Source: Nitrospirota bacterium (lineage in GTDB: Bacteria > Nitrospirota > Thermodesulfovibrionia > Thermodesulfovibrionales > JdFR-85). Taken from it: a DNA stretch of 39,133 nucleotides. This document shows positions 1 through 39,133 of the stretch, one piece after another (within the stretch, counting starts at the first letter, position 1; every line of letters begins with the position of its first letter). The notes beneath the pieces are model-generated. The model did no database searches. It had not been told where the DNA came from and saw only the letters and a list, made by a program, of their open reading frames with translations. Where the stretch lies: positions 1-39,133 of the forward strand of contig JAADGG010000093.1 in NCBI GenBank assembly GCA_013152485.1. Direction: 5' to 3'. Made by a program: the position numbers and the translations under genes.

Positions 1-230
1 GGGGTGATAAGGTCAGGAAACTGGTGGGGTACAGAAGGTTTGACACCCTGGAGGACGTCTCTTTACTGAATGAGATATACGAGGTGGCTGACCTGCTTGA
101 AAACTTTTTTGTTCCCACGAATTGGATCATAAAAAATGTCCGTGAAGGGGGCCTGGTTAGATCAAAAAAGATGTCCGTAGAGAGTATCGCTGACGGGTCA
201 AAGGGGGCTGATAGAGGCCGGGGGCGGTGA
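1..230 (+). pseudogene. C-terminal remnant of an integrase-type transposase
   Basis: The reading frame is open from the left edge of the window and stops at 228-230. The first residues (DKVRKLVGYRRFDT, then a stretch with LLNEIYEV and NFFVP) resemble the C-terminal end of rve/DDE integrase-type transposases, where a GYxRF...LLNxLY...NFF pattern precedes a basic tail. After about residue 50 the resemblance fades and the tail (SKGADRGRGR) looks like read-through into unrelated DNA. The 5' part lies outside the window, so whether the full gene is intact cannot be seen. The family call is from pattern memory only, and no inverted repeat was found downstream. Confidence 0.5.
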
Positions 231-388
231 GGCGCATTTGCCCATGCGGAAGGGGTGTCCGGTCGGACCGAAAGGGCGTGATGGACCGGTTCGGAGCCGC
301 TATGCGGTCGGGTCGGCGGGCAGGTCTGTGTTCCGTTCTTTCCGTCGCAAGGCGGTGCGCGGGATGCTCACCGCCGGAGAGGAGATGT

Positions 389-1216
389 TCAGGCCTTCAG
401 AATCTCGAGCAGCCTGTCGAGCTCGTCGAGGCTGTAGTATTCTATCTCTATCCTTCCGGCCTTGCCCCTGTGTCTTATCTGGACCTTCGTTCCGAGTGAG
501 CGCTTGAGCTGTTCTTCGAGGGCCGCAATGTTTGGATCCTTCGCCTTCTTTCCGGCCGGCCTGGGGGCGTCACCGGCGAGGCGCTTGCAGAGGGCCTCTG
601 TCTCCCTGACGCTCAGCCCCTTTCTCACCACTGCACGCGAGGCCTCCACCTGGGCCTTCTTCGTTGGCAGCGAAACGATCGCCTTTGCATGGCCCATGCT
701 CAGCCTGCCGTCGTTTACGAGGCCCTTCACCTCTGGAGGGAGCCTGAGGAGCCTGAGGTAGTTGGCGACCGTCGCCCTCTCCTTTCCGACCTTCCTCGAC
801 AGGGTCTCCTGGGTGTATCCGTGCTCCTCTATGAGCCTGTTGAAGGCGTCGGCCGTCTCTATGGGGTTTAGGTCGTCCCGCTGGATGTTCTCGATGAGCG
901 CAAGCTCGAGTGACTCCGAAGGGGAACTCTCCTTTATGAGCGCGGGGATCCTTTTGAGCCCTGACAGTGCAGCGGCCCTCCACCTCCTCTCCCCGGCTAT
1001 GAGGTAATAGTCCCCGTTTTCAGCCCTCCTCACCATGACGGGCTGGAGGATTCCCTTCTCCTTTATCGATGCGGCCAGCTCCTTGAGGGCCTGTTCGTCG
1101 AAGGCCTTTCTCGGCTGTTCGGGATTCGGTTTGATCCTCTCGATCTCTATCTCCTGAACGCCCTGCTGGCGTTCAGGTATGAGGGCGCCCAGCCCCCTAC
1201 CTAGTGCATCCTTCAC
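389..1216 (-). CDS. parB: Chromosome-partitioning protein ParB (Spo0J family)
   Basis: ParB binds parS and, with ParA, segregates the chromosome origin region. The start chosen is GTG at 1216, giving VKDALGRGLGALIPE, the usual ParB opening, preceded by AAGGAGA about 6 nt upstream; the frame stays open further upstream but that part is not ParB-like. The 275 residues show the N-terminal nuclease-like fold with the GERRWRA box that binds CTP in this family, a central helix-turn-helix (ETLSRKVGKERATVANYLRLL), and a C-terminal dimerisation tail ending in SLDELDRLLEILKA. It overlaps the 3' end of parA by 20 bp, so the two are one operon and probably translationally coupled. Length and domain order are normal for the family. 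Confidence 0.96.
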   Translation of the reverse strand: MKDALGRGLGALIPERQQGVQEIEIERIKPNPEQPRKAFDEQALKELAASIKEKGILQPVMVRRAENGDYYLIAGERRWRAAALSGLKRIPALIKESSPSESLELALIENIQRDDLNPIETADAFNRLIEEHGYTQETLSRKVGKERATVANYLRLLRLPPEVKGLVNDGRLSMGHAKAIVSLPTKKAQVEASRAVVRKGLSVRETEALCKRLAGDAPRPAGKKAKDPNIAALEEQLKRSLGTKVQIRHRGKAGRIEIEYYSLDELDRLLEILKA

Positions 1217-1988
1217 GCAGAATCTCCTTTGCAAGCTGAAGATAGCTCTGGGCACCCTTCGACCGGGCGTCGTACAGCATGACCGGTCTGCCGAAACCGG
1301 GTGCCTCGCTAAGTGTAACATTTCTCGGTATCACCGTGGAATAGACGCGGTCGCCGAAGTGCTTCTTCACCTCCTGGGCCACCTGGTGCGACAGCGAGTT
1401 TCTCGAATCGAACATCGTCAGCAGTATGCCCTCGATCCTGAGGGACGGGTTGTAGGAGTCCCTCACGAGGTCGACCGTGCGGGTGAGGAGGCCGAGGCCT
1501 TCGAGGGCGTAGTATTCGCACTGCACCGGGACCAGGACCGAGTCGGCGGCCACGAGTGCGTTCAGGGTGAGGAGCCCGAGCGAGGGAGGACAGTCCACCA
1601 GGACGTACTCGAACCTCCCGGCGAGCGGCTTCAGTGCCTCTGCGAGCACCGCCTCACGCGCCGGTCTGTCGACGAGCTCGACCTCGACGGCGAGCAGGTC
1701 TATGGAGGATGGCGCCACGCTCAGCTTCTCCACCTCCGTGCCGGCTATGACCTCGTCCAGCGCGGCACGGCCCACATAGACGTCGTACAGCGTCTTCCCG
1801 TGGCCGTCCCGTGCTATGCCCAGGCCGCTTGTCGAGTTCCCCTGCGGGTCGGAGTCTATGACGAGGATCTCCTTCTCCGCCAGCGCAAGGGAGGCCGCGA
1901 GATTGATCGCGGTCGTGGTCTTTCCGACCCCGCCCTTCTGGTTTGCTATTGCGACGATCCTGCCCAAGTTACCGTCCTTTGTCTCCAT
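1197..1988 (-). CDS. parA: Chromosome-partitioning ATPase ParA (Soj family)
   Basis: This is a Walker-type ATPase that moves ParB-parS complexes along the nucleoid. The deviant Walker A motif KGGVGKTTT is near the N-terminus, followed by the DSDPQGN box and the DCPPSLGLLTLNAL region typical of Soj. The longest ATG start (1988) is directly abutted by parS and has no visible Shine-Dalgarno. A TTG at 1967 would give (M)GRIVAIANQKGG, the usual family N-terminus, and has AAAGGA about 7 nt upstream. The TTG is therefore a serious alternative (256 instead of 263 residues). parB follows with a 20-bp overlap. No gidA/rsmG genes are visible alongside, although these often flank parAB near origins. Confidence 0.96.
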   Translation of the reverse strand: METKDGNLGRIVAIANQKGGVGKTTTAINLAASLALAEKEILVIDSDPQGNSTSGLGIARDGHGKTLYDVYVGRAALDEVIAGTEVEKLSVAPSSIDLLAVEVELVDRPAREAVLAEALKPLAGRFEYVLVDCPPSLGLLTLNALVAADSVLVPVQCEYYALEGLGLLTRTVDLVRDSYNPSLRIEGILLTMFDSRNSLSHQVAQEVKKHFGDRVYSTVIPRNVTLSEAPGFGRPVMLYDARSKGAQSYLQLAKEILREGCTR

Positions 1989-2004
1989 TGTTCCACGTGG
2001 AACA
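1989..2004. promoter_or_regulatory. parS centromere site
   Basis: The 16 bases TGTTCCACGTGGAACA are a perfect palindrome and differ from the classic parS consensus TGTTTCACGTGAAACA only at one symmetric position in each arm. The site lies immediately upstream of the annotated parA ATG. ParB bound here would be expected both to seed the partition complex and to cover the parA start region. Confidence 0.93.
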
Positions 2005-2070
2005 CTCGAATCGATCAGTCGTTCCTCGTCCCACGCTGCAAGGGATGCAAGCGGCGGGAGGATGCTGTTT

Positions 2071-2697
2071 CTATACGGAGCTCTTCTTTTCGGAGCTGAG
2101 CGTCTTCAGCACCTTGACCCCGAGAGGAGTGATGCCGTATCCCTTGCGCTGATTGCTCGTTATCAGGTTCAGGGCCTTGAGCTTCTTCATGTTGTACCTG
2201 ATCCTCTCGGCAGGAATCCTGAGCCTCTTTTCGAGGTCCTTTGAAGGCAGGTAGTCGTACTCCCTGAGGAGCCTGAGGGTCTTGATTATCCAGGGTTTTG
2301 CGTTCTTCTGGTCGTCGATGATGAGCTTCTCCTTGAGGTTGTAAAGCTCCGAATCCTTCACGTTGCCCATCGCCTTCTTGTAGTTCTCTATGTCCTCGCC
2401 GATGTACTCGAACTCGATCCTGACCGCCCGCTCCCTCTCGAAATCCACTCCGCGGTCGGCCATCTCCTCGAATTCCCGCTGGAAGGCGGCAAGGGAGCTG
2501 TAGCCGCACCGCTTCAGTTCCTCGGGGGTTATGTCGGCGAGCCTCTTGAAGTCGACGTCGAGTACCCTCAGCAGGCCGAGGTTGTACGCCCTGTATATCT
2601 TTCCCCTCAGGACCCTGAGTGTGTCCCATGGCTGAAAGGTGAGAGTGATCCTCCCACTCTTTATGTCGTCATGGTATTTTTTCAGAAAACGAAACAT
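2071..2697 (-). CDS. ASCH/PUA-like domain protein with C-terminal winged helix
   Basis: This is a 208-residue protein whose family name I do not firmly recognise. The start is ATG 2697, which has GGAGG 8 nt upstream; a longer frame to 2751 lacks that support. Residues about 1-85 (FLKKYHDDIKSGRITLT, then LADITPEELKRCGYSSL and AFQREFEEM) have the layout of ASCH/PUA-like domains: an I..G..T.T box, a basic sheet region and an 'I(T)xEE...G..S...F' helix. The middle is charged. The last 70 residues read as a winged helix (LPSKDLEKRLRIPAERIRYNMKKLKALNLI then a GYGITPLG wing). Inference: an RNA- or DNA-binding regulator. It lies upstream of parS-parA on the same strand, 66 bp from the site. Confidence 0.7.
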   Translation of the reverse strand: MFRFLKKYHDDIKSGRITLTFQPWDTLRVLRGKIYRAYNLGLLRVLDVDFKRLADITPEELKRCGYSSLAAFQREFEEMADRGVDFERERAVRIEFEYIGEDIENYKKAMGNVKDSELYNLKEKLIIDDQKNAKPWIIKTLRLLREYDYLPSKDLEKRLRIPAERIRYNMKKLKALNLITSNQRKGYGITPLGVKVLKTLSSEKKSSV

Positions 2698-2822
2698 CTT
2701 TCGACCTCCATCTCTTGTGTTCTCCTCCTCCGGATAAGCGAAGAAAGACAAATCTGCAGCTAATTATATATAATACTATAATTTGCGGAAAAATTAAAGG
2801 ATTTTCAGTTCGGGGGGCTTGT

Positions 2823-2851
2823 TTGACAATACTTATGTATTCTTTTACAAT
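2823..2851 (+). promoter_or_regulatory. sigma70-type promoter for the arsR-type gene (leaderless)
   Basis: TTGACA (2823-2828) and TACAAT (2846-2851) are separated by exactly 17 bp. The expected transcription start is about 2858, two or three bases before the ATG at 2861, and there is no Shine-Dalgarno, so the mRNA should be essentially leaderless. Confidence 0.8.
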
Positions 2852-2860
2852 AACTGACAT

Positions 2861-3178
2861 ATGGAAAAAACCTTGTATGAGCTACAGGCAGAGGTCTGCA
2901 AGACCCTTGCAAGTCCGAAGAGGCTTGAGATCATAAACGCCCTGAAAGAAGGGGAAAAGAGTGTCAGCGAGCTCGTTGAGATCCTCGGTGTGCCGAAGGC
3001 GAATGTGTCGCAGCACCTTGCAGTCATGAGGCACAAGGGCATACTCAAATCAAGGAGGGACGGGGTGAACATCTACTACAGCATTGCCAACGAGAAGGTC
3101 GTAAAGGCCTGTACCCTCATGAAGGAGGTCCTTACCGAGCAGCTCAAGGAGAGGAACAGGATCTTAGCAAAGCTCTAA
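2861..3178 (+). CDS. ArsR-family winged-helix transcriptional regulator
   Basis: This is a 105-residue helix-turn-helix repressor-type protein. The core [19 protein letters not shown] followed by [18 protein letters not shown] and a wing ending GVNIYYSI is the ArsR/SmtB pattern. There are only two cysteines, both outside the recognition helix (EVCKTL near the N-terminus, KACTLM near the C-terminus), so a metal-sensing site is possible but not shown. Translation starts at the ATG right behind a strong promoter. The gene ends inside the 3' end of uvrB (15-bp convergent overlap), so transcription of either gene may interfere with the other. No obvious regulated partner gene is adjacent; the ASCH-like gene is divergent from it across a short AT-rich gap. 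Confidence 0.9.
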
Positions 3179-5149
3179 CATCCGTTCCTTCAGTCTCTTT
3201 ATCCTGTCCCTGAGGACGGCCGCCTTTTCGAATTCGAGTCTCCGTGCAGCCTCTCTCATCTCTTCCTCGAGTTTCGTGATCGTTCTCTCGTCTGGCACAT
3301 ACTCCTCTGCCGGTTCCTCCGCTGCAGGCACGGTCCAGTAGTCGGCCTCGTAGATGGAGCTCAGTATGTCCTTTATGTTGCTCTTGACGGTCTCGGGTGT
3401 TATGCCCATGCGCCTGTTGTACTCCATCTGGATCTTCCTTCTCCGCTCTGTCTCCTCGATCGCCCTCTTCATGGATTCGGTGATCCTGTCGGCGTAAAGT
3501 ATGACCTCGCCGTTTACGTTCCTGGCGGCCCGGCCCGCCGTCTGTATGAGGGCCTTCTCGGAGCGGAGGAACCCCTCCTTGTCTGCGTCGAAGACGGCGA
3601 CGAGCGAGACCTCCGGGAGGTCGAGCCCTTCTCTCAGCAGGTTGACCCCGATGAGGACGTCGAACTTTCCGAGCCTCAGGTCCCGTAGGATCTCCACCCT
3701 TTCGAGGGTGTCTATGTCCGAGTGGAGGTAACGGGCCCGCACACCGAGCTCCGTATAGTAGTCGGTGAGGTCCTCGGCCATCTTCTTCGTCAGTGCGCTC
3801 ACGAGGACCCTCTCGCCCCTTTCGACCCGCTTCCGTATCTCGCCGAGGAGGTCTTCGACCTGTCCCGCCACGGGCCTGACCGTCATCTTCGGGTCAACGA
3901 GGCCGGTCGGCCTTATGATCTGTTCCACGACCCTTCCGCCCGACTTTTCGAGCTCATACCGTCCCGGCGTGGCGGATACGTATATGGCCTGGTTGACACG
4001 CTCCTCAAACTCGGTGAAAGTAAGGGGGCGGTTGTCGAGGGCGGATGGCAGGCGGAATCCGTGATCGATGAGCGTCTGCTTTCTCGACCGGTCCCCCTCG
4101 TACATGCCCCCTATCTGGGGGATGGTGACGTGCGACTCGTCTATCACGAGAAGGTAATCGTCCGGAAAGTAGTCTATGAGCGTGTACGGAGGCTCTCCCG
4201 GAGCGCGGCCGCTCAGGTGTCGCGAGTAGTTTTCTATGCCGTGGCAGTAGCCGAACTCCCTCAGCATCTCGAGGTCGAACCTGGTGCGCTGCTCTATCCT
4301 CTGGGCCTCGACGGTCTTGCCCTGCTTCAGGAAGTACTCGATCCGCTCCTCGAGTTCCTCCTCGATCGCCTTGAGTGCGGGCTCGAGCCTCTCGCCGGGC
4401 GTTATCCAGTGGCTGTTCGGATAGATGGTCGCCCTCGACAGCCTCTTTATCCTCTCTCCCGTGACCGCGTCGAACTCGTAAAGTGCGTCGATCTCGTCCC
4501 CGAAGAACTCTATCCTTATCCCGCTGTACTGAGAGAACGAGGGGTATACCTCCACGATGTCCCCCCTCACCCTGAGGTTTCCCCGCCTGAACTCTCCCTC
4601 GGTCCGTTCATACAGCATCTCGACGAGCCTCCTGATGACGGCGTCCCTCTCGGTCTTCATCCCCTCCTCTACTATGAGGTGCATGGACATGTAGTCCTCT
4701 GGAGACCCGATGCCGTAGATGCACGACACCGAGGCGACGACGATCGTGTCCCTCCTCTCGAGCACGGCCCTCGTTGCAGAGTGACGCATCCTGTCTATGT
4801 CGTCGTTTATCATGGCGTCCTTCTCTATGTAGGTATCCGTCTGTGGTATGTATGCCTCGGGCTGGTAGTAGTCGTAGAAGCTGACGAAGAACTCGACCGC
4901 GTTCTCCGGGAACAGCTCCCTGAACTCTCCGTAGAGCTGGGCGGTGAGTGTCTTGTTGTGGACGATCACCAGCGTGGGCCTGTTCAGGTTGGCTATGACG
5001 TTTGCAATGGTGAACGTCTTTCCCGAGCCGGTGACGCCGAGGAGCACCTGGTGGTCGAGCCCCTTCAGGGCCCCCTCCGTCAGCTCGGCTATCGCCTTGG
5101 GCTGGTCGCCCTTTGGTGTGAATCCCGTCTGGAGAGTGAATCGGTCCAT
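3164..5149 (-). CDS. uvrB: Excinuclease ABC subunit B
   Basis: UvrB is the damage-verifying helicase of nucleotide excision repair, working with UvrA and UvrC. The 661-residue protein has the family opening ([19 protein letters not shown]), Walker [11 protein letters not shown], the beta-hairpin region [20 protein letters not shown] that clamps DNA, the DEAD-type box VIDESH, the helicase motifs SATPGRYE and [14 protein letters not shown], and a C-terminal UVR domain ([21 protein letters not shown]) for UvrC contact. Length is normal. No Shine-Dalgarno precedes the ATG; instead a promoter ends about 8 bp upstream. The gene appears monocistronic and converges on the arsR-type gene. Confidence 0.98.
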
Positions 5150-5156
5150 TCAGTGT

Positions 5157-5186
5157 ATTTTAGATATGCTTCTCCGCTCAGGTCAA
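5157..5186 (-). promoter_or_regulatory. sigma70-type promoter for uvrB (leaderless)
   Basis: On the minus strand TTGACC (5186-5181) and TAAAAT (5162-5157) are 18 bp apart. The expected start is about 5150, one base before the uvrB ATG at 5149. There is no ribosome-binding site between them. Confidence 0.7.
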
Positions 5187-5464
5187 ACATTTTCACCCTT
5201 CTTGACCGATATTCAGGGTTTCGAGTCGATTTCGGCGCTTGAAATCCCTCACTTTTTGTTATATCCTGACAGTAAAAGGACCTGTCTTTTCAGAAAATCT
5301 GACCCTCGCCTTGCTGTAAGGACTGCTTGATCCTCGTCCGGACATGGTGTTTGCCGAAAGGGGGTGATATCACCGTGTCAAAGCTTTCTTGAATTCGGAG
5401 TAATTCTGAGAATTAACCTGAAAACCGGAGAATTCATCAGAAAAAGGCTTTGGAGGAGGGAGAT
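5187..5464. other. Gap before the porin-like gene, with a palindrome
   Basis: No gene is visible in this stretch. It holds a perfect 12-bp palindrome GGTGATATCACC at 5363-5374 that could be an operator, and an AT-richer segment with repeated GAATTC/GAGAATT words at about 5393-5435. GGAGGAGGGA at 5452-5461 is the ribosome-binding site of the gene at 5465. No known riboswitch was recognised. Confidence 0.4.
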
Positions 5465-6376
5465 ATGACAAGGATCGGCAGAAATAAAGAGAGACTTTTG
5501 ATTGCATTGGTTGTGTTTGTCTTGAGCCTGCCTGCCGCGGGCCGGGCCGCCACCGTCGGCAATACCGCAGAGACGCTGGGTGCTGCAGGAAGGTTTTCTG
5601 TCGGACTGGAGTATGACGGGATAACCGACCGTGACCTGAAGTGGAAGAGCGGTTCGATCACCATGGCGTCAGCGAGCACCACCGTAAGTGACAGCATTCC
5701 TCCAGCCGGCGGGAGCATAGAGGATATGGAGCTCGAGTCCGGCCGTCTCTTCCTGAAGGGCACCATAGGGGTGCGTCCTGATGTGGACGTCTACGTAAAG
5801 CTCGGAACCGCGGATGCAGACTGGAAGATGACAGAGAAGGAGCCCGGACAGCCTGATTCGAGGACGGAGTTCAACGGCGACCGGGACCTCGCCTTCGGAG
5901 CGGGTGTGAAGGCCAGGGTCTATCAGACACCCGGCGGACTGAGGGTCATGGCGGATGCCCAGTATCTCCGCTACGATGTGGAAGGAGACCTGATAACGGA
6001 CGGGACGGAGTTTGATCAGGAGTTCTTGGACGAGCTGCGCGCAAGCGACCCGGGTGCGACCTTCTCTTCGACCAAGAAGACCAAGATACAGGAGTGGCAG
6101 CTCGCCCTGTACGTGAACAAGACCGTCGGCAGGTTCAGCCCTTATGGCGGGGTCAAGTACTCTGACGTCAAGGCGGACCTCGAACTCGACGGAAACGGTC
6201 AGTACCTCGGTGAGCCCTTCACCCTGACGATCGACGCAGAGAGTGAGGCCGACGGAAACTTCGGTCTCTTCCTCGGCACAGATATCCAGGTCATTCCCAA
6301 TCGGCTGAGTGTAAACATCGAGGGGCGGTTCATGGACGAAACCGCCTTCACCCTCGGTGCGAGCTACAGGTTCTGA
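5465..6376 (+). CDS. Outer-membrane beta-barrel (porin-like) protein
   Basis: This is a 303-residue protein. The start ATG 5465 has GGAGGAGG just upstream; an earlier in-frame start at 5450 would place that signal inside the gene. The N-terminus (RNKERLL then an ALVVFVLSLPAAGRA stretch) is a signal peptide with a likely cut after GRA. The mature part alternates hydrophobic and polar residues in strands such as GRLFLKGTIGVRPDVDVYVKLG, and ends in ASYRF, the aromatic C-terminus recognised by the BAM machinery. The family is not identified. The overall look (evenly spaced strands, short acidic loops) fits an OmpA-barrel or adhesin-like small barrel. It is monocistronic with its own terminator. 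Confidence 0.7.
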   Translation: MTRIGRNKERLLIALVVFVLSLPAAGRAATVGNTAETLGAAGRFSVGLEYDGITDRDLKWKSGSITMASASTTVSDSIPPAGGSIEDMELESGRLFLKGTIGVRPDVDVYVKLGTADADWKMTEKEPGQPDSRTEFNGDRDLAFGAGVKARVYQTPGGLRVMADAQYLRYDVEGDLITDGTEFDQEFLDELRASDPGATFSSTKKTKIQEWQLALYVNKTVGRFSPYGGVKYSDVKADLELDGNGQYLGEPFTLTIDAESEADGNFGLFLGTDIQVIPNRLSVNIEGRFMDETAFTLGASYRF

Positions 6377-6403
6377 CGAGAGGAGTCCCTTGTTCAGCGC
6401 CTG

Positions 6404-6440
6404 AAGGCCGGTCCGGTGACTCATGGACCGGCCTTGTTTG
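6404..6440 (+). terminator. Rho-independent terminator of the porin-like gene
   Basis: The arms AAGGCCGGTCC (6404-6414) and GGACCGGCCTT (6425-6435) pair perfectly over 11 bp around a 10-nt loop, followed by GTTTGTTGT. The stem lies 27 bp after the stop codon. Confidence 0.85.
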
Positions 6441-6615
6441 TTGTCCCCCGATGTCTCTGCCGGCACAAGCGTGAAGCACGTCCATCGAGGCGGCGAACCC
6501 GAGCACGCATCACCGTCACGGATGGAAAATCAAAACTTGTCCGTCTTTGGTTATAATATATTACACCGGCAATAAAACACCCTGACCATGGCTGAAAGGT
6601 TGCGGGAAGCGATCG

Positions 6616-6712
6616 AGCCTTTTTTATCCCTGTATCCAGGCAGCAGTTTGTCATGCCGGACCTTGTCCTGCGTCATGAAAGGGTTGTTACAGTATTTGTT
6701 TGCCGAAGCAAC
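6616..6712 (+). repeat. Dispersed intergenic repeat, copy A
   Basis: This copy shares, by eye, most positions with 27786-27910 (same orientation) and with the reverse complement of 33882-34005. Shared words include TATCCCTGTATCC, TGTCATGC, ATGAAAGG, CAGTATTT and TTGCCGA. The left part of the repeat is diverged or interrupted here (about 6580-6615). The rest of the 6441-6762 gap has a TATAAT box at 6552-6557 but no clear gene. Confidence 0.7.
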
Positions 6713-6762
6713 AGGACGTCTCGAAACCATAAAATTCCCGGAGACGGTGCACATTCCCGGAT

Positions 6763-8642
6763 ATGCGATACATAATACTCGGTACTGCCGGACATATAGA
6801 CCACGGCAAGAGCTCCCTGGTGAAGGCCCTTACCGGTGTTGACCCGGACCGGCTGAAGGAGGAGAAGGAGCGCGGCATAACCATAGACCTGGGGTTTGCC
6901 GACATTCACTATCCTGACGGCCTCACGGTCGGTATCGTGGACGTCCCGGGCCATGAGCGGCTGGTAAGGAACATGCTCGCCGGTGCAGGCGGCATCGATA
7001 TCGTGCTCCTGGTCATCGCCGCCGACGAGGGGGTGATGCCGCAGAGCAGGGAGCACCTCGCGATATGCAACCTTCTCGACATAAAGGCGGGCATCGTGGC
7101 GATAACCAAGGCCGACCTCGTCGAGGAGGACTACTCGTCAGGGACGAGGTGCGGGACTTCGTGAAGGGCACCTTTCTCGAAGGGGCCGAGATAATCGATG
7201 TATCGTCGAAGACCGGCAGAAACATCGAACTTCTCAAGGAGAGGATTCACCGGATATCCCTCGGGGTCAGGCCCAAGTCGACGGGAGGACTCTTCAGGCT
7301 GCCCGTCGACAGGGTCTTTACGCTCAAGGGGTTCGGGACCGTGGTTACAGGGACCGCCCTCTCGGGCTCAATATCGGTCGACGATCCTGTGCAGATACTG
7401 CCCGGCGGCATCAGGAGCAAGGTGCGGGGGCTCCAGAGCCACGGCAAGCCGATAGACAAGGCGTATGCAGGCCAGAGGGTCGCCATCAATCTGCAGGGGG
7501 TGCAGAAGGAGGAGCTCGCGCGGGGGGCCGTGGTCGTGGAGCCGGACAGGTTCAGGCCCACCCATGCAGTGGATGCAGAGCTGATCATGCTCGGAGACGC
7601 CCCCGTACTGAAGAACAAGTCGAGGGTCCACTTTCACCTTTCAACTTCAGAGGCCGTAGGCAGGGTCATACTGTACGACTGCAGCGAGCTGAAACCCGGA
7701 GAAAGAGCGTTCTGTCAGATAAGGGTCGAAGAGCCGGTGGTGGCGGTCTCAGGCGACAGGTTCATAATCCGGCGCTTCTCTCCCGTGGTCACCATCGGCG
7801 GCGGTGTCATCCTCGATTCACAGGCGAGAAAGAGGCGCAGGAAGGAGGGTCTCGACGACCTGGAGGTCTACAGGGACGGCAGCCTCGGAGACAAGATCGC
7901 CACCAAGGTGAGGAGGTCTGGTGTCAGGGGGATGACCTACCACCTGCTGCAGGGCTGGATAAACGCTGACACCGCTGAGATCGACGAAGCGGCAGCCGGA
8001 CTGAAGAGAGAGGGCATACTCGTACAGTTCGACGACCGGCTGATACACAGGGATGTTTTTCAGGGCCTCAGGGACAGGATTACAGACACCCTCCGGAGGT
8101 TTCACGAGAACAATCCGCTCAAGCCCGGCATGTCGAAGGAGGTCCTCAGGTCCCTCTTCGGGCTCGAGCAGAGGACCTTTCAGGGGATCCTCTCGATAAT
8201 GGACGAGACGGTCGTAGACAAGGACACGGTGAGGCTTGCAGACTTCACCGTGGCGGTCACGGACCGCTTCATGGAGATAAAGGAAGGAGTCATCGAGCTC
8301 CTTAGCAAGAAGGGCTTTCAGCCGCCCACAAAGGATGAACTTTCAGAGTACTTCGGCCTCAAGGTGAAGGAGATGGAGGACATACTGAAACTCATGGTAC
8401 AGGAGGGCGGCATCACGAGGATAACCGACTCGGTGTATCTCCTCAGGGAGGATTACGAGAGGATGCTCGGGCTCCTGCGGGAGTATTACGCCGGGAAGGA
8501 CTCGATGAGTGTGGGCGAGTTCCGCGACCTCCTCGGTACCACGAGGAAATACGCCCTGCCGTTCCTGGAGCACCTGGACTCGAACAAGATAACCCTGAGG
8601 GTCGGGGATGTGAGGAAGATCCACCCCGCATTCAGGAAGTGA
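6763..8642 (+). pseudogene. selB: Selenocysteine-specific elongation factor SelB, frameshifted
   Basis: SelB delivers selenocysteyl-tRNA to the ribosome at UGA codons with a SECIS. Frame one (6763 to 7164) encodes the GTPase opening: [13 protein letters not shown] (P-loop), [10 protein letters not shown] (switch I), DVPGHERLV (G3) and ITKADLV (G4). From about 7132 homology continues in another frame ([15 protein letters not shown]..., ending 8642) through the EF-Tu-like barrels (GFGTVVTGTA) and the C-terminal winged helices. E. coli and Moorella SelB, from memory, have 15 residues between the DxV of G4 and the following E/R-E/D-hydrophobic helix end. Adding one base leaves 13 here, so loss of about 7 nt near 7131 fits better than loss of 1. 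The start is ATG 6763 with a weak ribosome-binding site. Everything downstream is intact, implying a recent lesion or an assembly error. Confidence 0.88.
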
Positions 8643-8757
8643 GGGCTCCGCCGCCCGCCGACAGGGTGCCGATCATGTCCGGTGGAACCGGTAACGTCAA
8701 TCTGTCGAGGGTCGAGGCAATCAGCGTTCACCCGCAGTCCTTCGGAAAGATAGAACC

Positions 8758-9516
8758 ATGTCCGCTGTCATCATAATACCGGCAAGGTACGGCTCGACGA
8801 GATTTCCGGGCAAGCTCCTGTCCACCCTGGCAGGCAGGCCGCTCATCCAGCACGTCCATGATCGTGCAACTTCAGCCAAACTGGCTGACCGCGTGATCGT
8901 GGCGACGGACAGCGAGAGGATCCGCAGGGTGGTCGAGTCATTCGGCGGGACCGCGGTCATGACGTCACCAGGCCATCCCTCAGGCACGGACAGGATAGCC
9001 GAGGTCGCAAGAGGGACGCGTTATGATATAATTGTGAATGTCCAGGGGGATGAACCCCTGATAAGGGGGGAGATGATCGACGCGGTGATCGGTCTCCTCG
9101 ATGACGGCCGGGCGGATATCGGGACGCTCGCAAAGAGAATCGAAGTCCCCGATGAGATCTTTGACCCCAACGTGGTCAAGACCGTCTTCGACAGAGATGG
9201 TTTCGCCCTCTACTTCTCGAGGGCGCCGGTGCCGTTTTACAGGGAAGCGTTCCGGGGGTTCCGCCTCAGGGAGGGCCGGAGCCCAGAGGTCTACAAGCAC
9301 CTCGGCATATACAGCTACCGCAGGGACGTGCTGCTGAGACTGACGGGGCTTCCCCAGTCGCCCCTTGAGAAGGCGGAGAAGCTCGAGCAGCTGAGGGCAC
9401 TGGAGAACGGTTACAGGATAAAGGTCGGCATGGCCGGTCATGAAACCATCGGTGTGGATACGAGCGAGGACCTGGCGAGGGTTGAGCAGTGGTTGAGAGA
9501 ACATCAGGGAGAATAG
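8758..9516 (+). CDS. kdsB: 3-deoxy-manno-octulosonate (Kdo) cytidylyltransferase
   Basis: This enzyme activates Kdo with CTP to CMP-Kdo for lipid A-core assembly in the cytoplasm. The 252-residue protein opens with IIIPARYGSTRFPGK, the nucleotide-binding signature of the family, followed by VNVQGDEPLI and the ALYFSRAPVPF segment, all in normal order. Length matches E. coli KdsB (about 248). It opens the Kdo block; pyrG, which makes its CTP substrate, follows 88 bp later. The start is ATG 8758 with GGAAAG upstream. Confidence 0.97.
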   Translation: MSAVIIIPARYGSTRFPGKLLSTLAGRPLIQHVHDRATSAKLADRVIVATDSERIRRVVESFGGTAVMTSPGHPSGTDRIAEVARGTRYDIIVNVQGDEPLIRGEMIDAVIGLLDDGRADIGTLAKRIEVPDEIFDPNVVKTVFDRDGFALYFSRAPVPFYREAFRGFRLREGRSPEVYKHLGIYSYRRDVLLRLTGLPQSPLEKAEKLEQLRALENGYRIKVGMAGHETIGVDTSEDLARVEQWLREHQGE

Positions 9517-9604
9517 GGGCTGAACGGCTGACGCGTGGTGTCTGCAGGAGCGCGGTGCCGTACCCATTCGTGCCTGAAATAATTACCGCGGAAGGGGTGT
9601 TTGA

Positions 9605-12140
<2,536 letters not shown>

Positions 12141-12217
12141 ACCGTCCAGTATGGTGTCTGGACACGGGTGCCGATGTGAGCCCTGGCTGCTCCGTGCGGC
12201 CGCTGTTTTTGCGCAAA

Positions 12218-12248
12218 TTGACACCTCTATGGCTGTAAGGACTAAAAT
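12218..12248 (+). promoter_or_regulatory. Candidate promoter for kdsD-kdsC-pgsA-plsY
   Basis: TTGACA at 12218-12223 and TAAAAT at 12243-12248 are 19 bp apart, which is long but tolerated. The predicted start is about 12255, a few bases before the first kdsD ATG. It lies in the 123-bp gap after kdsA. Confidence 0.5.
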
Positions 12249-12296
12249 ATATGCGTCTTTTACATGGCGGAATTCATGGATACGCAAGGTGGGGGC

Positions 12297-13271
12297 ATGA
12301 CGCAAAGAGGATCGCTTCTTGAAATAGCCGGTAAGGTCCTGAGGACCGAGGCCGAGGCCGTTGGTGCCCTGATAGACAGGCTCGACCGCAACTTCGAGGA
12401 GGCCGTGGAGGCCGTCTTCCGCAGCAGGGGAAGGACCGTTGTGACCGGGATGGGCAAGTCGGGCATAATCGCCAAGAAGATAGCCGCGACCCTCTCGTCC
12501 ACCGGCACGCCCGCTGTTTTTCTCCACCCTGCCGAGGCATGTCATGGAGACCTCGGTATGGTGACCGACGAGGATGTCATCATAGCCCTTTCCAACAGCG
12601 GTGAGACAGAGGAGATCATAAGGCTCATTCCCTACCTCAAGCGCTTCGGCGTCACCCTGATATCCCTGACCAAGCCCGGTTCCACCCTCGCCAGGGCCTC
12701 GGACTTTGTGCTCGATACGTCTGTCAGGGAAGAGGCCTGTCCCATGGACATCGTTCCCACTGCGTCGACCACTGCAGCGCTGGCAATGGGCGACGCCCTC
12801 GCCGTCGCACTCATAACGAGGCGCGGGTTCAGGGAGGAGGACTTCGCAATGCTCCACCCCAACGGCTCACTCGGCAAGAAGCTCCTCGTTACGGTCGAAG
12901 ACCTGATGCATACAGGAGAAGGCATCCCGGTGGTCGATATGGATACCCCCATGACGGATACCACGCTCGTCATGTCATCCAAGCGGCTCGGCATGACGGT
13001 GGTGTGTGACGGCGATGCCAGGGTGGCGGGCGTGATAACGGACGGTGACCTGAGGCGCGGTCTGCAGCGGTGGGGGGCGGGTCTCTTCGGGATGAAGGCC
13101 TCGGAGGTGATGACCCGCAACCCGAGGATGATATCGAGGGATACGCTTGCCGCAAAGGCGCTCTCGGTTATGCAGCAGTACTCGATAACGTCCCTCATAG
13201 TCCCGGACGAGGACAACAGGCCCGTGGGTGTAATCCACCTGCACGATATCCTGAGGCACGGAATAGTATGA
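12297..13271 (+). CDS. kdsD: Arabinose-5-phosphate isomerase (KdsD/GutQ family)
   Basis: This enzyme interconverts ribulose-5-phosphate and arabinose-5-phosphate, the first step towards Kdo. The SIS domain holds TGMGKSGIIAKKIA, ALSNSGETEEI and the HGDLGMV loop; two CBS domains follow from about residue 200 (VEDLMHTGEGIPVV and ASEVMTRNPRMI). The start chosen is ATG 12297, with AAGGTGGGGG directly upstream, giving 324 residues, close to E. coli KdsD (328). ATG 12264 (335 residues) is in frame and lies close to the promoter, so it cannot be excluded. It is separated from kdsC by 99 bp. Confidence 0.95.
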   Translation: MTQRGSLLEIAGKVLRTEAEAVGALIDRLDRNFEEAVEAVFRSRGRTVVTGMGKSGIIAKKIAATLSSTGTPAVFLHPAEACHGDLGMVTDEDVIIALSNSGETEEIIRLIPYLKRFGVTLISLTKPGSTLARASDFVLDTSVREEACPMDIVPTASTTAALAMGDALAVALITRRGFREEDFAMLHPNGSLGKKLLVTVEDLMHTGEGIPVVDMDTPMTDTTLVMSSKRLGMTVVCDGDARVAGVITDGDLRRGLQRWGAGLFGMKASEVMTRNPRMISRDTLAAKALSVMQQYSITSLIVPDEDNRPVGVIHLHDILRHGIV

Positions 13272-13370
13272 AGGAGATGACAGCATGTACGGCTCAGCCT
13301 GCAGACCGGTACCTCTGTACCGCCCGCTGCCGGAGGCTGGGGCTTCAATTGATGAAAGGAGACGGAACCG

Positions 13371-13952
13371 ATGCGGACCTCTGATGCGGAACATCACGGC
13401 GCTGCCGGCAGCCGGACCGATATACCGGATGCCGTGCTCGAGGCTGCGGGGAAGATACGGCTCCTCATACTCGATGTCGACGGAGTCCTCACCGACGGTG
13501 GTATAATACTCGACAACGAGGGCAATGAGCTCAAGTCCTTCCACGTCCGTGACGGACACGGGATAAAACTCCTTATACGCAAGGGGGTCGGTGTGGCCAT
13601 AATCACGGGTCGCCACTCGAGGGTGGTCGAACGCAGGGCGCATGAGCTCGGCGTGAAGGAGATCCACCAGAGGTGTCTGAACAAGGTGACGGCGTATGAG
13701 CAGATAAAGGAGAAGTTTGCCCTGCAGGACGAAGAGATCGCATACATCGGCGACGATGTCGTCGACATCCCGATACTCAGGAGGGTGGGATTGCCTGTGA
13801 CCGTTGCCGATGCATCCGAGGACGTGAGGGATTTCGCGATGATGGTGACCGTGAACAGGGGGGGCAGGGGGGCCGTGCGGGAGATCACGGACCTCATACT
13901 GAGGGCAAAGGGGCTGTGGAAAGGTATAATCGATGACTACATTAAGGCTTAA
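13371..13952 (+). CDS. kdsC: Kdo-8-phosphate phosphatase (HAD family)
   Basis: This enzyme removes phosphate from Kdo-8-P to give Kdo. HAD motif I is LLILDVDGVLTDG, motif II is IITGR, and the DDVVDIPIL acidic motif IV is present; the protein is compact (193 residues) with no cap domain, as in the tetrameric KdsC group. AAAGGAGA is 8-9 nt before the ATG. The first 25 residues (with SDAEHHGAAGSRTD) extend beyond typical KdsC and look unstructured. The 3' end overlaps pgsA by 20 bp, indicating coupled expression. Confidence 0.95.
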   Translation: MRTSDAEHHGAAGSRTDIPDAVLEAAGKIRLLILDVDGVLTDGGIILDNEGNELKSFHVRDGHGIKLLIRKGVGVAIITGRHSRVVERRAHELGVKEIHQRCLNKVTAYEQIKEKFALQDEEIAYIGDDVVDIPILRRVGLPVTVADASEDVRDFAMMVTVNRGGRGAVREITDLILRAKGLWKGIIDDYIKA

Positions 13953-14469
13953 CATCCCGACCATCCTGACGTTCAGCCGCATAGTCTCCATACCCTTCTT
14001 TCTCGTGCTTGCTCCCGACTATCCGTTCTGGGGGGCCCTGATATTCGGCCTTGCGTCACTGACGGATTTCCTCGACGGCTACATAGCGAGGAAGACGGGA
14101 CAGATTACGAAGTTCGGGATAATCATGGACCCTATAGCCGACAAGTTCCTGGTAATATCGGCACTGATACTCCTGGTCGACATGGGCAGTCTTTCGGCCT
14201 TTGTGGCGATAGTGATCATCGTCAGGGAGTTCCTGGTGACCGGGCTGAGGGTGGTCGCCCTGTCGAAGAACATCGTGATGCCTGCCGAGATGGGTGGAAA
14301 GCTCAAGACCGCGGCCCAGATAGCGGCCATTCTGTGCCTCGTCCTGAAGGACAGCCTGTTCGGCATAAACCTGTACGCCCCCGGGGTCGTCCTGATATGG
14401 ATCGCCCTGATGCTTGCGGTCTTCTCCGGGGTCAGATATACTGTTTCGTTCTGGAAGGCGGTGACATGA
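13933..14469 (+). CDS. pgsA: CDP-diacylglycerol-glycerol-3-phosphate 3-phosphatidyltransferase
   Basis: This is an inner-membrane enzyme making phosphatidylglycerol-phosphate. The CDP-alcohol phosphotransferase signature is complete: D-FLDG-YIAR, then G-IIMD-PIAD with all three catalytic aspartates. Hydrophobic segments around it (VSIPFFLVLAPDY, FLVISALILLVDM, VVLIWIALMLAVF) give the expected multi-pass membrane topology. At 178 residues the length is standard. It overlaps kdsC upstream by 20 bp and plsY downstream by 4 bp (ATGA). PgsA and PlsY are not fully distinguishable from other members of the family by eye, but motif and length favour PgsA. Confidence 0.93.
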   Translation: MTTLRLNIPTILTFSRIVSIPFFLVLAPDYPFWGALIFGLASLTDFLDGYIARKTGQITKFGIIMDPIADKFLVISALILLVDMGSLSAFVAIVIIVREFLVTGLRVVALSKNIVMPAEMGGKLKTAAQIAAILCLVLKDSLFGINLYAPGVVLIWIALMLAVFSGVRYTVSFWKAVT

Positions 14470-15059
14470 TACTCTTTGTGTTGCTGACGGTCGCCTATAT
14501 TGCGGGAGCCATTCCCTTCGGCATGATAATGGCGAAGGCGAGGGGGGTCGACCTCAGGAGGTCGGGCAGCGGCAACATAGGGGCCACCAATGTGCTGAGG
14601 ACCATGGGGAAGAAGGAGGCGGTATTCACCCTTGCCGGAGATATCATGAAGGGGGCCTTTGCGGTTGCCCTGCTGAAGGTTTCAGGATACGGCGATCCGT
14701 ACACAGGCCTTGCCGGCCTGCTGGCCGTGATCGGGCACGACTATCCGGTCTTCCTGAGGTTCCGGGGAGGAAAGGGGGTTGCGACTTCCATAGGGGTGCT
14801 GCTCGTGTATGCGCCGTATGTCGGCCTGTTGACCGTGCTGATATGGCTTTCGGTGGTATTCATATCCAGGTACTCATCCCTTGGTGCACTTGCGGCCTTC
14901 ACCTTCTTGCCCCTGAACATGCTCTTTTTGCGGAAGGATGCCGCAGGCCTCTACCTCTCCATAGTCCTCGCAGCGCTCATCTACGTAAAGCATCGTGACA
15001 ACATCAGGAGGCTCCTGCAGGGCAGAGAGCCGAAGATTGGACAAAAAAAAAATAATTAA
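14466..15059 (+). CDS. plsY: Glycerol-3-phosphate acyltransferase PlsY
   Basis: This inner-membrane enzyme transfers the acyl group of acyl-phosphate to glycerol-3-phosphate, the first step of phospholipid synthesis. The start is ATG 14466, overlapping the pgsA stop as ATGA; upstream in-frame sequence is the shadow of pgsA. The family motifs are SGNIGATNVLR, the GHDYPVFLRFRGGKGVATS block, and a C-terminal region ending KHRDNIRRLLQG. Five hydrophobic segments are visible. The gene ends in a poly-A run encoding KKNN, just before a new promoter. Confidence 0.96.
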   Translation: MILFVLLTVAYIAGAIPFGMIMAKARGVDLRRSGSGNIGATNVLRTMGKKEAVFTLAGDIMKGAFAVALLKVSGYGDPYTGLAGLLAVIGHDYPVFLRFRGGKGVATSIGVLLVYAPYVGLLTVLIWLSVVFISRYSSLGALAAFTFLPLNMLFLRKDAAGLYLSIVLAALIYVKHRDNIRRLLQGREPKIGQKKNN

Positions 15060-15068
15060 TGATATAAT
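15060..15068 (+). promoter_or_regulatory. Extended -10 promoter for the TPR membrane protein gene
   Basis: TGATATAAT at 15060-15068 is a perfect -10 with the extended TGn element. The -35 is weak (TTGGAC at 15037-15042, spacing 20). The expected start is about 15075, leaving a leader of about 75 nt before the ATG at 15151. Confidence 0.5.
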
Positions 15069-15150
15069 GGTAATAACATGGGACAAAACGGGGGAATGGA
15101 GAACAAGGAAAAGGACTGCGGCATAGTGTAAGGCAAAATCAACCGGGGGT

Positions 15151-16827
15151 ATGTGCTTGAAGAAAACGTCTCTTCTTTTTCTGTTTCTGAGCCTGTTGCT
15201 GTTGTCGGCCCATCTGCTCTCTGCACAGGTGCTTTGGGCGAAACATCTGTCGGAGGAAGCCCTCGTAACACCGGAGGCCTATACCTATCTCCTGCTGGAG
15301 GAGGCCAGAAAGAAGCCGGACCCCGAGTCCCTCGAGCTCATCGGAAAGGCCATAAAGGTTTCTCCGGATGATCCGGCTCCGTACTTTGAGCTGTTCGACA
15401 GGACCTTTTCGCTCCACCCGCAGAAGTTTTTTCATTCACTGAACTACCTGTTCAAGGGCATATCCGCATACACCAAGAGCTTCTGGTGGTTTTTCAACCT
15501 TACGGGCATACTGTCCGGGGCCGTACTGACCGCACTCGTCCTGATACCCATAATAATTGCATTGTCGAGACTGCCGCTCGACATACCGCTGATGGCTCAC
15601 GAGATAGAGGAGAACACGAGGGCGGCCGGCTATCTCCTCGTCCTCCTGCCATCCGTGCTCGGTCCGTACTACTTTCTCGCCGCAATCTGTTTTCTCTCCC
15701 TGATGCACCTGAAGGGACGGCCCCGATATGCGGGGTACCTGTTGCTTTTCGTGCTCATCTTCACTCCCCTGCTGTCGGCCTACATGAAGGCCTATCTCTC
15801 CGTGAGCTCTTCCCCCGAGGTAAAGGCCGCCGTTGCGGTCAACGAGGGCAGGAGCAACGTCTACGCGACCGAGGTGCTCCGGGGCAAGGCAGAGGATCCC
15901 CTGAGGTTCTCATACGCGCTTGCACTGCAGCGTGAGGGCAGACTGCGGGCTGCTGCCGAGGAGTACAGGAAACTGCTGAATTCGGGCAGGGATCCGAGGG
16001 TTTACATAAACCTCGGAAACTGCTATGCCGGGATGAGGCGGCTGGACAAGGCTATCGAGATGTATAACGAGTCCATCAAGATCAAGCCGCTCCCCTCTGC
16101 TTATTACAACCTGAGCATGCTTGCGCGGGAGAAGCTGGATTTCGTTGCCGGAGACAGGTACTTCCAGCAGGCCTCCGATATGGACTTCGACCGGATCGCG
16201 CAATTCAGGGAACTGCGCAACGATCTCAAGAAGCTCGCACTCATGGAAGAGACCCTGTCGGAGAGGGAACTGCTCTCCTTTGCCCTCGGCTGGGGGATGA
16301 ACAACCTCAAGCCCCTTTCCGTCACCGGCCCCCTGCTGTTGACGGTCTTCTCGTTCCTGTTGATAGCCGTTCTGTTTGTGACGCGTGAGTCGAGCTCTAT
16401 GGCGTCGAGGTGTCAGAAGTGCGGAAAACTCTACTGTACCGCGTGTGAAAGGCGCATCCCGAGGGTGGGAATGTGTACGGAATGTTTCCGGTCGATGATA
16501 TCCTTCGAGTCGAACCCGGCCGAGAGGATAGATACCATCGTCAAGACGCACAACTACCTCAAGAGGAGGCGCAGGATACTGAGCGTGCTCTCGTTTACCG
16601 TGCCCGGGCTTACCCTGTTTTACGGCGGGAGGATGTTCAGCGGGCTCTTCTTTTCCTTCATGTTCCTCTTCTCCGCCGCTGCGCTGGTCTTCTCCCAGAT
16701 ATTCACTTTCAACATACAGCCGTACAAACATAACTGGCTTACGTCCCTGCTGTTCCTTATGCTGGTGTTCTTCTATCTGTCAGGCAATCTCTACGCGATC
16801 AGGAGGCTCAGGAAAGGATGGCTCTGA
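15151..16827 (+). CDS. TPR-containing membrane protein with double zinc ribbon
   Basis: The family was not recognised; 558 residues. Order: an N-terminal signal/anchor (SLLFLFLSLLLLSAHLLSA), a segment with KPDPESLELIGKAI, two to four membrane helices about residues 110-230, then TPR repeats about 255-360 (YALALQREGRLRAAAEEYRKLL, with its partner VYINLGNCYAGMRRLDKAIE), another helix (LLLTVFSFLLIAVLFV), a zinc ribbon with paired CxxC motifs (CQKCGKLYCTACERR and the following CTEC), and two or three C-terminal helices. The gene overlaps the next gene by 10 bp, so the two proteins are probably made together. The combination of TPR, zinc ribbon and helices suggests a scaffold at the inner membrane, perhaps for pilus or secretion assembly, but that is only inferred from the neighbour. 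Confidence 0.75.
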   Translation: MCLKKTSLLFLFLSLLLLSAHLLSAQVLWAKHLSEEALVTPEAYTYLLLEEARKKPDPESLELIGKAIKVSPDDPAPYFELFDRTFSLHPQKFFHSLNYLFKGISAYTKSFWWFFNLTGILSGAVLTALVLIPIIIALSRLPLDIPLMAHEIEENTRAAGYLLVLLPSVLGPYYFLAAICFLSLMHLKGRPRYAGYLLLFVLIFTPLLSAYMKAYLSVSSSPEVKAAVAVNEGRSNVYATEVLRGKAEDPLRFSYALALQREGRLRAAAEEYRKLLNSGRDPRVYINLGNCYAGMRRLDKAIEMYNESIKIKPLPSAYYNLSMLAREKLDFVAGDRYFQQASDMDFDRIAQFRELRNDLKKLALMEETLSERELLSFALGWGMNNLKPLSVTGPLLLTVFSFLLIAVLFVTRESSSMASRCQKCGKLYCTACERRIPRVGMCTECFRSMISFESNPAERIDTIVKTHNYLKRRRRILSVLSFTVPGLTLFYGGRMFSGLFFSFMFLFSAAALVFSQIFTFNIQPYKHNWLTSLLFLMLVFFYLSGNLYAIRRLRKGWL

Positions 16828-17864
16828 CCGGATCCATAAAAGAGTTCGGCCTTGCAGACATTCTGCAGCTTATATACTTTCAGAAGAAGACCGGGATCCT
16901 GAAGATCGACGGTCCCGCCGACAACATCAAGATCTACTTCCATGAGGGCAACATTGTTGCCGCGCGTTCGGCCAAGAGGCCGGAGGAGAATCGCATAGGC
17001 AACATACTGCTCAAGAAAGGCATCCTCAAGGAAGAAGAGCTCAAGGCCCTGCTCCAGAGGCAGGCGGAGACCGGCACGAGGCTCGGGAGCCTCCTCATCC
17101 AGGAGAATCTCGTATCAAAGGACGTTCTCATAGACATAATCACCCACCAGATCACCGACCAGATAGTCCAGATGTTCACGTGGAAGAAGGGCACATACGA
17201 GTTCACGCCCCAGGGCGTGCCGATAGACAAGAATCTCGGCCTCTCCCTCGACACGCAGCACCTGCTGATGGAGGGGCTGAGGATTGTGGACGAATGGTCG
17301 ATCATCGAAGGAACGCTCACACTCGATACGGTCTTCGAGAAGACGGAGAAGGCCAAGGATGCAGAGCTCACCGAGGAGGAGCAGGAGGCCCTCGCACTGG
17401 TAGACGGGGAGAACGATGTGAGCACCATCATCGAGCTCTCGGGCAAGGACGACTTCGGTATTTCGAAGACGCTCGTCTCCCTGCTGGAGAAGGGTCTCAT
17501 TGCGCCTGTGGAAGAGGCGAAAGAGGTTGCGGAAGAGCCTGTCAGAAAGAGGAATGTCGCGGCCGTGATGACGTATCTCATCCCGCTGTTCATTATTGTC
17601 GCCCTTGCGGTCTCGTTTGTTCCGGCTGCCGTCGACAGCATGCCGGTGATAGAGAGGCTCAGGGCCTCCAACACGCTGGAGACCCTCAGGCTGTACGTTG
17701 AATCATTCAGGGTGAAGACCGGTTACTACCCCGAGGAGATCCCTTTCGGCAAGCCGATGGACCCGTGGGGAAATCCCTACATATACCAGCGTACCGGTGA
17801 CGGATACAGGCTCTTCAGTGCAGGCCCGGATGGAAAGCCGGACACCTCTGATGATATACTATAA
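16818..17864 (+). CDS. DUF4388 (PATAN)-type protein with membrane helix and pseudopilin-like tail
   Basis: This is a 348-residue protein. Residues 1-60 (LTGSIKEFGLADILQLIYFQKKTGILKI, then IKIYFHEGNIVAA) match the DUF4388/PATAN pattern found in bacterial signalling and gliding proteins. A helical central part follows (LLKKGILKEEELKALL, with LGSLLIQENLVSKDVLIDII), then one membrane helix about residue 246 (YLIPLFIIVALAVSFVPAAV). The C-terminal 65 residues (YYPEEIPFGKPMDPWGNPYIY, then FSAGPDGKPDTSDDI) look like the C-terminal part of GspG-type major pseudopilins, including the DPWGNPY and GxDGxxxTxDDI calcium-loop signature. There is no prepilin N-terminus, so it should not be processed as a pilin. 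It overlaps the TPR gene by 10 bp. Confidence 0.8.
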   Translation: MALTGSIKEFGLADILQLIYFQKKTGILKIDGPADNIKIYFHEGNIVAARSAKRPEENRIGNILLKKGILKEEELKALLQRQAETGTRLGSLLIQENLVSKDVLIDIITHQITDQIVQMFTWKKGTYEFTPQGVPIDKNLGLSLDTQHLLMEGLRIVDEWSIIEGTLTLDTVFEKTEKAKDAELTEEEQEALALVDGENDVSTIIELSGKDDFGISKTLVSLLEKGLIAPVEEAKEVAEEPVRKRNVAAVMTYLIPLFIIVALAVSFVPAAVDSMPVIERLRASNTLETLRLYVESFRVKTGYYPEEIPFGKPMDPWGNPYIYQRTGDGYRLFSAGPDGKPDTSDDIL

Positions 17865-17913
17865 GGCAGGTCAGCCAAGACCATCCTGAACATACATCTT
17901 CTCAGACAGAATC

Positions 17914-18618
17914 ATGAAAAAGGCGGTCATACTTCTCAGCGGGGGGATCGATTCCTCCACGACCTTTGCGATCGCGAGATCCGAGGGTTATGAGTGCTAC
18001 GCCCTCACGTTCGACTACGGACAGAGACATTACAGGGAGCTGGAGTCAGCCAGGCGTGTAGCGGATGCACTGGATGCCCGCAGGCACCTTGTAATCGGTT
18101 TCGACCTCAGGGAGATCGGGGGTTCCGCCCTTACCGGCGAGCTGGACGTACCGAAACAGGACGCCGGGGATGCGACGCGGTCGTCGATTCCCGTCACCTA
18201 TGTGCCGGCGCGCAACACCATATTCCTCTCCTTTGCCCTCAGCTGGGCGGAGGTGCTCGGTGCCGGAGACATCTTCATCGGTGCCAATGCCGTCGACTAC
18301 AGCGGATATCCCGACTGCAGGCCCGAATACCTGAAGGCTTTCGAGGAGATGGCAAATCTCGCAACCAGGGTCTCGGTCGAGGGCACGACGAGATTCCGCG
18401 TCCTTGCACCGCTGCTGCATATGACCAAGGGAGAGATAATCAGAAGGGGTGCCGAACTCGGTTTTGACTACGCCCTCACGTGGAGCTGTTATGATCCCAC
18501 TCCCGAGGGCAGGCCGTGCCTGAGGTGTGACAGCTGCAGATTCAGGGAGAAGGGTTTCTCCGAGGCAGGAGTCGAGGACCCTCTTCTCCTCGGGGCCGCG
18601 GGAGAGACCCGGCCATGA
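17914..18618 (+). CDS. queC: 7-cyano-7-deazaguanine synthase QueC
   Basis: QueC makes preQ0, the precursor of queuosine, from 7-carboxy-7-deazaguanine using ammonia and ATP. The N-terminal PP-loop reads [11 protein letters not shown], and [12 protein letters not shown] and [14 protein letters not shown] are family blocks. The zinc site is C-terminal: the cysteine of WSCYDPT plus CLRCDSC. At 234 residues the length is standard. No preQ1 riboswitch is visible in the 49-bp upstream gap and the ribosome-binding site is weak. The queuosine gene tgt is present about 12 kb away but frameshifted. Confidence 0.96.
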
Positions 18619-18989
18619 TGAACTACCTTATCGTCGGTGCCGGCGGTTTTCTGGGCGCGATAGCCAGGTTTGCAATAAGTGCCTGGATCGGCCAGAAGTG
18701 GGGAAGGAGCTTTCCGCTCGGCACGTTTTTCGTGAACGTCACCGGGTGCTTCCTGATCGGGCTGCTCATGTCCCTGTTCACGGAGAGGTTCATGGTGAAC
18801 CTCCAGTGGAGGCTCTTTCTGACCATAGGATTCCTGGGTGCGTACACCACGTTCTCCACATTCGAATACGAGACAGGGTATCTCTTGAGGGACAGCGAGT
18901 GGGTCCTTGCTGCACTGAACGTGTTCTTCAGCATCTTTGCCGGTTTTGCCGCTCTCAAGATTGGGGAGCTGATATCGAGGACCATATAG
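18615..18989 (+). CDS. crcB: Fluoride exporter FluC/CrcB
   Basis: This is a dual-topology fluoride channel of the inner membrane that lets fluoride leave the cell. The 124 residues hold four hydrophobic segments, the [14 protein letters not shown] box and the [15 protein letters not shown] 'phenylalanine box' typical of Fluc channels. The start overlaps the queC stop (ATGATG), so translation is coupled and no fluoride riboswitch can sit directly in front. Another CrcB copy is not seen, so the protein would work as a homodimer. Confidence 0.94.
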
Positions 18990-19007
18990 GAAGGCGGCCG
19001 GGCCGGT

Positions 19008-20012
19008 TCATGAGGCCCTGCCTTTCGGCAAGACGGTCTGGCGCAGGTGCTTCATCCGGTATGAAAGGGGGTTCATCCCCTTTATCCTCTTGATCTCCCG
19101 AGAGAAGTGGGCGTAATCGGAGAACCCCAGCATGAAGCCGATCTCCGTCAGGGAGAAATCACTCTCGATGAGCAGTTTCTCAGCCCTCCTGACGCGGAGC
19201 CTGTTCAGTATGTTCCTGAAGCTGCGCCCTTCTCCCTGAAGCCTCCTCTGAAGCGTGCGCGGTGACATACGGAGCCTTGCCGCTATATCCGGCAGGGTCC
19301 ACTTGCGCGAGAGGTCCTGCCGGATTATCGATTCGACGATCTCGCTCATGGTGTCTGATGAGGGGCGTGGATAAAGCGGGCTGACAGACTGCATGATGAA
19401 CCCGTCCAGGCCCTCGATGACGGCGGGTCGCTGAAACTCCTCGAAAGTGAAGCGCCACTGGCTGAAGGGAGCAACCTCCACGTTCCTCTTTGCGTAACGG
19501 TCCATGTAGAAGAATGCCTTTGGATCGCTCACCTTCTGCCACCTGTATGTCAGGTGCCGGCAGCCGGCAAGCCTCAGGAGGCCCTGAAGCATACCGCAGA
19601 CGAAAAAATCCTCCGCTGCTGAGATCGGCTGCTTTGCGGCGGAGACGTGCCGTATCAGCAGGTGGTTCTCTCCTCCGCTGACAAGCTGTACGCGCTTGGA
19701 TGAATGACAGTACTGGTAGTAACTCTCGAGCTTTCTGATGACTGTTGCCGGTGAGCCGGAGTTGAGCAGCACGTAGATGAGCGGAAAGTCCGTTCCGTGG
19801 TCTCGCCCCTCTGCAAGGCCGAACAGCATGTCGGGCCCGTCGGCGCTCAGGACGGCGCTGAGCAGTTCCGTCTTCTTTTCCGCCGGAAAGAACTCGGGGT
19901 GGTCTTTTATGAGGGCCAGTATTTCGTCTCTCTTCCTGTCGGCCTTTGCAGACCGGCCGGACAGGCCCTTCATGATTATCCTGACGATACCTGTATGGAC
20001 GTATTCCTGCAC
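19008..20012 (-). CDS. AraC-family transcriptional regulator
   Basis: This is a 334-residue protein. The C-terminal 85 residues are a double helix-turn-helix of the AraC type (LPDIAARLRMSPRTLQRRL, then SLTEIGFMLGFSDYAHFSRE and GMNPLSYR). The N-terminal 220 residues are like the arabinose-binding/OruR type ligand domain, of the sort found in ArgR/OruR/TtgR-like AraC proteins. The annotated start is GTG 20012; ATG 19973 (MKGLSGRSAK) is also possible. It converges on crcB. It is the last gene of the minus-strand cluster that contains the HAD and metallo-hydrolase genes, but is separated from them by 171 bp, so it is probably expressed on its own. The effector is unknown. Confidence 0.9.
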   Translation of the reverse strand: MQEYVHTGIVRIIMKGLSGRSAKADRKRDEILALIKDHPEFFPAEKKTELLSAVLSADGPDMLFGLAEGRDHGTDFPLIYVLLNSGSPATVIRKLESYYQYCHSSKRVQLVSGGENHLLIRHVSAAKQPISAAEDFFVCGMLQGLLRLAGCRHLTYRWQKVSDPKAFFYMDRYAKRNVEVAPFSQWRFTFEEFQRPAVIEGLDGFIMQSVSPLYPRPSSDTMSEIVESIIRQDLSRKWTLPDIAARLRMSPRTLQRRLQGEGRSFRNILNRLRVRRAEKLLIESDFSLTEIGFMLGFSDYAHFSREIKRIKGMNPLSYRMKHLRQTVLPKGRAS

Positions 20013-20183
20013 CGCCTGTTCCCCCCACTTTGCCGGCTTCTTCCCTCGCCCGGGAGAAGTCGTCTTCCCCTCCGGAAGCCGGCCCGAGCTTCAACGTTGT
20101 TCCTGATCTCGTGCTTGTAGAGGGATTATATCACGGCGGCGGACTCCATGAAAGGTTGTCTTCCCTTGACAAACAGGGCCTGT

Positions 20184-20897
20184 TTAAAGTAGGATGATTT
20201 CCCAGCCCTTTTCCCGTGCGTAGGCCATCAGCCGCTTGTCCCCGATGACCGCCGAGGGGTTGCCTACGCATTCGAGCATATGTACGTCGGATATATGGTC
20301 TGAATATGCATGGCTCCTCGACAGATCCACCGAATGCTCGGCTGCGAACGCCTCCACAGCGGCAGCCTTTCCCCTGCCTACGAGGGGGGCCCTGTTGAGG
20401 ATCCTTCCTGTGTAAACCCCGCCGGATGTCTCTACCTCTGTGGCGATCACACGGTCTATGCCTATCCGTCTGCCGATGGGTCTTATCAGGGGTGCGTGCG
20501 AGCCTGAGACGAGGACCACGATATGCCCCAGTGCCTGGTGCATCTGCAGCCGTTCCATGACCTTGAGGTTGAAGATGGAGTCGCCGTCGAGTTCCGTAAA
20601 CCACCGGTCGGCCAGCCGGCAGTACTCGCTCTCGTCCACGCCTCTCAGTGAGGAGTAGTACTTCCGGTAGACCGAATGCCTGTCGTCGTTCTTCAGGGCA
20701 TGGCAGATGTATGCGGCGAACTTGACGAAGGCTGAGGCCATATCGACGCTTTTTCTCAAGGCATTGAACCCCCGGCCCTTGCGGCGGTTCCGGTAGTAAT
20801 ACCAATGGAAACTGCTCATGGAGGTGAGGTTGATCACCGTCTCGTCCACATCGAAGAAGGCTGCCGTCCGGCTGTTCCTGCCGCTCTTCACCTGCAT
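20184..20897 (-). CDS. HAD-IB family hydrolase (phosphatase)
   Basis: This is a 237-residue phosphatase-type protein. HAD motif I is AAFFDVDETVI, motif II is VLVSGSHAPLI, the motif III lysine sits in GRGKAAAVEAF, and motif IV is YSDHISDVHML. The helical insert between motifs I and II, the cap, marks subfamily IB (SerB-like), whose members also include phosphatidylglycerol- and lysophosphatidate-type phosphatases. The exact substrate is unknown. The start overlaps the 3' end of the metallo-hydrolase gene by 10 bp, so the two are cotranscribed. An imperfect hairpin (AAACAG/CTGTTT) follows the stop codon. Confidence 0.88.
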   Translation of the reverse strand: MQVKSGRNSRTAAFFDVDETVINLTSMSSFHWYYYRNRRKGRGFNALRKSVDMASAFVKFAAYICHALKNDDRHSVYRKYYSSLRGVDESEYCRLADRWFTELDGDSIFNLKVMERLQMHQALGHIVVLVSGSHAPLIRPIGRRIGIDRVIATEVETSGGVYTGRILNRAPLVGRGKAAAVEAFAAEHSVDLSRSHAYSDHISDVHMLECVGNPSAVIGDKRLMAYAREKGWEIILL

Positions 20898-21715
20898 TCC
20901 TCGTCAACGGAAACCGCGGACCTTAAGGGAGCGCGCGCATTTCCGGAGTGTTTCTGCCAGGACCAGGTCTCTCCGAACCCGAGTATCTTGACCCGGCTCT
21001 CCAGCCCCTCCTCTCTCAGCAGCCGCTTCAGCTCAGCCAGGGGCCAGCCGGGTCTTTCGAGGATGGTCCTGAACGTACCGTAATGGACGGGTATCATGAA
21101 GCCGGCCCTCAGGTCGTGAAAGGCCTTCAGGGCAAGGGCCGGGGAGAGGTGGTGCCTTCCGAAGAGAAGGGACGGGGTTGCGAGTCCGATCGGCAGCAGT
21201 GCTACGTCGATGCTGTAGCGTTCCCCTATGGACCGGAACGCCTCCGAGTATCCGCTGTCCCCTACGAAGTATACGGCAGTCCCGTTGAACTCGAACAGGT
21301 AACTGTTGGTCCCGGTCTTACGGCCGAGGGGGAACCTGACGGAGGGGTGCCTTGCCGGAAGGGCCGTGATGCTTACACCGCCGACGGAAGTCTTTTCTCC
21401 GGGCCGTATCTCCTCGACCCTCTCTGCTGCGATGCTCTTGAGATAGGGGCCGACCTTTTCCGGGACGAGTATCCTTGGGCGGCCCTTTATCCTCCTGATC
21501 GACGGCAGGGACAGGTGGTCGAGGTGCGAGTGTGATATCGCCAGGAGGGAGATCTCCCCCCCGGCGAGCTCCATGGGCTCGGGCACATCGGGGATTCTCG
21601 GCATGAGGTACCCCATGGAGCCGTCAAAGTTGGGGTCCGTAAGTATAGAGATTCCTCCCATCCGTATCAGCAGGGTCGAGTGTCCTATGAAGGTTATGGA
21701 TACCGTGGTGTCCAT
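20888..21715 (-). CDS. Metallo-beta-lactamase-fold hydrolase (UlaG/NAPE-PLD-like)
   Basis: This is a 275-residue metal-dependent hydrolase. The opening TFIGHSTLLI and ILTDPNF are the L-ascorbate lactonase/NAPE-PLD subgroup pattern; the metal motif SHSHLDHLS (HxHxDH) follows, then ARHPS, the VGDSGY aspartate and MIPVHYGTF. It has the two-metal site but no signal peptide, so it acts in the cytoplasm. A phospholipase-D-like or lactonase role is possible but not determined. It is followed by the HAD gene with a 10-bp overlap and preceded by the epimerase gene (19-bp gap), making a three-gene operon. Confidence 0.88.
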   Translation of the reverse strand: MDTTVSITFIGHSTLLIRMGGISILTDPNFDGSMGYLMPRIPDVPEPMELAGGEISLLAISHSHLDHLSLPSIRRIKGRPRILVPEKVGPYLKSIAAERVEEIRPGEKTSVGGVSITALPARHPSVRFPLGRKTGTNSYLFEFNGTAVYFVGDSGYSEAFRSIGERYSIDVALLPIGLATPSLLFGRHHLSPALALKAFHDLRAGFMIPVHYGTFRTILERPGWPLAELKRLLREEGLESRVKILGFGETWSWQKHSGNARAPLRSAVSVDEECR

Positions 21716-21734
21716 GAGCTCTTTCCCGCAGGCG

Positions 21735-22715
21735 TCACCGGCCGTTCTTCTCGAGGTATTCGCTCACGGCCGACGGGATCCCGTCTTCCAGCCTTATACG
21801 GGCGGTGAAGCCGAGTTCACGGCGGGCGAGGCCGGTGTCGTAGACGTGGTTCAGCGAGAGGTAGTCCACCATGTATCCGGTCAGGTGCGGTGGTCTTCCC
21901 GTCATCCTGGAGACGACCTCCATGAGGCCGGCCGCCGCCTTCGCCGTTGCCCTCGGTATCCTGCCGGGCATGGGCACCCCGAGTGTCCTTGCCATCAGTT
22001 CCACTGTCTCGTACATGGTGGGGACCTCGTCCGATCCTATGTTGTAAACCGTCCCTGTCCTTCCCCGGTCGGCTGCAGCGAGGATTCCGTCCACACAGTC
22101 GAGGACGTGCGTGATGTGCTTCTTGTTCGTGCCGTCACCGATGATCTTTATCTTCTTCCGCAGGAGTCCGTCGACGAGGGCCGGAACGAGGCGTCCCTCC
22201 GGGCCATAGGCCGACGTGAGACGGACCACCTTGAGGTTCAGTCCCTTCTCTTCTGCGTACGACAGTGCCAGTCTCTCGGCTTCGACCTTGGACCTTTCGT
22301 ATCCAGAGATTGCCGTTCCGGGAGGATCCGTCTCTGTCCTCGGCCTGTCGTCCTTGCAGGGGCCGTGGATCAATGCGGTGCTCACGTGGACGACGTTGGG
22401 GCACCCTGCCCTCAAGGAGGCGTCCAGGATGTTCCGTGTGCCGAGCACGTTGGCCCTGTGGTATTGATCCCGGCTGATACCCCAGAACCCCGTCAGTCCG
22501 CCGCAGTGGTAGACGGCTTCGACCCCCTCCAGTGCGTCCTGAAACGTCTCGATGCCGGTCAGGTCTCCCTCGACTGTCCGTGCGCCCTCTCTGCGCAGTG
22601 TCTCTCCCCTGCTGCGGTCGCGGACGAGGGCGAACACGTCGTGGCCGTCGTGCAACAGCCGCCTTACGAGATACCTTCCAATAAAGCCGGTCCCTCCTGT
22701 TACAAAGACTTTCAT
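21735..22715 (-). CDS. NAD-dependent epimerase/dehydratase (HpnA-like short-chain dehydrogenase)
   Basis: This is a 326-residue extended short-chain dehydrogenase. The start is ATG 22715 with AAAGGAGA 6 nt upstream; the frame is open further upstream but without homology. The Rossmann motif is VTGGTGFIGRYL, the catalytic tyrosine-lysine pair is YERSK, and the STALIHG serine segment is present. It closely resembles the dihydroflavonol-reductase-like group that includes hopanoid-associated sugar epimerase (HpnA) and 3-beta-hydroxysteroid dehydrogenases. No squalene-hopene cyclase or other hopanoid gene is in view, so HpnA is only one option. It is first gene of the epimerase-hydrolase-HAD operon. 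Confidence 0.88.
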   Translation of the reverse strand: MKVFVTGGTGFIGRYLVRRLLHDGHDVFALVRDRSRGETLRREGARTVEGDLTGIETFQDALEGVEAVYHCGGLTGFWGISRDQYHRANVLGTRNILDASLRAGCPNVVHVSTALIHGPCKDDRPRTETDPPGTAISGYERSKVEAERLALSYAEEKGLNLKVVRLTSAYGPEGRLVPALVDGLLRKKIKIIGDGTNKKHITHVLDCVDGILAAADRGRTGTVYNIGSDEVPTMYETVELMARTLGVPMPGRIPRATAKAAAGLMEVVSRMTGRPPHLTGYMVDYLSLNHVYDTGLARRELGFTARIRLEDGIPSAVSEYLEKNGR

Positions 22716-22843
22716 CCGGTTTCTCCTTTGCCGACTATGGATTTGAAGGAAGTCAAGACTTCCGCTGTATCGAGTCATGCCGCGGTCTATTTTCTGTACC
22801 GCCCGTCCCCTCCCCGCCGATGGAATCCAGAGCTTGTTTCCCG

Positions 22844-24682
22844 TCACCGTCCCATTGCATGGTGCTTCCTACCCATGTATGGACCCCGGTCACCGTATCC
22901 GAGCACCTTCCAGTTGGACACCTCCCTGAAGAGCGGCAATCCGTAATCGTCGCGGCCGCTGAAGACGAGGAAGCGGTTGTTGCTGAAAATCCCCCTCATG
23001 CCGTGGCAGTCGGTGCAGCCGAGGGATTCCCTTGCCCCTCTTACCCCATGGGAAAGGGTCAGATAGGATGCCGATGGATAGTTCGGTCCCAAGGCGGCCT
23101 GCATGTTTTCACCGGTCGGGACCTTGACGACCACGTATCCGTTGCCTGGATAGCCGCCGTCGAATATGCCCAGCAGCGGTGTGTCGGTTTCGGCCCCGAG
23201 TATTCTGCCGACGGTGTTCAGGCTGTATATCGTCTTCGCCATCGCACTGTTTATGGCGAGTGCGAGACTGGAAGTCTCCTTCAGAACGGTGAGGTCCACG
23301 TTGAAGAGGAGCGGCGAGGCATACATCTCGAGCTGCTGCTCTGCCGACAGGCTCGAGTCTGTCGTCCTGTTGCCGACGGTTCCGATCCCCGTGCCTGCCG
23401 TGGCTTCCGGGGCGTCGCCCGGTATCATGGCTCCCGTTCCGACCATCGCCCGCTGGATCGTCGCGTCGTCGAGCAGGTCGACCATGCGGAGGCCCGAGAC
23501 ATCGATGGCAAGCCCGGATGAGAGGGGCTTGAAGGGCCATATCTTGCTCCCGGGGTCGCTCCTGCTGCCGAAGGGCTGGGCGAGGTAGCTCGCCCTTCCG
23601 TTGAACCAGAGGTACTTGGGCCTTATCCTGTATTCTTCCCATGTCTCCTTCTCGCTCTTCCCCTCGGAGATGTAGGGCCTGGTGTCCAGGGCGCTGTACG
23701 TGTCCTGCCTCGAAAACCTGAGGTTCGTGCCGTCATCCTCCCACGTGGAGTATGTCACCCCTGAAGTCCACGGGATGTGGCACGTCTGGCATGCGATCAC
23801 GGCAGTGTGCTCGTTCAACTGCAATGCCTCCTTGTGTCTGTGCGGCATATCTCCATGGCATCCTTCACACTCGAGCTCGTTCTCCGGGGAGCCGACCTCG
23901 TAGTCAGATGCGAATATTTCGGTGATATAGTTTCCCCGCACCATCCTGTGTTGCTTCACGGCATGGCACTTCGTGCACGCATTTCCCTTCTGAAACTCTT
24001 CAGAGGCGATGTGGACATCGCTCCACGGTTCAAAAGGCGTTCCCCTCTCATCGGGTGAGGCCGGCTCACGGTGGCACCTCAGACAGTTCTCGGTCGTGGT
24101 TGGGCCGATACTCTCCACGGACGCCCACGTCCTGTCCTGCTTCCAGTATGATACCGTCCTGCCGTCTCCGGTCTCCTCTTCGACGAGGTGATCCCTTCCA
24201 TTATAAACCTTTGCGTGGCATATGAGACAGTCTATGCCGTTACGCACGATCGCCATGTTCGCCGTCGGGAGGCCGGTCGCGATGTCGATCTCGTTCATCG
24301 AACCCGGCAGGTATTTCCCCACGTGGCACCTGCCGCATCCACGTTCCGACGGGAACGTGTAATTGATGACGGTGTTTCCCCCGGTGATGCCGCTGCTGCG
24401 GTCGTAATGGCCGTGGCTGCCGCCGCCCGGGTAATCTATGCGCTTGTTGCCGGACCTGAGGGTGTAGTGAACGCTCTGCATCACCTCGTCGGTTTCAGCC
24501 TCGTGGCACGCCTCGCAAAGCCGGGCCGTAAGGAGCGAGGCATCCCCGTCCGCTTCGCCGTCGAGGGCGTCGACGTTGACGAAGTCGTCATACAGTGAGG
24601 AGTGCTCAAACGCGCCGGCCGTGCCGACGGCAAGCACCGTCAACAATACCGCGCATGCCAGTCTGATGAATGAGTTTTTCAC
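22844..24682 (-). CDS. Octahaem c-type cytochrome (tetrathionate-reductase-like)
   Basis: This is a 612-residue exported cytochrome. The start is GTG 24682 with GGAGG 8 nt upstream. A signal peptide is visible (FIRLACAVLLTVLAVGTAGA). Eight CxxCH haem motifs occur in order: CEACH, CGRCH, CLICH, CLRCH, CTKCH, CEGCH, CQTCH within the first 310 residues, then CTDCH near residue 565. Seven clustered haems plus one distant C-terminal haem fits the octahaem cytochromes related to tetrathionate reductase (Shewanella OTR), although catalytic residues were not checked. The function could be reduction of tetrathionate, nitrite, hydroxylamine or similar in the periplasm. The AfsA-type gene lies 73 bp upstream on the same strand, so cotranscription is likely. 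Confidence 0.85.
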   Translation of the reverse strand: MKNSFIRLACAVLLTVLAVGTAGAFEHSSLYDDFVNVDALDGEADGDASLLTARLCEACHEAETDEVMQSVHYTLRSGNKRIDYPGGGSHGHYDRSSGITGGNTVINYTFPSERGCGRCHVGKYLPGSMNEIDIATGLPTANMAIVRNGIDCLICHAKVYNGRDHLVEEETGDGRTVSYWKQDRTWASVESIGPTTTENCLRCHREPASPDERGTPFEPWSDVHIASEEFQKGNACTKCHAVKQHRMVRGNYITEIFASDYEVGSPENELECEGCHGDMPHRHKEALQLNEHTAVIACQTCHIPWTSGVTYSTWEDDGTNLRFSRQDTYSALDTRPYISEGKSEKETWEEYRIRPKYLWFNGRASYLAQPFGSRSDPGSKIWPFKPLSSGLAIDVSGLRMVDLLDDATIQRAMVGTGAMIPGDAPEATAGTGIGTVGNRTTDSSLSAEQQLEMYASPLLFNVDLTVLKETSSLALAINSAMAKTIYSLNTVGRILGAETDTPLLGIFDGGYPGNGYVVVKVPTGENMQAALGPNYPSASYLTLSHGVRGARESLGCTDCHGMRGIFSNNRFLVFSGRDDYGLPLFREVSNWKVLGYGDRGPYMGRKHHAMGR

Positions 24683-24755
24683 GTGATCTTCCTCCAGTGA
24701 GCGTGTTTTTTTCTCGGCGCCGTGGGGCCGGATACATCCTGCCGGACCGTGAGTA

Positions 24756-25298
24756 CTATGCAGGGACCATCATGGTTGGACGCATCCTCGATATGGCCTT
24801 CCTCGGGATGCATCTCCAGCGGCTCTCCATCTCGGCCTTCACGATGCCGTCCTGTATTGCTGCAACATTGCAGTGGAAGACCTTGCGTCCGGCCTTGCCG
24901 ACATCCGCCGCAGGGGTATTCATGGTCATGCACAGGGTGACCTTCGAGTGGAGCTCTATGAAGCTGATGAAGCTTACATTGATGAATGCCAGCAGGAAGA
25001 CATGCCGGAGGTCTATGTCGTAGTACAGGTGACTTACGGCGGTCCCCATCTGCCGTGCCCCCTCCACGAGCAGGAGCCCCGGAAGATGGTCCAGGTAGTG
25101 TTCAAAGAAGAACGGCAGGGTGTGGTCGAAGACCATGTTGCACTCGAAGACGTTGTTTCCAGGGCTGTTCAACCTGTGGATCCTTCCTATGACGACGTTT
25201 TCATCCCTTGCCTTGTGCACGTATTTCCTGTCGATCTTCGGTTCGCCGGCGGCCGTACCTGTCAATGGATACTTTCCTGTAATTTGCTGCATCTTCAT
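24756..25298 (-). CDS. AfsA-type hotdog-fold protein (A-factor biosynthesis hotdog domain)
   Basis: This is a 180-residue protein. The start is ATG 25298 with GGAGAGGA about 5 nt upstream; the longer frame to 25382 has no such signal. The stretch KARDENVVIGRIHR, then FFFEHYLDHLPGLLLVEGARQMGTAVSHLYYDI matches the AfsA hotdog pattern (...H.yyD.....LLxExxRQaxxxxxHxxY). AfsA of Streptomyces condenses a beta-ketoacyl chain with dihydroxyacetone phosphate to make gamma-butyrolactone signals and has two such domains, whereas this has one. A signal-synthase role is therefore only a hypothesis, and a lipid-acyl binding or thioesterase-like role is equally possible. It is upstream of the octahaem cytochrome. 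Confidence 0.75.
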   Translation of the reverse strand: MKMQQITGKYPLTGTAAGEPKIDRKYVHKARDENVVIGRIHRLNSPGNNVFECNMVFDHTLPFFFEHYLDHLPGLLLVEGARQMGTAVSHLYYDIDLRHVFLLAFINVSFISFIELHSKVTLCMTMNTPAADVGKAGRKVFHCNVAAIQDGIVKAEMESRWRCIPRKAISRMRPTMMVPA

Positions 25299-25423
25299 GT
25301 CGTTCCTCTCCCTGAAGCGATTATTTTTTGTGTCGGAAAGGGTCTTTCCGTATATAGATAATCGCATGGGAAACGCGGACAAGTCTTGAACAATTACGAC
25401 AGAAACATGGAGATTTGCGACAC

Positions 25424-26278
25424 TCAGGGCTGTACTGCGGAGATCCTGGACAGGTCTCGGACCGTGATCTCGGCCCTGCCCCTGTAAAGCCTTATCCTTC
25501 CCCGGACATCGATCACCCTGCCCTGGAAGAGATCTTCGATGTCGAGGGTGGAAGAGCCCCTGGGTTTCATCACCATTACGGTAAAGTTTTCAGGCACCCT
25601 GTAATCGTTTTCACTGTTGAGGAAGACCCTGTCGCCTGCGTCATATGCCTTTCTGACAAACATCCGGACGGTCTTCGTCTGACCGACGAAGTTTCTTGCG
25701 TCACCCGGACAGATGACGCCGTTACGTCCGCAGGTCTCTGCCAGTGCGGCCGCTTCTCTCATCGCCTCCTCCCAACGCCGCCGCCTCTCACTGTTCCACA
25801 GGCCCACGCCCTTCCGCCGCGCGGTCTCCTGATACCTCCTGAACTCCTCCATGTACTGGAACGGGTATCTCGTGTACGCGAAGGCATAACCCTGAAGGAT
25901 GAGCTCTTTGTTTACGAAGGTGCCGTCGATCCAGGCATAGCGCAGGAGACGGTTGTATTTGCCCCGGTCGATCGTCCTGTCCCTGTCCCTCTTGAGACAG
26001 ACCTCTTTCCCCTCTATCAGCTCTCTCAGTCTTTTTGCGGCCTCCTTGCCGAACCACTCGACATCGGCCCGCGGATCGACCGTTTCAGGGGTATCGATAC
26101 CGATGAGCCTCACCCTTTCGCCGTTTCCTATGACGAACGTGTCTCCGTCGATGACCCTGCTGACGCGGAAGTACTCACAGCCTGCGGCGTAGGCGTGCGC
26201 AGCGGCCGTCCAGGAGAATGCCGTCAGGCAGAGTACGAACCAGCATGTGAGCAGATATCCGCGGGCTCTCCCGCTCAT
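25424..26278 (-). CDS. Secreted thermonuclease (SNase) family protein with C-terminal OB-like extension
   Basis: This is a 284-residue exported nuclease homologue. A signal peptide (LLTCWFVLCLTAFSWTAAAHAYA) is followed by the SNase core: VIDGDTFVI, VRLIGIDTPET (calcium and catalytic residues Asp, Arg, Asp, Glu) and DRTIDRGKYNRLLRYAW (catalytic arginine). Residues about 190-284 (RNFVGQTKTVRMFV, then DIEDLFQGRVIDVRGRIRLYRGRAEITV) look like an OB-fold nucleic-acid binding extension. The ATG overlaps the pgi stop (ATGA), so it is translated from the pgi transcript. Roles in extracellular or periplasmic DNA degradation are likely. Confidence 0.9.
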   Translation of the reverse strand: MSGRARGYLLTCWFVLCLTAFSWTAAAHAYAAGCEYFRVSRVIDGDTFVIGNGERVRLIGIDTPETVDPRADVEWFGKEAAKRLRELIEGKEVCLKRDRDRTIDRGKYNRLLRYAWIDGTFVNKELILQGYAFAYTRYPFQYMEEFRRYQETARRKGVGLWNSERRRRWEEAMREAAALAETCGRNGVICPGDARNFVGQTKTVRMFVRKAYDAGDRVFLNSENDYRVPENFTVMVMKPRGSSTLDIEDLFQGRVIDVRGRIRLYRGRAEITVRDLSRISAVQP

Positions 26279-27615
26279 ACCTTCCAGCAGACCTTCTTCT
26301 CCCTCGCGGCCTCGACCTCCTTGCGCCGGTCCTCAAAGCCCTTTCTGCCCATCATGCCGTATGTGTATCTCTTTCCTTCCTCTACCCCGGGCTGGTTGAA
26401 CGGGTTGACGCCGAGGAGGAATCCGGTGAGTGCCGTGACTATCTCGAAGAAGATGAAGAGCTGTCCGAGGTGATATGCGTCGATTGCAGGCATGGTGATC
26501 GCGAGGTTCGGCCGCCCCGCCTTTGCGAGTGCAAGCTCCGACGACTCTTCCTCGGCCTTTATCAGTTCGGAGAGGGAATGGCCGCAGAGGTAGTTGAGCC
26601 CCTCCATGTCCTCGAATATATGGGGGGTCTTTATATCCACGCCGTAGTCTTCTATCCTTACGAAGATGACCACCTTGTCTTCCGGGCCTTCCACCCAGAG
26701 CTGCAACTGGGAGTGCTGATCAGTGGTTCCGACGGAAGGATAGGGAGTGAGTCCCATGCCGAGCTTGCCGAGGCTTTCCGCCCACAGCTGACAGAACCAC
26801 TCGGAGAAGGGCCTGAGCCCGTCGGCATACGGGATGATTACGTCTATGCTCCTTCCGGCCTCGGTCTTCATCAGGTAGAGGATGAACGAAAGCAGCAGGG
26901 CCGGGTTTTTCCACAGGTCGTCCTCGAGGCACTTCTGCCGCATGTCCCTCGCACCCTTCAAGAGCTCCCTCGAATCCACGCCGATGACCTCTGCGAGCAA
27001 GAGCCCGACCGCACTCAACACCGAATACCTGCCGCCGACACCCGGAGGAATGGGGAGCGAGGATAGACCGAAGCGCTTCGCTATCTCCCGCAGGTTCCCC
27101 TTCTCGGGGTCGGTGGTGGCCACAATCCGGGAGGTCATCTTCTTGCCGAGCACCTTCTCCATCTCTTCCCAGAGTATCATGAAGGAGGCTACGGTTTCGG
27201 CCGTGCTGCCCGACTTCGTGATGACGTTCACCGTAGTCTTCTTGAGGTCGGTGACGGAGAGTATGCCCGAGAGTGTCCTCGGGTCGACATTGTCGTAGAT
27301 AAAGACCCTGGGGGTCTTCCTTAGGTTGTGAAAGGGGCTCAGGGCCTCGAGGATGGCCTTGGGGCCGAGTGCTGATCCCCCTATGCCGAGTATGAGAAAC
27401 GACTCTGAATCGTCCTTTATCCTGAGGGCTGTCTCCTTGATCTCCTCGGTCTCTCCGTCCGGGAGATCGAGGAAGGCGAGCTCAGGCCACTTTCTCTGCA
27501 GCATCTGTCCGAGGGCTTCCTGTCCCTTTCCCCTCAGGGCCTCGATCTCCCTTTCGGACAGGCCCTTCTCTCCTATAACCTCTTCCATTACATTTGCAAA
27601 ATTGAGTGAGATCAT
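26275..27615 (-). CDS. pgi: Glucose-6-phosphate isomerase
   Basis: This enzyme interconverts glucose-6-phosphate and fructose-6-phosphate. The start is ATG 27615 with GGAGG 5-6 nt before; TTG 27627 is not needed. Sugar-binding and catalytic segments are GIGGSALGPKAI, TKSGSTAETVASF, the PYADGLRPFSEWFCQLWAESLGK region (split here for length) and the C-terminal GRKGFEDRRKEV. At 446 residues it belongs to the short bacterial form rather than the 550-residue E. coli form. The downstream nuclease gene overlaps by 4 bp. An extended -10 promoter lies about 58 bp upstream of the ATG. Confidence 0.96.
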   Translation of the reverse strand: MISLNFANVMEEVIGEKGLSEREIEALRGKGQEALGQMLQRKWPELAFLDLPDGETEEIKETALRIKDDSESFLILGIGGSALGPKAILEALSPFHNLRKTPRVFIYDNVDPRTLSGILSVTDLKKTTVNVITKSGSTAETVASFMILWEEMEKVLGKKMTSRIVATTDPEKGNLREIAKRFGLSSLPIPPGVGGRYSVLSAVGLLLAEVIGVDSRELLKGARDMRQKCLEDDLWKNPALLLSFILYLMKTEAGRSIDVIIPYADGLRPFSEWFCQLWAESLGKLGMGLTPYPSVGTTDQHSQLQLWVEGPEDKVVIFVRIEDYGVDIKTPHIFEDMEGLNYLCGHSLSELIKAEEESSELALAKAGRPNLAITMPAIDAYHLGQLFIFFEIVTALTGFLLGVNPFNQPGVEEGKRYTYGMMGRKGFEDRRKEVEAAREKKVCWKV

Positions 27616-27672
27616 GAGTTCCTCCAAAAAGATATTGTCTGCCGACGCCGACCGGGACAGAGCATACTAAGC

Positions 27673-27681
27673 ATTATATCA
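27673..27681 (-). promoter_or_regulatory. Extended -10 promoter for pgi
   Basis: On the minus strand TGATATAAT (27681-27673) is a perfect extended -10 element, with no convincing -35. The expected start near 27666 gives a leader of about 50 nt carrying the pgi ribosome-binding site. The same TGATATAAT word is used in front of the gene at 15151. Confidence 0.55.
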
Positions 27682-27785
27682 TAAACCCCGGAGGCATTGA
27701 CCGCAATGATCCCGGCCTGAAGCCGGCAGCCCTCCTGGCCGGCCGCCGGCACGAGCCGGACGCCGGTACGAGAATGAGTGAAGAG

Positions 27786-27910
27786 CCTGTCATATCGCTC
27801 CCTGTCCATGATTTGGCCTCTTTATCCCTGTATCCGGGCATTAGTCTGTCATGCAGGACTTTACTCTGCGTTATGAAAGGTCTACAGTATTTATTTGCCG
27901 AAGTCATTAG
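27786..27910 (+). repeat. Dispersed intergenic repeat, copy B
   Basis: This is the fullest copy of the family, in the gap between the divergent pgi and mscS genes. It matches copy C (33882-34005, opposite strand) along its whole length with scattered substitutions and at least one 1-nt indel, and copy A (6616-6712) over its right two thirds. Both reading orientations break between copies, so it is not a conserved gene. A shorter, diverged echo (GGTCTACGGTATTTAT, TGCCGAAGCAATA) lies at about 28110-28175. Confidence 0.75.
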
Positions 27911-27943
27911 TGTGCGGTAAAAACACAGGAACCATACAATAAG

Positions 27944-28076
27944 GACAGGGGATGTTAATTTTGAACGGATTTTAATTTTGCAGTGGTGGCTGCCGTGATG
28001 GCAGGCACGCAAAATTGCCTCGGAGACGTACAGGATGTACGTCGAGAATGAGATGAGAAATTAATATCCCCTGTCC
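27944..28076. mobile_element. Miniature inverted-repeat (REP/MITE-like) element, 133 bp
   Basis: The ends GGACAGGGGATGTTAATTT (27944-27962) and its near-perfect inverse (28058-28076, one mismatch) bound the element. Inside are two hairpins: 27986-28008 (stem GTGGCTGCC against GGCAGGCAC, one mismatch) and 28025-28043 (stem GACGTAC/GTACGTC perfect). There is no coding frame of note. GGACAGGGGAT-TTAATTT type ends are reminiscent of elements mobilised by Y1 (IS200/REP-type) transposases, but no such transposase is in the window. Confidence 0.8.
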
Positions 28077-28347
28077 TGCCATGACTTACACTCTTTATCG
28101 GTCAGTATTGTGCCGAAGCAATAAGTTATGGTTGTTGGGAGCAAAAGGTCTACGGTATTTATCCCCTCTCCTGGTATGACTTCGGACTGTATTGCTTAAG
28201 GGACTTTTTTTCATGATCTGATGCGTGCGGCCACTTCTTAAAAAGGGGGGTTAAGTGTTATTATTTATCTCGAATATCGTTGCGGGGGTCCTGTGGAAGC
28301 CCCGCCCTTATAAACCTAAATACGGCATGAATCTCAGGAGGGCCGGT
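28077..28347. other. Remainder of the pgi-mscS gap
   Basis: No gene is visible here. It contains an inverted pair AAGCAATA (about 28125) and TATTGCTT (about 28191), possible debris of the dispersed repeat, and AT-rich sequence before mscS. In-frame ATG and TTG codons upstream of 28348 have no ribosome-binding site. AGGAGG at about 28336-28341 serves the mscS start. Confidence 0.4.
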
Positions 28348-29400
28348 ATGTTCGAAGATATAATGCATCGGACTTTTTTCGGTAACGCCGTTTCAGAGTA
28401 CCTCGTCTCTCTCTCCATCCTCGCCGCCGGTGTGCTTGCCGTCGTTCTGTTGAAGCGTATCATCATAAGGCGGCTCAAGATCTGGGCTGACAGGACCTCC
28501 ACGTCCCTGGACGACTTCTTCATACACACGCTCGACAGCAAACTGGTCCCGGTATTCTATTGCGGAGTGGCTTACCTCTCCGTTCACTCCCTGTCCCTCG
28601 ATCCTGCCGTGGCCAAGGCCTTTGATATCGTGATCGCGGTTCTTCTCACCTTCTTCAGTGTCAGGTTCCTGTCGGCGCTCATTGAGTACATGATCGAGAA
28701 CGTCTGGTTGAAAAAGGAGGAGGACGCGACGAGGAAGTACAGCGTAAAGGGCCTGATCCCGGTGATAAAGGTGATAGTCTGGGGCACGGCCGTCACCTTT
28801 CTTCTGGACAACCTCGGCTTCAAGATCTCCACGGTCATTGCCGGCCTGGGGATTGGCGGCGTGGCAGTGGCCCTGGCGGCACAGACCGTCCTGGGAGACC
28901 TCTTCAGCTACTTTGCGATACTCTTCGACCGGCCGTTCAAGATCGGTGACTTCATCATAGTCGACAACTATCTGGGGACCATAGAGCACGTCGGCATCAA
29001 GACCACGAGGATCCGGAGCCTCAGCGGCGAGCAGGTCGTGTTCTCCAACACGGACCTCACCAATTCCCGCGTGCGCAACTACAAGAGGATGGACAAGCGG
29101 CGCGTGGTCTTCAGCCTGGGCGTGACCTACCAGACCTCTCTCGAGCAGCTGAAAGAGATCCCCGGCGTCATTGAAGGGATCATAAGGAGCATCGAGCTTA
29201 CCGCCTTCGACCGTGCCCATTTCTTCTCCTACGGAGACTTCAGCCTCATCTTCGAGGTGGTCTACTATGTCCTGAGCAGCGACTACAACAAGTACATGGA
29301 CATCCAGCAGGAGATCAACTTCCGCATAAAAGAGGAATTCGAGAAGCGCGGGATCGAATTCGCCTATCCGACACAGACGCTGTTCATAACCAAGGAGTGA
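28348..29400 (+). CDS. Small-conductance mechanosensitive channel (MscS family)
   Basis: MscS-type channels release solutes upon hypo-osmotic shock. The start chosen is ATG 28348 with AGGAGG about 7 nt upstream (350 residues). Three N-terminal helices are visible (YLVSLSILAAGVLAVVLL; AFDIVIAVLLTFFSVRFL; and VIKVIVWGTAVTFLL), then the pore helix VIAGLGIGGVAVALAAQTVLGDLFSYFAILFDRPF (split here) with the glycine/alanine packing ridge, and the cytoplasmic beta domain beginning FKIGDFIIVD. The C-terminal domain is the usual alpha/beta part. The gene is monocistronic. Confidence 0.94.
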   Translation: MFEDIMHRTFFGNAVSEYLVSLSILAAGVLAVVLLKRIIIRRLKIWADRTSTSLDDFFIHTLDSKLVPVFYCGVAYLSVHSLSLDPAVAKAFDIVIAVLLTFFSVRFLSALIEYMIENVWLKKEEDATRKYSVKGLIPVIKVIVWGTAVTFLLDNLGFKISTVIAGLGIGGVAVALAAQTVLGDLFSYFAILFDRPFKIGDFIIVDNYLGTIEHVGIKTTRIRSLSGEQVVFSNTDLTNSRVRNYKRMDKRRVVFSLGVTYQTSLEQLKEIPGVIEGIIRSIELTAFDRAHFFSYGDFSLIFEVVYYVLSSDYNKYMDIQQEINFRIKEEFEKRGIEFAYPTQTLFITKE

Positions 29401-29437
29401 GCACGAACTGTGGCGGACAGCGCCCTGATGCCGTGGT

Positions 29438-30664
<1,227 letters not shown>

Positions 30665-30680
30665 TCTCCCCCGTCCGTGA

Positions 30681-30710
30681 GACAGCTCTGTCCGTGACAG
30701 CTCTGTCCGT
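30681..30710 (+). repeat. 15-bp perfect tandem duplication
   Basis: GACAGCTCTGTCCGT is repeated head to tail at 30681-30695 and 30696-30710, just behind the tgt stop and ahead of the response-regulator end. Each unit contains a short inverted segment (GACAG/CTGTC). Confidence 0.8.
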
Positions 30711-30715
30711 GACGG

Positions 30716-31345
30716 TCAGGGCTTTTTGATCCTGTATTTACCGATCTTGTTTCTCACGGTGTTTCTGTTCAGGCCGAGGATCTTCGATGCCTGGAGCTGG
30801 TTCCCTCCGGTCTTCTCCATGGCGAGTGTCAGCAGGGCCTTCTCGACCTCCGAGACGACGGTCTCGTACAGGGCGATACTGCCCACCTTCTGGATCTGTG
30901 CGAAGTAGCCCTTGAGCTTGCGCCTGAGGAACTCCTCGACCGTGCACTGATAGAGCCTTGCGCTCTCACGCCGGAGCCTTTTGTGCTCGAAGGCGCGCTC
31001 CAGCACTGCCATCAGTTCATCGCGGTCCAGGGGTTTCGTTATGTAGAAGAATGCGCCTTCCATCAACGCGTCTATCCCCGTCCTCCTGCTGCCGGGATCC
31101 GTCATGACGATGGAGAGGAGGTCGGTGTTGAGGTCGTTCAGGCTCCTCAGGCAGTCGATGCAGTCACCGTCCGACAATCGGCTGTCTATCAGGACGATCT
31201 GGGAATCCCTTGAGGCCTTGACCCCGGTGGCTATGTTCTTTTTCACCTTCAGACCGACGCCGGACTGCCCGAGCGTCTTTCTGACGGCCTCGGCAGTGGA
31301 CGAATCAGAGCTTATCAGCAGGACCTCTTCTTCGGATATTGACAA
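30716..31345 (-). CDS. Response regulator with Fis-type helix-turn-helix (no AAA+ domain)
   Basis: This is a 209-residue protein. The N-terminal receiver has the phosphoacceptor segment IVLIDSRLSDGDC and the conserved lysine in FYITKPLDRDEL, but only one acidic residue at the pocket start (LLISSDSS), so phosphorylation may be weak or absent. After a helical linker, the C-terminus is a Fis-type helix-turn-helix (KTGGNQLQASKILGLNRNTVRNKI). It therefore looks like an NtrC-type regulator that has lost its AAA+ core. The start is TTG 31345 with GAGG 5 nt upstream. The gene is divergent from the FmdB-type gene and its start codon touches that gene's promoter. Confidence 0.85.
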   Translation of the reverse strand: MSISEEEVLLISSDSSTAEAVRKTLGQSGVGLKVKKNIATGVKASRDSQIVLIDSRLSDGDCIDCLRSLNDLNTDLLSIVMTDPGSRRTGIDALMEGAFFYITKPLDRDELMAVLERAFEHKRLRRESARLYQCTVEEFLRRKLKGYFAQIQKVGSIALYETVVSEVEKALLTLAMEKTGGNQLQASKILGLNRNTVRNKIGKYRIKKP

Positions 31346-31368
31346 AGGGACCTCTATTCTTATAGGAT
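31339..31368 (+). promoter_or_regulatory. Promoter for the FmdB-type gene
   Basis: TTGACA (31339-31344) and TAGGAT (31363-31368) are 18 bp apart. The -35 overlaps the first codons of the divergent regulator gene (TTG at 31345), so the regulator could affect this promoter or be read through. Confidence 0.55.
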
Positions 31369-31407
31369 AAAAAATATCTAAACTTATTAACTAAGGAGGT
31401 GTCTCAA

Positions 31408-31605
31408 ATGCCGGTATACGAATATACATGTAACAAATGCAAAGAGACTTTTGCACTCATACAGAGGATCGGAACCACAGAAAAGGATACCATATGCCCC
31501 CATTGCGGTTCAAGTAAAATAAAGAGGCTCATCTCTCCGTTTTCCTGTTCGGTCTCGGGAGACGGGTTCGGCGGGCTGCCGTCCGGCTTTCCGGGCGGGA
31601 CCTGA
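31408..31605 (+). CDS. FmdB-family small zinc-ribbon protein
   Basis: This is a 65-residue protein. The start ATG 31408 has a strong AAGGAGGT Shine-Dalgarno at 31393-31400 (a longer frame starting at 31399 would destroy it). The pattern PVYEYTCNKCKETFALIQRI plus CPHCGSSKIKRLISPFS is the FmdB/CxxC zinc-ribbon family, first noted near formamidase genes and otherwise widespread as a 'putative regulatory protein'. The glycine-rich tail GLPSGFPGG is common in the family. It is separated from the regulator by 62 bp. Confidence 0.9.
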   Translation: MPVYEYTCNKCKETFALIQRIGTTEKDTICPHCGSSKIKRLISPFSCSVSGDGFGGLPSGFPGGT

Positions 31606-31697
31606 GGCCCGTCTTCCTGCTGAGCGGTCGCTCAGAGCCGGTTCGTATCGAGTCATGCAGTGAACGGGTGCGCTTCGATGCCGGAGGTGTACGCCGG

Positions 31698-33023
31698 TTA
31701 CGGAGGGCTGATCGCATCCTGTGCGGGATTCCGTCCGGACTCTTTGGGGTGTGTCCTTTCCGGTGGGTTCGAGTCCGCCTCTGGCAGCACTATCCTGACG
31801 TTTGTTCCCCTGCCTTCCTCGCTCTCGACACTCATTTCCCATCCATGGGCCTTCACGAGATGCTTGACGATTGCAAGGCCGAGCCCTGTACCGCCGAGTT
31901 CTCTTGAACGCGATGGATCCACCCTGAAAAACCGTTCGCCGAGTCTCGGCAGAAACCTCTTCGGTATCCCGGGGCCGGTGTCTTCAACAGAGATGATGCA
32001 CTGTCCTGCCTCTTCAGACGCCTTTACGGTCACGCGGCCGGAGTCCGTGAACTTTACGGCATTGTCTATCAGGTTCGAGAGTATCTGCGTCAACCTGAGC
32101 GGGTCGGCCACTACCCGGCGGCATTCACTGCGGACATCCTTCTCGAGAGAGATCCCCTTGCTGCTGCAGATGGATTCGAAGCCTTTGAGCACGTCGTCGA
32201 TCAGGGGGGCGAGCTGAAGGGGCCTTTTCTCGATGGGCATTGCGCCGAGCTCTATCTGTGACAGCCTTATTAGATCCCTTATCAGGCGGTCCATCCTCTC
32301 GGTATGTGACTTTATAGTGTTGAGGAACCTGAGTGCGTCGTCCCTGTCCTCGACGGCACCGTCGAGGAGTGTCTCTGTATAGCCCCGTATTGCGGTTATC
32401 GGGGTCTTGAGTTCGTGTGAGACGTTTGCAACGAAGTCCCTCCTCATCTCGTCGGTCCTTTTCCCCTCCGTGATGTCCCTGAAGAGGACCATGGTGCCGC
32501 TGTGCCTCCTGCCCGGGGAGTCCGTCCCGTCGTCGGGCGTGCCGCTGTCAAGGAATGGGATGGTCTTGAAGCTCACATGCCTGTCGATCTTCTCGACATA
32601 TGCCTCTTTCTTCAGCGTACTCCCTGCATTGACCGTTCCAAGCGATTCGGTCAGCTCTGGCACTCTTATAACCTCGCTCAACCCCCTGCCCATCAGCTGG
32701 TCCGACTTTACGTTGAACAGGGACTCGAAGGCGGGGTTGACGAACATGACGGTTCCGTTGTTGTCGAGAAGGACGATGCCGTCGGGAAGGTTCTTCAGGG
32801 TGGCTTCCAGCCTCCTGCTCTGTTCATTTGCCTCATATATCTTCTTTTCAAAGCTCTCGGCTATCCTGTTCAGGCCGAGGATGATCCCGGCAAACTTCTC
32901 CCCCTTTTTGGGGAAGAGGCGCTTCCTGAGGTTTCCTGCCGAGAGTTCCTGAATGAAGTCGTTTATCTCCCGTATCTTTCTCGTCAGGTATATGTCTCTT
33001 ATCAGGAGGCAGGCGGCGAGCAA
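31698..33023 (-). CDS. PhoR-like sensor histidine kinase
   Basis: The HAMP-like segment and PAS domain (LPDGIVLLDNNGTVMFVNPAFESLF) precede HisKA (FVANVSHELKTPITAIRGYTE, with the phosphorylated His) and HATPase (N box LSNLIDNAVKFT, DTGPGIP, and GGTGLGLAIVKH). The 441 residues counted from TTG 33023 lack an N-terminal membrane helix, but the frame is open to 33077 and the sequence upstream (LHEIVLPLALLL) would complete one. No ATG, GTG or TTG lies there; an AUA at 33065 is 5 nt after GAGGTG and a CTG is at 33053, so the true start is uncertain. It follows the PhoB-like gene on the same strand, whose stop is at 33068. The pair resembles PhoR-PhoB, but no phosphate genes are adjacent. Confidence 0.9.
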   Translation of the reverse strand: MLAACLLIRDIYLTRKIREINDFIQELSAGNLRKRLFPKKGEKFAGIILGLNRIAESFEKKIYEANEQSRRLEATLKNLPDGIVLLDNNGTVMFVNPAFESLFNVKSDQLMGRGLSEVIRVPELTESLGTVNAGSTLKKEAYVEKIDRHVSFKTIPFLDSGTPDDGTDSPGRRHSGTMVLFRDITEGKRTDEMRRDFVANVSHELKTPITAIRGYTETLLDGAVEDRDDALRFLNTIKSHTERMDRLIRDLIRLSQIELGAMPIEKRPLQLAPLIDDVLKGFESICSSKGISLEKDVRSECRRVVADPLRLTQILSNLIDNAVKFTDSGRVTVKASEEAGQCIISVEDTGPGIPKRFLPRLGERFFRVDPSRSRELGGTGLGLAIVKHLVKAHGWEMSVESEEGRGTNVRIVLPEADSNPPERTHPKESGRNPAQDAISPP

Positions 33024-33067
33024 CAGGGCAAGGGGCAGGACGATTTCATGCAGCGTGTTATATATGG

Positions 33068-33778
33068 CTACACCTCTTCAGTGAAATAGTAACCGACCCC
33101 CCTCTTCGTGAGTATGTAGGCGGGGGCTGACGGATTGTCCTCGACCCGCTCCCTCAGTCTCCTGATATGGACATCTACGGTCCGGGGCTCTACGTATGCA
33201 TCGTCGCCCCATACCGCGTCGAGCAGGGCGTCGCGGCTGAAGACCCTTCCGGGTCTCTCCGCGAGGTAGAGGAGCAGCTTGAATTCCCTGATGCTGAGGG
33301 AGATCTGCCGGCCGTCTTTCTTCACGGTGTATCTCTCCCTGTCGATCTCCAGGCTGCCGATCCTGAGCAGGCCCTTCTTTGCGTCTCCGGCCCCTTCCCT
33401 TGAGCCGGAACGCCTGAGCACGGCGTTCACCCGGGCCACCATCTCCCTCGGACTGAATGGCTTCGTGATGTAATCGTCGGCCCCGAGCTCGAGTCCCAGG
33501 ACCCTGTCTATCTCCTCTCCCTTCGCGGTCAGCATTATGATGGGTATGGCCGAGAGAGCGGGGTCCTTCTTAAGTGTCCTGCAGAGCTCGAGACCGTCCA
33601 TCTCCGGAAGCATCAGGTCGAGAATGACCATGTCGTACCTTCCCTCCCTGATCTTCTTCAATGCCTCGGTCCCGCTGAGTGCGCTTTCGGTCACATAGCC
33701 TTCTTTCCTCAGGTTGTATGCAACCAGGTCGATTATGTCGGGTTCGTCGTCGACTACGATTACGCGTTTCTCTGCCAT
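33068..33778 (-). CDS. PhoB-like OmpR-family response regulator
   Basis: This is a 236-residue regulator. The receiver has VVDDEPDI (acidic pocket), MVILDLMLPEMDG (phosphorylated Asp) and DYITKPF (Lys). The DNA-binding OmpR-type winged helix ends VDVHIRRLRERVEDNP, with RGVGYYF at the end as in PhoB. It precedes the sensor kinase and is the presumed cognate partner. It could control phosphate, envelope stress or other genes, but no target is seen in the window. Confidence 0.95.
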   Translation of the reverse strand: MAEKRVIVVDDEPDIIDLVAYNLRKEGYVTESALSGTEALKKIREGRYDMVILDLMLPEMDGLELCRTLKKDPALSAIPIIMLTAKGEEIDRVLGLELGADDYITKPFSPREMVARVNAVLRRSGSREGAGDAKKGLLRIGSLEIDRERYTVKKDGRQISLSIREFKLLLYLAERPGRVFSRDALLDAVWGDDAYVEPRTVDVHIRRLRERVEDNPSAPAYILTKRGVGYYFTEEV

Positions 33779-33881
33779 AGGGGGTTCCTTCTTTCAGTCA
33801 CTTTCCAATTTGAACATATTTTAGCATAAAAGCACAATACCGTCCGGTAAGCAGTGCAAGTCACGGCAGAGAGGGGATATT

Positions 33882-34005
33882 GTTACGTCGGCAAGCAAAT
33901 ACTGCAGCCCTTTCATGACGCAGGATCAAGTACGGCATGACAGACTAATGCCAGGATACAGGATAAAGATGCTCAATCATGGACAGGGAGCGGTATGACA
34001 GACTC
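33882..34005 (-). repeat. Dispersed intergenic repeat, copy C
   Basis: This is the copy in reverse orientation, in the gap between the divergent PhoB-like and LysM genes. It pairs with copy B from GAGCCTGTC/GAGTCTGTC through TTTATCC, GTCATGC and the CTGCAGTATTT region to TTGCCGA. One base is missing relative to B near GGATAAAG, so no common reading frame is kept. The rest of the 33779-34239 gap contains TATAATAAGG at about 34102 and nothing else identified. Confidence 0.7.
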
Positions 34006-34175
34006 TGAACGGTGTTTCTACCGGTCGATAACGATAAAAATCATATAAACAGCCCGCGTTGTGCAGGCACGGCAAGTGGCTTTTTATCAGGACAGGCAGG
34101 TATAATAAGGACTGAACCGGCCGTCTTCATGCGGCTGACAACGGCGGCTCTCAGGCGGTCACCATACAAAAACTA

Positions 34176-34204
34176 TTGACTCTTTTGGTAAAGTTGGTTA
34201 TTGT
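34176..34204 (+). promoter_or_regulatory. Candidate promoter for the LysM gene
   Basis: TTGACT (34176-34181) and TATTGT (34199-34204) are 17 bp apart. The start would be near 34211, leaving a short leader with AAAGGAGAT before the ATG at 34240. Confidence 0.5.
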
Positions 34205-34239
34205 TATAGAAGAAATAATTTTGTGAAAGGAGATCTGTT

Positions 34240-35217
34240 ATGAGAGCAACGTTTATTTTCTTGATCATATCTCTTTCGCTGCTCATGCCCTCGCACGTGA
34301 AGGCCGACGAGACCGAGTACGTGGAATACACGGTCAAAAAGGGGGATACCCTCTGGGACATTACCGGCGGCAAGCTCTCCGACCCGTTCCAGTGGCCCAG
34401 TGTATGGAAGGAGAATCCAAAGATAAAGAACCCGGACCTCATCTATCCCGGACAGCGCCTCAGGCTTCCGAAATACATGTTGCAGAAACAGATAGACGTG
34501 AGGCTGCCGGAGGAGAAGGCGGCTGAAAGGCCTGCCGTCGAGCCGGCAAAGAGGATGGAGAAGGGTGCCATAAGGATTCCTCCGCGGAAGCCCTTTGTCG
34601 TCGAGGCGGACATGATCGCTGCAAGCGGTTACATAGATGCGGATATCCCCCGGGTGGGCAGGGTTGTCACTACACCGGATGGACGGACGATCATCGGCAA
34701 TAACGACACAGCCTACATAGAGCTGTACAGCGGCACGCCCGAAAAAGGGAAGAAGTTCTACACCGTACGCTCCCTTGGAGAGATAAAGCACCCTTCGACC
34801 GGCATGACAATAGGCAACCTCATCGAGGTGACCGGCATCATCGAGGTGACCGGGCAGGAGGCCGGTTACACAAAGGCGAGGGTGCTCAAGTCATTCGTGG
34901 AGATACAGGCCGGAGACCCTATCGACAACTACTATCCCATAGAGTCCTTCCCCCTCGTCAAGAGGAGGACTCCTCCGGTGAGCGGAACGGTCGTCGCCTC
35001 GAGGGACCTGAGGCTCATAAGCGGAAACTTCGACATAGTCTACATAGACCGCGGCTCGGCCGACGGCGTGGTCCCGGGCAGCACGTTCAACCTCGTTTCG
35101 GGAGAGAAGCCGAACAGGCCCATAGGCAGCATTCAGGTGATCAGCACGAGGCCGAAGAGTGCAGCGGCGATAGTTACGAAGAGCAGCACTTCTATCACGA
35201 GGGGAGACTACTTCTAG
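34240..35217 (+). CDS. Exported LysM-domain protein
   Basis: This is a 325-residue protein with a signal peptide (FIFLIISLSLLMPSHVKA). One LysM domain follows (YTVKKGDTLWDITGGKLSDP...WPSVWKENPKIKNPDLIYPGQRL), presumed to bind peptidoglycan or chitin-like glycans. The remaining 240 residues (GRVVTTPDGRTIIGNNDTAYI, repeated IEVTG segments, SGTVVASRDLRLISGNFDIVYIDRG) are beta-rich and of unknown fold; similar LysM-plus-beta proteins are common in Nitrospirota and Deltaproteobacteria, from memory. The protein ends in TRGDYF, an aromatic residue but with no barrel pattern. It has a strong ribosome-binding site and converges on the next gene with a 4-bp overlap. Confidence 0.85.
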   Translation: MRATFIFLIISLSLLMPSHVKADETEYVEYTVKKGDTLWDITGGKLSDPFQWPSVWKENPKIKNPDLIYPGQRLRLPKYMLQKQIDVRLPEEKAAERPAVEPAKRMEKGAIRIPPRKPFVVEADMIAASGYIDADIPRVGRVVTTPDGRTIIGNNDTAYIELYSGTPEKGKKFYTVRSLGEIKHPSTGMTIGNLIEVTGIIEVTGQEAGYTKARVLKSFVEIQAGDPIDNYYPIESFPLVKRRTPPVSGTVVASRDLRLISGNFDIVYIDRGSADGVVPGSTFNLVSGEKPNRPIGSIQVISTRPKSAAAIVTKSSTSITRGDYF

Positions 35218-35843
35218 ACTTCGCTCCTGAAGAAGTTCTCTCTCTTTTCCCTGCCTATGGTTGAGCGCGGACCATGCCCGGGCAGGACCACCGTCTCCTC
35301 GGGCAGGGCGATGAGCCGCCTGAACGATTCCTTCAGCAGGTCCGGATCACCGCCCGGAAAGTCCGTTCTCCCCACGGAGCCCGCAAAGAGCGTGTCCCCG
35401 GTCACGACGACACCGTTGCCGTAGAGACATATACCGCCGGGGCTGTGTCCCGGGGTGTGCATTATCCTGAACATGAGGTTTCCGGTCTTTATCTCGTCTC
35501 CCTCTGATACAAAGACGTCCGGTGGCGGGAGCGGGTCCACGTCGTATCCCCAGAAGGCTGCCATGTCCCTGGCCGCCTCGTAGATCTCTGACTCCTTCTC
35601 GTGAATGACTATGCGGGCCTTCGTAGCCTCCTTGAGCTCGGGGATGGCGCCGACGTGATCGAAGTGTGTGTGGGTGCAGACGATGTGTGTCACCTCGAGG
35701 CCGTCCGGTTTCAGCAGATCGAGGATCCTCTCGGGTTCATCTCCCGGGTCAACGACGATCGCCTCCTTGCTCTCCGAGTCATGAAGGATGTAGCAGTTCA
35801 CCTCAAGCGGTCCGACGACCAAATCTCTTATCTCTAAACCCAT
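35214..35843 (-). CDS. Glyoxalase II-like metallo-beta-lactamase-fold hydrolase
   Basis: This is a 209-residue hydrolase. Motifs in order are THTHFDHVG (HxHxDH), HTPGHSPGG, TGDTLF and LPGHGPRSTI, all metal ligands of the glyoxalase II group. The N-terminal VNCYIL segment is also typical. It lacks a signal peptide, so it acts in the cytoplasm, probably on thioesters or as a persulfide dioxygenase-like or general hydrolase. The 3' ends of this and the LysM gene overlap by 4 bp. Confidence 0.92.
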   Translation of the reverse strand: MGLEIRDLVVGPLEVNCYILHDSESKEAIVVDPGDEPERILDLLKPDGLEVTHIVCTHTHFDHVGAIPELKEATKARIVIHEKESEIYEAARDMAAFWGYDVDPLPPPDVFVSEGDEIKTGNLMFRIMHTPGHSPGGICLYGNGVVVTGDTLFAGSVGRTDFPGGDPDLLKESFRRLIALPEETVVLPGHGPRSTIGREKRENFFRSEV

Positions 35844-35923
35844 GGGTTTCCTCTCCTGTCTTCTCTTGTAACTTGCTGCAGGCCGATACTTCTTTGCGCG
35901 GCCGCTCGTTGGATCAGCCGCTG

Positions 35924-35959
35924 AAAAAACAGAAAGGCAGGACCGAAATCCCGCCTTTC
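35924..35959 (-). terminator. Rho-independent terminator of atpB-atpE
   Basis: On the minus strand GAAAGGCGGG (35959-35950) pairs with CCTGCCTTTC (35941-35932) with one mismatch around an 8-nt loop, followed by G then TTTTTT (35929-35924). It lies about 40 bp after the atpE stop. Confidence 0.85.
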
Positions 35960-35997
35960 CATATGCTTTGATAACCTGTTGAAGAACTTCTGAACAA

Positions 35998-36345
35998 TCA
36001 GAAGAAGCTGTTCTGGCTCATGAGAATACCCAGAGATACCAGCAGGGCGTATATTGCCAGTGACTCGATCATGGCGAGACCTATGATGAGAATCATCATA
36101 ATCTTTCCTGATGCCCCTGGGTTTCTTGCAACACCCTCACATGCCTTGCTCAAGCCTATCCCCTGGCCTATGCCGGTTCCAAGGGCGGCGATACCTATGC
36201 CGAGGGCAGCGCCGAGTACGGCAAACGCCTTGGCGTTGGATCCGGCTTCTGCCACAGCGGCTGCAGCCTCTTCAGCAAAAGCGACTGGAGCAAGCAGAAA
36301 TACCATGACGAGGGCAAGTAGGATCACGGCTGTCTGTTTTTTCAT
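35998..36345 (-). CDS. atpE: F0F1 ATP synthase subunit c
   Basis: This is the c-ring subunit of the F0 motor. The start is ATG 36345 with AAAGGAGG upstream. A signal-like N-terminus ([22 protein letters not shown]) precedes the two helices; such targeting extensions occur in some bacterial c subunits. Helix 1 has [22 protein letters not shown] and helix 2 has [15 protein letters not shown], the Glu being the ion carrier. A Gln in helix 1 and a Ser after the Glu, with Tyr five on, are the residues that bind Na+ in Ilyobacter, though the usual ST after the Glu is SL. The ring could use H+ or Na+. It follows atpB by 32 bp. Confidence 0.95.
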
Positions 36346-36377
36346 TCGGTCCAACCTCCTTTCGTAAAGACTCGTAT

Positions 36378-37052
36378 TTAATGTGCCTCTTCTACGGCAC
36401 CGGCAAGATACATTATGCTCAGCAGAACGAACACGAACGCCTGAACAAGCCCGACGATCACCCCGAGGCCGAGAACCAGTACGGGTAATCCGACCGGGGT
36501 CAGTATGGCGAGAACCGCAAGCAGTATGTGCTTCGCCATCATGTTTCCGAACAGCCTGACGGACAGTGTTACAGGCCTTACCAGGTGTCCGATGAGCTCT
36601 ATGAAGAACATCATTATCATGAGCGGAAGCGCAAAGATGGAACGGACCGGTCCGAGAAAATGGTTGATGTACTTGGCACCGTGGACCTTAACTCCGTAAT
36701 AGTGTGTTGCGAGGAAAACCGGGATGGCACAGGAGGCCGTTGTGTTTATGTTGGATGTGGGGGAGTCGAAGCCCGGGATCAACCCCATGTAGTTGCACAG
36801 CAGTATGTATATGCCGAGCGTCCCGATCAGGGGAAAGAATGTCCCCGCCCAGTGTTTTCCGATGGTCTCCTCGCAGAGGTTGTAAAGCGCGTCGACCACT
36901 GTCTCTATGAAGTTCTGAAAACCAGACGGCACCAGCTTTATGGAGGACCTGACGAGGACCGCCATCAGTATGAGTATGGCCATGGCAAGCCATGAATAGG
37001 TTACATACGGGGGAACTCCCGGAATGTTTATCAGATATCCGCCACCTTCCAC
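36378..37052 (-). CDS. atpB: F0F1 ATP synthase subunit a
   Basis: This is the stator channel subunit that passes ions to the c ring. The start is GTG 37052 with AAGGAGG 5 nt upstream. The essential arginine is in [17 protein letters not shown], and other helices read [22 protein letters not shown]. At 224 residues it is the short bacterial form. No atpI/atpZ precedes it and F1 genes are not here, so the F0 a-c pair is transcribed separately from the rest of the synthase. Confidence 0.96.
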
Positions 37053-37187
37053 CTTTGCCTCCTTGCGTCCGTTTGATGTGCTGCGTGCTGAAAAAGTGGT
37101 GTTATATTACCGATCCTGCGGGGAAATGTCAAGATCCCGGCGTTTTATTTTTTTAATAGTCCTATTGAGGCAGCCAATAGGCGGGGC

Positions 37188-38615
37188 TCATGTCCCGACA
37201 AACAGGTCGAGCTGCTGGAGGTGTTCTCCGGGGAAGCTTATAGGGTATTCATTGGTGAAGCAGGCGTAGCAGAAATCGTCAGGGCCGGGTATCACGCTCC
37301 TGAGCCCCTCGATGGAGAGGTAGGAGAGGGAATCGGAGGTGATGTACTTCTTGATCTCTTCGACCATGTGAGTGGCTGCTATCAGCTCATTCCTCGTGGG
37401 GGTGTCGATACCGTAGAAGCAGGGACCGACAGTCGCAGGCGAACTTATCCTCATGTGCACCTCCCTGGCGCCGCCGACCTCTCTCAGCATCTTGACTATC
37501 TTCTTGCTCGTCGTTCCACGCACTATGGAGTCGTCCACGACGACGACCCGCTTGCCCTTCAGTATCTCGCGCACGGGGTTCAGCTTGATCTTCACCCCGA
37601 AGTGCCGGATCGTCTTTTTCGGCTCTATGAAAGTCCTCCCCACATAGTGGTTCCTGATGAGCCCGAGGTCGAACGGTATCCCGGAGACCTCTGCATACCC
37701 GATGGCTGCCGGCATTCCGCTGTCCGGAACAGGGATTACCAGGTCGGCGTCTATGTGGGACTCCTCGGCGAGCTGCCTGCCGAGGTTCTTTCTTACGCCG
37801 TTTACGTTGACGCCGTTGAATATGCAGCTGTCAGGCCTTGCAAAATATATGAACTCAAAGACGCAGTGGGCCTTGCGCGGACTGTGGAGGGCCTTTATCG
37901 AATCGAGGCCGTGTTCGTTTATGACGAGCATCTCTCCCGGTTCTATATCCCTCATGTACTCGGCACCGATCAGGTCGAGTGCGCACGTCTCCGACGCGAC
38001 CACGTAGGCGCCGTCGAATCTCCCGAGGCATAGGGGCCTGACACCGTAAGGGTCGCGTATCGCTATCAGCTCTTTCTCCCTCATGACGAGCAGGCTGAAG
38101 GCGCCCGAGACATCCTGGAGTGCCTGGACGAGGCGCTGCTTGAAAGACTCCCCACGGCTGTGTGCGGTCAGGTGGACGACCACCTCGCTGTCCGAGGAGG
38201 ACTGGAATATCGCCCCCTCATCTTCGAGCCTGCCCCTCAGCTCAGCGGCATTGACGAGGTTGCCGTTGTGGGCGATCGCTATGGTGCCGAGGGAGAAGTT
38301 TGCGACGAGCGGCTGGACGTTCTTCAGTGAGCTGCTGCCTGCGGTGGAGTAGCGGTTGTGGCCGATGGCTATGTATCCGGGAAGCCGCTTCAGCCTCTTT
38401 TCGGTGAAGATGTCGGCAATGAGGCCCATCGACTTCTCGATATGGAGCTGTTTTCCGTCAGATGAGCAGATGCCCGCACCTTCCTGTCCGCGGTGCTGAA
38501 GGGCATAGAGGCCGAGGTATGCGAGGTTGGCCGCCTCGGGATGGCCGTACACACCGAAGACCCCGCACTCTTCCTCGATATCATACAGGTATTTATTTAT
38601 AGCAGGCACCTTCAA
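37188..38615 (-). CDS. purF: Amidophosphoribosyltransferase
   Basis: This enzyme makes phosphoribosylamine from PRPP and glutamine, the first step of purine synthesis. The N-terminal propeptide (about 16 residues) ends in EECGVFGV, the Cys becoming the N-terminal nucleophile after processing. The PRPP loop is [17 protein letters not shown]. Cysteines in [15 protein letters not shown] and DDFCYACF match those binding the Fe-S cluster in the Bacillus-type enzyme. The start is TTG 38615 or GTG 38609, with no clear ribosome-binding site. It is divergent from the Mth938-like gene across a 215-bp gap. Confidence 0.97.
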
Positions 38616-38796
38616 GACAGGAATCTTTCAACCAAAAACCGGGCAACCGAGACAACCCCTGCACTCGGTGCAACCCATCCTCCGAGTTGATCTTTTCTAT
38701 CCCTGGACATTCGGGTAACGGGATGCGAATCAGGTCCTTTCCCTAAAACTTTAACATTTTCAGGACCAAAACCGCAAAGCAGGGTTCCTTAAACCC

Positions 38797-38824
38797 TTGA
38801 CAGGGGAACAGAAAGTGGTAAAAT
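38797..38824 (+). promoter_or_regulatory. Promoter of the Mth938-like gene (leaderless)
   Basis: TTGACA (38797-38802) and TAAAAT (38819-38824) are 16 bp apart. The expected start is at 38831, exactly the A of the ATG, with no ribosome-binding site. Confidence 0.75.
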
Positions 38825-38830
38825 TGATAT

Positions 38831-39133
38831 ATGCACATCGACTCCTACTCTTTCGGCAGGATAGTGATCGACGGGAAGACCTACACCTCCGACGTACTCG
38901 TTCTTCCTCAAAGGGTCCTCTCTCCGTGGTGGCGCAGGCAGGGCCACCTCCTGCAGATGGAGGACCTCTCGGAGGCACTGAAGGAAAGGCCCGAGGTGCT
39001 GATAATAGGGTGCGGTTTTTCCGGCGTGATGAAGGTTCCGCGGGGTCTGACAGAGGAGCTTGAAGGGCTCGGCATGGAGGTGGTCGCTGAAAAGACGACA
39101 GATGCCGTGAGGATATTCAACGATTGCAAGGGG
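38831..39133 (+). CDS. Mth938-like (DUF498/NDUFAF3-type) protein, 5' part
   Basis: The gene runs off the right edge of the window; 101 codons are seen. The opening MHIDSYSFGRIVIDGKTY and the segments SPWWRRQGHLL, EVLIIGCGFSGVMKV and the alternating helix VVAEKTTDAVRIFND are the Mth938 domain (related to the mitochondrial complex I factor NDUFAF3 and to bacterial DUF498). The function is unknown; in bacteria it is often found with secretion or cofactor genes. It starts at the ATG directly below its promoter and is divergent from purF. Confidence 0.85.
   Translation, partial: MHIDSYSFGRIVIDGKTYTSDVLVLPQRVLSPWWRRQGHLLQMEDLSEALKERPEVLIIGCGFSGVMKVPRGLTEELEGLGMEVVAEKTTDAVRIFNDCKG

Follow-up and report, generated by a model that had tools for sequence, protein, structure and literature searches.

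The 39-kb window (the whole stretch of 39,133 nucleotides that was analysed) encodes a membrane protein, termed P, in which a PATAN domain holding an MshEN-type insert is followed by a winged helix, a single membrane helix and a GspG-like C-terminus. P and the membrane protein UP, encoded directly upstream, are a conserved pair: the genes are adjacent, overlap and co-occur. We tentatively propose, with more doubt than confidence, that UP and P form a two-protein inner-membrane module in which P, as a regulator which is not incorporated into the filament, would make a membrane machine respond to the level of c-di-GMP; the most likely machine is the type IV pilus.

Gene P and its domain order

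The features of P are the following (coordinates in the window, all on the + strand):

16818..17864, +: P (PATAN/DUF4388, membrane helix, GspG-like protein), ORF of 348 aa with ATG start
16818..17210, +: PATAN/DUF4388 domain, residues 1-131 (Pfam PF14332; strands and helices of the model)
16992..17150, +: MshEN-type c-di-GMP motif, residues 59-111 (NCBIfam NF053729; motif definition of PMC5013675; structural match)
17310..17519, +: winged-helix domain, residues 165-234, net charge -12 (structural matches of the model)
17556..17615, +: membrane helix, residues 247-266, extent to about 270 (hydropathy with maximum at 254-272; model)
17637..17861, +: GspG-like periplasmic pilin fold, residues 274-348 (Pfam, PDB sequence matches, model)
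17823..17855, +: calcium-loop motif GPDGKPDTSDD, residues 336-346 (PERCAL-like, one position off: Asp342 for Gly/Asn)

Comparison of the closest ortholog pairs indicated purifying selection in every part of P, strongest in the cytoplasmic part. Against the nearest ortholog, dN was 0.009 and dS 0.76 for the cytoplasmic part, and dN was 0.135 and dS 0.44 for the pilin-like part.

The structure of P was modelled with AlphaFold2 on 46 homologs (mean pLDDT 79, pTM 0.49), and the C-terminal blocks of the model were confident (pLDDT 84-91). The whole multi-domain model gave no Foldseek match at E ≤ 0.001, the best being GspG 3g20; the matches given below were then obtained by structural realignment, for which a Z below 8 may only reflect a common arrangement. 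Sequences of solved structures which match P were those of PilF and MshE on the N-terminal side and of GspG/PulG at residues 302-347.

An earlier note on this DNA had read P as a DUF4388/PATAN N-terminus joined through one membrane helix to a GspG-like C-terminus. Both ends were confirmed by Pfam, the first by PF14332 (E = 1.3e-36, 125.8 bits, cutoff 25) and the second by PF08334 (E = 3.7e-7, 30.6 bits, cutoff 21) together with a fold match over residues 274-348, and a single membrane helix was found between them at about residues 247-270. The MshEN motif at residues 59-111, the winged helix at 165-234 and the co-occurring upstream partner UP are features of the locus beyond that note.

The pilin-like C-terminal domain

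The match to PF08334 (T2SSG) covers residues 313-345, and GspG/PulG sequences of the PDB matched P at E of about 1e-3. Structure prediction of the C-terminus against GspG was the check proposed earlier: the model of residues 274-348 aligned with 3g20, 3gn9, 4lw9, 5o2y and 3fu1 at Z 9.1-9.3 and an rmsd of 2.1-2.4 Å over 75 residues. GspG chains align to P from their residue 27 onward, which corresponds to the C-terminal half of the pilin helix, and the match covers the helix 276-301 and the hairpin of P, beyond the DPWG/DDI loop. Among 29 orthologs there is no variation at Pro305, Asp315, Trp317, Ser334, Gly336, Asp338 or Asp345. A chance resemblance of the DPWG/DDI tail to GspG was ruled out by the conserved fold and the invariant residues.

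When aligned to those of GspG, the calcium-loop aspartates are kept in most of the 46 homologs (Asp338 in 42, Asp345 in 42 and Asp346 in 41). The PERCAL motif, which was shown to bind calcium and occurs in GspG 3g20 (PMC3396595), fits strictly in 18 of the 46. In most homologs from Acidobacteriota the loop is degenerate, with a DPWG-like turn often kept there, and the loop is gone in a few Nitrospirota lineages; erosion of the pilin-like tail was seen in a few (L069-L071, L057).

P shares with GspG/PulG (PF08334) the alpha1C helix, the DPWG-type turn, the beta hairpin and the calcium loop at about 25-32% identity. In contrast to GspG/PulG, it has no prepilin leader, peptidase site or Glu5, its alpha-beta loop is shortened and the fold is fused behind a cytoplasmic module; further, P stays below the cutoff of the GspG equivalog TIGR01710 (28 vs 88.85 bits).

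Neither a prepilin-peptidase motif (G/F site) nor Glu5 was found at the membrane helix in any of the 46 homologs. The observation of a pilin-like part on a membrane-anchored protein without a prepilin N-terminus, already made in the earlier note, holds. The single regex match to the prepilin motif (L067) sits well downstream of the helix of that protein; the true GspG of the source genome, used as a control, has the motif (EAGFTLIELM). Since the prepilin-peptidase site is missing, the pilin-like domain of P cannot be processed like a pseudopilin. P as an unprocessed prepilin with a long leader was also ruled out, as there is no cleavage site.

It is very improbable that the pilin-like part, as an unprocessed minor pseudopilin, joins the base or the tip of a filament. 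The spacing between membrane helix and alpha1C helix does remain about that of a pilin, with A248 placed on F1 in an ungapped alignment to the GspG of the source genome (11/58 identical), and nearly all members of the order have a distance of 51-58 between the membrane helix and the conserved proline. In other lineages, however, this distance is 58-67, no homolog has the leader-peptidase site or Glu5, and the attached cytoplasmic domain of 230 residues would block extraction from the membrane. The membrane helix of P may possibly have descended from a pilin helix; due to the varying helix spacing in the other lineages, such a descent is not claimed.

The PATAN domain and the MshEN-type motif

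In the model, the beta core of the PATAN domain is formed by residues 3-51 and 126-131 with a helical insert between them; correspondingly, a DUF4388 profile with an alpha-helical insert is present in P. P belongs to the same N-terminal domain family as the PATAN/DUF4388 regulators PixE, PixG and LsiR of cyanobacteria but differs from them in being membrane-anchored, in its periplasmic pilin-like domain and in having no receiver domain.

The insert has the layout RIG..Q82, a 5-residue spacer and RLG..Q111; in the published MshEN motif (PMC5013675), two units of 24 residues are separated by a spacer of 5 residues. NCBIfam NF053729 spans residues 59-111 in full (44.8 bits vs a cutoff of 38). The first unit, RIGNILLKKGILKEEELKALLQRQ, fits the published motif strictly, and the second, RLGSLLIQENLVSKDVLIDIITHQ, shows one departure, namely Asn97 where Gly is usual. 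Across the 46 homologs, Gly61 is found in 45, Gly90 in 44, Gln82 in 40 and Gln111 in 41, and both relaxed half-motifs are matched in register in about 17.

Residues 55-114 of the model aligned with c-di-GMP-bound PilF-GSPIIB and MshE at Z 6.0-6.3, and the MshEN_N fold was matched in 5htl, 8pfa and 8pdk with an rmsd of about 2 Å over 57-59 residues; as Z values below 8 may be due to a common arrangement, the MshEN assignment is based on the sequence evidence. With the receptors MshE and PilF-GSPII, P has in common the matching fold and, apart from the replaced second glycine, the arrangement of two units and a spacer; unlike in these, the MshEN of P sits inside a PATAN domain and does not head a traffic ATPase. 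Considering the motif counts and Asn97, binding of c-di-GMP is likely for many members of the family and uncertain for the P of the window. GGDEF proteins occur in 36/36 genomes checked, with 8 matches in the source genome.

Winged helix and topology

The best structural match of the winged helix was that of NPRL2 (Z 9.3). This match to a component of the GATOR1 complex equals the GspG match in height. The closest matches were mostly protein-binding winged helices (NPRL2, RiPP recognition elements).

A winged helix directly before a single membrane helix, a folded periplasmic domain after it and a weak TrmB match in the family search would fit a membrane-bound transcription regulator of the ToxR/CadC type, with the winged helix inside and a sensor domain outside. 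This is improbable for P, whose winged helix is strongly acidic (-12 in the window, mean -8.4 across the 46 homologs) and structurally closest to the protein-binding domains named above. This charge speaks against a winged helix that binds DNA.

We infer that the N-terminus of P lies inside and that the C-terminal domain is periplasmic, as there is no signal peptide, the ligand site is of a cytoplasmic type and K/R residues are in mild excess before the helix; the latter support is not strong, since more K/R before than after the helix were counted in 30 of the 46 homologs and fewer in 10. The fold of the N-terminal part was also counted as a reason for placing it towards the cytoplasm.

The partner gene UP

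The features of UP, again on the + strand, are:

15151..16827, +: UP, partner membrane protein of 558 aa with a signal-like N-terminus, TPRs, a six-cysteine zinc-type motif and C-terminal membrane helices
15904..16113, +: TPR repeats of UP, residues about 252-321 (family profile match)
16411..16485, +: CxxC-x4-CxxC-x9-CxxC motif of UP; none of its six Cys varies among 41 homologs
16818..16827, +: 10-nt overlap of UP stop and P start, the same in most orthologs of the order

The model of UP is confident and helical (pLDDT 89), and a structure search with it gave TPR matches only, with a poor global fit. The conserved GWL end of UP and the MAL start of P are both read from the same bases of the overlap, which accounts for their joint conservation.

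Orthologs of P were found in 34/41 genomes of the order and UP in 30 of the 36 searched. The six genomes without UP (G018, G024, G027, G030, G036, G038) are all without P as well, and the presence of the two genes agrees in 35/36 genomes; in the sole exception, G007, a contig end cuts UP where P would follow. In two related genomes (G029:C26 and G040:C1, loci L020 and L023), the match to UP reads through one in-frame TAG just before P. This codon probably shortens UP there, giving a 3-nt gap instead of the 10-nt overlap.

Distribution and gene neighbourhood

Searches covered Nitrospirota and Acidobacteriota, and close relatives fall in Nitrospirota. P was detected in 46/148 Nitrospirota genomes (E ≤ 1e-40) and in 43/119 Acidobacteriota genomes (E ≤ 1e-60). 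Thus, of the earlier note's 'common and characterised', which was to speak against its reading, the first word applies fairly well; no characterisation was found in the literature searched, mainly open-access papers. DUF4388 is named in one of these, on an unrelated subject. No report of an architecture with PATAN, pilin and c-di-GMP parts was found there either, which is no proof of absence.

The neighbours of the pair are:

13933..14469, +: pgsA (CDP-alcohol phosphatidyltransferase), conserved neighbour
14334..15059, +: plsY (glycerol-3-phosphate acyltransferase) ORF, conserved neighbour; its actual start is likely to lie downstream of 14334
17914..18618, +: queC, neighbour kept within the order

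The gene order pgsA-plsY-UP-P-queC is kept across the order, and pgsA-plsY-UP-P also in other Nitrospirota classes. In Acidobacteriota, UP lies directly upstream of P in most loci examined; on reading these loci, ComEC-like, ribF and serine-phosphatase-like ORFs were seen around the pair and no match to PgsA or PlsY.

The main rival to the pilus proposal, in itself rather unlikely, is a module for envelope or phospholipid homeostasis, formed by UP and P with PgsA and PlsY, in which the pilin-like domain would be only a stable calcium-binding periplasmic sensor. It agrees with the position of pgsA and plsY before the pair, with the lack of nearby pil or gsp genes and with the TPRs and Cys-rich motif of UP, which are typical of assembly scaffolds. 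On the other hand, the Acidobacteriota loci keep the pair without these neighbours, the adjacency to pgsA-plsY could be inherited synteny and the targets of the PATAN domains so far studied are pilus motors.

Next to queC, a gene for a CrcB-type fluoride channel (18615-18989, +) overlaps the queC stop, and TGT, the queuosine transferase, is encoded in the same window at 29456-30664. Elsewhere, a SelB-like ORF (7065-8642, +) begins with domain 2 (GTP_EFTU_D2 at residue 91), and Pfam shows no GTPase domain in it; the G domain may have been lost or be encoded by the overlapping ORF 6763-7164. On the minus strand, an AfsA-type protein (A-factor biosynthesis hotdog, 24756-25382) lies near a multihaem cytochrome c (22844-24682), and a metallo-beta-lactamase-fold protein, a HAD protein and an AraC-type regulator follow further along this strand (19008-25382). 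This region is possibly a butyrolactone-like signalling cluster, unusual for Nitrospirota.

Co-occurrence with type II secretion and type IV pili

The earlier note had suggested that P may act as a sensor or plug linking signalling with a type II or type IV system. A plug or regulator of type II secretion which blocks the pseudopilus is highly improbable. The C-terminal fold of P is closest to the major pseudopilin GspG, and the source genome has a GspG gene adjoining a GspF-like gene, together with other pseudopilins; however, this part of the suggestion was largely refuted by the distribution. Among the 148 Nitrospirota genomes (46 with P, 106 with true GspG), 35 have both, 11 only P, 71 only GspG and 31 neither, i.e. 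P occurs independently of GspG (Fisher p = 0.55, a description rather than a strict test, since the genomes are related). G017, G029, G040 and G043, which are 97-100% complete, have P without GspG. Profile searches found no pil or gsp genes in the window, and no pil gene was seen near the P locus in any lineage looked at.

The type IV part of the suggestion stands as a possible role. PilB/GspE-type ATPases were found in 36/36 and PilO in 34/35 genomes of the order, with and without P, and due to this near-universal presence co-occurrence cannot decide a role at the pilus.

Proposed function

In the proposed pilus-directed module, P would be the signalling half. It would bind c-di-GMP via the MshEN insert, and either a PilB-type motor or UP might serve as the docking partner of its PATAN domain. 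With calcium of the periplasm stabilising it, the pilin-like domain may contact pilins, the pilus alignment complex or the repeats of UP. In this way the c-di-GMP level could act through P on the activity of the machine (the type IV pilus being the most likely one), with P as a regulator and not as a filament subunit. Cyanobacterial PATAN proteins control type IV pili, PixE by binding the pilus motor PilB1 (PMC7690835, PMC9090330). The pilus is favoured as the target because PATAN proteins like PixE bind this motor, pilus genes occur in nearly all of these genomes and the fold of the periplasmic domain is that of a pilin. Counted against the proposal were the absence of nearby pil genes, with pgsA and plsY as constant neighbours in Nitrospirota; the occurrence of type IV pilus genes also in genomes without P; the lack of the second MshEN glycine in the P of the window, together with the low number of homologs with both relaxed half-motifs (about 17/46); and the calcium loop, which is degenerate in most Acidobacteriota homologs and gone in a few Nitrospirota lineages.

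Pilin folds are known as subunits of filaments, made from leader-bearing precursors. P keeps the pilin fold and the calcium residues on a protein which cannot undergo processing, and a link through the membrane joins this fold to a domain of the type that controls pilus motors and which carries a c-di-GMP motif. In its most far-reaching form, for which we see a rather low chance, the UP-P pair would be a transmembrane switch of two proteins, ancient in both Nitrospirota and Acidobacteriota and so far undescribed. One helix would connect its c-di-GMP-binding PATAN domain to a calcium-binding pilin decoy touching a filament machine from the periplasm, and the pseudopilin fold would then be a regulator and not a building block. 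The UP-P pair supplies a defined partner gene for testing. If the coupling is true, a second messenger of the cytoplasm would reach a periplasmic pilin surface by a direct physical route, and PATAN domains would have a role outside cyanobacterial phototaxis.
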